From: a virus
DNA: 52,116 nucleotides
Virus record (IMG/VR): IMGVR_UViG_3300006622_000009
Span: 1 to 52,116 of that record
Direction: 5' to 3' (one strand)
Below are positions 1 through 52,116 of this stretch, piece by piece (positions within the stretch are counted from its first letter, which is position 1; each line of letters starts with the position of its first letter). The translations under genes and the position numbers were made by a program. The notes beneath the pieces are model-generated. The model was not told where the DNA came from. It was given only the letters and a program-made list of their open reading frames with translations, and ran no database searches.

Positions 1-237
1 TGGAAGCTTGACATGCAGAGTGATTCTTTTTTGTCGAAAAATATACGGCCTCTTGTTATGGTTTTTTTAACAACAATGTTTACCTTGCTAGCGTTCACAG
101 ATGGAAACATAGGTGGATTTCAAGTACAGAAGGATTACATTCCAATCTTTCAATCATTATTAATCACAGTCTATGGAGCGTACTTTGTTGGACGCACATG
201 GGAAAAAAATAAAAAGAATGGCAAGAGCGATGTTTAA
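1..237 (+). CDS. Holin, 3-TM type (C-terminal part, cut by window edge)
   Basis: The frame is open to base 1, so the gene starts outside the window and only about 78 C-terminal residues are present. The visible part has two hydrophobic segments (around PLVMVFLTTMFTLLAF and IFQSLLITVYGAYFVG) followed by a short basic tail (RTWEKNKKNGK). This matches the end of the three-helix phage/GTA-type holin family, which permeabilises the inner membrane at lysis. The ATG at base 13 is internal, because the upstream codons (W K L D) fit the family pattern before MQSDSFLSKNIRP. The stop overlaps the ATG of the next small gene. The family assignment is by eye; a generic membrane protein is the alternative. 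Confidence 0.7.
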   Translation, partial: WKLDMQSDSFLSKNIRPLVMVFLTTMFTLLAFTDGNIGGFQVQKDYIPIFQSLLITVYGAYFVGRTWEKNKKNGKSDV

Positions 238-343
238 TGGGCCTAGAGTCTCTCACAAAAAGAAGAGACCAGGGGTTCACTCTAAGAATGCCTCAAGAGG
301 GCAATCATCATATAAGCAACCATACAGAGGTCAGGGTAAATAA
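230..343 (+). CDS. Small basic phage protein (37 aa)
   Basis: A 37-residue frame whose ATG overlaps the holin stop by 8 nt. It is strongly basic, with the pattern KKKRPGVHSKNASRG followed by a C-terminal YRGQGK. Short proteins with RPGVHSK and YRGQG motifs recur next to lysis and packaging genes in Bacteroidetes phages; this is recalled, not searched. Function is unknown; the charge suggests nucleic-acid or membrane-surface contact. The overlap with the holin and the biased composition support a real gene. Confidence 0.6.
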   Translation: MFNGPRVSHKKKRPGVHSKNASRGQSSYKQPYRGQGK

Positions 344-354
344 AATAAAATCCA

Positions 355-362
355 TATCTTTG
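355..362 (+). promoter_or_regulatory. TATCTTTG -7 promoter box
   Basis: TATCTTTG fits the Bacteroidetes -7 consensus TAnnTTTG. It lies 15 nt before the ATG at 378, with the A/T leader TAAAAATTTAATAAA between them. No clear -33 TTTG is seen. The same box-leader-ATG cassette recurs at 6946, 10438, 21663 and 51686. Confidence 0.6.
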
Positions 363-377
363 TAAAAATTTAATAAA

Positions 378-614
378 ATGAAAAAAGTAGAAACAAAAGA
401 GCTTGAGAAGGTAAATGCAATGAATGTAGAGTTTAACTCTCTTAAGAAAGCGATTGCAGATGCAGAGCTACAAAAGCATGTTGCCTTACACAAAATATCT
501 TCACTTCAATCAGAGTTCAAAGAATTAGAATCTAAGCTCGTTGAAAAGTATGGAGATAACGTAATAATTAACCTAGAAACAGGAGAAATAAAAGAAAATG
601 TCGAAGATAAGTAA
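378..614 (+). CDS. Conserved small coiled-coil phage protein (78 aa)
   Basis: Predicted to be almost entirely helical: alternating Leu/Ile/Val and Lys/Glu from residue 5 to about 60 suggest one coiled coil, ending in a GDNVIINLETGEI strand-like tail. Short proteins with this build (KELEKVNAMN start, EKYG plus INLETG end) are common near virion genes of Bacteroidetes phages, without assigned function. It is the first gene after a TATCTTTG promoter and overlaps the next gene by 17 nt, so the two are probably co-expressed. A structural accessory or chaperone role is only a guess. Confidence 0.75.
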   Translation: MKKVETKELEKVNAMNVEFNSLKKAIADAELQKHVALHKISSLQSEFKELESKLVEKYGDNVIINLETGEIKENVEDK

Positions 615-1221
615 CCAAACATATTATCCAGCAGTAGCTCCAGCAGATGGAGATTTTGTTATTGGAACAGATGTAAGCGATTCTAGTGCAACAAAAACAT
701 TTTTGTTTTCAGATATTAAAACATATGTTGCTTCTGAATTAAATGTTACAAATGTTTTAAGTGGTTCGTCAACAAGTAACCAAGAGCCATCTGGGACAGA
801 TACAGCTCTTCAGGTTGAGTTTGGAGCTGCTCAAAAAACAGATACCGACCCAGTTAAGTTGGCGGTAGATGGAACAATAACGTTCAATACAGCTGGATTG
901 TATTTGTTTAATGGTTATGGTAACTTTGAAAGACAAGGTTCTTCAGGAGGTTTATCAGTTATTTTGTTTAGAGCATTAATAAATGATACTCAATCTGGAA
1001 TCATTAAAGCTGTTGAGCTTGAAAGTCCAAATGTCATGGTCCCTTATGAAACAACAATACCAATTAATGCTACTGCTGGTGATACTTTGAAGTGGCAGAT
1101 AATGAGGGATAGCTCTGGAACTGGAGCTGGTGCAAACCAAGGTGGGCTTTATACTCATGCAAACTCTGGTCCTTGGGACGATGTTCCTTCAGCTTCAGTG
1201 GATATCTGGAAGATAGGGTAA
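598..1221 (+). CDS. Putative virion fibre protein with jelly-roll-like domain
   Basis: 207 residues, rich in Ser, Thr, Gly and Asn. Residues 1-45 look like a virion-anchoring segment. Residues 60-207 show alternating short beta strands (FNTAGLYLFNGYGNFE, LSVILFRALIND, TIPINATAGDTLKWQI, ASVDIWKIG) typical of C1q/TNF-like jelly-roll domains found on phage head fibres and tail tips. No enzyme motif is seen. Position between a coiled-coil protein and the packaging genes fits a decoration or fibre protein. The fold is inferred from the strand pattern; a receptor-binding role is possible but unproven. Confidence 0.6.
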   Translation: MSKISNQTYYPAVAPADGDFVIGTDVSDSSATKTFLFSDIKTYVASELNVTNVLSGSSTSNQEPSGTDTALQVEFGAAQKTDTDPVKLAVDGTITFNTAGLYLFNGYGNFERQGSSGGLSVILFRALINDTQSGIIKAVELESPNVMVPYETTIPINATAGDTLKWQIMRDSSGTGAGANQGGLYTHANSGPWDDVPSASVDIWKIG

Positions 1222-1237
1222 ATTAAAATAAAATAAA

Positions 1238-1465
1238 ATGGATATAAGAAAGATATCCATAGGACCTGACTATAAGTCGGGTGCTATGCATTATATAGTG
1301 GGTCAAAACATTCTTAATGACAGCCACTCGATACATTTGATTCAGCACGATAAAGATAGAGATAGTATAAAGGTGTGGATTGAACGCAATGATGAGATAT
1401 TTCTTTGGAAAGAGTTCAATGCAAACATGCCGATATCTGTCGAATACAATATCAACTTTGAATGA
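1238..1465 (+). CDS. Conserved phage protein of unknown function (75 aa)
   Basis: A compact alpha/beta protein starting MDIRKISIGPDYKSGAMHYI and ending NMPISVEYNINFE. The pattern IGPDYK..AMHYIVGQ plus WKEFN.NMP.S.EYN is familiar from Bacteroidetes podoviruses just upstream of the packaging genes, but it has no known function. No signal peptide, membrane segment or metal-binding motif is visible. Its stop overlaps the next start by 4 nt, giving tight coupling with the GroES-like gene. Confidence 0.75.
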   Translation: MDIRKISIGPDYKSGAMHYIVGQNILNDSHSIHLIQHDKDRDSIKVWIERNDEIFLWKEFNANMPISVEYNINFE

Positions 1466-1995
1466 AGTCTCCTTTTTATTTTATCGTTGAGCCTGTCGGT
1501 GGTAGGCGTTATGATAATGTGAAAAAGATTGGGGATATAGACTTCATAACAAGCACTTCACAAGAAGACCACAAAGCATCTAATCGTTATGCTAAAGTTG
1601 TAGAGTGTCCATCTGGATACGATGGCCCTATTCAAAAGGGCGACACACTTCTTGTTCACCACAACGTATTTAAGGTTTACTACGACATGTATGGGAAGGA
1701 AAGAAGTGGATTTAGTTTCTTAAAAGACAAAACGTTTTTCCTAGAGCCCAATCAATTCTTTATGTATAAAAACAAAGATGGTTGGCATACGATAGGTGAC
1801 TTTTGTTTTGTGAAACCAGATGAAGATTTAATTGGTTATATTAGATACAGCAATGAATTTCTTGAGGATTCTGGTGTGAATGTTGGAGATAGAATATGTT
1901 TTACTCCAGAGAGTGAATATGAATTTAATGTTGATGGTGAGATTCTTTATAGGATGAAGTCTAATGATATAGCTCTTGTTGTAGATGGAAGTTAG
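1462..1995 (+). CDS. GroES-like co-chaperonin-fold protein
   Basis: 177 residues. The C-terminal part matches the end of GroES: VGDRICF (141-147), a charged loop, DGE (158-160), then RMKSNDIALVVD (164-175), the counterpart of the VGD.V.F...DGEE...M...DILAV pattern. The middle also has a barrel-like GDTLLVHHNVF (60-70), so two GroES-like barrels in tandem are possible. GroES caps the GroEL cavity through a mobile loop; the likeliest loop here is the divergent N-terminal half. T4 gp31 is a known phage case where a GroES analogue helps fold the capsid protein. The gene sits just upstream of the terminase and portal genes, and this phage also carries a GroEL at 51.7 kb. Fold inference only. Confidence 0.55.
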   Translation: MKSPFYFIVEPVGGRRYDNVKKIGDIDFITSTSQEDHKASNRYAKVVECPSGYDGPIQKGDTLLVHHNVFKVYYDMYGKERSGFSFLKDKTFFLEPNQFFMYKNKDGWHTIGDFCFVKPDEDLIGYIRYSNEFLEDSGVNVGDRICFTPESEYEFNVDGEILYRMKSNDIALVVDGS

Positions 1996-2272
1996 AAAGT
2001 TAAAGGAAGATATTATAAAAGCTGGAGAGGCGGCTGTAAAGGAGCTGATTAAGGTTGCTAAGGAGGATATTATCAAAAAGGGACTAGACGATTTGTCTCC
2101 AGAGTTAGCTGCTGATAGATTGAAGAATGCAGCTGCTACAAAGAAGCTAGCTATATTCGATGCATTTGAAATCTTAACAAGAATAGAGAATGAGAAGAAT
2201 ATGTTAGCTGGAAAGACTACAGAAAAAACAGAACAAAAACTACAGGGGTTTGCAGAAAGACGGTCAAAATAG
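1985..2272 (+). CDS. Putative small terminase subunit or packaging adaptor (95 aa)
   Basis: A short, highly charged, all-helical protein (ELAADRLKNAAATKKLAIF central helix) directly upstream of the large terminase and overlapping it by 23 nt. Size, helical build and position fit a small terminase subunit, which in other phages recognises the packaging site and regulates TerL. No helix-turn-helix motif can be pointed to with certainty, so the call rests mainly on context. It also overlaps the GroES-like gene by 11 nt. The alternative is an unrelated conserved packaging-operon protein. Confidence 0.5.
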   Translation: MEVRKLKEDIIKAGEAAVKELIKVAKEDIIKKGLDDLSPELAADRLKNAAATKKLAIFDAFEILTRIENEKNMLAGKTTEKTEQKLQGFAERRSK

Positions 2273-4496
2273 TTTATATGAAGAGCTTCATGGCCATATC
2301 CCTAAGAATGTAATCTCAAACAAAAATAGGGCTAAGAGCTGGAAGTATGGATATGACGATAAATATGATATGGTTGTTATATCCAAAAACGGAACTATTG
2401 ATTCTGTAATATCTATTAGTGGATTGAATATAGCTCTACCCAAAAAACCACGTAAAGTTTTTTCACGACACAAAGATTCTTCTGAGCAATACTGGGAAGT
2501 TCAAGAGTATCCCAAAGAGCTTTCAAGGATACCAAGTATATTCCAGTGGCATGAGTCTGCTCAAGAATTCAAGGACAAGTGGGTTGATTACATAGAGGAA
2601 GAGTTCAACAGAAGAGAGGATGGCCTGTGGTTTATGAACAATGGAAAGCCAACATACATAACAGGAACTCACTACATGTATCTTCAGTGGACTAAAATAG
2701 ATGTTGGAAACCCAGAGTTTCGTGAAGCAAACAGATTGTTTTTTTTGTATTGGGAAGCTTGTAAGGCAGACCAAAGAAGTTTTGGAATGGTGTATTTAAA
2801 GATACGTCGTTCTGGATTTTCGTTTATGTCTTCTTCTGAGTGTGTGAATACTGGAACGCTTGCCAAAGATGCAAGGGTTGGAATATTGTCAAAGACAGGT
2901 TCTGATGCAAAGAAAATGTTTACAGACAAAGTAGTGCCTATATCAAACAACTACCCATTCTTTTTCAAACCCATACAGGATGGTATGGACAAACCAAAGA
3001 CTGAGCTTGCATATCGTGTTCCAGCATCTAAGATTACAAAGAAGAACATGAACTCTGTATCTGACATTGTGTTCGAAGGATTAGACACAACTATTGACTG
3101 GAAGAATACGGGTGATAACTCTTATGATGGTGAAAAGCTTTTACTTCTTGTACATGATGAAAGTGGCAAGTGGGACAAACCAGATAACATTCTTAACAAC
3201 TGGCGTGTAACAAAAACCTGTCTTAGGTTGGGTAGAAGAATTATAGGTAAATGTCTGATGGGCTCTACATCAAATGCTTTGGACAAAGGCGGAGAGAACT
3301 TTAAGAAGTTGTACTACGATTCTGACATAACAAAAAGAAACTCAAACGGACAGACAAAGAGTGGAATGTACAGTTTGTTTATTCCTATGGAATGGAACAT
3401 GGAAGGGTTTATTGATAGATATGGAATGCCAGTTTTAGATACTCCAACAAAACCAGTCTTAGATTCTTATGGTGATTACATTCCTCAAGGAGCTTTGGAG
3501 TATTGGGACAATGAGGTTGAAAGTTTAAAGAACGACCCAGACGCACTTAATGAGTTTTACAGACAGTTTCCAAGAACAGAGTCACATGCATTTAGAGATG
3601 AAACCAAGTCTTCTATATTCAATCTAACAAAGATATATCAGCAAGTAGACTACAATGATTCTATTATAAAAGAAAAGTATTTAACTAAAGGTTCTTTTCA
3701 CTGGAAAGATGGCGTTGAAGATTCGCAAGTAATATGGACTCCAGACCCAAGAGGTAGATTCCTAGTGTCGTGGATACCAAGTAAAGCCCTTCAAAATAGA
3801 ATAGTAGTTAAGAATGGAGTAAAGTATCCTGGCAACGAGCATATAGGTTCGTTTGGTTGTGACTCATATGATATATCAGGTACAGTTGTGGGCAGAGGTT
3901 CTAATGGAGCTTTGCATGGACTTACGAAGTTTAATATGGATGAAGCTCCAAGCAATGAGTTTTTCCTTGAGTATATAGCCAGACCTCAAACAGCAGAGAT
4001 ATTTTTTGAAGAGGTGCTTATGGCGTGCGTATTTTACGGAATGCCAGTGCTTGTGGAAAACAACAAGCCAAGACTTCTGTATCACATGAAGAACAGAGGA
4101 TATAGAGGGTTCTCAATGAATAGGCCAGATAAGGCCTTTAACAAGCTCTCTAAGTCAGAGAAAGAGATTGGGGGGATACCCAACTCATCTGAAGATGTAA
4201 AGCAGGCTCACGCCTCAGCTATTGAGTCTTACATAGAGAAGTATGTAGGTATAGATTTTAATGGTGATTATAGAGATGCGGGTGATATGGGGGCTATGTA
4301 TTTTACAAGAACATTAGAGGATTGGGCAAAGTTTGATATTAACAATAGAACTAAATTTGATGCAGCTATTAGCTCTGGATTGTCTATTATGGCTAACCAA
4401 AGAACTAAATATACACCCCAGAAAAGACAGTCAAAAATAAACATTAAATTTGCAAGATATAATAATAAGGGAATTTACAGCGAAATAATAACATGA
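2250..4496 (+). CDS. terL: Terminase large subunit
   Basis: 748 residues, the size usual for TerL of crAss-like and related Bacteroidetes podoviruses. The ATPase half has a variant Walker A-like segment KIRRSGFSFMSS (about 184-195) and a Walker B strand LLLLVHDESG with D303/E304. The nuclease half starts near residue 535 with GSFGCDSYD, whose Asp538 would be the first metal ligand of the RNase H-like fold. The protein pumps DNA into the prohead and cuts concatemers. The start MQKDGQN is the first in-frame ATG and overlaps the upstream gene; the stop overlaps the portal start as ATGA. The Walker A is atypical (RRSGFS in place of G.GKS), as in many phage TerL proteins. Confidence 0.9.
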   Translation: MQKDGQNSLYEELHGHIPKNVISNKNRAKSWKYGYDDKYDMVVISKNGTIDSVISISGLNIALPKKPRKVFSRHKDSSEQYWEVQEYPKELSRIPSIFQWHESAQEFKDKWVDYIEEEFNRREDGLWFMNNGKPTYITGTHYMYLQWTKIDVGNPEFREANRLFFLYWEACKADQRSFGMVYLKIRRSGFSFMSSSECVNTGTLAKDARVGILSKTGSDAKKMFTDKVVPISNNYPFFFKPIQDGMDKPKTELAYRVPASKITKKNMNSVSDIVFEGLDTTIDWKNTGDNSYDGEKLLLLVHDESGKWDKPDNILNNWRVTKTCLRLGRRIIGKCLMGSTSNALDKGGENFKKLYYDSDITKRNSNGQTKSGMYSLFIPMEWNMEGFIDRYGMPVLDTPTKPVLDSYGDYIPQGALEYWDNEVESLKNDPDALNEFYRQFPRTESHAFRDETKSSIFNLTKIYQQVDYNDSIIKEKYLTKGSFHWKDGVEDSQVIWTPDPRGRFLVSWIPSKALQNRIVVKNGVKYPGNEHIGSFGCDSYDISGTVVGRGSNGALHGLTKFNMDEAPSNEFFLEYIARPQTAEIFFEEVLMACVFYGMPVLVENNKPRLLYHMKNRGYRGFSMNRPDKAFNKLSKSEKEIGGIPNSSEDVKQAHASAIESYIEKYVGIDFNGDYRDAGDMGAMYFTRTLEDWAKFDINNRTKFDAAISSGLSIMANQRTKYTPQKRQSKINIKFARYNNKGIYSEIIT

Positions 4497-6928
4497 AGGA
4501 AGTAACCATATCAGTTAATAGCGCATCGTTTCCAAGTCAATTTGTTAGCGACTCAGAGAAGGCTTCTATGGAGTTCGGTCTCCAGGTTGGACAAGCTATT
4601 CAGTACGAATGGTTCAGACGTGGTGGTGGTGACTGTAAGTTCTACAGACAATTAGATGATTTCCACAGATTGAGATTGTATGCTCGAGGGGAACAGTCTG
4701 TAGGAAAATATAAAAACGAATTAGCGGTAGACGGAGATTTATCGTATCTAAATTTAGATTGGACTCCGATACCAATCATACCAAAGTTTGTAGATATAGT
4801 TGTGAATGGAATGTCTGATAGATTATTCTCTATCAATACATATGCACAAGACGCTATGTCTGCTGAAAAAAGAATTGCTTATCAAGATATGATTGAAACC
4901 GATATGGTTGCAAAAGATTTCTTGGAGCAAATGAATGATAGTTTTGGTATAGATGCATTTGCTGTACCACAGCAAGATATTCCAGAAAGCGATGAAGAGC
5001 TGGCTCTTCACATGCAGCTTAAGTACAAGCCATCTATTGAGATAGCTCAAGAGCAAGCAATCAATACTGTTCTTGATGAGAATCATTACGATGAGACTAA
5101 AAAAAGAGTAAACTATGATTTAACCACAATAGGTATGGGAGCTGTCAAGCATAGCTTTTTACCTGGAGCTGGAGTTAAGGTTGATTATGTAGACCCAGCA
5201 AACTTAGTTTACAGCTATACTGAGGACAATAACTTTAGAGATTGTTTCTACTGGGGTGAGATTAAAACTGTTCCAGTAACTGAACTCAGAAAGATTGACC
5301 CTACTCTAACTAACGAAGATTTAGATAACATTTCAAAGTACAGCCAAAGCTGGTACGATTACTACAATGTATCTAGGTTCTATGAAAACTCTATGTTTAA
5401 TAGAGATACAGCTACACTTCTTTACTTCAGCTACAAAACCGACAAGAGCTTTGTTTACAAAAAGAAACTTCTTGATAATGGTGGACAGCGTGTAATCGAG
5501 AAAGACGATTCATTTAACCCACCAGAAGAAATGATGGAGGAAGGAAGATTCGAAAGAATTGAAAAGAAGATAGAAGTATGGTATGAAGGCGTGATGGTTA
5601 TGGGAACAAACATTATGCTCAAGTGGGAGATGGCAAAGAATATGGTTCGTCCTAAGTCAGCTTCACAGCATGTTTCTTCTCCATATGTTGTTAACGCACC
5701 AAGAATGTACAAAGGTGTAATTGAATCTTTGGTTAGAAGAATGATTACATTTGCTGACCTTATTCAGATTACACACTTAAAGTTACAACAAGTCATATCT
5801 AAAGTAGTTCCAGATGGTGTGTTTATAGATGCCGATGGACTCAGCGAGGTTGACCTTGGAAACGGTGGAGTGTATAATCCAGAAGATGCATTAAGACTTT
5901 ACTTCCAAACAGGTTCTGTTATAGGAAGAAGCTACACTCAAGACGGTGAGTTTAATAATGCAAGAGTTCCAATCCAACAGCTTACAAGTAACTCTGGTCA
6001 AGCAAAGATTGCTAGTTTAATTGGCAGTTATAATCACTATCTCAACATGATGCGTGATGTAACAGGTCTTAATGAAGCTAGAGATGGAAGTAAGATTGAC
6101 CCAGATTCATTGGTTGGTTTACAGAAACTTGCAGCAGCAAACTCGAATACAGCAACAAGACATGTATTAGATGCTAGTTTACAAATAACCAAGGCACTAG
6201 CAGAAGGTTTATCTTGTAGAATATCAGACATATTAGAGTACTCTGATTTCAAAGAAGAGTTTGCAATGCAGATAGGTAAGTACAATGTAGCTACACTTGA
6301 GGATACTAAAGACTTATATCTGTACGACTTTGGAATATTTATTGAGCTTTCTCCAGATGAGGAGGAAAAGGCTCAGTTAGAAGCGAACATACAAACCGCC
6401 CTGTCAAGAGACCAGATACATCTGGAAGATGCAATTGATATTCGAGATGTCAAAAACCTGAAGGTTGCCAATCAACTTCTTAAATTAAAGAGAAAAAAGA
6501 AAGAAGAAAACGACCTTCAGAAAAGTATGATGCAACAACAGGCTCAAGCGCAAGTAAACCAGCAATCACAAGCTATGGCTGCAGAAGCTGCACTGGCTAA
6601 GATTGAAGCTGAGAAGCGTTCTAAGATGGAGCTTAAGCAAGCTGAGGTTGCATTTGATATTGAAAAACTAAAGAATGAGGCTGCTCTTAAATCACAGCTT
6701 ATGCAACTTGAGTTTGACATGAACATGCAACTCAAAGGTATTGAGTCTGATTCTTTGCAGAAAAGAGAAGATAACAGAGAGCAGGCTAAAGCTGATAGAA
6801 TTAGTCAGCAAAACACACAGCAATCTAAGCTAATAGACCAGCGTAAAAACAATCTACCTCCTATGAGTTTTGAGTCAAACGAGGACAGTTTAGATGGCTT
6901 TGACTTGGCAGAGTTTGAGCCAAGATAA
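4493..6928 (+). CDS. Portal protein
   Basis: 811 residues, directly after terL with a 4-nt ATGA overlap. The N-terminal half contains the clip/stem-type region with DLTTIGMGAVKHSF and VDPANLVYSY, and the core has a long helix-rich segment (MRDVTGLNEARDG, residues about 520-535) of the kind that lines the channel. From about residue 665 the sequence is a Gln/Glu/Lys-rich coiled coil (QQQAQAQVNQQSQAMAAE), matching the C-terminal barrel extension of large podovirus portals. It forms the dodecameric DNA gate between head and tail. Assignment rests on size, gene order (terL-portal-scaffold-capsid) and architecture. Confidence 0.85.
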   Translation: MKEVTISVNSASFPSQFVSDSEKASMEFGLQVGQAIQYEWFRRGGGDCKFYRQLDDFHRLRLYARGEQSVGKYKNELAVDGDLSYLNLDWTPIPIIPKFVDIVVNGMSDRLFSINTYAQDAMSAEKRIAYQDMIETDMVAKDFLEQMNDSFGIDAFAVPQQDIPESDEELALHMQLKYKPSIEIAQEQAINTVLDENHYDETKKRVNYDLTTIGMGAVKHSFLPGAGVKVDYVDPANLVYSYTEDNNFRDCFYWGEIKTVPVTELRKIDPTLTNEDLDNISKYSQSWYDYYNVSRFYENSMFNRDTATLLYFSYKTDKSFVYKKKLLDNGGQRVIEKDDSFNPPEEMMEEGRFERIEKKIEVWYEGVMVMGTNIMLKWEMAKNMVRPKSASQHVSSPYVVNAPRMYKGVIESLVRRMITFADLIQITHLKLQQVISKVVPDGVFIDADGLSEVDLGNGGVYNPEDALRLYFQTGSVIGRSYTQDGEFNNARVPIQQLTSNSGQAKIASLIGSYNHYLNMMRDVTGLNEARDGSKIDPDSLVGLQKLAAANSNTATRHVLDASLQITKALAEGLSCRISDILEYSDFKEEFAMQIGKYNVATLEDTKDLYLYDFGIFIELSPDEEEKAQLEANIQTALSRDQIHLEDAIDIRDVKNLKVANQLLKLKRKKKEENDLQKSMMQQQAQAQVNQQSQAMAAEAALAKIEAEKRSKMELKQAEVAFDIEKLKNEAALKSQLMQLEFDMNMQLKGIESDSLQKREDNREQAKADRISQQNTQQSKLIDQRKNNLPPMSFESNEDSLDGFDLAEFEPR

Positions 6929-6945
6929 GAATATATTTTTTTAAT

Positions 6946-6953
6946 TAACTTTG
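6946..6953 (+). promoter_or_regulatory. TAACTTTG -7 promoter box before the scaffold gene
   Basis: TAACTTTG fits TAnnTTTG. It is preceded by a T-rich stretch and followed 17 nt later by the ATG at 6971, through the leader CATAAAAATTTAATCAA. Same cassette as at 355. It probably boosts expression of scaffold and capsid proteins. Confidence 0.6.
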
Positions 6954-6970
6954 CATAAAAATTTAATCAA

Positions 6971-8101
6971 ATGTCAGATATACAAGTGAAGGTATTGGAT
7001 GATACCTTAAAAGAGAAATCAGTTCAGGAAGTAGAGCAAGATTTGCTAAACAAACATGAACAAGAACAAAACGAAACTGAACAAGAAGAAGTTCAGGAAG
7101 TAAACGAAAATTCTACAGAGGATGCTCAAGAGCAACCAGTAGAACAAGAAGAGCAAGAGAGCCCAGCTCCCGAGCTCGGAGAAGAAGACGTTCTTTCATA
7201 TATTAGAAATAGGTACGATAAGGAAATTAATTCTGTCGAAGAGCTTTTTGAAGAGAGAGCTCAGTCAGAAGAACTTCCTGAGGATGTATCGGCTTTCTTA
7301 AAATACAAGAAAGAAACTGGTAGAGGTATTCAGGACTTCATGAGAATCAATAGAGATTATGATGAAATGGATGCTGACCAGATTTTGGCTGAGTATTATT
7401 CTGCTACAGAACAAGACCTAGACAAAGAAGACATTAATTATTTGCTGAACGAAAAGTTTGCATATGATGATGATGTTGACGATGAAAAGGAAATTAAGCA
7501 GAAACAAATAGCCAAAAAAAGAGAGCTTGCAAAAGCTAAGAAGTACTTCAATGATTTGAAGGAAACGTATAAGACTCCGCTTGAGTCAAGTGGCGGTCTT
7601 GTTTCTGAAGAAGAAAAGAAGGACTACGAAGCTTACAAGAAATATATCCAAGAGTCCAAGAGTGTTGAAGAGGAAACTGTTAAGCGCTCTGAGTATTTTC
7701 AAAAGAAGACGGATGAAGTCTTCTCCAATGATTTCAAAGGTTTTGATTTTAGCATTGGTGAAGGAAACTTATCCTATCTTCCTGGAGATGCAAAGGAGCT
7801 TAAGGCTACTCAATCGGATATAAACAATTTTATATCTAAGTTTTTAGATAAGAATGGTATGATATCGGACGCTAGTGGATACCACAAAGCTATCGCTGTA
7901 GCTATGAACCCTGATAAATTTGCTAAGTTTTTTTACGAGCAAGGTCAAGCGAATGCAATTGATGATGCAACTAAAAAGGCTAAGAACATTGACATGGGTG
8001 TTAGAGAAACGCCTAAGGATATGAATAACAAAGGATTCAGTGTTAGAGCAATGGATGATAGTAGTGGAAGAGGACTCAAAATAAAGAGTAATAAAAAATA
8101 A
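6971..8101 (+). CDS. Putative capsid scaffolding protein
   Basis: 376 residues, very acidic, with a disordered N-terminus made almost only of Glu, Gln and Asn (residues 12-65) and long helices after it. It lacks aromatic-rich core strands and ends in a basic tail (RGLKIKSNKK), the charge layout expected for a scaffold whose C-terminus binds the capsid shell. It lies between portal and major capsid genes, the classic scaffold position, and has its own TAACTTTG promoter. No protease motif (Ser-His-Asp or Ser-Lys) was recognised, so it is not obviously a fused maturation protease. Confidence 0.7.
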   Translation: MSDIQVKVLDDTLKEKSVQEVEQDLLNKHEQEQNETEQEEVQEVNENSTEDAQEQPVEQEEQESPAPELGEEDVLSYIRNRYDKEINSVEELFEERAQSEELPEDVSAFLKYKKETGRGIQDFMRINRDYDEMDADQILAEYYSATEQDLDKEDINYLLNEKFAYDDDVDDEKEIKQKQIAKKRELAKAKKYFNDLKETYKTPLESSGGLVSEEEKKDYEAYKKYIQESKSVEEETVKRSEYFQKKTDEVFSNDFKGFDFSIGEGNLSYLPGDAKELKATQSDINNFISKFLDKNGMISDASGYHKAIAVAMNPDKFAKFFYEQGQANAIDDATKKAKNIDMGVRETPKDMNNKGFSVRAMDDSSGRGLKIKSNKK

Positions 8102-8123
8102 CAAAACATTTAAAAAATAAAAA

Positions 8124-9563
8124 ATGGCTTTTACTATTACGCCGACAAGCACGGCACTACAACCATCAGCTGAGAGAGTTGCTTTAAGCACTAACTACCT
8201 TGGTAATGATGACTTTACATTTGCGCAGCAATACCTTCCTGATTTGATGGAGAAGGAATTTGAGCGCTACGGAAATCGCTCTGTATCTTCATTCCTTCGA
8301 ATGGTAGGTGCTGAGATGCCTTCTAACTCTGACCTTATCAAATGGGCTGAGCAAGGAAGATTACACATTAAGTTCACTAACTGTGCGTCTGGTGCAGCTA
8401 CAAGTGCTGATACAGCAACTATTACTGTTAATGACGCTGATGCTCCTGCTGCTGGAAAACTTCCTTTGAAAGTTGGACAGACAGTAATGCTTTCAGACAA
8501 CACAGCTTCTTCTACATTTTCAAATAAAGCAATTATCACTGCTGTTAGCACAACTGCTAACACTTTTGATGTAGCTTATTATGAGGCAGCTGGTCAACAG
8601 TTTGATACTTCTGATGTACTTACTGTATTTGTTTATGGTTCTGAGTACAACAAAGGAACTGATGCTTCTGATTTGATTTCAGTTGATGCTGATGACAATA
8701 TCTTCGAGAACAAGCCTATTATCTTAAAAGAGAAGTATGCTGTTTCTGGTTCTGATATGGCTCAAATCGGTTGGATTGAAGTAACTACTGAAAACGGTGC
8801 GACTGGATACCTATGGTATATTAAGTCTGAGCACGAAACTCGTTTACGATTTGAAGATTACCTTGAAACTGCAATGGTTGAGGCTGTTCCAGCTGAAGCT
8901 GCTTCTGGTGCTGGTGATTATCTTCAAGGAGTTGGTGCTGGTTTAAGTGCAGCTGGACTTAGTGGTTCTGAGGGACTATTCCACCAAGTTGAAAACAGAG
9001 GTAACGTTGCTGACGGAAGTTTAGATGCACTTGAAGACTTTGACAATGTTGTTAAGCGTCTTGATAAAGAAGGTGCTATTGAAGAGAATGTTCTTTTCAT
9101 TGACCGTCAATTGAGCTTTAGCATCGACGATATGTTGGCTGCTCAAAACTCTTACGGTACTAATGGTACTTCTTATGGATTGTTTGACAATGACGAAGAC
9201 ATGGCCCTTAACCTTGGATTCTCTGGATTCCGCAGAGGGTATGACTTCTACAAGTCTGACTGGAAATACTTGAATGACGCTACTATGAGAGGTGGAGTTG
9301 TTGGAGGAGCTGTCAATGGTATTCTTGTACCTGCTGGTTCTACAACTGTTTATGACCAAGTTCTTGGTAAAAACGCTAAACGTCCATTCTTACACGTGCG
9401 TTATAGAGCTTCTGAAACTGAAGACCGTAAGTACAAAACATGGATTACAGGTTCTGCTGGAGGCGCTTCTTCAAGCGACCTTGATGCAATGCAAGTTAAT
9501 TACTTGTCTGAGCGTGCAATTTGTGTACTTGGTGCTAACAACTTCTTCTTATTCGAAGACTAA
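8124..9563 (+). CDS. Major capsid protein
   Basis: 479 residues, about the size of crAss-like major capsid proteins. It begins MAFTITPTSTALQPSAERVA with an N-arm (YLPDLMEKEFERYGNRSVSSFLR, quoted only as start and end pattern), has an inserted beta-rich domain at about residues 90-190, and a core with FEDYLETAMVEAV (about 245-258) resembling the HK97-fold spine helix. Codon usage shifts to many GCT, GGT and ACT codons relative to neighbours, as expected for the most highly expressed gene. It is followed immediately by a strong terminator, isolating the scaffold-capsid transcript. Identification is from position, size and composition. Confidence 0.85.
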   Translation: MAFTITPTSTALQPSAERVALSTNYLGNDDFTFAQQYLPDLMEKEFERYGNRSVSSFLRMVGAEMPSNSDLIKWAEQGRLHIKFTNCASGAATSADTATITVNDADAPAAGKLPLKVGQTVMLSDNTASSTFSNKAIITAVSTTANTFDVAYYEAAGQQFDTSDVLTVFVYGSEYNKGTDASDLISVDADDNIFENKPIILKEKYAVSGSDMAQIGWIEVTTENGATGYLWYIKSEHETRLRFEDYLETAMVEAVPAEAASGAGDYLQGVGAGLSAAGLSGSEGLFHQVENRGNVADGSLDALEDFDNVVKRLDKEGAIEENVLFIDRQLSFSIDDMLAAQNSYGTNGTSYGLFDNDEDMALNLGFSGFRRGYDFYKSDWKYLNDATMRGGVVGGAVNGILVPAGSTTVYDQVLGKNAKRPFLHVRYRASETEDRKYKTWITGSAGGASSSDLDAMQVNYLSERAICVLGANNFFLFED

Positions 9564-9570
9564 TATCTAT

Positions 9571-9600
9571 GGGGGAGGGAGTTTCTCTCCCCCTTTTTTT
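9571..9600 (+). terminator. Rho-independent terminator after the capsid gene
   Basis: GGGGGAG (9571-9577) pairs with CTCCCCC (9587-9593), followed by a run of seven T. It lies 8 nt after the capsid stop codon. A very stable stem for this AT-rich genome. Confidence 0.9.
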
Positions 9601-9608
9601 TAACTTTA
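9601..9608 (+). promoter_or_regulatory. Weak TAnnTTT(G) promoter box after the terminator
   Basis: TAACTTTA differs from TAnnTTTG only in the last base. It is followed by the usual A/T leader and an ATG 17 nt downstream, at 9626. It may restart transcription after the capsid terminator. Weaker than the other boxes. Confidence 0.4.
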
Positions 9609-9625
9609 ATTAAAATTTTAATACA

Positions 9626-10381
9626 ATGGCAAAGAAACAAGCCGTCCTTACGGACAAAGTTTACAGACTAAAACGAAGCACAACGCCACTTAGCTATATG
9701 CTTCAAACTAAAAGCTCAAAAAGAAAACCACTTCTTTATTTTGATGGGCAAACCAACAGAGAGCTTAGATACGCAAGAAACCAAAAGACACCTTTTTTAG
9801 ACGAGCAAGACGGTAATGCTGTTCTTGAACCAGTTATTTTTGAAACAGGTCTTTTGTATGTTCCTAAAACAAATCCAGTGCTGCAGGAGTTTTTGAGTTA
9901 CCACCCTGGTAACGGTAGTGTATTTGATGTTGTTGACAACGAAAAAGATGCTGCGGTTGAGGTTGAAACATTAGACCATCAACTAGAAGCTCAGATTCAA
10001 GCTCGTGATTTAGAACTTGAAGTTATAGAAACATTGTGCAGAGTATTACTTGGTCAGAATGTAGACAAGATGACAAGTGCAGAAATGAAACGAGACATTA
10101 GGTTGTTTGCTAAAAACAATCCAGTTGACTTCCTTGACGCTCTTAATGACCCAATGCTCAAGCTTCAGGATTTGTGTTACAGATTATTTGATGAAGGTGT
10201 AGTTACTCTTAAAAACAATAAGAAAGATATTTACTACAACCTAAAGTCAAACAAAAACAAAATCATGACAGTGCCATTTGGTGAAGACCCAGTGTTTATG
10301 CTGGCATCATACTTCCAAACAGATGATGGTATTGAGGTGATGAAGATTTTAGAAAACAAGATTGAATCTTCTGAAGACTAA
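9626..10381 (+). CDS. Conserved phage protein downstream of capsid gene (251 aa)
   Basis: The N-terminal 90 residues form a basic globular part (SYMLQTKSSKRKPLLYFD, then RELRYARNQKTPF). A YHPGNGSVFDVVD hinge and an acidic stretch (EVETLDHQLEAQIQ) follow, and the last 110 residues are helical (KMTSAEMKRDIRLFAKNNP). Proteins with SYMLQ.K...R.PLL.FD and YHP.NG signatures directly follow the capsid gene in many Bacteroidetes phages, but their role is not established. The gene is bracketed by terminators, so it forms its own transcript. A head-associated or DNA-binding role is possible; I do not assign one. Confidence 0.75.
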   Translation: MAKKQAVLTDKVYRLKRSTTPLSYMLQTKSSKRKPLLYFDGQTNRELRYARNQKTPFLDEQDGNAVLEPVIFETGLLYVPKTNPVLQEFLSYHPGNGSVFDVVDNEKDAAVEVETLDHQLEAQIQARDLELEVIETLCRVLLGQNVDKMTSAEMKRDIRLFAKNNPVDFLDALNDPMLKLQDLCYRLFDEGVVTLKNNKKDIYYNLKSNKNKIMTVPFGEDPVFMLASYFQTDDGIEVMKILENKIESSED

Positions 10382-10403
10382 CAAAAATTACAGACATTGT
10401 AAG

Positions 10404-10434
10404 GGGCTCTAATTTTAGAGCCCTTTCTTTTTTT
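10404..10434 (+). terminator. Rho-independent terminator
   Basis: GGGCTCTAA (10404-10412) pairs with TTAGAGCCC (10415-10423) across a tight TT loop, followed by TTTCTTTTTTT. It ends the single-gene unit 9626-10381. Confidence 0.9.
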
Positions 10435-10437
10435 GCT

Positions 10438-10445
10438 TATCTTTG
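10438..10445 (+). promoter_or_regulatory. TATCTTTG -7 promoter box before the adaptor/tail operon
   Basis: TATCTTTG starts just after the terminator T-run and lies 14 nt before the ATG at 10460. The only candidate -33 element is T-rich. It would drive the adaptor, muzzle and tail genes. Confidence 0.6.
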
Positions 10446-10459
10446 TGTAAATTTTTACG

Positions 10460-11188
10460 ATGATAAACTCTGTAAGAACAACAGTATTGGCCATAGCTAA
10501 TAAGAATAACTTTGGCTACATATCACCGAATGATTTCAACCTCTATGCAAAGCAGGCTCAACTTGATTTGTTTGAGGATTATTTCTATGCATACAATGCA
10601 CAGATAAGAAAAGAAAACGCAAGGCAATCAGGGACTGGGTATGCTGATATCACAAAAGGTTTGGCGGAAGTAATTGATTCTTTTTCTATTGTTACTAATT
10701 TATCTAATTCTGTTGGTACGGAAAGTAATGTGTATATAGCACCTTCTAATTACTATTTAATAAACTCTTTAACAAGATTAGACAGAGATACTGGGGAAAT
10801 TAAGAATGAAATAGAAAAGGTAAGTCAAACAAAATATTATGCATTACAAATGTCTAATCTTACAAAACCAACTGAAGATTATCCTGTTTATGTTTTAGAC
10901 AATAATAATATAACAGTTTATCCAAGAACTATAATTGGTAATAACTCTGTGTCTTGTTCTTACATAAGATATCCAAGAGACCCCAAGTGGACGTATATTG
11001 ACATTGCTTCTGGAGAACCTGTATTTGATGCAACTGCATCTGACTATCAGGATTTCGAGCTACCACTATCTGATGAACCATCTTTGATTATGAAGATACT
11101 TCAGTACGCTGGCGTTTCGATAAGAGAAAAAGACCTTGTGGCTTTTGCAAACAATGAAGAACTAAAAGAACAACAACAAGAACAATAA
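10460..11188 (+). CDS. Putative head-tail adaptor/ring protein 1
   Basis: 242 residues. The start, MINSVRTTVLAIANKNNFGY followed by ISPNDFNLYAKQAQLDLFEDYF, is a helical signature seen in connector proteins of Bacteroidetes podoviruses. The middle is beta-rich and the end is a helix with a Glu/Gln tail (KEQQQEQ). Together with the next gene it occupies the place where ring or gatekeeper proteins bridging portal and tail are encoded. The spacing to the next gene is 1 nt. No catalytic residues are expected. Which ring layer it forms cannot be told from sequence alone. Confidence 0.65.
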   Translation: MINSVRTTVLAIANKNNFGYISPNDFNLYAKQAQLDLFEDYFYAYNAQIRKENARQSGTGYADITKGLAEVIDSFSIVTNLSNSVGTESNVYIAPSNYYLINSLTRLDRDTGEIKNEIEKVSQTKYYALQMSNLTKPTEDYPVYVLDNNNITVYPRTIIGNNSVSCSYIRYPRDPKWTYIDIASGEPVFDATASDYQDFELPLSDEPSLIMKILQYAGVSIREKDLVAFANNEELKEQQQEQ

Positions 11189-11189
11189 G

Positions 11190-12098
11190 ATGGCTTATAT
11201 ATCTGATTTCACATATTACGAAGAAGACAACGGAGAAAACTTTGGTTCGTCTCAGTATATAAAGTTATCTGAGATTGTAAACAATTTTATGTTGATGTAT
11301 GTTGGAAACCACGAGATTATCAACAACATACCAAGGTACAAGGTTTTGTTCCATGCAAAGCGTGCTATTCAAGAGCTTCACTATGATGCAATGAGAGATG
11401 TAAAAGTTCTTGAGCAATCAGTTACGGATAGACTTCAGGTTATATTGCCAAGTGATTATGTGAACTATGTTCGCATATCAATGTATAAGGACAACATATT
11501 GTTCCCACTTGTTGAGAACATGCAAACGAATTATTCTAAAGCATATCTAAAAGATAACAACGACAAGATATTGTTTGACAATGATGGTAGGGTTTTAGAA
11601 GGATTATCTGACCTTGATTACGACAGAATCAATAAACTTCAGAAGAGTTTATACCTAGGAGATGGTATAATGAATGGAGAAAGAGGTTATTATGATGGAG
11701 AAAACTGGTATTTTGATAGAGTCATAGGAGCTCGCTACGGACTTAATACAGAGACAGCTAACATCAACCCTACCTTTAGAATAGATAATCGCTCAGGAGT
11801 TATTAATTTTAGCTCTGAAGTTGTAGAGGGACAGAAGATTATTATCGAATACATATCAGATGGATTAGAGAAGGGTGAGGATAATCAAGTTGTTGTAAAC
11901 AAACTTGCTGAAGAATTTATATATGCCTATATTAGGTACATGATATTGAGCACAAAGCTAGGCGTTCAGGAATATATTGTTCGAAGAGCACAAAAAGAAA
12001 AGACAGCTTTGTATCGAAATGCTAAGTTAAGAATGAGTAATCTACACCCAAGCAGACTTCTTATGAGTCTACGGGGTCAATATAAGTGGATAAAGTAA
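11190..12098 (+). CDS. Putative head-tail adaptor/ring protein 2
   Basis: 302 residues. N-terminal helices (YKVLFHAKRAIQELHYDAMR) are followed by a short strand cluster (LEQSVTDRLQVILPSDYVNY) of the kind seen in tail tubular or head-completion proteins, then a long helix (EFIYAYIRYMILSTKLGVQE) and a basic C-terminus (RGQYKWIK). It lies 1 nt after ring protein 1 and 1 nt before the muzzle gene, so the three are translationally linked. Probably a dodecameric ring under the portal; the role is assigned by order and helix pattern. Confidence 0.65.
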   Translation: MAYISDFTYYEEDNGENFGSSQYIKLSEIVNNFMLMYVGNHEIINNIPRYKVLFHAKRAIQELHYDAMRDVKVLEQSVTDRLQVILPSDYVNYVRISMYKDNILFPLVENMQTNYSKAYLKDNNDKILFDNDGRVLEGLSDLDYDRINKLQKSLYLGDGIMNGERGYYDGENWYFDRVIGARYGLNTETANINPTFRIDNRSGVINFSSEVVEGQKIIIEYISDGLEKGEDNQVVVNKLAEEFIYAYIRYMILSTKLGVQEYIVRRAQKEKTALYRNAKLRMSNLHPSRLLMSLRGQYKWIK

Positions 12099-12099
12099 T

Positions 12100-15000
12100 A
12101 TGATTACAAAGACTACTTTCATAAAAGGCGTGATGAATAAGAGCGTCGATGAACGCTTGTTACCTCAAGGCGAATACATTGACGGACTTAACATTAGAGC
12201 TGGCTCTACTGAAGATAGTGAGATTGGAGCTATAGAAAACTCAAAAGGAAATGAGCTCTTAACAAATATACCTGATGGCATTACAACTCTTGAATACAAT
12301 GGAACTCCTCTTGATGAGAGTAATGGAGCTATGTGTATCGGAGCCTATGAAGACGGAGCTAACGAAACCATATACTTTTTTGTAACAAGTGAGATTGCAG
12401 ATATCATCGCATCTTGGACTGTAGGTGAAGATGGTGTTAGCGGTGGTATTAGATATCATGTTATTAGTACATCTGTACTTAACTTTAGCAAAGAAAACAG
12501 AATTGTAGGTATAGATAAGGTAGATGACCTTTTATTCTTTACAGACAATTTAAATCCTCCACGAAAGATAAATGTAACACGCCCATATGGAGAGCCAGTA
12601 AATGATGTCGACTCAATTACAGAAGAGGATTTGTCTGTGATTGTAAAACCACCATTGAATGCACCTACCATATCAACCTTTAATTCAGAGAGAAGAGGTA
12701 ACTATCTTGAAGATAAGATTATAACATTCTCATATAGATGGAGATATCAAGACGGAGAGTATAGTGCCCTGTCTCCATTTTCAGAGGCTGCATTTTCACC
12801 TATTGGATTTCGATTGGATTTAGATGGATTGTTCAATGCTGGAATGAAAAACAGAATGAACAATGCTGTTGTTGAGGTTGAAACAGGAAATGATAGGGTT
12901 AAGGAAATTCAGATTTGTTTTAAAAGAAGTGGAGATAACAGTGTTTACGTTATAGATAATTACGATAAAGAAGGTTTAGATATTGACAGTGACTCAACTT
13001 TCAATATAAACTTTGATAATAGTAAAATATATACGGTTCTGCCTCAAGAAGAATTGTTTAGGTTGTACGACAATGTTCCTAAGAAAGCTAAAGCCCAAAC
13101 AATTATGGGCAATAGGGTTATGTATGGGAACTATATTGATGGTCACAACATGCAAGTTACTGAAGGAGGAAGGGAAGTTGAAGTTGATTTTGATGCTAGT
13201 CTAATTTCTTCTGAAGTCTTTACAAAGTCAGTGGATACAGAAACATTTAATTCATCTGCATATGATATTGACCCTGCCAATACAGGATATTCAGTTACTG
13301 ACGCTGGTGTAAGAGTTGATTTTACAAACTTCCTATCTTCAAATGAACTTTCAAAGGGCTCTGTTGTTACGTTTACTTTTAATATATCTCATGATAGTTA
13401 TACCACTTCAGGTACAGCTCCAACAGATTTTCAAGACTCATTTAATATAAGCTCATCTATTGTACTTAGTCAAGATTATGCAAGTGCAAATGATTTGATG
13501 GGTTCTCCTGAGTTTGCTGCATTTATAGGAACGACAAATAACATAAAGCCAATAGCTGATGCGGATGAGGGGGGAACTTTAACAGATTTATTTAACGCAA
13601 ACGTATCTACATCCGCTTTGCCAGGGGGGTACTCAAAAGCAGGCAGTGGATTAACTGCAATAGGACAAGGATTCGAATATAGTTTATATACAACAAACAC
13701 TCCTTCAATATTGTGTAACGCAATGAAGTATACTCATGCTACAGACCCAGATATCTATGAGTATTTTTCTTTTAACATTGCATCTGTTGACGTTACAAGT
13801 CCAGAAGGGTTTGAAAGTTTACACAGCAACAGAAACTATTCACTTGGGATTGTATACCTAGACGAACAAGGAAGACAGTCAACTGTGTTTACTTCTCAAA
13901 ATAATGGAGTATATACAAGAGCTAGAAACTCTGTAAATAAAAATCAAGTTAGGCTACAAATAAATAGTCAGCCACCATATTGGGCTACTGCATACAGACC
14001 TGTTATAAAACCTACTTACGGTACATATGAAACGATATATTCTATCACCGTTTTCGAGGACAGCACATTTGCATATTTTCTTTTAGATGGCGAAAATGCT
14101 AGAAAGGTAAATGAAGGCGATAAGCTTATTGTGAAATCAGACGAAAGTGGAGCTTTAGATAAACTTGTTGAAACAACAGTACTGGACGTATCCACGCAAG
14201 AGGCAAACTTTTTAATTCCTAATGACGCAGGTTCAGAGGGTGTTGTTCAGCCAGCTGGCGTTTATATGAAGCTTAAGCCAACTAACTTTACTGTAAATGC
14301 TAATATTAGTGAAGACACTGAAGATTTGTTTTTCTTAGGTGACAGTGGAAAAGTAAATGGTTTAGTTACAGAACAGAACAGCAAGGGAAATAATATTAAG
14401 GGAAGGGCTCTTGGAGCAACATTAATAACAGAAGAGGTTAGCGGTACTCATGTGCCTGTTGCCATTCCAGCTGGGACTAAGGTTATTTTAAGCTATGAGG
14501 TTGGGTGGAATCAAGGAGTTGTATCTGGATGTTCATTACAAGCAACAGGAGCTGAGTTTATAGCTCAAGCTGATTATGTTGACTTTAGAGAAATGGTTGA
14601 CGCTCAAAATATAAATTTATCTCAGCCTGGAACATATGTGAATCAAGGTTCAATATATCCTTGTTATTCAGCATCTCAAGATACTACATTGTATACCAGC
14701 ACAGATACTGTAATGACTGCAGCTGGCTCAAATCCAGAAAGAGGACAACATCAATTTGATTTTGTTAAAGACAGCAATTCTGGGGCAATAGCTCTTAGGC
14801 TTATAAGTGGCGCAGAAATTACTGGAACAGACTTAGTTGGTAGTAATATTTCTGACGCTGGAATTGCAATAACATATCAATTTTCTTCTGTATCAGAGAC
14901 TGACTCTGGAGCTTTTGTTTTTGAAACAAAACCAGTGGCTATTGACAATGAAATATATTTTGAATCTTCAGAAACATTCTTAATACAAGATGGTGAGCAT

Positions 15001-18000
15001 CAAGGGAATGAGCAAAACCAATTTGGTGGAGCACCAGCTATTTCAACATTAGACTTTTTCGATTGCTATACTTTTGGAAATGGTGTAGAAAGTTACAAGA
15101 TAGAAGACCTTATTGCTGGAGACCCATTGCTTATAGGACAAAGAACAACTTCTGTATCTGAGCAAGACTACAAAGAGGCGCATAGATTTGCATCTATAAC
15201 TTACTCAGGGGTTTACAATGCAGAAACAAACTTAAACAAGCTCAACCAATTTAACCTATCACTTGCAAACTACAGTGATTTAGAGAAGTCCTTTGGTAAG
15301 ATTGGCATATTGCACGCTAGAGAAACAGACCTACTTGTTCTTCAGGAGGATAGAGTTTCTTATGTATTGCAAGGAAAAAACCTATTATCTGATTCCATTG
15401 GGGGTGGTGCTGTAACATCTGTCCCTGAAGTTTTAGGAACTCAGATTGCACGAAACGAAGAGTATGGTATATCAGCTGATGCTGAAACATTCGCTCACTT
15501 TGGAAATGAAGTGTTCTTTACGGACTCTAAAAGAGGTGCTGTACTTAGCTTAATAGGAGGAAGTTACAAACAAGATAAGCTAATCCCTATATCTGAATTA
15601 GGAATGCGCTCTTACTTTAGAGATACATTTATAGAATCATTCAGGTCATACAAGCTTGGTGGCTTTGACCCATATATGAACGAATATGTTCTTACCATAA
15701 ACGAAGATGAGCAAGATGTTGTAACACCAATAATAGAAGAAGTAGAGTGTTCTCCAGATAATGAATTCACAACAGAACTAATTAGCCAAGATACATATGA
15801 GGTTCAGTTTGACCCATTCATTGGTACAGTTGAGATAGACTACACCGTTCAAAGTATTAATGAAACTATCATGCAGGTTGTTTGGGATGACACTCAAGTT
15901 GTTAATAGTGTTATTAGTGGAACAGGAAGCGTAAGTTTCTCAAAAACAAAGAACTATCCAGACACGGCTACTGTAACTATTAGCTGTCCAGGATTAGATG
16001 TTCAGCCATGTAATCAGGGAATGGATGTATTGTTCCTTGTGGATTACAGCTCACTATCAGGTTCAACTTGGATGCCAGAACATCTTCAGACTTTGAAAAA
16101 CGACATGAGTAGTATCATAACTACAATAGAGCAGCAATCTGGAGGAGATTATAGACTGGGGCTTGTTACTTATGAGTCTATTGAAGATTCAAACATACCA
16201 TCATTTAATGGAGAAACTACTGCTGTTGGTGGTGCAGACAGGTTGATTGATTCAAATGCTAATTTTGTTGGTGTATTTCAAAAAGCTAGAGGTTTAAATC
16301 CGTTTGATGGCTCTAACGTTTCTTTTAAAATAAGTTCAACTGAACTTCAAGTTGCTGATGATGGTTACTTTAATGTAGTTGGAATGCCCTATGCTGTTGG
16401 TACTCAACTAACGGGCGATTGGCCAAAATATACAGTTCAAGGTGATTATCATTATTTACCTTCTGCACAAAAATACATTGATACAGATTCATCATATATT
16501 CCATATATTACTTGCTTTGAAAAACTTTCTGCTGGAAATAAAGATTCTTTCAATAGATACTTAAGGTCTATAGGTAGAAATAATTTTGCCAGCAGTCACT
16601 TGCAAGGAAGCACTACATCAACAGCTACCAACAAACTTATTGATGGTAATGCAACATTTGTAACTGATGGCATTCGACCTGGTGATGTAATATATAAATA
16701 TCAATCAGACCCAAGCACATGGTCTTCTGGAATTTCAGCTACAGTTGTTTCTGTAGATAGCGAAACTCAGCTTACTTTAGATGCCAATATATTTTTTCCA
16801 GTTGTTGGAGATTTATGGACATACGGAACTCAACAAGGAACAGATGCAGTGAGAGGATTTACTCCACTTATCTATAAAAGCCAGCCATCTGGGGTTGCTT
16901 TGAGTAGAATTGTTGAGCACAATTTAGCTGGAGCATTTAGAAACAATGTAAACAAACAAATTATTCTATACACAAACACCAAACCTGGAGGTGAAAACGC
17001 ATTCCATAATCAAGGAGATGCAGATGAGTTTTTAAGATTGGCTTCAATATGTAATGATTTAGGAATAGTTCTTAATATCATAGGTCCAAATGAAAACCCC
17101 TACGAGCCAAACACAAATGTATATGCAGATGCTGTATCAATTACAAATGGCGTTAGAGTCAATAGTTTTGCGTCTGGCTCAGTTCTTTCAGCTATTGAAA
17201 GTACTTGTGGTGCAGAGAGAACAATACCATCATACAGATGTGACCAAGACATAACCTCGCTTTCATTATCTTCAATTAGCACATACACATATAACCTAGA
17301 CCTTGGCAATACCACAGGCAGTGCGTTTATTAATTGTAGTTCTGTTAATCCAGTATCAATAAGTGCAGAGTATAATGGAACAACATACACTGGGGGACCA
17401 GGAGTTAGTGTTCAGGTAGAGATATCTGTTCAAGAAGAAGACCCAAGTTCTATAGCTACCGTAACTGTTACAAGTGAAACAAACCAAACAGGAGTGAGTA
17501 TAACTCACACTTGTCCAGTTCTTCCGCCCGAAAGAAAAGTATACATGGTTGTTGTTAATGATGCTAATCAAGGTTCTCCTGTACCTCAAACGATAACAAA
17601 CAGATACAATGTAGGAACTAATGACCCAACAAATGATTCTACACTTGATACTATATTTAGTGCTAGTGGTGTTAGTAACGACACAAGTGTAACAGGATTT
17701 ACTGATGGTTCTAACAGCATTATACCTCTTAACGGAGATACAGTTACTGTAACATCAATTAAGTCTCCAGGGCAAACAGGTGATTTCAATCCGTGTAACT
17801 CTATTGGATATTATGTTGGACCAGAACAAGACCTTACTCCTGAAGTTTTATTAAACAAAGCAACTTTTGAAGATGTAACTTCTACTACAGCAGCAGATGG
17901 AACAGAAACAAACCAAATAGAATTTACAGTTGAATCACAAGATGAAGGTGAAAACCCAGATGCTATATATTTGATTTGGAACTACAGAGACAACCTACCT

Positions 18001-19452
18001 GTCCTTGGAGAACCCATAAGATTCCCAGAAATATTTCAAGGTGGTAATGCAGATATACCTTTACTTAACGAAGCTTCAAACATAACATATCCTGTTACAG
18101 TATCAATTACAGTTGCACCATCATATGGAACTGTAACAAAAACAAATGGAGACCCCATACCTTCAGAAGGATTTGTTGCAGCAAACAAAGAAGAAGCTAT
18201 TGTTAAGTACACTCAAGATGGAAGTACAAATCTAGAGGATGAGTTTACTTTTAGCATAAACTCTGGGGGAACATGTTCAGCAACCAATACAGTCGCAACG
18301 AGAGCAATAGAAATAACATCTAACACTTATATATACTTTTATTTTGATTCTAGTGGTTCTATGGGACAAACAAATAGAATTCTACAGCAGATGGCATTAA
18401 ATCAAATGAAGGATGCATTTTTACCTTTTTATGAAGACGATGAAGAGTTATATTTTAAAAGAGTTTTTGTACAAAACCTACCATTGATAAGTGACAGTTC
18501 ATCTCCATATTATAGTTCTCAACAGCGCTCAATAGATTATGTTAGCGATACATATGGGTTTCCAGATGGAGCTGAGTGGGTAAATGAAAGAGCTTGGCTA
18601 GCTGCAACAGATATAAAGGTTAATGGTTTTTCAGAGAGAGTGAGTGAAAACATTATAAATGAAATTTTTGATGACATAGATGGCCCCACCTTTACACTTG
18701 ATGAATCTGGAAATCTTAAAAACGAACAAGAGATACTAGATGAAATAACACCCCTTTATGGTTCAGAACAAAGTGGTGATGAAGAAACAGAGAGACCTGA
18801 TAAAGTTGTAGTAATTGTTTTTCAAGATGAATCTGCTAATGGAGAGGATAGATACGCAAGCACTTGGTGGGACCCTGCAGGCAATCAGACACTAGCTCAT
18901 CAAACTGACGTTAGACTTTTGAAGGCAAGAATAGACTTTTTAAATTCAACTAATCCTGACTTTTACAGCCTGATTATGTTTGGAGGATTACAGAAAAGTG
19001 ATATTAGAGATAGAAATCTATTTAAATATACCCCTCAAACATGGGGCGATATATCTGCGCGATTGAGATTTAATGAATATTTAAAAGCTGTTAAAGAAGG
19101 CTCTAACTATGAAATACCTGATTGGATACGAACAAATTATGGGGCCTCTAAAATGGTTGGAGACAACGGTCTGTCTACATATATTGTTGGTGGTGACGGA
19201 GCTTCAAGTAATCCATCTATAACAATAAACACAGAGTTAAAAGTGGCAGATTATTCTGACATATCTGATGGAAGCAGTGACATTCCTTTTATACCTGAAC
19301 CATATCGAAGTAACGCTTCTTTAAATCCAAATGGGTTAACAAGATTTTTTACCTGGACAGATTATTATTTGTTTAACATAACACTTGAGCTTTTAAATTT
19401 AGGGTTTGAAAATCCAGATGATAAATGGCCAATAGTAGATAGCAGTATATAA
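12100..19452 (+). CDS. Giant muzzle/tail-stabilisation-type protein with two vWA-like regions
   Basis: 2450 residues. The N-terminus (KGVMNKSVDERLLPQGEYID, residues 9-28, then GLN) is the hallmark of crAss-like muzzle or tail-stabilisation proteins, with propeller-like repeats continuing to about residue 1230. After that come beta-sandwich modules (around 1235-1305 and 1715-1810). A degenerate von Willebrand A-like region begins at DVLFLVDYSS (Asp1315), and a second at about residue 2075 has an intact MIDAS-type DSSGS (2083-2087). vWA domains bind ligands through a divalent metal, so the distal part may contact the host surface. The protein is much longer than known muzzle proteins, which suggests fusion of adhesion modules. 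It is the first tail gene after the adaptors. Confidence 0.8.
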   Translation: MITKTTFIKGVMNKSVDERLLPQGEYIDGLNIRAGSTEDSEIGAIENSKGNELLTNIPDGITTLEYNGTPLDESNGAMCIGAYEDGANETIYFFVTSEIADIIASWTVGEDGVSGGIRYHVISTSVLNFSKENRIVGIDKVDDLLFFTDNLNPPRKINVTRPYGEPVNDVDSITEEDLSVIVKPPLNAPTISTFNSERRGNYLEDKIITFSYRWRYQDGEYSALSPFSEAAFSPIGFRLDLDGLFNAGMKNRMNNAVVEVETGNDRVKEIQICFKRSGDNSVYVIDNYDKEGLDIDSDSTFNINFDNSKIYTVLPQEELFRLYDNVPKKAKAQTIMGNRVMYGNYIDGHNMQVTEGGREVEVDFDASLISSEVFTKSVDTETFNSSAYDIDPANTGYSVTDAGVRVDFTNFLSSNELSKGSVVTFTFNISHDSYTTSGTAPTDFQDSFNISSSIVLSQDYASANDLMGSPEFAAFIGTTNNIKPIADADEGGTLTDLFNANVSTSALPGGYSKAGSGLTAIGQGFEYSLYTTNTPSILCNAMKYTHATDPDIYEYFSFNIASVDVTSPEGFESLHSNRNYSLGIVYLDEQGRQSTVFTSQNNGVYTRARNSVNKNQVRLQINSQPPYWATAYRPVIKPTYGTYETIYSITVFEDSTFAYFLLDGENARKVNEGDKLIVKSDESGALDKLVETTVLDVSTQEANFLIPNDAGSEGVVQPAGVYMKLKPTNFTVNANISEDTEDLFFLGDSGKVNGLVTEQNSKGNNIKGRALGATLITEEVSGTHVPVAIPAGTKVILSYEVGWNQGVVSGCSLQATGAEFIAQADYVDFREMVDAQNINLSQPGTYVNQGSIYPCYSASQDTTLYTSTDTVMTAAGSNPERGQHQFDFVKDSNSGAIALRLISGAEITGTDLVGSNISDAGIAITYQFSSVSETDSGAFVFETKPVAIDNEIYFESSETFLIQDGEHQGNEQNQFGGAPAISTLDFFDCYTFGNGVESYKIEDLIAGDPLLIGQRTTSVSEQDYKEAHRFASITYSGVYNAETNLNKLNQFNLSLANYSDLEKSFGKIGILHARETDLLVLQEDRVSYVLQGKNLLSDSIGGGAVTSVPEVLGTQIARNEEYGISADAETFAHFGNEVFFTDSKRGAVLSLIGGSYKQDKLIPISELGMRSYFRDTFIESFRSYKLGGFDPYMNEYVLTINEDEQDVVTPIIEEVECSPDNEFTTELISQDTYEVQFDPFIGTVEIDYTVQSINETIMQVVWDDTQVVNSVISGTGSVSFSKTKNYPDTATVTISCPGLDVQPCNQGMDVLFLVDYSSLSGSTWMPEHLQTLKNDMSSIITTIEQQSGGDYRLGLVTYESIEDSNIPSFNGETTAVGGADRLIDSNANFVGVFQKARGLNPFDGSNVSFKISSTELQVADDGYFNVVGMPYAVGTQLTGDWPKYTVQGDYHYLPSAQKYIDTDSSYIPYITCFEKLSAGNKDSFNRYLRSIGRNNFASSHLQGSTTSTATNKLIDGNATFVTDGIRPGDVIYKYQSDPSTWSSGISATVVSVDSETQLTLDANIFFPVVGDLWTYGTQQGTDAVRGFTPLIYKSQPSGVALSRIVEHNLAGAFRNNVNKQIILYTNTKPGGENAFHNQGDADEFLRLASICNDLGIVLNIIGPNENPYEPNTNVYADAVSITNGVRVNSFASGSVLSAIESTCGAERTIPSYRCDQDITSLSLSSISTYTYNLDLGNTTGSAFINCSSVNPVSISAEYNGTTYTGGPGVSVQVEISVQEEDPSSIATVTVTSETNQTGVSITHTCPVLPPERKVYMVVVNDANQGSPVPQTITNRYNVGTNDPTNDSTLDTIFSASGVSNDTSVTGFTDGSNSIIPLNGDTVTVTSIKSPGQTGDFNPCNSIGYYVGPEQDLTPEVLLNKATFEDVTSTTAADGTETNQIEFTVESQDEGENPDAIYLIWNYRDNLPVLGEPIRFPEIFQGGNADIPLLNEASNITYPVTVSITVAPSYGTVTKTNGDPIPSEGFVAANKEEAIVKYTQDGSTNLEDEFTFSINSGGTCSATNTVATRAIEITSNTYIYFYFDSSGSMGQTNRILQQMALNQMKDAFLPFYEDDEELYFKRVFVQNLPLISDSSSPYYSSQQRSIDYVSDTYGFPDGAEWVNERAWLAATDIKVNGFSERVSENIINEIFDDIDGPTFTLDESGNLKNEQEILDEITPLYGSEQSGDEETERPDKVVVIVFQDESANGEDRYASTWWDPAGNQTLAHQTDVRLLKARIDFLNSTNPDFYSLIMFGGLQKSDIRDRNLFKYTPQTWGDISARLRFNEYLKAVKEGSNYEIPDWIRTNYGASKMVGDNGLSTYIVGGDGASSNPSITINTELKVADYSDISDGSSDIPFIPEPYRSNASLNPNGLTRFFTWTDYYLFNITLELLNLGFENPDDKWPIVDSSI

Positions 19453-19461
19453 AAATAAAAT

Positions 19462-20889
19462 ATGGGATGTGCTAATTATACCGTAACGTTTAATTGTGTT
19501 GAGTCAGAGAGTCTCAACGTGGTTTATATTGTACTCAACGCTCCTTTTTACAGTAGCGCAAATCCTACATTGACTGAAGGTCTAGCAGCTACTATACGTC
19601 AAGGGTGGGCAAATGATGATTATAATAGCCCTGTTTTTAGTAGACAGGTTATAATGGCTGGAAATGGGAATCCATTCTTCACAAAAGAATCAGGTGTAGA
19701 ATCTGAGGGCTCTATACCAGCGGAGGGTGCTGACGTTACCCTTAGTATAGTTGACGATAGCTTTTTATTTAATACGCAGAAACATTCATTTAAGTATTTG
19801 GTATCTAATACTGAGTACACATCAAACGACATTGACACTTTATTACCACTACTAAACACAGCAACGCCAGTGGTAAGTCCAGCTCTAGGTTTACATCAAG
19901 CTACGTTTCAATACACAAACCCAAGTGATGATGATTACTTGTATCTTGTTTGGGATTTAAGATATTCTCAAGAGGTTACATTGGATTACGATGCATCATC
20001 TGCATCAACAGCTTGTTGTTCAGGTGTTTCTGGAACTTACTATTTGGATGGACCAAACCTTATTGAGGCAACAATGATTTACGACAACGCAAGTCTTATC
20101 ACTGAATCTGCAGATGGTTTCTATAACGATGGAGCTAGCGAAGGAGGATTTTATAGAGAACTTGATACTGTATCGTCTGTAAAAACATTACTCACAAGAA
20201 CCAAGTGTGACGGTTGTGGCTCAGGCCCTGTTCTTTATGACGCGTTTGTTGGGAACACTACTCAGTACAATAATACTCAAGAAGCTTGTGCAAATAAAGA
20301 TACCACATTAACAATATATAGAGCTGAAGCCCAACTGGTTGTACCAGAGGTTGGTGATGTATTTTACACCACAAATACACTGACAGGTGGCACTGAATAC
20401 AATGGAAACAATAAATTTATTCCTTTAAAATACGCTGACTCAGAAACTGCAGTGTGGAATGCAGTAAGAATAGATGGAAGCGGAATTGTACAAGAAGTAG
20501 TAGAGTGTGTAGTAGACCCAATAGTAGGTAGTGTGCTTTCAAGTATGCAGTTTAAATCAATTTGTGTAACTTTATATTCCCAGGGGACTGAAACTAGTAT
20601 TGAAGAGGGCACTTTAACTGTTACTGGAGCACCTGTTACCTTTAAGGCAGCAGCAAACACTGCTTTTGTTTCATCAAGTGTTACAGGCACAGCAATATTA
20701 GAAATAACAGGTGTTGGAACAGTTCAAGTTTCTAATAATTCATCTGCGTGGATTGAAAGTACAGCTTCTCTTGTAGTGCCGCCTGGAACATATACAATGA
20801 AAATGACAGCTCAAGTTGACGTTAGCTCACCAGCATTAAGCGGTTCTGGTTGCGCAACATATTCTCACAATGGTAAAGATTTAATATAA
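19462..20889 (+). CDS. Tail/adhesion protein of beta-rich build (475 aa)
   Basis: Starts MGCANYTVTFNC with scattered cysteines (including CC and KCDGCGSG around residue 250), and is almost all predicted beta. Segments such as YLYLVWDLRY and GTYYLDGPNLIEATMIYDNA echo modules in the C-terminal half of the giant upstream protein (IYLIWNYRD), so the two proteins share a repeated beta module. It lies 9 nt after the giant gene and 2 nt before the next tail gene. Probable tail-tip or fibre component; no enzymatic motif. Disulphides may stabilise it outside the cell. Confidence 0.6.
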   Translation: MGCANYTVTFNCVESESLNVVYIVLNAPFYSSANPTLTEGLAATIRQGWANDDYNSPVFSRQVIMAGNGNPFFTKESGVESEGSIPAEGADVTLSIVDDSFLFNTQKHSFKYLVSNTEYTSNDIDTLLPLLNTATPVVSPALGLHQATFQYTNPSDDDYLYLVWDLRYSQEVTLDYDASSASTACCSGVSGTYYLDGPNLIEATMIYDNASLITESADGFYNDGASEGGFYRELDTVSSVKTLLTRTKCDGCGSGPVLYDAFVGNTTQYNNTQEACANKDTTLTIYRAEAQLVVPEVGDVFYTTNTLTGGTEYNGNNKFIPLKYADSETAVWNAVRIDGSGIVQEVVECVVDPIVGSVLSSMQFKSICVTLYSQGTETSIEEGTLTVTGAPVTFKAAANTAFVSSSVTGTAILEITGVGTVQVSNNSSAWIESTASLVVPPGTYTMKMTAQVDVSSPALSGSGCATYSHNGKDLI

Positions 20890-20891
20890 AC

Positions 20892-21656
20892 ATGGCAAGT
20901 CAAACATTAACATATAGTTCAGGAGCAAAAGGATGGCCTTCATTTTATTCATTTATACCAGATTGCATGATAGGTATGAACAATTATTTTTATACTTTTA
21001 AGAATGGTAGTCTGTACAGACACAATACAAATGAAGTTAGAAACAATTTCTATGGCAAACAATATTCAAGTTCCATAAAAAGCTCATTCAACTTAGAACC
21101 AACTACAGTTAAGCTTTTCAAAACTATCGAGCTTGAAGGGGATTCATCTTGGAGTGCAAGTATATCTACAAACCTATCTACAGGTAACGTAAACTCTGGA
21201 TTCTTTGATAACAAAGAAGGTAGATACCACGCATTTATACGAGCCAACACAGAGACTGTTGATGCTAACCTTAGAAATGTAGGTGGTATAGGAACGGTAA
21301 CGTCGGTTGAATCATCTAACACAAAAGCTGTTGTTCTTACTTTCCCAACAACAATCGACATGCCAGGGATGATGAGTATTAACGATACGCTATATAAAAA
21401 CGACAATGGAAGTTTGAAAAAGTTGGGATTGATAACATCAAAAACAGGCTTTACAATTACAATAGACACTGAACCATCACCTGATTACGATGGAAGCATT
21501 CCGTCTGATAGTGATTTTATACTCTACGCTAAGAACAGCACGGCTGAATCTTACGGTGTTAGAGGTTATTATATGGAGTTTGAGTTGAAAAATAACTCTA
21601 CATCTCCTGTTGAATTATTTTCGGTTGGCTCAAGTATTTTCAGGAGCTTCCCTTAA
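20892..21656 (+). CDS. Conserved muzzle-associated tail protein (254 aa)
   Basis: The stretch GWPSFYSFIPDCMIGMNNY followed by FYTFKNGSLYRHN and NEVRNNFYG is a strongly conserved signature in crAss-like phages and Cellulophaga podoviruses, where this protein is encoded beside the muzzle or tail-stabilisation gene. The rest is beta-rich (KLFKTIELEGDSSWSASIST, GRYHAFIRAN). No catalytic motif is visible. It ends the adaptor-muzzle-tail block; a promoter for the internal virion proteins follows. Family recognition is strong; the exact structural role is not settled by sequence. Confidence 0.75.
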   Translation: MASQTLTYSSGAKGWPSFYSFIPDCMIGMNNYFYTFKNGSLYRHNTNEVRNNFYGKQYSSSIKSSFNLEPTTVKLFKTIELEGDSSWSASISTNLSTGNVNSGFFDNKEGRYHAFIRANTETVDANLRNVGGIGTVTSVESSNTKAVVLTFPTTIDMPGMMSINDTLYKNDNGSLKKLGLITSKTGFTITIDTEPSPDYDGSIPSDSDFILYAKNSTAESYGVRGYYMEFELKNNSTSPVELFSVGSSIFRSFP

Positions 21657-21662
21657 TTTTAT

Positions 21663-21670
21663 TATCTTTG
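21663..21670 (+). promoter_or_regulatory. TATCTTTG -7 promoter box before the internal-protein operon
   Basis: TATCTTTG lies 16 nt before the ATG at 21687, with the leader CAAAAATAGTATAAAC. It starts the three-gene internal virion protein block. Confidence 0.6.
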
Positions 21671-21686
21671 CAAAAATAGTATAAAC

Positions 21687-22448
21687 ATGGCAATATCACT
21701 TATTACTTCTTTTGTAGGTACTGCTTTAAACCTTCAAGACGCTGCAAAGCAAAGAAGCATAGCTGCAAAAGCACAAAGAGAGGCTGATATAGCTACTCAA
21801 AAATCATTAAAGGCAATAGAAAAATCTGGTATTGTTGACATAGCATTGCCCACAAAGCAATACGAAATGTTGTCAAGACAAATAGAACAACAAACAAGAC
21901 AGGCAACTGAGGCAGCTAGAGAGGCTGGCCCTCGTGGCGTTGCACAAATACCAAAGATACAAGCAGCTGGAGTTGAAGCGTTTCAAGGATTACAAGCAGC
22001 TCAAGAGGAAGCTTTATTTAATATAGAGAAGTTTGCTGAAGAACAAGAAGCTGCAGCTGAAAGAGCAACTGCAGAGATACAGCTCATGCAAGCTGAAGGG
22101 GCACAAGTTGCTTCTGCTGAAGCAAGAAAAGCTGCATCTGCACTTGAGTCTTCTGCCTTAGATTTAGGTATGGATTTTTTAGGAGGCCTAACTAAATTTG
22201 ACCCAGACAAGCCAAGTTCTTTATATGGAGGTTTATTTAGTGGATTGTTTGGAGGAAGAGATAGGGGAGCTAGTGGTACAAATATAGATTCAATGCTTAA
22301 CAGAACTCAACAAAATATATTTGGCGAAACAACATTACCTCAAGTTGATTTATCATCAAGCTTCCTTAATACCCCATCAATGGGCGGTCAATCGGAGCGT
22401 GAAAGGATGGGTTTACTTGGGTTAACTTATGGCAATAAGCCAAGATAA
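21687..22448 (+). CDS. Internal (ejected) virion protein 1
   Basis: 253 residues. A short hydrophobic N-terminus (SLITSFVGTALNL) is followed by about 150 residues of Ala/Glu/Gln-rich helix (AEEQEAAAERATAEIQLMQ), then a Gly/Phe-rich segment (FLGGLTKF, GGLFSGLFGGRDRG) and a disordered tail. This matches the layout of T7 gp14-like proteins that are ejected first and form a channel in the outer membrane. It heads an operon whose other two products have the sizes of gp15- and gp16-like proteins. Analogy of architecture, not demonstrated homology. Confidence 0.6.
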   Translation: MAISLITSFVGTALNLQDAAKQRSIAAKAQREADIATQKSLKAIEKSGIVDIALPTKQYEMLSRQIEQQTRQATEAAREAGPRGVAQIPKIQAAGVEAFQGLQAAQEEALFNIEKFAEEQEAAAERATAEIQLMQAEGAQVASAEARKAASALESSALDLGMDFLGGLTKFDPDKPSSLYGGLFSGLFGGRDRGASGTNIDSMLNRTQQNIFGETTLPQVDLSSSFLNTPSMGGQSERERMGLLGLTYGNKPR

Positions 22449-22459
22449 AATAAATATAT

Positions 22460-24319
22460 ATGTCTACAAGTTACATAGGTTATAAAGCCATTGATAAAGG
22501 TTACGTTGACTGGGCTTCTGCAGCAAAAGATTTGAATGCAACATTAGAAGCTAACAGGAAAGAGAAGCAGACAAAAAGAAAAGAGCTTGAGGATGCTACC
22601 AGAGAGACCGTAAATAAACTCGGTGACTATCAGGCTGGTAGAAGTCAAACTGCAAATAATATATTCTATGATTTTGCTGACAACTCTAAGACGGCAATCT
22701 TTGAACTCAACAAACAATTAAAGTCTGGTAACTTATCATACAACGATTACAAGAAGGCATATCAAAATCTACAAGACGGAACTGCAGAGATAAAAAAGAA
22801 TCTTGAGACATGGAACGCAGAGTATGAGTCTATTCTAAAAGCACAGGAATCTATTGATGGAAAACCCCCAGAGGATTCAGCAATAACCCTTTACATGGCA
22901 GAAAAGCATGGTAGTCTTTTAGATATTCAAAACAGTATGTTTTATACAGACCCTGTAAATCTAAGGGTATACCACGCCAAGGCAGGAGAAAATGGTGTGC
23001 CAGCACCTGGAAGCTTGCGTGATGTTCTTACAATAAACAACAAAGAAAACTCAAGAGTCAAAAGAGTAGATGTTCAATCAAGACTGGATGAGTTTACGCC
23101 AGAGATTGCTAAGTATGAATTTATTGGCACTACCACTGGAAGAAAAATATTAGACCCTACAGTCAGAAAAGGATTTGATGCATTTAGAACTGACACCATA
23201 AACTCTATAGCTTCTAACGATAGAGCAATGGCTAGTATTCTTGTTGACAGTTCGAGCAAAGAATATAAACTGGTTTCTGATATATCAGAAATACCAGAGG
23301 GTGCGAGAGAGGACTATATTTTACTTGGATATGATGGAAACTCAATCATTCAGCCACAGCTTACAGAAAAGCAGAGAGAGTTTGCTAAACAAACTGTTGG
23401 AAACGCATTTGACGTTAGAGTAGAAAGAGGTGTTACAGAAACAGCAGAGTCAAGAGCTAAAGTAGCAACAGGTATATCTTCAAAACAAGATGACGCTACA
23501 TTTAAACTTTATGTAGATGCAGCAGCTGGAGATAGAGCTTCATTGACTTCTATAATAAATAGACCAGATAGTAAAATATCTAACGTGGTTTCTCCAAGTA
23601 GAGAAGAGGCTTCTGCAAATCCTGAAGAGGCAAAGATTAGGGTGTTTGATAAAAACAAAAAAGAATACGAATCAATTGACTTCTATAAACGAGATAGAAA
23701 CGGAAACCTAATACAGCAAAAAGATTCTGAAGGAAACTTGCTTACAGATGCTAGTGGTAATCCAGTGTATGTTGAAAAAACAAACCTTGAGATTGGTAAG
23801 GAGCTAATGAATATATCAGGAATAACTATATCAACCATAGAAGATATTGAAGCTAAATATTCTCCAAGACAAATAGGGGCTGGGTTTGGTGACTTACCAG
23901 AGCCTTCAGTAACAGGATTTGATGATAAGACTGCGATTGCTGGAGAAATACAACCTAGCGCATCTGAGGCTATTGATGAGGTTTTTGAGGAGAATAAGAT
24001 GCCAACAGAACCAGGGTTTTTGGGTGGAGTAACTGGAGCATCAAGTCGATACAAACAAAATTTAAGAAATAGAGCCAACACAATTACATCCGCAATATCA
24101 AATGAGTTTGCAAGAAAGGTTGGAATAACTCCACAGGTAAATATATTAGGTAACGGAGAGCAGGCTGAGTTTACTATTGGTGACACAAGTGTAACTGTTA
24201 ATCTTGCTGACCAAGCTGGTACTCAGAAAACGCTTAGAAAACTTTGGACTGATTTAACTTCTTCTTTATCTAAGACTAAGCCTTCAGAAGAAGGTAAGCC
24301 TGATAGAGAGCTTGACTAA
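22460..24319 (+). CDS. Internal (ejected) virion protein 2
   Basis: 619 residues, mostly helical, starting MSTSYIGYKAIDKGYVDWAS. The first 120 residues form charged helices (EANRKEKQTKRKELEDATRE), and the central part has alternating helices with occasional strands. No membrane segment or enzyme motif was seen. Its place between a gp14-like and a giant gp16-like protein suggests the middle member of the ejected core complex that spans the periplasm. Separated by 11 nt from the gene before and 16 nt from the gene after. Confidence 0.6.
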   Translation: MSTSYIGYKAIDKGYVDWASAAKDLNATLEANRKEKQTKRKELEDATRETVNKLGDYQAGRSQTANNIFYDFADNSKTAIFELNKQLKSGNLSYNDYKKAYQNLQDGTAEIKKNLETWNAEYESILKAQESIDGKPPEDSAITLYMAEKHGSLLDIQNSMFYTDPVNLRVYHAKAGENGVPAPGSLRDVLTINNKENSRVKRVDVQSRLDEFTPEIAKYEFIGTTTGRKILDPTVRKGFDAFRTDTINSIASNDRAMASILVDSSSKEYKLVSDISEIPEGAREDYILLGYDGNSIIQPQLTEKQREFAKQTVGNAFDVRVERGVTETAESRAKVATGISSKQDDATFKLYVDAAAGDRASLTSIINRPDSKISNVVSPSREEASANPEEAKIRVFDKNKKEYESIDFYKRDRNGNLIQQKDSEGNLLTDASGNPVYVEKTNLEIGKELMNISGITISTIEDIEAKYSPRQIGAGFGDLPEPSVTGFDDKTAIAGEIQPSASEAIDEVFEENKMPTEPGFLGGVTGASSRYKQNLRNRANTITSAISNEFARKVGITPQVNILGNGEQAEFTIGDTSVTVNLADQAGTQKTLRKLWTDLTSSLSKTKPSEEGKPDRELD

Positions 24320-24335
24320 TAATTAATCTTTTAAA

Positions 24336-27300
24336 ATGGATGAATTAGAAAAACTTTACGCTGTCTTAAAGAGGGATGGTTACTACAGTAAATCGTTCAC
24401 TGATTTTGTCAAGCAATTTGAAAATCAAGATTATAGGTCTAAAGTTTTTAATGTTGTTAGTAGAGATGGTTTGTATAGTGGTCAAGCACAAGACTTTGAG
24501 GCTAAGTACTACAATCCACAACTAATTCAAGAGACCATTGCAACCGATGAAGAAGCAGCTGAGTATAATCAGGAGCTTGAAATTGCACAACAGCAATATG
24601 AGGAGTTAAAGAAAGAACAGCTTAAAAGACTTGAAGCTGAAAGAGTTGCAGAAGAAATAAAAAGAGTAAGGCAAGCTCAGTTAGAGCGTGGCATGATGCC
24701 ACCTGAACAAACCCCAGAACAAGAAGCTGAGTTACTTAACCAGGCATTGTCTCAGTTTGAAGTGAACTATGATGCTGCTCGTCAAAGAGTTCCTGAAGAT
24801 TATGCAGAGCAAAAATACAAATCACCCCAACAACTATCTTTAGAAATAAAAGACAAGGGATATGATTTTGAAACAGATGATGAGTACTACAATCAGTTTA
24901 ATACAGGTGACGGAAGCTTTATAGACACTCACTTTAGTGCAGAAAAGCTTAGGGGTATAGGTATAGACCCTGTGGCATTTGAAGGGTTTTTGGAGCAAAC
25001 AGGTAGGAAGTCTGATTTGCAAGACAAATACTCTAAAGGATTTTATGAAGATAAGTTTAGACTTCTTGCAGCACAAAGAGGTGTTGACAGAGCTTTGCAG
25101 TATGACTTAGACAGAGACTCGGCGATTAATGATTATCTTAAAACTTTATTAGCAAGAAAGCAAGAGAGACAATCTCTTCAAAAACAGAGAGAAAATGGAG
25201 GAAAACTTGTTCGTCCAGCAGCAAATGAAAAAGTAAACTTAGGTTTAGATTTAAACAACTATAGAAACTACGTGAAAAGTGAGTTTAGAGTTTACGATGA
25301 GAGATTAAGAGAACAAAAGGCTGAGGCTCAAGAGGATTACCAGAAGAATCAAAACGATAACTTAGGTCAAGGTTTGCTTTCATTTAGAAAAGTTGGAAGA
25401 ACTATTGATGATTTTGTAGAAACAATAGAATCATCTATATATGGATTTCTTGGCGATGTTACTGGTAGCGATTATCTTAAAAGCGTAGCTGAAGCTGTTG
25501 GAGATGAGGCGTTTCAAGAAAGCGTGTTTGCACCACCAACATACTCATACTCAAAGGCTGAGGGGAAAAAAGTAAATTACAATAACCAAGAATACGTTGT
25601 AGATAAAAACGGTCAAGTATACAATACAGACCAAAAGCTGATAGTTACAAGTTTGCTTGACGAAAACGATTATAAAAATATTATAGCTGAATCAGAAAAG
25701 ACAGAAGAAACCACGGTAGACGTGAGTCTTGTCGGTGGTATGATAGAGTTTTCAGCTGTCCTTACAGACCTTTTACTACAGATTGGTTACACTGCAGCAA
25801 CAATAGTTGGTCCAGGTAAGTTTGCTAAAGCAATGAAGCTTGGCAAAATGGGGAAAGGTGGAGAAAAGATATATAACACATTATCTAAAGTACCAACTCT
25901 TCCTGTAAGAAAAACCATTGTCAACAGTGTTATTGCTCAATCACAGATTGGATATGGACGTGGGTATACAGACACATATGTTGCTGCAAAAGAAGCTGGT
26001 CTTACAGATTCAAAAGCGAAAGAATTAGCTAATATAGCTGCACAACAAACAGGTATTTGGTATGGTATAACAGCTCCTATTGCAATACAAGGAAGGGCTA
26101 TTGATGGATTGCTTGGTCAAAAAGCTAAGACAACAATTGCAGAAGCAATGAAAAAATTTGTCAAGACAGGCTCTAAAAAAGACTTTGCAGATGTAATGTC
26201 TGGAATGGCTAAGGGCGGAAAGATTTTCGGAATAACTGGAATGAGAGAAGCTGTTCAAGAAAACGTTCAAGAGTTTGGGAATGTATACAGAATAAACAAA
26301 GGTATAAACGAAGCAGCTGGACAAAAAATATTAAGAGACACTATCACTATGTCTGACGTGGCACAGACCACAATATTATCATTCTTAGCTGGAGGTTTAG
26401 CTGGAACGATAGGCTCTATGGCTCAGTCAAATAAACGTCAAAAAAGCATGTTTGATTTTGGAACTAAAAATAGTTCCGACAAGATGAATGCCTTAGGCTT
26501 ACTTACCAATGAGTATGATAAGAGTGTAGATGTAGCTAATGGTATGGTTGCAAATGGCACTATGACTCAATCACAAGCTGATGACCTTGTCAGTATGATG
26601 GAGTCTTATAGAACATCAATAGGTTCTATGCCTGAAACCACTACACCCGAAACAGCTGAGTCAATACTTCCTAAGCTATCTGAGCTTCGTTCTTTGGAAA
26701 ATGAAAAAGAAAGTACAGACAGTGTGTTTCATCCAGCTATTGATAAGAAAATAGAGAAACTAAAAGAAGAAATATCTATAAGCGTAATCTACGACCAGCT
26801 TCCAACAGCTGAAAGATTAGAGCTAAAAAACCAAGCTGAAAATATTCTTAAGAAAGAATTGAAGCCAAGTGAGATAACTGATAAAGCTATATACGATAAA
26901 GTAATTCAAATACTAACACCTAAAATACCAAAAGATGCCGTTCAAAAGCAAGAAGCAGGAGATATATCTATTACTGAACCAACCCCAGCTATACAAGAAG
27001 TGGAAGAAGAAGTACGGGTCACTCCTGAAGAAGAGGTCGAAGAAGAAGTAACACCGCAGCTATATAAATTACCTGAGACAAAAAATGAATGGGTAAAAGA
27101 TTTTGACATTATAGATAACAGAGGCGGTAAGGCAGAATTAGAAATTGAAGAAGATGGAAAGACTGGTAGGTGGTATGTTGAAAATAACAAAACAGGAAGG
27201 ATTGTAGCCGTAACAACAAAAGCTGAAGCTCAGGCTCAAATCAACAATCCAACCTATGACTATGGAGAAGGAGAACCAATCATAACAGCTACCGAAGAAG

Positions 27301-30300
27301 TAGAAACTAAAATAAAAGATGATGCAAAACCAACAATCGAAACGCCCGCAGGAAGCCGACTATTTAATGAGCCCCTCGAAGAGGCGACAACAATTGCTAA
27401 TAGAATTAGCGAAAGAACAGGAATTGATTTCCAAGAAGCAGAGAGAATAACAAAACTTGATGAGCCCAGAGCAAGAAGAATTGCACAGGCCTTTGAAGCG
27501 TTAGAATCTGACCCAGAAAATCCAGAGGTAAAAGAAGCTTATCAAGCTATGATAGATGAAACTATCGAGCAGTATAATGCAATCATTGAAGCTGGATACA
27601 CACTTGAGGTTAACAATGCTGAGCCATATCAAAGCTCACAAGAAATGATTGAGGATTTACGCAACAACAAAAACCTCAAAATATTCTCTACCGAATCAGG
27701 ATTTGGAGAGGGGGGTGTAACAGATGCAGACAGAGCGTCTAATCCGTTACTCGCTCCAACTGAGTTCAAAGATAAGAATGGTGTGCCACTTCTTGCTAAT
27801 GATATATTTAGATTTGTACACGACTTCTTTGGTCATGCTAAAATGGGTAATGGTTTTGGCCCTATAGGTGAAGAGAATGCTTGGAATGTACACTCAAGAA
27901 TGTACTCTCCAAAAGCTAGACGTGCAATGACTACAGAAACAAGAGGTCAAAACTCTTGGGTTAATTTTTCTGGTGTAAATGATGAGGCATTTAAACTTAG
28001 AGATGAAGCTCGTGCACTCAGAAAAGAAGGAAAGTTTGATGAAGCAGCTAAAAAAGTAGAAGAGGCCTATGAACTAATGCGTTTTGCAGACCAAAAAATT
28101 GGACTGCTCCCAGAGGAATTCAGTAAAACAGACGATGAGATAGCCTCAGAACGCAAAGAGATGGCTTCTGCTAGACGCAAAGCAGCTAAGGTAGTACCAC
28201 CACCTAAAAGAAAAAAGGTGACAGTAGATGAAGCCGCTGCGCTTAAAGACCAAATTAGATTAGAAGCGAGAGCTGCAAGAGAATCCAAACAAAATCAATC
28301 TCAAAAGCGTAAGGCAATAGCCGACAAGATAAGAGGCTTTGTTCGTGACGGCTCTATTACATCCAAGCAAGCATCTTCAATAATAAATAGAATATCCAAG
28401 ATAAACTTAGACAATCCAAAGTCAGTTAACAATGCACTTGCGTATGCTGAAAAAATAATGATTGACGCAGAGAATGATAAGAAGTTATCTGATGCTCAGT
28501 CTATTAGAAAAAAAATAAAGAAAGCTGCCAAAGGAGAAAAGGTTGATGCTATTGCAGTTGAGAGCGCAAAGAACTTTGCACTTATAAACCCAAACACAGT
28601 TGAGGACATAGACCTATATCTTGAAAACGCCAAGAAAGTTTTAGATGGTCTAAGACCAAGCCGTGTTAAGGGAACTGGTATTGCAATCAAGCCCACATTT
28701 AATGTAGACGAAATAAATCAATACACATCCAGTTCTTTACAAAGGGAGATTGAAATTGAAAACGAACTATTCAAACAAAACTTTGAAGATGTCACTGGGC
28801 TAAATGCAGATGAGTTTTCAGTTTCAGAGATGAGAGATATTCTTTACGCTGAAGATACCACGCAGGAGCAGATAGATAGTAAAGCAAATAAAAGACAAGA
28901 GCTTATACGAAGAGCGATTAACAATGCTTTTGATAGGTACTCTACCGTTGCTAAGTCTATGCTCAAAAAGGGTGTAGACCCATTCACAGGAGAGGTAGTA
29001 GAAGTTTCTGATGAAGCTAAGTCAAGAGTAAATAGATTCTTAAGAATAGACATAGACAAGCTAAATAATTCTGAGGCACTAAAAGCAATAGACTCGCTTG
29101 TAAACTTTTTAACCAATCTATCTACCGCAGGTATGGATGTGGTAATCGGAAGAGACTCTGGTGAAGATGCAGCTCAACTACTTGCAAACAAAGGATTTAA
29201 AGCAAGAAATGTTAAATCACTAGGCAGATTGTGGAATACATGGATTTCTTCTCTACCAAACTTTTATCAGTACATATTTACAAGCCCATCCCAGGCCAGG
29301 GAATTTGATAAGCAGATAGGAACAAGAGCCTATGTGGATGGAGCAGCTTCTGCTGAAACAGAAACAAACAAAAAGATAGATGATTTCATAAAAAAATTCA
29401 ACAAGACAAAACCAAATGGTAAGTCATTCAACAATATAGAAAACATCACTGAAAGAGGGATGGGCGCATTCATGATGAGAAGCGTAGATAAGGATGCGCA
29501 GGTTGAGTTTGATAGAAGAAAAAAATTAATAGAGCAATCAATAACAAGACTTAGTGAAGGTAAAGAGGTTGAAGTTAAGAAGTCTCAAGAATACCAAGTA
29601 GCATATGACAAGATACTTAAGGACTCAAATTCAGTTCAGGAAGTAAGAGAAAAAATGAATAAAACAAACTTGCAAGCTGTTGAGTTTGTACAAGATATGT
29701 GGTCTGAAATATACGAGGACCTCTCAGATGTTTCTCTGAATGTTTACAATAGTGTGTTAGGTAGAGATTTAAACTACACCACTGATACTTTTGGTAAAAC
29801 TGAAAAGGTAGAAGACATTGAAGAGTTAGGAGCTCCAGCTTACTACGACACAAGAAAGAGAGTTTATGATGAAAAAACAGGAGTATTAAAGCCAACGATA
29901 CGGCCAACACAATTACCAAAGGGTAGAGTTGTTGACCTTAGCTTTGATTCGAATAACTTTTCTGCATACAAGAGGGCTCTTATAGATATTAATACAGCAG
30001 AAACCACGCAAAGGATAATAGGTTTCTTAAACTCAGATGCTTTCAAAAAAATAGTGCCATCAAAAGATGTAAGAGAACTTGTAAAAGATAGGGTAAATCT
30101 TATTGTTGATGCAAAAAGAAACGTATCAAAACCATATAAGGACAATTATTCAGGGATTGTTAACAGCATAAATCAAGTATCAAAATTAGGATATGCCAGA
30201 GTGCTTGGTGGTCCTTTTCAATTTATAAAACAGTTGACTCCATTTGTAAACACACTTATAAATGCAGGACCTGAAAATACTGCGCTAGCCATTTCACTTA

Positions 30301-31571
30301 TGACAAATAGAGATGTGCAAAATGCTATTAATAATTCTGGCAAACCAATAGCAAATAGAGGTCTATCTTCTCAGTCTACTATTACATTGGATTCCAGATT
30401 AAGAAAGGCAGCTGATGCTGAAAATATTCTTAAGCTTGTTGGAAAGAAACTTGGAAGAGGTATAGTGGACCTTGGTGAAGCAAGCTTGAAATTATTTCTT
30501 GTTGCACCAGATAGGTTTACTGCAAGAGCATCTTTCTTAGCTTACTACATTCAGGAGCTATCAAAAAAAGGAGTGGACATCTCTGGAATAGATTGGTCTA
30601 CTCACAAGATTGAAGGAGACCCAGCTGCCAAAGCTCAGTTTGAAGTTGACAGACAACAAAATATATCTGATGCAGACATTCAAGGTGAATTATTTTCGTC
30701 AAAAAATCCAGGGGCGCAGATGATTAGAAAGATTTTATTTCCATTTGCATCATTTCAAATGAATCAAAAGACCAGGGCGTTCAATGATTTAAGGACAATA
30801 CTATCCAGAACTGCATCGTCTCAAGACAGGTTGTCTGCAGGAAGGTCTCTCTCCGCATTGCCAGCTGAATCTGTAACTTTTCAAGGGATAGGATTTATTT
30901 TGAGTACAATTTTAGCGGCATTAGCTTTAGGTTTAATTGCATATGATGAAGACGATGAGGAGGCATACAAGCGTGAGCTTAATTCGATTAAGGGCAGGCT
31001 TAGAAATATAGTTACCGATATCATATCTCCTGTGCCTTCATTAGATGAAAGTGTTATTAGCTTTTTAAATGTATTTTTAGAACAAGAGGATAAGTTATTT
31101 GTCGGAAACAAAGAAGATATACTTAGAGATTTAGGTACAATTGGCATACCTGCCACAAAAGCAATAGAGTTAATTGAAATTTCTACGATTATAGATAGAG
31201 GCACAATAAAAACAGAATTCTTTGGAAGAGAAACAGAAAAGAAACTTACTGATGAAGCTATAGATAATTTGAGATTGGCACTCGTAGTTAAAACCTTGCA
31301 CAATGCAGGTGTTCTGACACCTGAGTTTGATTACATAGCAAATGTAATTGTAAAGAAATCTAAGAAGATGACTGAAGAAGAAAAGAAAAAAAGCAAGCCT
31401 AAGAAAATAAAGATGAGCGTTTTAAAAGACTTAAATCCTGAGCTTTATAATGAAATTAGAAGGTCTAAAAAAGAATTGAAAGCATCAAGTGGAAATGATA
31501 TTCTTCGGCAAACCGCAATCAAACCCTCCAGTATCAAAGAGTCTGGACTAGAGGAAACTCCTGTAAAATAA
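24336..31571 (+). CDS. Giant internal (ejected) virion protein with embedded HDxxGH domain
   Basis: 2411 residues. The N-terminus carries two copies of a short motif (VLKRDGYYSKSFTDFVKQF and VVSRDGLYSGQAQDFEAKY) seen in cargo proteins of Bacteroidetes phages. Hydrophobic stretches near residues 470-490, 675-700 and 2180-2205 could insert into membranes. Residues about 1003-1213 form a highly conserved-looking module: SRLFNEPLEEAT, then RFVHDFFGHAKMG (His1162, Asp1163, His1167), GEENAW (Glu1179/1180) and MTTETRGQNSWVNF. The His/Asp/Glu set looks like a metal site, but its reaction is unknown. The remaining two-thirds is helical, Lys/Glu rich. By size and gene order it corresponds to T7 gp16, the ejected DNA-translocation protein. 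No RNA polymerase DxDxD motif was found. Confidence 0.7.
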   Translation: MDELEKLYAVLKRDGYYSKSFTDFVKQFENQDYRSKVFNVVSRDGLYSGQAQDFEAKYYNPQLIQETIATDEEAAEYNQELEIAQQQYEELKKEQLKRLEAERVAEEIKRVRQAQLERGMMPPEQTPEQEAELLNQALSQFEVNYDAARQRVPEDYAEQKYKSPQQLSLEIKDKGYDFETDDEYYNQFNTGDGSFIDTHFSAEKLRGIGIDPVAFEGFLEQTGRKSDLQDKYSKGFYEDKFRLLAAQRGVDRALQYDLDRDSAINDYLKTLLARKQERQSLQKQRENGGKLVRPAANEKVNLGLDLNNYRNYVKSEFRVYDERLREQKAEAQEDYQKNQNDNLGQGLLSFRKVGRTIDDFVETIESSIYGFLGDVTGSDYLKSVAEAVGDEAFQESVFAPPTYSYSKAEGKKVNYNNQEYVVDKNGQVYNTDQKLIVTSLLDENDYKNIIAESEKTEETTVDVSLVGGMIEFSAVLTDLLLQIGYTAATIVGPGKFAKAMKLGKMGKGGEKIYNTLSKVPTLPVRKTIVNSVIAQSQIGYGRGYTDTYVAAKEAGLTDSKAKELANIAAQQTGIWYGITAPIAIQGRAIDGLLGQKAKTTIAEAMKKFVKTGSKKDFADVMSGMAKGGKIFGITGMREAVQENVQEFGNVYRINKGINEAAGQKILRDTITMSDVAQTTILSFLAGGLAGTIGSMAQSNKRQKSMFDFGTKNSSDKMNALGLLTNEYDKSVDVANGMVANGTMTQSQADDLVSMMESYRTSIGSMPETTTPETAESILPKLSELRSLENEKESTDSVFHPAIDKKIEKLKEEISISVIYDQLPTAERLELKNQAENILKKELKPSEITDKAIYDKVIQILTPKIPKDAVQKQEAGDISITEPTPAIQEVEEEVRVTPEEEVEEEVTPQLYKLPETKNEWVKDFDIIDNRGGKAELEIEEDGKTGRWYVENNKTGRIVAVTTKAEAQAQINNPTYDYGEGEPIITATEEVETKIKDDAKPTIETPAGSRLFNEPLEEATTIANRISERTGIDFQEAERITKLDEPRARRIAQAFEALESDPENPEVKEAYQAMIDETIEQYNAIIEAGYTLEVNNAEPYQSSQEMIEDLRNNKNLKIFSTESGFGEGGVTDADRASNPLLAPTEFKDKNGVPLLANDIFRFVHDFFGHAKMGNGFGPIGEENAWNVHSRMYSPKARRAMTTETRGQNSWVNFSGVNDEAFKLRDEARALRKEGKFDEAAKKVEEAYELMRFADQKIGLLPEEFSKTDDEIASERKEMASARRKAAKVVPPPKRKKVTVDEAAALKDQIRLEARAARESKQNQSQKRKAIADKIRGFVRDGSITSKQASSIINRISKINLDNPKSVNNALAYAEKIMIDAENDKKLSDAQSIRKKIKKAAKGEKVDAIAVESAKNFALINPNTVEDIDLYLENAKKVLDGLRPSRVKGTGIAIKPTFNVDEINQYTSSSLQREIEIENELFKQNFEDVTGLNADEFSVSEMRDILYAEDTTQEQIDSKANKRQELIRRAINNAFDRYSTVAKSMLKKGVDPFTGEVVEVSDEAKSRVNRFLRIDIDKLNNSEALKAIDSLVNFLTNLSTAGMDVVIGRDSGEDAAQLLANKGFKARNVKSLGRLWNTWISSLPNFYQYIFTSPSQAREFDKQIGTRAYVDGAASAETETNKKIDDFIKKFNKTKPNGKSFNNIENITERGMGAFMMRSVDKDAQVEFDRRKKLIEQSITRLSEGKEVEVKKSQEYQVAYDKILKDSNSVQEVREKMNKTNLQAVEFVQDMWSEIYEDLSDVSLNVYNSVLGRDLNYTTDTFGKTEKVEDIEELGAPAYYDTRKRVYDEKTGVLKPTIRPTQLPKGRVVDLSFDSNNFSAYKRALIDINTAETTQRIIGFLNSDAFKKIVPSKDVRELVKDRVNLIVDAKRNVSKPYKDNYSGIVNSINQVSKLGYARVLGGPFQFIKQLTPFVNTLINAGPENTALAISLMTNRDVQNAINNSGKPIANRGLSSQSTITLDSRLRKAADAENILKLVGKKLGRGIVDLGEASLKLFLVAPDRFTARASFLAYYIQELSKKGVDISGIDWSTHKIEGDPAAKAQFEVDRQQNISDADIQGELFSSKNPGAQMIRKILFPFASFQMNQKTRAFNDLRTILSRTASSQDRLSAGRSLSALPAESVTFQGIGFILSTILAALALGLIAYDEDDEEAYKRELNSIKGRLRNIVTDIISPVPSLDESVISFLNVFLEQEDKLFVGNKEDILRDLGTIGIPATKAIELIEISTIIDRGTIKTEFFGRETEKKLTDEAIDNLRLALVVKTLHNAGVLTPEFDYIANVIVKKSKKMTEEEKKKSKPKKIKMSVLKDLNPELYNEIRRSKKELKASSGNDILRQTAIKPSSIKESGLEETPVK

Positions 31572-31598
31572 AAAGAGCCCTACTGTTCTTCAGGCTCT
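31564..31598 (-). terminator. Rho-independent terminator for leftward transcripts
   Basis: On the minus strand AGAGCC pairs with GGCTCT, followed by TTTTATTTTA. The T-run is on the minus strand only, so it stops leftward transcription. It overlaps the last codons of the giant plus-strand gene, and so separates the two convergent blocks. Confidence 0.85.
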
Positions 31599-31715
31599 CT
31601 TATACGCTGAAATATTTCGTCTAGGTCTCATCAGTGATAAATTTTATAGTCTCCCTAGCTGACTTTTTTAATCAACAAATTGGCCGAAGCTTCAGAGTTG
31701 ACTCTTTGTTATCGA
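31564..31715 (-). ncRNA. Candidate phage small RNA (about 150 nt)
   Basis: A complete promoter (TTTG-N20-TAACTTTG, 31720-31751) points into a gene-free stretch of about 150 nt that ends exactly in a strong leftward terminator. The longest ATG frame inside is 13 codons. The predicted RNA contains short pairing elements (GAAGCTTC, the CTAGG/CCTAG pair) and the terminator stem. It lies downstream of the last leftward gene and converges on the end of the giant internal protein gene, so it is antisense to that gene only over the last few codons. No known RNA family was recognised. Confidence 0.5.
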
Positions 31716-31719
31716 ATTT

Positions 31720-31751
31720 CAAAGTTAATACTTTGATTTCTAATTTCCAAA
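31720..31751 (-). promoter_or_regulatory. Leftward promoter TTTG-N20-TAACTTTG
   Basis: Read on the minus strand: TTTG at 31751-31748, a 20-nt spacer, then TAACTTTG at 31727-31720. It matches the Bacteroidetes -33/-7 consensus. The -33 part lies inside the 27-codon membrane peptide gene. No open frame follows, pointing to a non-coding transcript. Confidence 0.65.
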
Positions 31752-31823
31752 CCAACTTGAAATTAAATAGAAAAAACATCCACTTAAAATCATAGCTATA
31801 AGAAGCTCAACATTTTGTTTCAT
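31740..31823 (-). CDS. Single-span membrane micropeptide (27 aa)
   Basis: A 27-codon gene whose ATG overlaps the stop of the nuclease gene as ATGA, the junction used throughout this operon. The peptide starts MKQNVELLIAMILSGCFFY and is one hydrophobic helix of about 18 residues with a Cys in the middle, ending SSWFGN. It could sit in the inner membrane. The Cys is a possible lipidation or disulphide site, but the flanking residues are a poor lipobox. Last gene of the leftward operon. Function unknown. Confidence 0.5.
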   Translation of the reverse strand: MKQNVELLIAMILSGCFFYLISSWFGN

Positions 31824-32209
31824 ATCTTTAGCTTTTTTATATCCCACTTCTTGCCTATAGAATTAAGGGCAGACACCAGAGGTCTTTTCCTGTCTATCCA
31901 TTCCGCTTTGTAGTAGCATCTCTCAACCATACACTCAGCAAGAGGTATGTCTCTGTCGTCATATGGATAGCTATGCGTTACCTTTAGAACGATGGCTTTG
32001 TCAGTGTGCCATGAGTCACATATCCTTTCAAGTAGAAGCCTTTGTCCAATTGGTATATCATTACCGATTCTCTTGACCTCCATAAGTATTAAGGCTTCAT
32101 TATCAAACTCAAAGGCAGCATCAATATCTGATGGATGTATTTTTCCATTCTGAACACCACTAAAGTCTATGGCTTGTTTCACTTGGCTTGAGTTTCTAAT
32201 CAGACTCAT
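31820..32209 (-). CDS. PD-(D/E)XK family nuclease (129 aa)
   Basis: The motif run HPSDIDAAFEFDNEALILME followed by VKR gives the core residues: Asp28 or Asp30, then Glu44-x-Lys46, followed by a helix with GQRLLLERICDSW. This is the typical minimal PD-(D/E)XK fold seen in small phage endonucleases and Holliday-junction-resolving enzymes. The C-terminus is basic (KKWDIKKLKI). It overlaps the small gene before it and the membrane peptide gene after it. Likely roles are resolving recombination intermediates or trimming DNA ends; the substrate is not evident from sequence. Confidence 0.7.
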   Translation of the reverse strand: MSLIRNSSQVKQAIDFSGVQNGKIHPSDIDAAFEFDNEALILMEVKRIGNDIPIGQRLLLERICDSWHTDKAIVLKVTHSYPYDDRDIPLAECMVERCYYKAEWIDRKRPLVSALNSIGKKWDIKKLKI

Positions 32210-32324
32210 TGTCTATATCATCTAACATTTGCTGAAGCATTCTTATGGTATCAAAGTTTGGCTCTTCAGAAAGCTTCTCTCTGTTTATAGCTTCAATTAT
32301 TTCTTCCTTATTGCTCTTTGTCAT
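32196..32324 (-). CDS. Small acidic protein (42 aa)
   Basis: A 42-codon frame, MTKSNKEEIIEAINREKLSE and so on, ending in a very acidic helix (QMLDDIDNESD). Its stop lies 14 nt inside the nuclease gene, as is usual in this tightly packed operon. Two amphipathic helices are likely; no motif is recognised. It lies downstream of a 125-nt stretch that has no convincing frame of its own. Confidence 0.5.
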   Translation of the reverse strand: MTKSNKEEIIEAINREKLSEEPNFDTIRMLQQMLDDIDNESD

Positions 32325-32449
32325 AATCTTGGAATATTATTTCTACATAAAAAAATATCAAGTCAAATATTACTGCCCTATATTGATTATGATAGTTTGT
32401 AATTGTTACACCCAACGAAAGGTGGTTCATAGAAGTGTTAAAACCGTAG

Positions 32450-32566
32450 TCAATCTTCATCTTCTTTGTTTGACCTTTCAATCTCTTTACATTCATTGCA
32501 TTGATATACGCATCTTGAATATGAAAACTCATCATCAATACAAAGAAAGTTATTCTTCTCTATCAT
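32450..32566 (-). CDS. Small Cys-rich protein, zinc-knuckle-like (38 aa)
   Basis: A 38-codon gene whose ATG lies inside the last codons of the gene before it (17-nt overlap). Cysteines at 9, 19, 23 and 26 (LCIDDEF, then RCVYQCNECKEIE) could hold one zinc ion. The C-terminus is Glu/Asp/Lys rich. Another frame of this stretch is longer (76 codons) but has no protein-like pattern, whereas this one shows a clear metal-binding layout and an operon-type overlap. Function unknown. Confidence 0.55.
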   Translation of the reverse strand: MIEKNNFLCIDDEFSYSRCVYQCNECKEIERSNKEDED

Positions 32567-32870
32567 CTTCTATTTCCTTTTGAAGATTAGCTAGTGCTCT
32601 CCACGCAACCTTTGTGGAGTGTCTAACACCATCTGAGTCTGTTGTTCCAGCCTCCATAAGGTGTCGTGTCAATGCGTCAAGCTCATCGCCTGACTTACTT
32701 CTGTCCCAATGAAGTGGCTTGTCTGGATTGTGTTGCTGGTTTCCAGCAAAGCTACATCTAGCAATCTCTCTAATTGCATCAGGAAAATACATAAGCACCC
32801 CAGAAAATACAGGAGTTTTCTTCCTCTCCTCTGGATTTTTAATATCGTAAGTTGTGTCTGTTGTCCACAT
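32550..32870 (-). CDS. dATP/dGTP diphosphohydrolase-like protein (N-terminal-domain type)
   Basis: 106 residues. The pattern VFSGVLMYFPDAIREIARCS, then GNQQHNP, PLHWDRSKS.DELDALTRHL and DSDGVRHSTKVAWRALA, is that of a phage protein family annotated as dATP/dGTP diphosphohydrolase N-terminal domain. The reaction is recalled from the annotation and is not provable here; such enzymes adjust the dNTP pool. An ATG further upstream in frame would give 124 codons, but the start MWTTDTTYD overlaps the upstream stop as TAATG, and the conserved part begins after it. Neighbours are a metallophosphoesterase and a nuclease, consistent with nucleotide or DNA metabolism. Confidence 0.6.
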   Translation of the reverse strand: MWTTDTTYDIKNPEERKKTPVFSGVLMYFPDAIREIARCSFAGNQQHNPDKPLHWDRSKSGDELDALTRHLMEAGTTDSDGVRHSTKVAWRALANLQKEIEDDREE

Positions 32871-33586
32871 TATAATTCCATTAAACAATTTATTGCTGTG
32901 TGTCCACCTAAAACAACGCCACATCCTATGGCTTGTTTCTTGAAATGTTTAGCGTAAGCTGCAGCATATGCATTAGCATCAATACCGCAGCCTACTTGCA
33001 TACCAAACACTCTGAAGTTTCTTCCAACCATCCATTCACTATAAGCCTGCGTGTGTATATGGCCCTGAACGGTTGACATCATATCGTTCTTCGCTCTAGT
33101 TCTAGCTGTCCCTCCTTCTCCGTGAATGTACTGAACATCATCATAGACAAATCTTTCACCCCAATTCCAATGAGTTCCAAGCACTTCATTATAATCCTTA
33201 ATCCATTCCTTTGGTATAGCTGAGGTAAATGCTTTACGCATTATCATTCTGTCGTGGTTTCCAATGCAGACATCTGCAACAGGAAATGCATCAGCCCACC
33301 TCTCTACATCTGATATAGCGTAGCTAAGCTCCTCTCCTCCGCCCATACCATTAGGGTCTGTCTCGTGGTATGATGAGTAGTGGTTGTCAATTATATCTCC
33401 AATAAAGATAACTTGATTGCAGTTGAACTTGGCATAAGTCTCTTGACAAAAATCTAAGTAGCCATCTAGCTCAAACGGAGCGTGTATATCTCCTATGACA
33501 AGTATCCTTCTTTCTTTCCTAGTAAGATTATCGTAGGCAATCTTTTTATTACCACTTAATCTTGGTCTAAAGTCTGTCGGTTTCAT
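32870..33586 (-). CDS. Calcineurin-like metallophosphoesterase
   Basis: 238 residues with all the family blocks in order: GDIH (32-35), GDIIDNH (63-69), GNHD (109-112) and GHIH (175-178). These residues bind two metal ions and the phosphate ester. Phage members include nucleases (SbcD/Mre11-like), protein phosphatases and cyclic-nucleotide or nucleoside phosphatases. This one lacks the extra capping domain of SbcD and is the size of stand-alone phosphatases. It overlaps the gene before it by 20 nt and the diphosphohydrolase-like gene after it by 1 nt. Substrate unknown. Confidence 0.85.
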   Translation of the reverse strand: MKPTDFRPRLSGNKKIAYDNLTRKERRILVIGDIHAPFELDGYLDFCQETYAKFNCNQVIFIGDIIDNHYSSYHETDPNGMGGGEELSYAISDVERWADAFPVADVCIGNHDRMIMRKAFTSAIPKEWIKDYNEVLGTHWNWGERFVYDDVQYIHGEGGTARTRAKNDMMSTVQGHIHTQAYSEWMVGRNFRVFGMQVGCGIDANAYAAAYAKHFKKQAIGCGVVLGGHTAINCLMEL

Positions 33587-33758
33587 CTTGGTGAATGTCT
33601 TTTGTTTCTTTGAGAAGTTGTATGAGTCTATCTATTGTGTTGTTTGCAGACTCATATTCGCCATCAATTAGCGACTCATAAAGCTCGGTCACATCGTCAT
33701 AGACTGTATCCATGAGCATGTTTATGTACTTAACGGTATTGAATCCTGCCTTATGCAT
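33567..33758 (-). CDS. Hypothetical protein (63 aa), first gene of a leftward operon
   Basis: MHKAGFNTVKYINMLMDTVY continues into acidic helices (DDVTELYESLIDGEYES, RLIQLLKETKDIHQDE). It is helical and acidic with no recognised family. It is preceded by a full promoter (TTTG-N19-TAGTTTTG) with a 14-nt gap to the ATG, so it heads the transcript covering the metallophosphoesterase, diphosphohydrolase-like and nuclease genes. It overlaps the phosphoesterase by 20 nt. Confidence 0.65.
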   Translation of the reverse strand: MHKAGFNTVKYINMLMDTVYDDVTELYESLIDGEYESANNTIDRLIQLLKETKDIHQDETDRL

Positions 33759-33772
33759 TCTTACATTTTTAC

Positions 33773-33803
33773 CAAAACTATTTATTTTTTCTCAAAAAAC
33801 AAA
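33773..33803 (-). promoter_or_regulatory. Leftward promoter TTTG-N19-TAGTTTTG
   Basis: On the minus strand, TTTG at 33803-33800, a 19-nt spacer, then TAGTTTTG at 33780-33773, 14 nt before the ATG at 33758. Full match to the Bacteroidetes consensus. It drives the 33758-31740 operon. Confidence 0.7.
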
Positions 33804-33806
33804 GAA

Positions 33807-34040
33807 TTATTTATCCATATGATAAAGAAAGTTCTTTCCTATTGTGGGATTGATTTTATTTATGGCCCTGTAAATGGCTCTTGACTTCTTTTTTACAGCT
33901 TCTTTTTCTGCTTTTGTTGAGTCAGTCCCTAGGTTTGTGTACATCCAACTGTCGATTCTAAAAAGCTCGTCAAGTTTCTTTCGTCTAGTCCAGGTCTTGA
34001 ACTCAACAATCTTATCTATGTCGTCGTATCCGTATTTCAT
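33807..34040 (-). CDS. Hypothetical basic protein (77 aa)
   Basis: MKYGYDDIDKIVEFKTWTRR leads into Lys-rich helices (KAEKEAVKKKSRAIYRAINK) and ends FLYHMDK. Predicted helical and basic, plausible as a nucleic-acid-binding protein, but no family is recognised. It starts 10 nt after the DnaA-domain-like gene and ends just before the 33.77 kb promoter, so it is the last gene of the upstream leftward transcript. Confidence 0.65.
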   Translation of the reverse strand: MKYGYDDIDKIVEFKTWTRRKKLDELFRIDSWMYTNLGTDSTKAEKEAVKKKSRAIYRAINKINPTIGKNFLYHMDK

Positions 34041-34050
34041 TTTATTTTAT

Positions 34051-34650
34051 TTAATGTATGTTAGCTAATCCCTCGTGTGAATTATATATTGTACCATCAT
34101 ATCCCGAGCCCTTCCACTCAAGTGATTTGAAATATAAATCTATCTTCTCTCTAATAGGCTCTACGTGGTGTTCTTTAATATCAAAATCAGAAAACATGGC
34201 AGCCATTTCGCTTACTTTATAAAGCCTATCTTCTAGATTTGCATTCATTTTCTTTAGCTCTTTCACTTCCTTTCTTAGATTGTGAAGCTCGACGTGAGAT
34301 ATCTCAAGGTCCTGTCTTCTTTCACTCTCCTCTTTTGTCTCTAGTGTCGACATGGTGTTCATCTTCTTAGCGATAGACATGATGTCATCATATTTTTTCT
34401 TGAAGTCCTTGTCTATTTCATAAAGCTCCACTGTTCTTTTAACACCGTGGATAATAGTTGCGTGGTTTCTTTTCATTGCTCTTGCAACCTCTACCTGTCT
34501 CATTCCAAGATAGTTAGTGCATATGTAAGAATATATAAACCTACCCTCAGCATAATCTCTATCTCTCTTTTTATCCTGTATGTTTATCTTAAGCTTCTTG
34601 TTGATTATGTTTCTAAGAGTTGTATTTGATATGTTCAAAATATTGGTCAT
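34051..34650 (-). CDS. DnaA domain IV-like DNA-binding protein with coiled coil
   Basis: 199 residues. Residues 21-80 resemble the C-terminal DNA-binding domain of DnaA: RFIYSYICTNYLGMRQVEVA (37-56) is the helix-turn-helix, and RNHATIIHGVKR (61-72) corresponds to the DHTTVLHA signature that reads the DnaA box. No AAA+ ATPase part is present. Residues 100-160 form a coiled coil (LHNLRKEVKELKKMNANLED), suggesting dimerisation. It could bind an origin or act as a repressor or replication adaptor. A second protein of this type is at 41694-41981. It overlaps the gene before it by 38 nt. Confidence 0.7.
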   Translation of the reverse strand: MTNILNISNTTLRNIINKKLKINIQDKKRDRDYAEGRFIYSYICTNYLGMRQVEVARAMKRNHATIIHGVKRTVELYEIDKDFKKKYDDIMSIAKKMNTMSTLETKEESERRQDLEISHVELHNLRKEVKELKKMNANLEDRLYKVSEMAAMFSDFDIKEHHVEPIREKIDLYFKSLEWKGSGYDGTIYNSHEGLANIH

Positions 34651-34954
34651 GATTTATAAGTTCTAAATACTCGTTTACTTCTATTTCATTTACATCCACA
34701 AGGGATATTTCTCCACCATCATGCGTGATGATGTCAACGGAAAAGAATCTATCTTCCTTTCCTCGTCCCTTCAGCAATCCACCAAAGGTGTATGTTTCGT
34801 TGGCCATAAGGTCTTTACCTGCCAGCTTATCTATCTTCTGTGTAACCCTAATAGTATCTACAGTACTAAAGGTATCAGAAAGCTTGTCGATAAATGAGAC
34901 ATCAAAGTCAAATGTATCAACCGCTATATACTTCTGTTTTAATTCCATATCCAT
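34613..34954 (-). CDS. Hypothetical protein (113 aa)
   Basis: A mixed alpha/beta protein with MDMELKQKYIAVDTFDFDVS at the start, a strand-rich middle (DRFFSVDIITHDGGEISLVD) and an acidic C-terminus. A later ATG (MELKQ, at 34948) would also serve. No family was recognised. It lies between the VRR-NUC nuclease and the DnaA-like gene, overlapping both (38 nt each). Confidence 0.65.
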   Translation of the reverse strand: MDMELKQKYIAVDTFDFDVSFIDKLSDTFSTVDTIRVTQKIDKLAGKDLMANETYTFGGLLKGRGKEDRFFSVDIITHDGGEISLVDVNEIEVNEYLELINHDQYFEHIKYNS

Positions 34955-35153
34955 CTAGTTCTTTTATTCTGTACTCTTGAAGCTTAGATAAGACTCCGTT
35001 CTTTGCTTTAACTTCAACAAATAAAACCTCATCTTTCTTGACTGCAACAAGGTCAGGTATTCCATTCTTGTTTGTTTTAATTAGCTTGATAACGTAGTAA
35101 CCCTGAGCTTCTAGTTCCTTAATTTTTTTAGACTGTACTTGCTGTTCGGTCAT
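34917..35153 (-). CDS. VRR-NUC domain nuclease (78 aa)
   Basis: A stand-alone VRR-NUC domain. GIPDLVAV gives Asp34, FVEVKAK gives Glu47 and Lys49, and LSKLQEYRIKEL gives Gln59, the complete D-ExK-Q active set. Stand-alone phage VRR-NUC proteins cleave branched or junction DNA. The ATG at 35153 lies only 4 nt after a TAAGTTTG box, so it might be read from a near-leaderless transcript. It is placed among replication helicase genes, consistent with processing replication or recombination intermediates. Confidence 0.85.
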   Translation of the reverse strand: MTEQQVQSKKIKELEAQGYYVIKLIKTNKNGIPDLVAVKKDEVLFVEVKAKNGVLSKLQEYRIKELDGYGIKTEVYSG

Positions 35154-35157
35154 ACTA

Positions 35158-35165
35158 CAAACTTA
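35158..35165 (-). promoter_or_regulatory. Possible leftward -7 box TAAGTTTG
   Basis: TAAGTTTG on the minus strand fits TAnnTTTG, and a TTTG lies about 16 nt upstream. It is only 4 nt from the ATG at 35153, so a transcript from here would be nearly leaderless. Less certain than the other leftward promoters. Confidence 0.35.
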
Positions 35166-35170
35166 GTAAA

Positions 35171-35353
35171 TCATTTTTTTGCAAAAGATATAGGGTACTT
35201 AGACAGGTATGGCTCAACCTCTTTTAGCTTTGCAAATTTAATGTACTTCCCATCAGTATCTAAAACTTTTACCATTGATATTACAATCTTAGGCTCATTC
35301 TCTATCATTTCAAACGAGTACCTTGTTACCTCAAATCTTCCTACTTTTCTCAT
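35171..35353 (-). CDS. Hypothetical protein (60 aa)
   Basis: A small beta-rich protein (RKVGRFEVTRYSFEMIENEP, then KIVISMVKVLDTDGKYIKFA) with a basic end. Its ATG overlaps the helicase stop as ATGA, indicating translational coupling. No family was recognised; it may be a helicase accessory protein. Confidence 0.65.
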   Translation of the reverse strand: MRKVGRFEVTRYSFEMIENEPKIVISMVKVLDTDGKYIKFAKLKEVEPYLSKYPISFAKK

Positions 35354-36579
35354 AATGATAATAAATCCTTTTTAAAGTGTGTTATTGTATAGTCTTTCTT
35401 CTTACAAACTGCCCTGTAAATCTTATCTTCTATTCCATTCTCAGAAAATATCCAGTACACTTTGTTGTTCATTCTGTCCTTGGTTGTCATCCTATCACGG
35501 CTCTGCCAATAGCTTGTTGCCGAGAAATCTATGTTATAATATACAATATAATCTGCATTCCTCAAAGAGATACCCTCTCTGCCACTAACAATCTGAAGCG
35601 CTATGGATTTATCAGTTGAGTTAAAATCGTCAAGCTCAGTGCATATTCCATCTCCAAACACATTCTTGATTGCGTTTAGTTCCTCTTTGAACTTGTAGAA
35701 TATACCAATCTTCTTGCCACTAAACGTGTCCTTTATAAACTCAGCCTTGCTGTTGTCAAACACCATTGAGTTTCCACTCTCAAACTTTACTGTACCTGAA
35801 TACATTTGGTGTAGCTTTTGCATTAGCTTCACACTTGTGTCTGCAAGTATAACCTCAGTGTCCCCCTCTACTACAAGGTTCTTTTTGAGCCTGTTGCACA
35901 TAGAGTATGTGATTGGATTCATACGAACCCTCATAACTTCCTCTTGTATACTCGACTTGAAACCCGCCTCCTTTTGTGAGTATGCTATCGTATATGGTTT
36001 CATTTGGTCAAGCACAGTTTCCTTTGCCCTTGAATAATCATTAGTCATAAACCCATTGATTCTTCTTGAGTAAACTCTAACATAATCATCTGCAAAACGA
36101 TAGAAGTTTTTGTATTCTGCAAACGGATTTGTTGGTATACCATATACCTGATGATACATCTGACTGTATGATTCAGGGGTAGGAGTTCCAGATAGAAGTA
36201 TTACATATGGGTTTCGCTTTGATATTATCTCACGAACCATCTTCGCTCTCTTACTTGGCTTTGGAAAAGCACCCATTGAGTGGGCCTCATCACAAACCAC
36301 AATGTCAACTCCCTTTGTATCTATCTTGTGTAGGCTTTCGTAGTTTATAACCTGCAATTCGTAACCAGGTTCAAGCATATCATAATCGTATTGTATGCTA
36401 CTTATCGCTTTCTTCTTTGTTATGAACAGCATGTTCTTAACTGGAAGAGAGTCAGCTATACCCATAGCAGTCAAGGTCTTTCCAGTCCTAACCTCCATGG
36501 ATAAGTACAGAAACCTTGACTTCTTTATAACGCCAAGTCCTTTCTGTATTATGTCCTTCTGATATTCTCTAAATTCCAT
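35350..36579 (-). CDS. SF2 DNA helicase (SNF2/DEAH-like)
   Basis: 409 residues with the SF2 motifs in order: Walker A VRTGKT (Lys34), DEAH (97-100), SGTPTP motif III (about 131-136), and motif VI-like SYWQSRDRMTTKDR in the C-terminal half preceded by VSGREGISLRNADYIVYY. It hydrolyses ATP to translocate on DNA. Compact SNF2-like helicases of this size are standard in crAss-like and other Bacteroidetes phages, usually near the primase. It overlaps both neighbours slightly (10 and 4 nt). Confidence 0.9.
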   Translation of the reverse strand: MEFREYQKDIIQKGLGVIKKSRFLYLSMEVRTGKTLTAMGIADSLPVKNMLFITKKKAISSIQYDYDMLEPGYELQVINYESLHKIDTKGVDIVVCDEAHSMGAFPKPSKRAKMVREIISKRNPYVILLSGTPTPESYSQMYHQVYGIPTNPFAEYKNFYRFADDYVRVYSRRINGFMTNDYSRAKETVLDQMKPYTIAYSQKEAGFKSSIQEEVMRVRMNPITYSMCNRLKKNLVVEGDTEVILADTSVKLMQKLHQMYSGTVKFESGNSMVFDNSKAEFIKDTFSGKKIGIFYKFKEELNAIKNVFGDGICTELDDFNSTDKSIALQIVSGREGISLRNADYIVYYNIDFSATSYWQSRDRMTTKDRMNNKVYWIFSENGIEDKIYRAVCKKKDYTITHFKKDLLSL

Positions 36580-36808
36580 TTAGTATTTCTTTTAGTTTTA
36601 TACACCTCTCGTACTCTTCTTGTTCCTCAAAGTAATCAATCATACCCTGTACGTCTGACTCCTTGATGTCTCCAAACGGATTGTGTGCTATAAAAGGCAT
36701 GCTAGTTCCCATGATATCTTCTACCTCTATACCATTGACAATGACATCATAAGAGTTGAGCATTGCAAAGTGAATATTGTTCTCAAAAAATTCATCTCTC
36801 ATCTCCAT
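36569..36808 (-). CDS. Hypothetical acidic protein (79 aa)
   Basis: MEMRDEFFENNIHFAMLNSY, then a GTSMPFIAHNPFGDIKE loop and an acidic helix (MIDYFEEQEEYERCIKLKEI). It is linked to the helicase gene by a 10-nt overlap and to the gene before it by 17 nt. No family is recognised. The acidic helix could make a protein contact with the helicase. Confidence 0.65.
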   Translation of the reverse strand: MEMRDEFFENNIHFAMLNSYDVIVNGIEVEDIMGTSMPFIAHNPFGDIKESDVQGMIDYFEEQEEYERCIKLKEILNGI

Positions 36809-37094
36809 ATCTCTGTCTTAGTTGTTCGTATACTTTTGGCATCGCATACTGCGCTTGTTTTTGGTCATCATATTCTAATTGTCCAAGCACCTCTTGGCTT
36901 GTGTGTCTTACTCCGTTGATGTATTTATAGTCCTTACCTTCAGTAGTAATTCCTCCCTTTCGTATAGCAATCCTGCACATCTTACCTTTGGTAGGGACTA
37001 TATATACTTGCCAGTCATTGTCAATACACCACTTCAAATCAGAATAAAAACTCTTCGTCTGCAACTTGGGGTTGCGTTTCTTTCTTCTTCCCAT
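36792..37094 (-). CDS. Hypothetical basic protein (100 aa)
   Basis: Starts with a basic patch, MGRRKKRNPKLQTKSFYSDL, followed by strands (WQVYIVPTKGKMCRIAIRKG) and a helical Gln-rich end (YDDQKQAQYAMPKVYEQLRQ). It could bind nucleic acid. The start overlaps the end of the primase-helicase gene by 56 nt in another frame; the first 18 codons are therefore shared sequence. Confidence 0.6.
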   Translation of the reverse strand: MGRRKKRNPKLQTKSFYSDLKWCIDNDWQVYIVPTKGKMCRIAIRKGGITTEGKDYKYINGVRHTSQEVLGQLEYDDQKQAQYAMPKVYEQLRQRYGDER

Positions 37095-39480
37095 CTTGAT
37101 TTACTATTTTAATCCACTTGCCCTGCATGTCTCTACTTTGAATTGGCTCACTGTCTGTTCTGAATATAGCATAAGATATAACCCATTTGTAAAACCTAGT
37201 CCTTGATATAGTCATCTTAGCTTTAGGTGCATAGTCAGGATTGTCTGTTATGAAGTCATTGTACAGCTCGTTCATGTATATTTGCTTGTTCATTACAAGT
37301 TTGTCTGTCACAGGGTTGCCATCAACAAGTCCACACCATTCGATGAAGTCATGTGATGTTTCGGCTGAAAGCTTTCTGATTTTTAGATTTACAAATGAGC
37401 TCATTACTAAGCCTTTCTCTAAGTACATCTGCAAGTTCTTTACCATGTAGTTATCAAACCTGCACCACTCTTCTTCTCCCCAATCAGAGAACAGAAGTTT
37501 TCCAAACTCTTGCAGTGGGGTATAGTCTTTGTTGTAGTGTTGCTTCAGCTCAAGCTCCCACTTCCTACGCTCAAAGGAGTTACCTTTACCCTTGATAGCA
37601 TAGTTAGTTGTAATCACTATCTTTGGAGATTTGCTGAATGGTATCTTGATTGCGTCTTTGTTTTTCTTCTCAAGCGTAAGACCCTCTGTTACAACAGAGA
37701 ACAATCTCTCAAAGTCAAAGTGTTTCTTCACATCATCAAAGCAAAGCGTCTGCGTATCTGCAGATACAAGCTGATATGCGAATGAACGCTCGAAGTTAAA
37801 CGACTTCCCATCAATCACAACAAGCTTCTTCATTTGTGATATGGCATTGACAAAGATACCTTTACCTGTTCCACCCTCAGGGTTATCCGTAATAACCTCG
37901 TCGTTTAGAATTACTGCAGGACAGTAAGATAAGTTCTTGTGTCCGTGTAAGAGATATCCTATCGTGCTCTCCATTGACTGCACTCTTGTTGACTCTCCTC
38001 CTGCTATGTTAGCAACAAATGTTTTGAAGTCACACTCTGTAGCCTCACATATATCGAAGTCTCTATCAATCACTTGGTCTTTCCAAACAAATCCATCTAA
38101 GTCAACGTAATCAATTACCTCAACAGAGTCCTTGGTTACTTTTACAGCGCAGTTCTTGTAGTATAAATACGAAGTGGTCCTGTCATCTTCTATAAAGTAT
38201 ACATCAACAGGTGCTAGCATAGACAGGAAGTCTTCCTTGAAGTATCTTGTCTTGTCTGCAAAGAAGTTGTATACTGAAAGGTCATCTATCTCCATTAGAT
38301 ACCCAAGCACAAAGTCCTTAATCTCTTCCTCTGAAGTGTGGTCTATCAGGTTATTAGTTACACGAACAAATATAAAGTTCTTGCTACCTTCAGGTGAGTA
38401 CTTGTAAAACCCATTGTCCTCAAGAAACTCCTTAAGAAGTATGTGTACGATATTGATTACACCTCTATCGCTCTTTGTCCAGAACTTTCTACTTGACTCA
38501 TTCTCTATCTGATTGATAACAGAATCAGCAACAAAGTCTTCAATGTTGTGGTCTATAAGTTGTTGTTTGATTTCCTTTTTAGACACACCCCTCTTTATCT
38601 TTTGTCTGATTGAAGTTACCTTGTCCTCATCTTCGTAATACTTAGAACCAAAGTTCTGAGTCTGCGAGTACGCAGAGTCTATCGTCTGTTTAATCTCTGA
38701 CTCAGGAAAAGTTCTTGAAGCGAACCTACCCATAATGTATTGAGCAAGAGACTTGTTGATACCATAATCATTGAAAGCTGCAGCCAACACATACACGTTG
38801 TTGTTTCTTTCGCCCTCAACAATTCCGTATTTCTTTTCCCACCAACGCATCAGTATATCTACAATCTTGTTCTCATCAGTGATTGGTATTGTAGGCCTTG
38901 AAGAATACTTATCCACTGGCCTGTACTCATGCTCTTCAACCTTGTCCCATGTGGTTGAGTTCTTGTTGACATATATCAGTGGGTCATAAGACTCATAACA
39001 AACTCTTGATATGTTCTTTGACGTAGTGTCAAAGTATTCAGAACTGTAGTGGTTCTCTAGTGCTTTGAAATATGCTTTGTGGTTCTCAGGTTCTTGTGGA
39101 ATCTTTACAAGCACCTTGAGTCCAAGACCTGATGGTGATACAAACACAGACATTGTGTATTTGTTTTTGGAAATCCTTTCCTTCTCTTCAATCATATCCT
39201 TCTTTGTCTTATACCCATCAAAGTCAAGACATATCAGGCCACTATGCTCAGTGATTGAATCATCTGAACGCTTTGTAAACATACCAGAGAAACAAACTGC
39301 AGGTAAGTTTTGTTTTAATCTATTCCTAAACTCCTTATCTCTCTGAGACCTTATCTCCTTTACAAGTTCCTTAGACGACCCTGTTTTTATTCTATCCAGG
39401 ATGAAGTCCACCGACCTGTAGAAGGGAGTGGAGGTCTCTTTTATGTTCCTGAATATAGTTACCATGTTACTATTGTCCAT
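37039..39480 (-). CDS. Primase-helicase: VirE N-like domain plus SF3 helicase
   Basis: 813 residues. The first 200 resemble the VirE N-terminal/primase-like domain common in Bacteroidetes elements (LICLDFDGYK, SVFVSPSGLGLKVLVKIP, RVCYESYDP). The C-terminal part is an SF3 (D5-like) helicase: Walker A NPEGGTGKGIFVNA with Lys540, Walker B-like TLCFDDVKKHFDFE, and the sensor PKIVITTNYAIKGKGNSFE. Such two-domain proteins prime and unwind DNA at the fork. It is the first gene leftward of the 39.5 kb repeat region, which may hold its promoter or an origin. No DNA polymerase is in the window, so the rest of the replisome must lie elsewhere. Confidence 0.85.
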   Translation of the reverse strand: MDNSNMVTIFRNIKETSTPFYRSVDFILDRIKTGSSKELVKEIRSQRDKEFRNRLKQNLPAVCFSGMFTKRSDDSITEHSGLICLDFDGYKTKKDMIEEKERISKNKYTMSVFVSPSGLGLKVLVKIPQEPENHKAYFKALENHYSSEYFDTTSKNISRVCYESYDPLIYVNKNSTTWDKVEEHEYRPVDKYSSRPTIPITDENKIVDILMRWWEKKYGIVEGERNNNVYVLAAAFNDYGINKSLAQYIMGRFASRTFPESEIKQTIDSAYSQTQNFGSKYYEDEDKVTSIRQKIKRGVSKKEIKQQLIDHNIEDFVADSVINQIENESSRKFWTKSDRGVINIVHILLKEFLEDNGFYKYSPEGSKNFIFVRVTNNLIDHTSEEEIKDFVLGYLMEIDDLSVYNFFADKTRYFKEDFLSMLAPVDVYFIEDDRTTSYLYYKNCAVKVTKDSVEVIDYVDLDGFVWKDQVIDRDFDICEATECDFKTFVANIAGGESTRVQSMESTIGYLLHGHKNLSYCPAVILNDEVITDNPEGGTGKGIFVNAISQMKKLVVIDGKSFNFERSFAYQLVSADTQTLCFDDVKKHFDFERLFSVVTEGLTLEKKNKDAIKIPFSKSPKIVITTNYAIKGKGNSFERRKWELELKQHYNKDYTPLQEFGKLLFSDWGEEEWCRFDNYMVKNLQMYLEKGLVMSSFVNLKIRKLSAETSHDFIEWCGLVDGNPVTDKLVMNKQIYMNELYNDFITDNPDYAPKAKMTISRTRFYKWVISYAIFRTDSEPIQSRDMQGKWIKIVNQDGKKKETQPQVADEEFLF

Positions 39481-39501
39481 TCTAATGTTGATTTAATTTA
39501 G

Positions 39502-39545
39502 CTAACTAACTGATAATCAGTAATCTATGTTAATATGTTAATTTT
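39502..39545. repeat. Partial copy of the 51.5 kb repeat block, upstream of primase-helicase
   Basis: CTAACTAACTGATAATCAG (39502-39520), then TATGTTAATATGTT (39526-39539). By direct counting 35 of 44 bases match 51527-51570. It contains the perfect 13-bp palindrome ACTGATAATCAGT. It lies in the 192-nt gap 39481-39672, whose other content is an AT-rich run (TATATATAAATAG) and the terminator. No TAnnTTTG box was seen here for the primase gene, so this element may be its control site. Confidence 0.6.
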
Positions 39546-39630
39546 TTCCCTTAGATATGAGGAATAAAAAAATATATAAGTAGTACTCTATATATATAAA
39601 TAGGGAGAATAAAAATCAACATAGTAAATA

Positions 39631-39660
39631 TAAAAAAAGAGGGAGCAGTTACGCTCCCCC
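39631..39660 (-). terminator. Rho-independent terminator (leftward)
   Basis: On the minus strand GGGAGC-GTAACT-GCTCCC is followed by TCTTTTTTT. It lies 13 nt after the stop of the SSB-like gene and closes the recombination operon 42117-39673. Confidence 0.85.
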
Positions 39661-39672
39661 TTTCATGGAGAA

Positions 39673-39945
39673 CTAGAAGGACAAAGGCAGGTCCTCAGGG
39701 ACCTGATTGTTCTTTGTTTCTGAGTTACTTGTCTTCTTATTTGGCTCGAAAGTATCAAGCTCAATATAAGTGTTGCCAGTTTTGGCAGTGTTCACGTTGA
39801 GATTAACCCAACCATTCTTAGAATGTTTGTTTAAAAATTTAACAGCGTCCTCTACTTTGACACTGATGTTTCCTAGTACCCATTCGGGTGCGTTCTCTCT
39901 TCTCTTGAAGTTAAAACCGTCTGCAAAGATTTTTTCTTTAGACAT
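39673..39945 (-). CDS. Putative ssDNA-binding protein (90 aa)
   Basis: MSKEKIFADGFNFKRRENAP, then strands (WVLGNISVKVEDAVKFLNKH, GWVNLNVNTAKTGNTYIELD) in the order of an OB-fold, and a flexible acidic tail ending PEDLPLSF, close to the DDLPF-type tip by which SSB recruits partners. This suggests a small phage SSB-like protein. The start MSKEK was chosen because it overlaps the upstream stop; a longer frame (100 codons) begins with an unlikely hydrophobic run. It is the last gene of the recombination operon, next to the exonuclease and annealing protein, as expected for an SSB. Confidence 0.55.
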   Translation of the reverse strand: MSKEKIFADGFNFKRRENAPEWVLGNISVKVEDAVKFLNKHSKNGWVNLNVNTAKTGNTYIELDTFEPNKKTSNSETKNNQVPEDLPLSF

Positions 39946-40108
39946 ATTTATTAGTATTAGATTTAATGTTAACATTACTACTTATAAAGTCGAGAGTCTC
40001 GACCATAAAATTATCGTAGTCTTCTCGCGAATCTACGGATTTTGGAACTTGAATCCAAAAGCTATTGCTCTTTTCTTTTTGTCCCAAGATAGTTTTAAAG
40101 AATTTCAT
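39938..40108 (-). CDS. Hypothetical protein (56 aa)
   Basis: MKFFKTILGQKEKSNSFWIQ followed by an acidic helix (DSREDYDNFMVETLDFISSN). The ATG at 40108 overlaps the exonuclease stop by 14 nt, and the stop overlaps the next ATG by 8 nt. An in-frame ATG 20 codons upstream exists but lies deep inside the exonuclease gene. No family is recognised. Confidence 0.6.
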   Translation of the reverse strand: MKFFKTILGQKEKSNSFWIQVPKSVDSREDYDNFMVETLDFISSNVNIKSNTNKYV

Positions 40109-40817
40109 ATGTAAAATAATTAGATATGTCCTCTTGACTTTCAGGACCAAAGAACATGTTGTATACATTCAAAGCCTTTTCAACTTTCTGTTTGCCACTT
40201 TGAACAAACTCATTTGAGGCTTCAAACATACCCATATTCATTGTCATCTTGTCAATAACTAAGAACATCATTGGCTTGCCAAATATACACTTATATATAA
40301 AAGCCTGAGAATCATAGTTATACTTGTAACAAGACCTCCTGAAATCAGAGATTGAACTCGTGGTTTTGATGTCTAATATGTACTCCTTAGACACAATGTC
40401 AGCTTTACCTTTCCAAAGAACTCCACCTATATCTTTTATCCCTGGTTCTTCATAGGTGTTTCCATCCATGTAAATCAGTTCGTAAAAGTTTAGATTAGAT
40501 TTCATCGTGTCGATAAGCTGGTCCAACCACTCCTTCTCTTTTTTGAGCAACACCATCTTACCAAGTTCTTTGTACGCTTTAGTATTCCTACTAGAGGTAT
40601 CAATGAACTCAAAGTTAGATAGCTTCTGTGGCTCAAGCATGGCTGTGTGAAAGTATCTACCTTCAATCATAGCCTTAGTCTCCTCTCCTCTCTTTCCAAA
40701 GTTCTTTGGATTGTTAAGCAGAGTTCCTACATCAGAGTTGGATAGGTATTTACTACCCAATTCTCCGTAGTAGTTTTCGTCTTCTCTAAGAAGCTCTATA
40801 TCTTTATGCAAAGACAT
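40095..40817 (-). CDS. Recombination exonuclease, PD-(D/E)XK (RecB/RecE-like)
   Basis: 240 residues. IEGRYFHTAMLEP (51-63) is the helical motif with Glu52 and His57, GKADIV gives Asp140, and YILDIKTT gives Asp149-x-Lys151, followed by a Tyr/Gln helix (YKYNYDSQAFIYK). This is the arrangement of the phage exonucleases related to RecB, Cas4 and RecE that resect double-strand ends. It follows directly on an annealing-protein gene (14-nt overlap), giving an exonuclease-annealase pair like lambda Red. Confidence 0.85.
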   Translation of the reverse strand: MSLHKDIELLREDENYYGELGSKYLSNSDVGTLLNNPKNFGKRGEETKAMIEGRYFHTAMLEPQKLSNFEFIDTSSRNTKAYKELGKMVLLKKEKEWLDQLIDTMKSNLNFYELIYMDGNTYEEPGIKDIGGVLWKGKADIVSKEYILDIKTTSSISDFRRSCYKYNYDSQAFIYKCIFGKPMMFLVIDKMTMNMGMFEASNEFVQSGKQKVEKALNVYNMFFGPESQEDISNYFTYEIL

Positions 40818-41322
40818 CGTTAATCTTCTTCTCTACTGCCTTAGTTATGGTGTACTTAGTTCGAAGTGCCTTAAGTATTTTCGTACTGCCTTGAGATTTG
40901 TTGGCTTGTGCATACGAAATAACCTTCGACCAGTTGGCATCATCTACCTTCAAAGAAATCTTTTCAGGAAGTTCTTGTTTCTTTACTGCCATATCAACCT
41001 CATCTGCTGAAGCGATTGATGCGTCAATACCGATGCCTAGATAACCAAGTGCACGACCAAGTGCAGAGGTAAACCCATTCTCCAAGAAGCTAGTCTTGTT
41101 TATGTAGCTTGAGTTTCTGTCCTCTTGAGCATGAGCCTGGGCTCTTACAACTCCAGTGCTGTCGCATATTGTTACCTTGAAGATACCACCCTCTGAGTCA
41201 ACAGAGATTACATCTTCATGTATCTGCCAGTCTTCATACTTCTTGTTGGTTCTGAAGTGTATAAGTCTTTCGTTTACTGTAACGTAATCCTTACCTTTTA
41301 TGTTTATTGTTTTCATTTTCAA
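40804..41322 (-). CDS. Putative single-strand annealing protein (ERF/Sak-like)
   Basis: 172 residues. The core YVTVNERLIHFRTN, then HEDVISVDSEGG, FKVTICDSTGVVRAQAHAQE and NGFTSALGRALGYLGIG followed by IASADEV, matches the ERF/Rad52-like phage recombinase family (strand pairs with a GRALGxLGIG helix). These proteins anneal complementary single strands exposed by the exonuclease, which is encoded next. A C-terminal basic helical part (STKILKALRTKYTITKAVEK) may add DNA binding. ERF versus Sak subfamily cannot be decided by eye. Confidence 0.75.
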   Translation of the reverse strand: MKMKTINIKGKDYVTVNERLIHFRTNKKYEDWQIHEDVISVDSEGGIFKVTICDSTGVVRAQAHAQEDRNSSYINKTSFLENGFTSALGRALGYLGIGIDASIASADEVDMAVKKQELPEKISLKVDDANWSKVISYAQANKSQGSTKILKALRTKYTITKAVEKKINDVFA

Positions 41323-41701
41323 TTAATTTAATTATATCAGTTAACTTATTCATTAGATTCATTCTCTTTGTCTTCAGGTACTCATACTTTTTTTCGTTGC
41401 GAGTTCCTGTAAGTTCTTCGTTAATGGTTTCAGTTACAATGTTAAGCGACCTTTCTGTATTAGCTTTCACTACATTGTATACTCCTATTAAAAAACCATT
41501 TTCAAAAAACATATCGTATTGCTCATCAGTAACTTCTTTGTAGAAGTTGCCACCCTTCTTGGTATTGATTAGACGAACATCATTTCCATTCTTCTCTATC
41601 TTGATACCCATGTATATGATTGACTCACAATCATCGTGGTGCATTTTTACACCACGGTTGGACATGTCGGCATCATACCATAAGTCTATTGGGTTATACA
41701 T
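41291..41701 (-). CDS. Hypothetical protein (136 aa)
   Basis: N-terminal mixed part (HHDDCESIIYMGIKIEKNGN, then DVRLINTKKGGNFYKEVTDE) and a C-terminal helix (KYEYLKTKRMNLMNKLTDII, then Asn/Lys tail). The ATG at 41701 overlaps the DnaA-like gene by 8 nt; MSNRGV at 41665 is an alternative start. No known family. It lies between the DnaA-like protein and the annealing protein, with a 32-nt overlap into the latter. Confidence 0.65.
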   Translation of the reverse strand: MYNPIDLWYDADMSNRGVKMHHDDCESIIYMGIKIEKNGNDVRLINTKKGGNFYKEVTDEQYDMFFENGFLIGVYNVVKANTERSLNIVTETINEELTGTRNEKKYEYLKTKRMNLMNKLTDIIKLIENENNKHKR

Positions 41702-41981
41702 TCTGTATAGAATCTACAAGATGCTTAACCTCTTCATCTCTATCCATAAGTGATGAGACGTGTGAGTGACCATACACAATGTTGGTATGGCTTACACTGA
41801 ATCCCAAGTCGCTTAGGTATTCTTGTATCTGCTTGAGCCTCATATTATTTTCTCGGCACAAATAGTACAATACAAACCTAGCGTCTGTGTATTCACGCTC
41901 TCTAGTATCTGATAGTATATCAATACCATAGGCTTCCGATACTTCCTTGAAGTACTTGTCGAATGTATTACGCTTTATCAT
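41694..41981 (-). CDS. DnaA domain IV-like DNA-binding protein (95 aa)
   Basis: A stand-alone domain: DARFVLYYLCRENNMRLKQI is the helix-turn-helix, and SVSHTNIVYGHSHVSSL corresponds to the DnaA-box signature helix. No ATPase domain. It is the second protein of this type in the window, the other being at 34051-34650. Its gene overlaps the 49-codon gene before it by 14 nt. Possible roles are origin recognition, regulation of early genes, or interference with host DnaA. Confidence 0.65.
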   Translation of the reverse strand: MIKRNTFDKYFKEVSEAYGIDILSDTREREYTDARFVLYYLCRENNMRLKQIQEYLSDLGFSVSHTNIVYGHSHVSSLMDRDEEVKHLVDSIQNV

Positions 41982-42117
41982 TGCTTATAGATTTTCCTGC
42001 GTAGTAGTTAGCTACTGATTTAAAATAATGTTTCATCTCTTGGTAGCTGAACATGTCGACCTTGAGATGTTCAGTCATCTCTCTTTCTCGTTCAAAAACT
42101 TCTTTCATTCTTCCCAT
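41968..42117 (-). CDS. Small helical protein (49 aa), first gene of the recombination operon
   Basis: MGRMKEVFEREREMTEHLKV, then FSYQEMKHYFKSVANYYAG, ending KSISNDKA. It is strongly helical and charged. Short proteins starting MGRMKE are common in phage early operons; no function is known. Its stop lies inside the DnaA-like gene start region (14-nt overlap). It follows the 42118-42274 control region. Confidence 0.6.
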   Translation of the reverse strand: MGRMKEVFEREREMTEHLKVDMFSYQEMKHYFKSVANYYAGKSISNDKA

Positions 42118-42274
42118 TTCATTTGATTTAAAAAGATATAACCCCCCTATAATTATGAAAACACGAAACTATTACTAACCTTATTACTTCTCTAGGGGGG
42201 CATATCTACGTTGCTAATATATAAATTGTTTGTCAAACAAACAAAAAATGTTCATAACTTTTTTATATATTAAA
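42118..42274. promoter_or_regulatory. Control region of the recombination operon
   Basis: A 157-nt gap. It holds the 15-bp palindrome TTGTTTGTCAAACAA (42226-42240) and a wider inverted repeat CCCCCCTA (42142-42149)/TAGGGGGG (42193-42200). A leftward box TATCTTTT (42138-42131) lies 13 nt before the ATG at 42117. The palindrome looks like a repressor operator; the box is one base off the -7 consensus. Confidence 0.45.
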
Positions 42275-42655
42275 CTACCATCTTGCTATGTTACCCCAAA
42301 ATCTGAGCTTGTTTTCAAACTCATTTTCAAGTTGGAATTTCTTAGCATCAGCTAGGTTCTTAACAAACTCATCTGTAAACAAGGCAGTGTCTACGATTAC
42401 CTCGTCTCCATTTGAGTTACGCAAGCTAACTCTGTCTGCTCCAAACGCATACTCTGTGTTGGCATCAAAGAATGATGGCGTATTGTTATCCATGTTTCTT
42501 CGATAGAAGTTAGTCAAGTTGTTGACTGAAATCTTACGATTAAACTTCTTGCGAAACTGAGATTGGAGTTTAGCCACTGGCATTTCGCTGTTGTTGATTA
42601 AAAAATCACGTTGCTCTTGTGAGAGTTTTCCTCTCGTTGTTTTTAAATTACTCAT
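42275..42655 (-). CDS. Putative helix-turn-helix protein (126 aa)
   Basis: The N-terminus (KLSQEQRDFLINNSEMPVAK, then LQSQFRKKFNRKISVNNLTNFYR) has the build of a small helix-turn-helix of the type that scans for a start helix after LS.EQ..FL, followed by a basic second helix. The C-terminus is acidic and then helical (VKNLADAKKFQLENEFENKL). Probable DNA-binding regulator. It sits immediately upstream of the palindromic control region at 42118-42274 and is transcribed toward it, so it may act there. Confidence 0.55.
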   Translation of the reverse strand: MSNLKTTRGKLSQEQRDFLINNSEMPVAKLQSQFRKKFNRKISVNNLTNFYRRNMDNNTPSFFDANTEYAFGADRVSLRNSNGDEVIVDTALFTDEFVKNLADAKKFQLENEFENKLRFWGNIARW

Positions 42656-42657
42656 AA

Positions 42658-43269
42658 TTACTTATTATTAAATGAAATTAAATTGTCTTTGGCTTCCTCT
42701 AATGTAGCCCCAAGGTAGCCACCCTCGAGGTCATGATGTTCGTAATATCCTTTCTTGAATTTACCCATATAATTTTCGTAGTCTTCAGCTAATAACACAA
42801 TATCGTCATCGCCCTCAACCATTTCCCATGGTGCAATGTCCCACTCGAAAACATTTGTTACCTCTCCGTTTGTCACATCGAACTCCATACCATACCCTTG
42901 CTCTTCTTCCCAGAAGTAAGTGAAGCTTGGTATGTCCTCCATTAGCATGGACAGTATCTCATCATTCGGAGGAGCCCACGCTGTTGTGAAGGTATACAGT
43001 CGGTCCTCAGAATTGTTATCATAAGCACCCCACTTTGTACCCCACTCACGATTAGCCCACTCGTACCAGTCGGTACAGCCATACTTCTCCATGAGAATAT
43101 CATATTGTTGCTGAGATATTGTCTCAGGAATACGCTGAGGACTGGTTGTCCCCTGCAAGTCATCAGGCATTGGCTTGTAGTATCTACATAGCCCTACCTT
43201 AGCAATCTCTGCTAGCTTCTCGGCATACTCTTCTTCAACCGAGATAGAATTATATACATGATTTGGCAT
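42658..43269 (-). CDS. Api92-like (ferredoxin-fold) phage protein
   Basis: 203 residues. MPNHVYNSISVEE at the start, CRYYKPMPDDL, then YGCTDWYEWANREWGTKW and AYDNNSED, plus FTTAWAPPNDEILSML, make the signature of the Api92-like phage family, named after an Acyrthosiphon pisum phage protein. The fold is thought to be ferredoxin-like; the function is unknown. Rich in Trp, Tyr and acidic residues. It belongs to the accessory block. Leader TAAATAGATATG-like. Confidence 0.75.
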   Translation of the reverse strand: MPNHVYNSISVEEEYAEKLAEIAKVGLCRYYKPMPDDLQGTTSPQRIPETISQQQYDILMEKYGCTDWYEWANREWGTKWGAYDNNSEDRLYTFTTAWAPPNDEILSMLMEDIPSFTYFWEEEQGYGMEFDVTNGEVTNVFEWDIAPWEMVEGDDDIVLLAEDYENYMGKFKKGYYEHHDLEGGYLGATLEEAKDNLISFNNK

Positions 43270-43271
43270 AT

Positions 43272-43481
43272 CTATTTAATTTTATTTTCATTTTTATTAT
43301 ACTCATCACAAAACTTTTCTGCCTCCTTTTCGGTGGCAAAGTAGCTCCAGTCTGTTCCACTCTCAATGAAGTTGTCTTCATTGTCGTAAACATCTAGAAC
43401 TACACCATAAGGTGTGTCCCCATAGTGTTCATCTCCAACCATATCAAAGTCAGATACTCTTACTGCTTTAAATTTATACAT
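43272..43481 (-). CDS. Hypothetical protein (69 aa)
   Basis: MYKFKAVRVSDFDMVGDEHY, then strands with YGVVLDVYDNEDNFIESG and an acidic helix (FATEKEAEKFCDEYNKNENK). It looks like a small alpha/beta domain with an edge helix. It is preceded by the short leader AAATTAAATAGACATG, a variant of the leader used through this block, and overlaps the upstream gene by 8 nt. No family known. Confidence 0.6.
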   Translation of the reverse strand: MYKFKAVRVSDFDMVGDEHYGDTPYGVVLDVYDNEDNFIESGTDWSYFATEKEAEKFCDEYNKNENKIK

Positions 43482-43620
43482 GTCTATTTAATTTATATTT
43501 ACATTTAATTTTTAACCACCACTCTTGATGATAGTATTCATTTTCAGTGTACACATGCACCCTTCCATTGCTGTCAAGGATGCAGTGTACTCCTGTCGAT
43601 AGGACTTTATGTGTTGTCAT
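43474..43620 (-). CDS. Hypothetical protein (48 aa)
   Basis: MTTHKVLSTGVHCILDSNGR, then VHVYTENEYYHQEWWLK and a basic tail KCKYKLNRHV. The frame extends 15 codons further upstream, but the ATG at 43620 was chosen because it overlaps the stop of the membrane peptide gene as ATGA. Aromatic and basic; function unknown. Confidence 0.55.
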   Translation of the reverse strand: MTTHKVLSTGVHCILDSNGRVHVYTENEYYHQEWWLKIKCKYKLNRHV

Positions 43621-43709
43621 CTCAGTAAAGCTATGATAGCACCCAGTATAAATATCAATCCACAAACTCCTATTAGTTTGTAGAAAAAGTCTTCAAAATT
43701 ATTCATCAT
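43617..43709 (-). CDS. Single-span membrane micropeptide (30 aa)
   Basis: MMNNFEDFFYKLIGVCGLIF continues as LGAIIALLR, one hydrophobic helix of about 20 residues with a short N-terminal amphipathic part and a single C-terminal Arg. The start overlaps the stop of the 41-codon gene and the stop overlaps the next start as ATGA, so it is likely translated. Second micropeptide of this kind, with 31740-31823. Possibly modulates the membrane or a host transporter; unknown. Confidence 0.55.
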   Translation of the reverse strand: MMNNFEDFFYKLIGVCGLIFILGAIIALLR

Positions 43710-43831
43710 TCTAAAATTTCATTTGTTATTAAAGTTTTCTCAAAATACTCTCTTTGATTCTTACAACCACTCTGCTCAATTGCTTCTTGCAACCATTTGT
43801 CAGAGTAGTATAGTATAAAATCATGTTTCAT
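43706..43831 (-). CDS. Hypothetical protein (41 aa)
   Basis: MKHDFILYYSDKWLQEAIEQ, then SGCKNQREYFEKTLITNEIL and a final Glu. The C-terminal LITNEILE is the same as in the gene just upstream, coded by a 25-bp direct repeat. Both ends overlap their neighbours (11 nt upstream, 4 nt downstream). Helical, charged; function unknown. Confidence 0.55.
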   Translation of the reverse strand: MKHDFILYYSDKWLQEAIEQSGCKNQREYFEKTLITNEILE

Positions 43832-43857
43832 GTTCTAAAATTTCATTTGTTATTAAA
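43709..43857. repeat. 25-bp direct repeat at the ends of two adjacent genes
   Basis: Identical 25-bp copies lie at 43709-43733 and 43833-43857 (starting TTCTAAAATTTCATTTGTTA), 124 bp apart start to start. Each covers the C-terminal codons of a minus-strand gene and codes LITNEILE. Points to duplication or recombination between neighbouring small genes. Confidence 0.8.
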
Positions 43858-43994
43858 TTTGTTATCAGTCCATGCTCGGCTGATTCCACAAGGCGTTTTG
43901 CTTCGTGGTAGTCACTGGTGAGTACAACCTTGTTTGGTCTTTCACCTCCGTAGTACAGTTCAACCCTGTACTTTTGTCTATTCGAGAACAACAT
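43821..43994 (-). CDS. Hypothetical protein (57 aa)
   Basis: MLFSNRQKYRVELYYGGERP, then NKVVLTSDYHEAKRLVESAE, ending LITNLITNEILEHET. A strand-strand-helix layout. The start at 43994 overlaps the amidotransferase gene by 17 nt; an ATG at 44018 would add 8 residues. Its C-terminal LITNEILE is shared with the next gene. It might be co-expressed with the amidoligase operon. Confidence 0.55.
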   Translation of the reverse strand: MLFSNRQKYRVELYYGGERPNKVVLTSDYHEAKRLVESAEHGLITNLITNEILEHET

Positions 43995-45027
43995 TCTTCT
44001 CGTATATATAATCCTCACAACTCATGCAGTACTTAGCATCTTGATAGTATGGGTCAAAGTGAAGTGTGTCCCCACAAGAACACCTTTCTTCTGTAACCTT
44101 CGGCTCGTATGTAGCTGTTCCAAAGTCATCATCAAACTCATCATCTTCCCATGCGTCCCAACTATTCCATCTGTCGTAGCTTGGGAGTACGTTCTGAGTG
44201 TATGCCTCGTGGTATACTCCAGTGTCTTCAGTGTCATTGAAGTATATCCATGCAGTCATGAAGTTCTCGTTCTCCATTTCAATCTTAATCTTCTCTCGCT
44301 TGTACCAGTTGGGGTGTCCCTCAAGAATATCAAGCTGTGATAGTGTGTACTGGTCAACTAGAAATACATCAACCTCTACATTGAACCCCACACCCTTCTT
44401 GTTTAGTAGATAGGGTAGTCCAGTTATGACAAGTGGATACCTGTCTTTGGTGTAACCCCTGCCTACATAAGCTGAAGTGCGAAGGTATCTTGAGTAGTTT
44501 GAATAGTCTTTCTTTAGTGTACCATACACTGCAACAGGCACAAGGTCAAGCACATTCTTCTTGCTGTAATATATTCCATTACGCTGCACCCAATCCTGTT
44601 CGTTGTACAGCTCGAATGTTTTGTTCTTCAGGTCTGCTGTTACAAACCTACAATCATTCATCTCAAGCACATCTCTCCAATGTTTCTTGGGTATGTCCTT
44701 GAGTATCCGAGCCATAGCCTCTGTGTCTGTCGTGTCTGCATCTCCAAGATTGTAGATAGTTCCGTTCTGAAATAGAATCTCATTCTTGTTGATGTTGAAC
44801 GGGTGGCAGTTTTCTCTTGACACTTTACCAACCGTTGCGTATCTGAAGTGGGCAATGAATGGTCTCTTTGTAAGTAGCACCTCGTATTCTGTGCTGTCAA
44901 AGTATTCAATGTTCCACTTGTCTAGCCAAAGAACACCCAATCCATGAGGGTTCTTAGCTGCTGAAGCAACCAAGGTGTCTTGCTTGATTACTTTATCGTT
45001 GTCTTGTTTTACAATAATTACACACAT
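43978..45027 (-). CDS. Class II glutamine amidotransferase-gamma-glutamylcyclotransferase fusion with zinc ribbon
   Basis: 349 residues in three parts. Residues 1-160 are an Ntn-type class II glutamine amidotransferase: Cys2 is the N-terminal nucleophile after Met removal, followed by KNPHGLG (25-31), AHFRYATVG (59-67) and CHPF (74-77). Residues 163-285 are a GGCT/AIG2-like fold: AVYGTLKK (166-173) and LDILEGHPNWYKRE with candidate catalytic Glu236. Residues 316-337 form a zinc ribbon (CSC, then CMSC). GATase II releases ammonia from glutamine; GGCT cleaves gamma-glutamyl-amines, making 5-oxoproline. It lies 3 nt after the amidoligase gene. Amidoligase, GATase II and GGCT genes are known to cluster in bacteria and phages, where they are predicted to make or break gamma-glutamyl-type amide bonds. 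The fusion order is unusual. Confidence 0.75.
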   Translation of the reverse strand: MCVIIVKQDNDKVIKQDTLVASAAKNPHGLGVLWLDKWNIEYFDSTEYEVLLTKRPFIAHFRYATVGKVSRENCHPFNINKNEILFQNGTIYNLGDADTTDTEAMARILKDIPKKHWRDVLEMNDCRFVTADLKNKTFELYNEQDWVQRNGIYYSKKNVLDLVPVAVYGTLKKDYSNYSRYLRTSAYVGRGYTKDRYPLVITGLPYLLNKKGVGFNVEVDVFLVDQYTLSQLDILEGHPNWYKREKIKIEMENENFMTAWIYFNDTEDTGVYHEAYTQNVLPSYDRWNSWDAWEDDEFDDDFGTATYEPKVTEERCSCGDTLHFDPYYQDAKYCMSCEDYIYEKNVVLE

Positions 45028-45030
45028 AAT

Positions 45031-46296
45031 TTAAAATATTTCTTCCTCTGTTTCTCGTTCTAAAAATTCATGTATAGTTGATGGCGTTTCATCATTAAGT
45101 AGATACTTTCTGAAGTCGTAAGACAAACGCTTGATGTAATCAACTTTCTCTCTGTCTTTGTACATACGCATAAGTATGTAGTCAATCTTCTCAAGTAGCT
45201 TGTCGTATGATTGCCTTGTTCGTATGCTGTGATACATGATTTTGTAAATCAAATCATAGCGTAACTTTAGCTGTCTTACATTCTTCACAGCACTTGGTAT
45301 TCGTATCTCAATGCCAAAGTCTTTGACATTGACTGGAGAATACTTTGTATTGTGTTCACGCACAAGCTTTTTGTTTCCACTACAATGCTCCTTGTTTAGT
45401 CTGTACCTGTACATTGAGTATAGTATAGCCATGTTACCTCTGACTTTGTTGAGTATGTCATAGCCACCCATTCCGTATACAGATATACAGATATGACCAC
45501 CACACTTTCTGTTCCATGCTGAATTGATGATAGACTTTGCATCGTCAAATAGTTCAAACACTTCGTTTCTGCCTTCACTTCTTGGGCTATCCAGTGGTAG
45601 TATGTTTGTGATAGCTTCAACCCCACATGAGCTGTCACTCTCGTAGCCTTTGAACAAAGTGTGAGAGCCTACATAATCTCCTCTATCGTTTGCCAATAAC
45701 CCATCGAAGTTTGTGAATTCAGTCTTCTCTATCTCAAATCCAATTCTCATTTCAGATGAGTATGAACTCAAAATAAAATCTGCTTCAGGTGATTCGTGAT
45801 ATGTACAGATATGCTCATCATCTTCTTGACTTGGCATCTCATCTTCATCATAGTAGTACTCCCCATCTTGTTCGCAATAAGTTGCATCATTATAATGAAC
45901 AGGCCCATCTACATCGTAGCACCACCTAGTATCTTCTACATGCATCCAATACCCTTCTGCTTGACCATACTCCACATACTCGTACTCATCAGGGTCTTCG
46001 GTATGAATATACCCCCCATCATACAGCTCACCTTTGTAATCAGTATGATAATACCATACGCGTGAGGACATACACTCCCAAGCATACTCATTCTCAACAT
46101 ACACTCCATCATATTCGCACCACGTCATGTGGTCATGCACATCGTCTTCGTGATACCATCTTCCAGTCTCCTCACATTGATACGCTTCTTCCTTTAGAAT
46201 GTACGCATCTAAGTAGTCAGCCCAAACACAATCGTCTCTCTCGTGCTCTTTGTCGTTTGGGTATGTAGTAACTAATTTTTCTTCAATCGTCTCCAT
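45031..46296 (-). CDS. Amidoligase-like (ATP-grasp/glutamine-synthetase-fold type) with Cys-rich repeat N-terminus
   Basis: 421 residues. The C-terminal catalytic part starts at residue 183: RIGFEIEKTE (metal-binding GFEIE, 186-190), ESDSSCGVEAITNILPL, and KCGGHICIS with Cys265/His268. This is the layout of the amidoligase_2 family, carboxylate-amine ligases with a glutamine-synthetase-like fold. Residues 1-182 carry repeated motifs, each with one Cys (C41, C60, C75, C126, C141, C164) beside Trp/Tyr and acidic residues, such as CEETGRWYHEDD and CEQDGEYYYDED, possibly a substrate- or metal-binding platform. First gene of an operon with its own promoter, followed by the amidotransferase-cyclotransferase fusion. 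The substrate is unknown; peptide, cell-wall or nucleotide modification are possible. Confidence 0.7.
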   Translation of the reverse strand: METIEEKLVTTYPNDKEHERDDCVWADYLDAYILKEEAYQCEETGRWYHEDDVHDHMTWCEYDGVYVENEYAWECMSSRVWYYHTDYKGELYDGGYIHTEDPDEYEYVEYGQAEGYWMHVEDTRWCYDVDGPVHYNDATYCEQDGEYYYDEDEMPSQEDDEHICTYHESPEADFILSSYSSEMRIGFEIEKTEFTNFDGLLANDRGDYVGSHTLFKGYESDSSCGVEAITNILPLDSPRSEGRNEVFELFDDAKSIINSAWNRKCGGHICISVYGMGGYDILNKVRGNMAILYSMYRYRLNKEHCSGNKKLVREHNTKYSPVNVKDFGIEIRIPSAVKNVRQLKLRYDLIYKIMYHSIRTRQSYDKLLEKIDYILMRMYKDREKVDYIKRLSYDFRKYLLNDETPSTIHEFLERETEEEIF

Positions 46297-46318
46297 GATT
46301 TAATTTAATTTAGTTTTA

Positions 46319-46350
46319 CAAATTTACAAATAATAAACATAATATGCAAA
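46319..46350 (-). promoter_or_regulatory. Leftward promoter TTTG-N20-TAAATTTG before the amidoligase operon
   Basis: On the minus strand, TTTG at 46350-46347, a 20-nt spacer and TAAATTTG at 46326-46319, 22 nt before the ATG at 46296. Full consensus match, placed in the only sizeable gap of this gene block. Confidence 0.75.
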
Positions 46351-46361
46351 TTAAATGCACA

Positions 46362-46589
46362 TTATTCTTTTAAGTGTTCATAAATTTGCTCTATAATTCT
46401 ATCATTATCAGCCATATAATCCCAATAGAACTGAGTTATGTCCACTTGATTTAGTTCCACCTTGTGTATATGTATTTCATTATACTCAGGCTCATGTCTT
46501 GTCTCTCTCTCATACTCCCATTCATAATGAAAGTCAAGAGTATATGTCTCCATATCATCTTCTATTGTGTACACTCCACTTGTTCTCAT
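46362..46589 (-). CDS. Hypothetical acidic protein (75 aa)
   Basis: MRTSGVYTIEDDMETYTLDF, then HYEWEYERETRHEPEYNEIH and strands (IHKVELNQVDITQFYWDYMA). Very rich in Glu, Tyr and His; resembles a small beta sheet with an acidic helix. No family is known. Its stop is followed by the amidoligase promoter, so it ends the upstream small-gene transcript. Confidence 0.65.
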   Translation of the reverse strand: MRTSGVYTIEDDMETYTLDFHYEWEYERETRHEPEYNEIHIHKVELNQVDITQFYWDYMADNDRIIEQIYEHLKE

Positions 46590-46591
46590 AA

Positions 46592-46873
46592 TTATGCTAA
46601 GTGATTAAGTTCTGTGTCCAAAGGTGGACTCTCATAGTCTCTTTCGTGCTTGGTATTAGCATTCAGAGTGTTGTCTCTACTATCAAATATACGTTCACTA
46701 TATCCCATTAGCTTTCCACCCCAATAGCTTGGTGCTGATATAAGATACTCGTGTTCGTTTAGTTTGCTTACTCTAAAACTCTTCATAGTTTGTCCAAAGA
46801 ATTTCAAAGTATCTCTACTAAAGTAATGTGGACTTGTCTCTGCAGTCCTTTCTTTTATTTCGTATATAGTCAT
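46592..46873 (-). CDS. Conserved small phage protein (93 aa)
   Basis: MTIYEIKERTAETSPHYFSR, then TLKFFGQTMKSFRVSKLNEH and YLISAPS, a pattern (TLKFFGQTM.SF.V..L) recognisable across unrelated phages of different hosts, always annotated as hypothetical. Starts with the leader AAATAAATAGATATG. Globular alpha/beta. Function unknown. Confidence 0.65.
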   Translation of the reverse strand: MTIYEIKERTAETSPHYFSRDTLKFFGQTMKSFRVSKLNEHEYLISAPSYWGGKLMGYSERIFDSRDNTLNANTKHERDYESPPLDTELNHLA

Positions 46874-46883
46874 ATCTATTTAT

Positions 46884-47144
46884 TTATTCATTAAAAAAAT
46901 CTTCAACAGCATCATCAAACTCTTGCTCTGTCTTTTTGAAGTCATATTTTAGATTATGTGTTTGAATTTCATGTTGTCCTACAACTCCTATTGTGCCATC
47001 ATCTAAAAGTATTTTAGCCAATGGAGTGGGGGGTGTGTTTCTTATGGGTTCGTTCCATAAGTCTAATACAATCCCTTTGTTGTCCGTTAAATTGCTGTCT
47101 ACCATTGCCTCTGTATCAATGATAACATTACTACCTATCTTCAT
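46884..47144 (-). CDS. Hypothetical protein (86 aa)
   Basis: MKIGSNVIIDTEAMVDSNLT, then strands with KGIVLDLWNEPI and KILLDDGTIGVVGQHEIQ, and an acidic C-terminal helix (KTEQEFDDAVEDFFNE). The N-terminal part has the look of a small SH3-like barrel (KIGS.VII...... KG.V......). Accessory protein of unknown role. Confidence 0.6.
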   Translation of the reverse strand: MKIGSNVIIDTEAMVDSNLTDNKGIVLDLWNEPIRNTPPTPLAKILLDDGTIGVVGQHEIQTHNLKYDFKKTEQEFDDAVEDFFNE

Positions 47145-47154
47145 ATTTATTTAT

Positions 47155-47352
47155 TTAAATTAATTCTATTAGGAATGGATAGAAACACCCATCAAAATAC
47201 TTGAATGTATAGCTTCTTCCCTTGTGTTCGAAACTACCTCTGTCGCTTGTAACGTATTTAAATTTTTTGTCGTACTCAAATTTGTACTTCTTTGACAGAT
47301 GTCGTAGTATTCTGCCGTCTTTTATTACTCTTAATGGATACATTGTTGTCAT
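47155..47352 (-). CDS. Hypothetical basic protein (65 aa)
   Basis: MTTMYPLRVIKDGRILRHLS, then KKYKFEYDKKFKYVTSDRGS and FEHKGRSYTFKYFDGCFYPF. A basic beta-hairpin-rich small domain. Leader AAATAAATAGATATG includes the stop of the previous gene. No family is recognised. Confidence 0.6.
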   Translation of the reverse strand: MTTMYPLRVIKDGRILRHLSKKYKFEYDKKFKYVTSDRGSFEHKGRSYTFKYFDGCFYPFLIELI

Positions 47353-47354
47353 AT

Positions 47355-47471
47355 CTATTTATTTAAGTCCATTAAAAAATCTTCTGTCTCACATTTCGAG
47401 CAATCGAATACTAACTCGTACTCATGCTCAACATAAACTGTCATGCAGTTGTTGCATCTTACTCTATCCAT
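47355..47471 (-). CDS. Zinc-ribbon microprotein (38 aa)
   Basis: MDRVRCNNCMTVYVEHEYEL, then VFDCSKCETEDFLMDLNK (two pieces). CxxC at 6-9 and CxxC at 24-27 form a full zinc ribbon with 14 residues between. The spacing and regular operon position argue for a real gene. Such ribbons usually bind nucleic acid or proteins such as RNA polymerase. Confidence 0.65.
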   Translation of the reverse strand: MDRVRCNNCMTVYVEHEYELVFDCSKCETEDFLMDLNK

Positions 47472-47480
47472 TTTATCTAT

Positions 47481-47645
47481 TTATTTATACATTTCAATCA
47501 TCTTAGCAATCACATCATCAACAATGCCTGCTTCATCTTCCATTTGGAATTCAAGTGTATATGCTTCCAATACATCAACGATATCGCTGTATATATTATC
47601 TGTCCACTTGTCTGTCACCTTGTTTACTAATTCATCTCTACTCAT
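47481..47645 (-). CDS. Hypothetical acidic helical protein (54 aa)
   Basis: MSRDELVNKVTDKWTDNIYS, then DIVDVLEAYTLEFQMEDEAG and IVDDVIAKMIEMYK. Two or three amphipathic acidic helices, with no motif. Framed by the common leader on both sides (9 nt to the next gene, 10 nt from the previous one). Confidence 0.6.
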   Translation of the reverse strand: MSRDELVNKVTDKWTDNIYSDIVDVLEAYTLEFQMEDEAGIVDDVIAKMIEMYK

Positions 47646-47655
47646 ATCTATTTAT

Positions 47656-47847
47656 TTATTCATTACCAAATTTTACTCTATGTAATTCTGATTCTAAATA
47701 CAATTCTGCTCTGTATTGTACCTCATTCCATGATAGCTCAAGTTCTAAGTCTTGTTCTTCATTACGAATGGATATATTTCTACCATCTTTTATCACCGGT
47801 ATGTCGTGAAGTATAAACCACTTCTCTGCATATTCTGCTGTTGTCAT
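47656..47847 (-). CDS. Hypothetical protein (63 aa)
   Basis: MTTAEYAEKWFILHDIPVIK, then DGRNISIRNEEQDLELELSW and a Glu/Arg helix. Strand-rich centre between two helices. Leader AAATAAATAGATATG. No family is recognised. Confidence 0.6.
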   Translation of the reverse strand: MTTAEYAEKWFILHDIPVIKDGRNISIRNEEQDLELELSWNEVQYRAELYLESELHRVKFGNE

Positions 47848-47861
47848 ATCTATTTATTTAA

Positions 47862-48089
47862 TTAAACGTATAGTTCATACAGCCACACGAAGTGCTGTGT
47901 TACTTCAGGTATGTTCTTCTTGTAGTAGGGTTGTTCTGATTTTACCCACTCCTTTACCTGATTGTGATTGTCGAAACCTCTGTGTATCATCTTGAATGTT
48001 GGCTCGAGTTCATCTATGAAGTCCCCAACAGTCCAACCTTCCCACACGTGTCGGCTTCTGTCCTTTAATGTTGCTTGTTTATATCTCAT
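47862..48089 (-). CDS. Hypothetical protein (75 aa)
   Basis: MRYKQATLKDRSRHVWEGWT, then VGDFIDELEPTFKMIHRGFD and KEWVKSEQPYYKKNIPEVTQ. Trp/Tyr-rich with mixed charge. The WEGWTVGDFIDEL segment suggests a small sandwich domain. Function unknown. Confidence 0.6.
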   Translation of the reverse strand: MRYKQATLKDRSRHVWEGWTVGDFIDELEPTFKMIHRGFDNHNQVKEWVKSEQPYYKKNIPEVTQHFVWLYELYV

Positions 48090-48107
48090 AATATATTTAT
48101 TTAAGTT

Positions 48108-48299
48108 TCACTTCCTCCTCCAAGACTTATGTACAGCTCTGCTTGTAGCTTGGTCTACAATTTGTATTGTGTTGCCTGTCTTATGGTATATAATCGGCAC
48201 ATAGCTATACATTTCAGTTGATGAACAACTGACACAACTAAAAAACCCCAAAGCTACTCTGCCTTGGGGTATGTCGTTTCCACATCTACATCTACTCAT
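48108..48299 (-). CDS. Zinc-ribbon phage protein (63 aa)
   Basis: MSRCRCGNDIPQGRVALGFF, then SCVSCSSTEMYSYVPIIYHK, TGNTIQIVD and a basic tail. CRC (4-6) and CVSC (22-25) make a four-Cys zinc site, followed by a YV.IIYHKTGN.IQI strand pair. It matches a small family of phage proteins (RCRCG..IP) of unknown function. Confidence 0.65.
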   Translation of the reverse strand: MSRCRCGNDIPQGRVALGFFSCVSCSSTEMYSYVPIIYHKTGNTIQIVDQATSRAVHKSWRRK

Positions 48300-48301
48300 A
48301 A

Positions 48302-48610
48302 TTATATTCCTCTTTTTTGGTGTTCCTCATCTCTAATAAGCGTGTAATCGTAGTCTTCTTTACCCCAAAATATACTGACCTTTACCATTGTTACGTCTTC
48401 ATATTTAATGGGTTTTGCTGCATACCCCCATCCGTCAACTATGGCAATTCCTCTGTATCCAAACTCAACAACTCGAAACCACTCGCTGTGTTTCAGATTT
48501 TCTTTGTCGGTTGCGTATGGCTCATGTTCGCAAACAGATACTCGACAAACATCTTCTCGATTATAGAACAAGTCCATAACGTCTTGCCCTTCAATAAAAA
48601 ACTCTCTCAT
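48302..48610 (-). CDS. Hypothetical protein (102 aa)
   Basis: MREFFIEGQDVMDLFYNRED, then EWFRVVEFGYRGIAIVDGWG and AKPIKYEDVTMVKVSIFWGK. A mixed alpha/beta protein with many aromatics. It lies 2 nt upstream of the zinc-ribbon gene and is probably co-translated with it. No family known. Confidence 0.6.
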   Translation of the reverse strand: MREFFIEGQDVMDLFYNREDVCRVSVCEHEPYATDKENLKHSEWFRVVEFGYRGIAIVDGWGYAAKPIKYEDVTMVKVSIFWGKEDYDYTLIRDEEHQKRGI

Positions 48611-48621
48611 TATTTATTTAT

Positions 48622-48831
48622 TTAAGTTAATCTCTCGTTATAAGTTATTTTCTCTACGAAAATTTCCATGTTCTCGTGGAAGTTACCAAACCTTTTATAT
48701 GCAAGTCTTGTTATGTGTTGAAAATCAACTTCAAAATCATTGCTAAGGTAAAATGTCTGCTGAGAGCAATGGCTTGTTTTACTTTCCTCATCAAAATGTC
48801 CTAATTCTACTTGTACTTTATAATAATTCAT
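48622..48831 (-). CDS. Hypothetical protein (69 aa)
   Basis: MNYYKVQVELGHFDEESKTS, then strands (YLSNDFEVDFQHITRLAYKR) and FVEKITYNERLT. Looks like a small beta-alpha-beta domain. Its ATG overlaps the stop of the 53-codon gene by 4 nt. No family known. Confidence 0.6.
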   Translation of the reverse strand: MNYYKVQVELGHFDEESKTSHCSQQTFYLSNDFEVDFQHITRLAYKRFGNFHENMEIFVEKITYNERLT

Positions 48832-48989
48832 AAGTTCTCTTTTAAGTATGTTGATAATAGTATTTCATTTGTTACGCTTGGTTTCTCTTGGTCTTGTTTC
48901 AAGATTTTCTGCACCATGCTATCTTCCAAAGCTATGCTTGGGAGTATGTTATGCTCACTGCATATCCAATAAAAATCATTTCGTGTCAT
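48828..48989 (-). CDS. Small helical protein (53 aa)
   Basis: MTRNDFYWICSEHNILPSIA, then LEDSMVQKILKQDQEKPSVT and NEILLSTYLKENL. ATGA overlaps link it to both neighbouring genes, supporting translation. The segment TNEIL echoes the LITNEILE ends at 43.7 kb. Function unknown. Confidence 0.55.
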   Translation of the reverse strand: MTRNDFYWICSEHNILPSIALEDSMVQKILKQDQEKPSVTNEILLSTYLKENL

Positions 48990-49207
48990 AACATTCCTAA
49001 TTTACGTTCCAATATCTTAAACCTTTGTGCCTTGTTCAGTTCGGCACTTACCTTCTTGAAGTTCTCGTTTGTAACCTCAAGTCCCCTTTCAATTAGGGTA
49101 TGTCTCACGAGTTCTCCCCACTTTTTCTTCGTGTCCTCGTGTTTCTGCTTCAAGAATTGACCTAATTCTCCTGCATTTACTTTGTAGCTTATCCTTCTAC
49201 GCTTCAT
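48986..49207 (-). CDS. Hypothetical basic helical protein (73 aa)
   Basis: MKRRRISYKVNAGELGQFLK, then QKHEDTKKKWGELVRHTLIE and basic helices. Very basic (about a third Lys/Arg), helical, plausible nucleic-acid binder. No helix-turn-helix can be placed with confidence. Confidence 0.6.
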   Translation of the reverse strand: MKRRRISYKVNAGELGQFLKQKHEDTKKKWGELVRHTLIERGLEVTNENFKKVSAELNKAQRFKILERKLGML

Positions 49208-49225
49208 GATTTATGTGATTTAATT

Positions 49226-49516
49226 TTAAATGTCATATACATTACCCCATGCAGGGTTTTGCCACTCCCAATATAGCCCTGCCTTATTGAGTATGTCGTT
49301 CAGCCTTTCACTTCCCCAAAAGTTTGAGTAGTAATCCAGCCATTCATCTTTGCCTTCCTCTGCACTTATCCAAAAATACCCTCTGTAATTTTGGGAGTTT
49401 GGGTTCGTGTCGTGCCATATTTTTACAGGTGCATTTAAACTTTGCAGTTTCAAAAATGCAGTCTTGACTTTACTTGGCATGTGTGCCAATTCGTTGTCGT
49501 TTCTATTGTACTTCAT
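49226..49516 (-). CDS. Conserved hypothetical protein (96 aa)
   Basis: MKYNRNDNELAHMPSKVKTA, then FLKLQSLNAPVKIWHDTNPN and FWISAEEGKDEWLDYYSNFW, ending NPAWGNVYDI. A Trp-rich globular protein. It is preceded by a leader hairpin (49541-49572) almost the same as that before the next upstream gene. No family is recognised. Confidence 0.65.
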   Translation of the reverse strand: MKYNRNDNELAHMPSKVKTAFLKLQSLNAPVKIWHDTNPNSQNYRGYFWISAEEGKDEWLDYYSNFWGSERLNDILNKAGLYWEWQNPAWGNVYDI

Positions 49517-49540
49517 GATTTATGTAATTAAAAATTAGTT

Positions 49541-49572
49541 CCCCCACCAGATATTCTCTACGCTGATAGGGG
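49541..49572 (-). promoter_or_regulatory. Leader or terminator hairpin, copy 1
   Basis: On the minus strand, CCCCTATCAG pairs with CTGGTGGGGG across a 12-nt loop, then AACTAATTTTTAATTAC. It lies between genes 49583 and 49516. Its 3' half and trailing sequence match the hairpin at 50061-50086. It may be a terminator or an attenuator. Confidence 0.55.
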
Positions 49573-49582
49573 TGGTTGTGGT

Positions 49583-50014
49583 TTATGCTTTGGCTAATTT
49601 AGCTTTGACTTGCTCTGAAATTCTCTGCTTTCTTAGTCCTTTGCCCATTCGAGAAACGGCAAGTTTTGTGTGATACGTTGAGAAGATAGTTTTCTTCGTT
49701 CCGTCCTTCTTGTTGAGCTCTCTATCGGTCAAATTTGCAACTACGTTTTTGACGTTGATATCGCTGATTTTTATCTCTACGTTATCTCTGTCGTTTACGT
49801 ATGCAATGAAGTTTTCCATTGCCTTCTTGCCTTCTGTAAATTCGCTGAATTTACCTTTGGCTGTCACATAGTTCACAAGTGAATTGAGTCCACGAATTTC
49901 CTTCTCATGGGCTGATTTCAACTTGCGTTGCAACTCAATGGCTTTGCTGATTTTCTTTGCTCTTGCCTTTTTCGTTGCGTTACTGATTGCTTTAGTTACA
50001 TTTTGAGTTTTCAT
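49583..50014 (-). CDS. Hypothetical strongly basic protein (143 aa)
   Basis: Begins MKTQNVTKAISNATKKARAK and stays Lys/Ala-rich and helical through about residue 60, with a strand-rich middle (NVEIKISDINVKNVVANLTD) and a basic end (GKGLRKQRISEQVKAKLAKA). Resembles a nucleic-acid-binding or ribosome-interacting protein; no family found. It is preceded by a leader hairpin and by the hairpin-rich region 50168-50420, which may be its 5' untranslated region. Confidence 0.65.
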   Translation of the reverse strand: MKTQNVTKAISNATKKARAKKISKAIELQRKLKSAHEKEIRGLNSLVNYVTAKGKFSEFTEGKKAMENFIAYVNDRDNVEIKISDINVKNVVANLTDRELNKKDGTKKTIFSTYHTKLAVSRMGKGLRKQRISEQVKAKLAKA

Positions 50015-50060
50015 AATAATTGAATTTAAAGATTAATAATAGTGTTTAAAAATGTAGTTA

Positions 50061-50086
50061 CCCCACCAGATTTCACTCTGGTAGGG
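50061..50086 (-). promoter_or_regulatory. Leader or terminator hairpin, copy 2
   Basis: On the minus strand, CCCTACCAGA pairs with TCTGGTGGGG (10 bp, one U-G wobble) across GTGAAA, then TAACTACATTTTTAAAC. It would close the hairpin-rich RNA candidate, or act as an attenuator before the gene 50014-49583. Confidence 0.55.
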
Positions 50087-50491
50087 TTATTCGGTTTTTA
50101 CCTTTCACGCTTTCTCAGGTACGCTCTCTCGTAACGCATGGCGTTTTTGTACTTGTTTTTCCCATAACCTAATCTGTTGATTAGGCGTTCAGTATTCGGT
50201 GGCTTTTACCCCACTTCACGCAAGTTTTCAAACTTGTCGTTGCACTTTACACGATGCCCTGATACGTTGCCTATGGTTGGCTATCTACTCTTGCTTTGAG
50301 CCTTTCGGCTTTGCAGTTCCTCATCTATTACCCCCGAATGAGAGGGGGATATCTAACTTCGTACTTTTTGCTCGTTGAATAACTTGATAAGATGTTATCG
50401 TTTTAACCTGTGAATACAGGGATAACTCTCGTTGCTACTTCGTACTCTGTTGTACTTCGATAATTCAATCTCGACTACACCTATACACGCT
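50061..50491 (-). ncRNA. Candidate structured RNA or long structured leader (about 430 nt)
   Basis: Six compact hairpins lie in about 250 nt: CCTAATC/GATTAGG (50168-50185), CAAGTT/AACTTG (50221-50236), AGCC-GAAA-GGCT read on the minus strand with a GNRA loop (50299-50310), CCCCC/GGGGG (50331-50348), GATAA/TTATC (50386-50399) and CCTGT/ACAGG (50407-50420). The region is more GC-rich than its surroundings, has stops in all frames, and is bounded by a TAAATTTG box at 50498 and the hairpin at 50061-50086. No known family was recognised. The alternatives are a long 5' UTR of gene 50014-49583 or a decayed gene. Confidence 0.45.
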
Positions 50492-50497
50492 ACTTCT

Positions 50498-50505
50498 CAA
50501 ATTTA
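50498..50505 (-). promoter_or_regulatory. Leftward -7 box TAAATTTG
   Basis: TAAATTTG on the minus strand fits TAnnTTTG, just upstream of the hairpin-rich region. No good -33 element was found; TTCG lies at a near-suitable distance. Confidence 0.4.
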
Positions 50506-50540
50506 TAGGCACTCTCGAACTTGTAAGAAAAATCCTACAA

Positions 50541-50556
50541 GTAGGAAATTTCCTAC
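50541..50556. promoter_or_regulatory. 16-bp perfect palindrome with extra half-sites
   Basis: GTAGGAAATTTCCTAC is a perfect palindrome. Just to its left, TCCTACAAGTAGGA forms an overlapping palindrome and CTTGTAAGA a further related half-site. The layout resembles a multi-site operator, about 40 nt upstream of the TAAATTTG box at 50498. Confidence 0.5.
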
Positions 50557-50646
50557 ATGCGTTACACCCTACGAGGTCGAGGGCTGTATGTGTGTGTCGA
50601 TATGTCAAAGAACGATGACACAAACGTATATATATATATTTAGACT

Positions 50647-51165
50647 ACAAAATGCTGATAATGAGCAAGTTACGTTTCTGATATGGCTGTAAGTGGCTGG
50701 TTTTCAGGTAGTTATGGACTTGGCACAAAACATGAAAATAATATGATATTAATAGCATTTTTATGGACATTTCAGTAAAACAATGTTTTTGTTGTGAATA
50801 ATTTAATAAAATTGCGATTTCGTTGCATTATTCTCATGAGAATTTCGCAATAAAATAGGTGTTTTTGGGGTATTTATTGAGAATATGATAATTTGAGGTT
50901 TTTGTTTTGGTATTGTTTCCTTCGGTTGCACAACTAAATTCAGTTTGTAACTTACTGAAAATCAAGTATTTATGATATATGGTATTCCCCCCTAAAATAT
51001 AAGTGTAACTTGTTGATGCTCAGGGTGTTACGCCCTCTCTCTCTGTATCTGAAAAGCTACAACAGAGATAGCTATAAGTCCCTGACACTCAGGCATTTAC
51101 GAGAGTTGTGTGATATGATAAGATACTACAACAAGAATGTAACTATCTGATAGTCAAGCAGTTAC
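50647..51165. repeat. Cluster of six 27-bp imperfect palindromic repeats
   Basis: Consensus GTAACTnnCTGAtnnTCAG followed by about four variable bases and TTAC. Copies: 50647-50673 and 50689-50715 (both reversed), then 50947-50973, 51005-51031, 51074-51100 and 51139-51165 in direct orientation, 58, 69 and 65 bp apart. A seventh is at 51527-51553 and an eighth at 39502-39528. The dyad centres on TGAnnnTCA. Candidate binding sites for a replication initiator or regulator. Between the copies I see AT-rich DNA, a few short inverted repeats and no convincing gene. Confidence 0.7.
50811..50851. repeat. Nested inverted repeats
   Basis: ATTGCGA (50811-50817) and TCGCAAT (50845-50851) flank the perfect 14-bp palindrome ATTCTCATGAGAAT (50830-50843). 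It lies in the AT-rich non-coding stretch between repeat copies 2 and 3. Could be a protein-binding or origin element. Confidence 0.5.
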
Positions 51166-51231
51166 AAAAGGGTAAAAAATCCGTAGGGCATGGCTCAAAG
51201 GTGCACCCCCCCTGAAGAAAAAAAGCAGTTT

Positions 51232-51239
51232 TACTTTTG
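51232..51239 (+). promoter_or_regulatory. Possible rightward -7 box TACTTTTG
   Basis: TACTTTTG fits TAnnTTTG but lies 86 nt before the ATG at 51326, much further than in the other cassettes, and no -33 element is seen. It may drive the 48-codon gene. Confidence 0.3.
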
Positions 51240-51325
51240 CGATGCGATGCGTAATATGTGTGTATAACCCTCAACTTCCACATATCTAACACAATTTGTT
51301 CAGAGGTATTGGTTACATTAGCTAT

Positions 51326-51472
51326 ATGAACACAGACATCGTACTAAGCATATCAAATAGAGTTAAACACGGCCCACTAATTGGCTGGTCATACTTCCCA
51401 AGAGACAAAGAACACAACTATAGAGAGCTGAACTTATACCTATTCTTTATAGGTTTACACGTTAATTTCTAG
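51326..51472 (+). CDS. Small conserved-looking protein (48 aa)
   Basis: MNTDIVLSISNRVKHGPLIG, then WSYFPRDKEHNYRELNLYLF and IGLHVNF. The composition (GPLIGWSYF, then NLYLFFIGLH) is typical of a short phage protein family of Bacteroidetes phages; recalled, not searched. It lies alone in the repeat-rich region, between repeat copies at 51139 and 51527. Its last codons overlap the outer arm of an inverted repeat (51453-51459). Function unknown. Confidence 0.55.
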   Translation: MNTDIVLSISNRVKHGPLIGWSYFPRDKEHNYRELNLYLFFIGLHVNF

Positions 51473-51517
51473 CCAGAATGTTGATTTTCAACATCAGACT
51501 GCTGAATTTATGTAAAC
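51453..51517. repeat. Nested inverted repeat after the small gene
   Basis: GTTTACA (51453-51459) and TGTAAAC (51511-51517) flank the inner hairpin ATGTTGA-TTT-TCAACAT (51478-51494). It has no T-run, so it is not a standard terminator. It lies 10 bp from the repeat block at 51527. Confidence 0.5.
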
Positions 51518-51526
51518 ATTTTTCTT

Positions 51527-51570
51527 GTAACTTACTGATTACTAGTCTTTTATGTTAATATGTTGATTTT
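51527..51570. repeat. Repeat block shared with 39.5 kb
   Basis: GTAACTTACTGATTACTAG (51527-51545) followed by TATGTTAATATGTT (51551-51564); 35 of 44 bases match 39502-39545. It is followed by an AT-rich run (GTATATAATAGTATTATA). Upstream of the groEL promoter. Confidence 0.65.
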
Positions 51571-51660
51571 ACTACCTATTATAGAGATTTAAAAATAATA
51601 GTATATAATAGTATTATACTATAGTAGTATAGAGAAGAATAAAACTGTCATATTAACATG

Positions 51661-51693
51661 TTTTGTTTTTTGGTATTGTTATTGGTATATTTG
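51661..51693 (+). promoter_or_regulatory. Promoter TTTTG-N20-TATATTTG before groEL
   Basis: TTTTG at 51661-51665, a 20-nt spacer and TATATTTG at 51686-51693, 16 nt before the ATG. The only rightward box with a convincing -33 element. Confidence 0.7.
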
Positions 51694-51709
51694 TAGAAAA
51701 TCTAATCGA

Positions 51710-52116
51710 ATGAATGAATTAAGTTATACACCAAAAGAACTTGTGTTCGACCAGGAGGGTCGTGACAAGTTGCTAAATGGAATCGAAAAGATTTCAGAAG
51801 CAGTTAAGAGTACACTCGGTCCACGAGGAAACACAGTACTTATAGAATCACAAAACCATACTAAAGGAGTTACCATTACAAAGGATGGTGTTACAGTAGC
51901 AAAGTCAATAGCACTTGAAGACCCTGTTGAGAATCTAGCTGTACGCATTATGAAGGATGCAGCAGACAGAACAGCAGTCAGTGCAGGTGACGGCACAACT
52001 ACAGCTATTGTTCTTACAGAAGCTATTATCAAAGCGGGTATGGAACATCTATCTTCAGGGGACGTTAGTGTCACAGAGGTAATCCGTGAGATTAACGATA
52101 TGTCTGATGAGATAGT
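51710..52116 (+). CDS. groEL: GroEL-type chaperonin (N-terminal part, cut by window edge)
   Basis: 135 codons are visible before the window ends; full GroEL is about 540. Group I chaperonin ATP-site motifs are intact: STLGPRGNTVLI (counterpart of TLGPKG), TITKDGVTVAKSIALED (the first catalytic Asp) and SAGDGTTTAIVL (the DGTTTA Asp). It folds proteins inside a double-ring cage, with a GroES cap. The sequence diverges from bacterial GroEL (MNELSYTPKELVFDQEGRDK start, AVRIMKDAADRTAVSAGD) and no groES precedes it. It has its own Bacteroidetes-type promoter, which argues for a phage gene. Phage GroELs are known but uncommon. A GroES-like partner is at 1462-1995. Confidence 0.9.
   Translation, partial: MNELSYTPKELVFDQEGRDKLLNGIEKISEAVKSTLGPRGNTVLIESQNHTKGVTITKDGVTVAKSIALEDPVENLAVRIMKDAADRTAVSAGDGTTTAIVLTEAIIKAGMEHLSSGDVSVTEVIREINDMSDEI

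Follow-up and report, generated by a model that had tools for sequence, protein, structure and literature searches.

A cassette of the phiEco32/RIO-1/LUZ24/CW02 type was reportedly described by Iyer in 2009 and Hardies in 2013, and the former is said to have proposed a role in superinfection exclusion that later papers repeated. The 'peptidoglycan modification cassette' consists of an amidoligase, a second ligase, an ATP-grasp protein, a GGCT-type cyclotransferase and a glutamine amidotransferase (GATase) (PMC5498523; PMC11945000), and is carried by phiEco32, RIO-1, LUZ24 and CW02 (PMC5498523). Amidoligase and GATase genes were also found in the OM43 phages MEP401 and MEP402 and in more than 30 related genomes (PMC10580990), and in UFV-P2 together with an ATP-grasp gene (PMC3890496). 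Our literature search found no direct biochemistry for any member of the cassette, and as far as that search showed its function has apparently been a proposal since 2009. Here we analysed a related gene pair in a 52 kb virus record (52,116 nucleotides, hereafter the window), which has its end type classed in IMG/VR and is possibly a fragment. A preliminary description of the pair considered it unusual for a phage to carry the genes as one short operon with this order of fused domains. This view did not hold, since the gene set has been published for many podoviruses (PMC5498523, PMC10580990, PMC3890496, PMC11945000), so that phage carriage of amidoligase, GATase and GGCT is not unusual, and at least 80 related viral loci also contain the GATase-GGCT fusion.

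Source virus, gene layout and promoter

The terminase encoded in the window was 73% identical to that of MW202828, a complete environmental podovirus genome, and about 46% identical to those of Flavobacterium phages of the elemo group; further matches were to Cellulophaga, Tenacibaculum and Maribacter phages. Based on these sequence matches, the source virus is assigned to the flavobacterial podoviruses. The amidoligase gene (45031-46296, minus strand) encodes a polypeptide of 421 amino acids and is followed after 3 nt (45028-45030), on the same strand, by a gene (43978-45027) encoding a 349-amino-acid fusion of a class II GATase domain, a GGCT domain and a four-cysteine tail. The coordinates and lengths of these adjacent reading frames agreed with the preliminary description, and all motifs that it had named were found in their places in both proteins. 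The pair is located with early replication and recombination genes, including those for an exonuclease, DnaA-C-like proteins and a primase/helicase.

A single full-consensus promoter had been suggested for both genes. A full consensus match is indeed present, but to the Bacteroidota-type and not the sigma-70 promoter: the site TTTG-N20-TAAATTTG (46319-46350, minus strand, read from 46350 to 46319), just upstream of the pair, matches the Bacteroidota consensus TTTG-N20-TAnnTTTG throughout, whereas a sigma-70 promoter was rejected, no full TTGACA/TATAAT match being found anywhere in the window. Six matches to the Bacteroidota consensus were observed on the minus strand of the window against 1.8 expected. 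The promoter 5' of the amidoligase gene was retained only in the closest relative (locus L005). Among relatives, a site of this type was present within 150 nt upstream of 36 of 84 fusion genes, compared with 1.8% of random positions, an enrichment that speaks for the promoter and also for a host in the Bacteroidota.

At the two ends of the window are chaperonin-like genes: a groEL-like frame (51710-52116, plus strand) is cut off at the right end, and close to the left end (1462-1995, plus strand) lies a frame for a GroES-like co-chaperonin (phrog_13932). As groES and groEL are adjacent in MW202828, these genes indicate that the phage clade encodes its own chaperonin.

Domains and active sites of the two proteins

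The catalytic domain of the amidoligase (about residues 181-415; 45052-45756, minus strand) contains a conserved motif series, with GFEIE at 186-190, SSCGVEA at 222-228 and CGGH at 265-268. The catalytic residues comprise GxExEK (186-191), E219-x-D-x-SCG-x-E227, the CGGH motif, R299, N308 and E330-x-R332, and 17 columns of the domain were invariant in 64 homologues. Pfam searches with the window protein gave no model match, PF12224 (Amidoligase_2) remaining without a hit at E 1; the PF12224 model did not match the 64 homologues at E 0.1, and searches of phrogs and of PDB sequences returned nothing usable. Profile comparison by hhalign with bona fide PF12224 members resulted in a match at 3.9e-7, compared with 0.01 or worse for the controls (20 column-shuffled alignments, one reversed and one unrelated family). 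The order and identity of the motifs GxExE, DxS, E, GxH, R, N and ExR are common to the amidoligase and bona fide PF12224 proteins; the second His of the PF12224 motif GxHxH is replaced by Thr or Cys in the window clade. Based on the controlled profile match and the shared order of active-site residues, the protein is classified by sequence as a divergent member of the PF12224 superfamily.

An AF2 model built from the alignment of 64 homologues (pLDDT 89) had a glutamine-synthetase (GS) fold; the alignments used for modelling drew on the window and on loci of viral contigs. Its best match among PDB structures was gamma-glutamylmethylamide synthetase (9qur, E 1.1e-5), with glutamine synthetases also matched; TM-scores to these enzymes of about 0.26 and identities of about 10-13% (Foldseek) place the likeness at the level of fold only. 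The best named viral structures (BFVD) were phage amidoligases. The amidoligase class given in the preliminary description is thus borne out by predicted fold, PF12224 profile match and the presence of GxExEK among the conserved catalytic motifs of the homologues.

The N-terminus of the amidoligase is a Cys/Trp/Tyr/Asp-rich beta-repeat module (residues 1-165; 45802-46296, minus strand) that was predicted confidently (pLDDT about 92-96 over residues 30-140), gave no Pfam match and, among the aligned loci, occurred only in relatives with the tandem arrangement. Between the window and L005 this module changes faster than the catalytic domain, which suggests a binding module under changing selection. 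A relationship to the CxxC-rich N-termini of the Marvin, MEP402 and MW202733 proteins, which look alike by eye, was rejected (hhalign 0.2, equalled by shuffled alignments).

In the fusion protein (AF2 model, pLDDT 85), residues 1-160 (44548-45027, minus strand) constitute a class II (Ntn) GATase domain with the nucleophile Cys2 and the motifs HFRYAT (60-65) and CHPF (74-77). Residues 163-270 (44218-44541, minus strand) form a GGACT/AIG2-type gamma-glutamylamine cyclotransferase domain with YGTLK (168-172) and the catalytic Glu236, and the C-terminal tail (43993-44097, minus strand) contains C316, C318, C334 and C337, a putative zinc ribbon. Pfam recognised the cyclotransferase as GGACT (PF06094; 1.6e-19, score 71 bits, cut-off 22.8), and GATase_6 matched the short GATase domain at 1.8e-5, just below its cut-off. 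The best structural matches of the cyclotransferase domain were human and mouse GGACT (1vkb/3jub, E 2e-9 to 1e-8), with Glu236 aligned to Glu82 of the human enzyme (Gln in the E82Q mutant, 3jud). The GATase domain matched the Ntn fold of GlmS (3ooj, E about 1e-4) and PurF (1ao0, E 3.5e-3).

C2, H60-F61-R62, H75-P76-F77, N88-G89 and D101 were kept in all 85 viral loci examined, and C2, R62, N88-G89 and D101 are what we take to be the counterparts of the GlmS glutamine-site residues. Cys2 was part of one of the two search patterns used to collect the loci, a partial selection bias, and six loci retrieved by the other pattern alone keep it; Glu236 lay outside the patterns and was retained in 83 of the 83 loci with a GGCT domain. 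Each tail cysteine was conserved in at least 90% of 46 homologues, and paired Cys motifs occurred in 79 of 85 loci. The class II GATase and GGCT/AIG2-like cyclotransferase proposed at the outset are therefore supported by predicted fold and by conserved residues. The preliminary description had named fold mismatch and residue loss as what would count against it; models of both proteins matched amidoligase, Ntn-amidotransferase and GGCT folds, and Cys2 and Glu236 persisted as given above. We regard the enzyme families of both proteins, as assigned, as almost certain.

Linkage of the genes in other viral loci

A scan of viral contigs yielded 230 relatives, and 85 loci were examined. In 78 of these an amidoligase gene preceded the GATase gene on the same strand, with a spacing from overlap to about 4500 nt, and most of the seven others lay near contig ends. 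Comparative genomics thus bears out the operon-like layout and the conserved adjacency that had been put forward as a check on it. Most of the 85 loci represent one phage lineage, so the 78 linked loci are not 78 independent events. Nearly contiguous genes (1-27 nt apart) were found in the window and in six loci (L005, L006, L011, L012, L014 and L051). GATase and GGCT were fused in 83 loci; the two non-fused loci, MEP402 and the human gut phage L004, lack the GGCT domain.

Pairings in unrelated phages are independent of this lineage. They include a canonical amidoligase with the fusion in C75C1, amidoligase with GATase in MEP402, Marvin, Salgado and MW202733, amidoligase with GGCT in Bacillus phage 055SW001 and Geobacillus phage GR1 (no GATase annotated nearby), and the full cassette in CW02 and Vibrio phage 1.293.O. 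That the ligase is accompanied by GATase, GGCT or both would be consistent with two modes of action on a single bond type. The second COOH-NH2 ligase (PF14395) was detected neither in the window nor in 26 relatives by a search that was positive in CW02 and Vibrio 1.293.O, and the same holds for ATP-grasp (models PF08443 and PF02655), which was found in the control phages. Since Pfam misses even the window amidoligase, a highly diverged ligase or ATP-grasp protein of this clade could be missed.

Occurrence of the fusion in bacterial chromosomes was considered and rejected. The sole full-length fused match on a genome contig (L097, a Cytophagales MAG) carries the phage's neighbouring genes and was therefore regarded as belonging to a phage; almost all other such matches covered the cyclotransferase part alone, which in L103 is a separate gene. 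A conserved protein of about 219 amino acids (L029:1263-1922; homologues in 60 loci) is encoded directly 5' of the amidoligase in most relatives with the spaced layout. This protein, not seen in the neighbourhood of the window pair, could be an extra partner. The region 42658-43269 of the window gave a weak Api92-like ferredoxin-fold match (PF18406, E 3.6e-4), and in L006 and L097 genes for homologous proteins follow the fusion at a short distance.

Proposed chemistry and comparison with known systems

The locus combines a carboxylate-amine ligase of GS fold with intact class II GATase and GGACT-type active sites in conserved linkage, as judged by sequence, conservation and predicted fold. The ligase would use ATP to activate the gamma-carboxylate of glutamate, or an equivalent group, and join it to an amine. 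Hydrolysis of glutamine or a gamma-glutamyl amide by the GATase domain would supply ammonia or free an acceptor, and the GGCT domain would excise gamma-glutamyl groups as 5-oxoproline; their fusion suggests that both probably act on one substrate class. Gamma-glutamyl amide chemistry by the pair is likely. That such a bond is built and then edited, as first suggested, is also the best reading here, the nearest solved relatives of the cyclotransferase being gamma-glutamylamine cyclotransferases. The most likely target would be host peptidoglycan or a precursor of it, at the stem peptide that contains D-isoglutamate, with the envelope changed during infection. On balance we favour the view that this flavobacterial podovirus carries a two-gene module for gamma-glutamyl amides, which is a streamlined and fused form of the cassette and is perhaps directed at this stem peptide. 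Taken separately, peptidoglycan is a tentative choice of target and superinfection exclusion a doubtful purpose; that the pair modifies host molecules or helps to evade defence, as raised earlier, is likewise something we infer. The location among early replication and recombination genes counts against the favoured explanation, and if the PF14395 ligase and ATP-grasp protein are essential for peptidoglycan chemistry, the reduced set may do something else.

Alternatively, the pair could serve small-molecule metabolism, with free amines (polyamines, methylamine) gamma-glutamylated and the products recycled for nitrogen supply or amine detoxification during infection, much as gamma-glutamylmethylamide synthetase or the Puu pathway does. 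Among solved structures this synthetase fits the fold of the ligase best, and the closest cyclotransferase is GGACT, which is specific for gamma-glutamylamines; however, the former likeness is common to all glutamine synthetases, and the surroundings of the pair yielded no recognisable oxidase, dehydrogenase or transporter as a partner. We consider this explanation unlikely. We give similarly little credence to ammonia delivery, in which the amidoligase would use ammonia from the GATase to amidate a carboxylate (MurT/GatD- or LtsA-like, on peptidoglycan D-iGlu or mDAP) and GGCT would edit by-products only. A GATase without GGCT domain accompanies the ligase in MEP402, L004, Salgado and Marvin, and MurT-GatD provides a precedent (PMC3267633); against this, 055SW001 and GR1 combine the amidoligase with GGCT, and the fusion joins GATase to GGCT and not to the ligase. 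There is a slim chance that the fusion and the repeat-bearing amidoligase form a self-contained system adding and removing a gamma-glutamyl-type group on a new Bacteroidota host target (protein or envelope precursor), with chemistry unlike that of the gammaproteobacterial cassette. GGACT acts on gamma-glutamyl-epsilon-lysine isopeptides, and the predicted N-terminal repeat module might bind a protein, but no tag peptide or proteolysis partner was seen, and we judge it improbable that the ligase adds gamma-glutamyl or isopeptide groups to host proteins for the fusion to take off. DNA or nucleotide hypermodification with amide-linked base adducts is highly improbable, for despite the surrounding replication and recombination genes no hydroxymethylase, base kinase, pyrophosphorylase, QueC or TET-like gene occurred among the scanned window proteins, which represented part of the ORFs of a possibly fragmentary record.

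If the peptidoglycan hypothesis is true, the pair would represent a phage-encoded system for stem-peptide remodelling in aquatic Bacteroidota. As a minimal two-protein version of the cassette with fused editing activities, it should be simple to reconstitute in vitro. Outside phages, the amidoligase resembles gamma-glutamylmethylamide synthetase and glutamine synthetase in its core fold (Foldseek) and differs in its N-terminal region, and the cyclotransferase domain shares fold, YGTL motif and catalytic Glu with human GGACT (3jub), a stand-alone enzyme. Among phages, MEP402/MEP401, mycobacteriophage Marvin and Arthrobacter phage Salgado likewise have an amidoligase followed directly by a GATase, but no GGCT domain was detected on their GATase proteins. 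Marvin gp105 (L093:3836-5197), annotated as a glutamine amidotransferase domain protein, aligns with the amidoligases MEP402 gp06 and MW202733, and the GATase of Marvin is gp106; by sequence gp105 is probably misannotated, an error carried through the Marvin-like phages. C75C1 (OQ984151) has a GATase-GGCT fusion of about 41% identity with an amidoligase upstream on the same strand; unlike in the window, the amidoligase is a canonical PF12224 protein (3.5e-30), the Cys tail is missing and 852 nt separate the genes. MW202828 shares gene order, amidoligase (33-37% identity) and fusion (44-50%) with the window, and differs in a longer, distinct amidoligase N-terminus and a gap of 58 nt.

Like the cassette of phiEco32, RIO-1, LUZ24 and CW02, the window has amidoligase, GATase and GGCT together in the early region of a podovirus. 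In contrast to that cassette, a single Cys-tailed protein combines GATase and GGCT, and the amidoligase is beyond Pfam detection and bears an N-terminal repeat module. The window pair is a streamlined, fused variant of the known phage cassette and very probably the same functional system. New are the apparent loss of the cassette's ATP-grasp protein and second ligase in the window clade, the beta-repeat module at the amidoligase N-terminus, and a GATase-GGCT-Cys-tail fusion that is the norm in an uncultivated clade.
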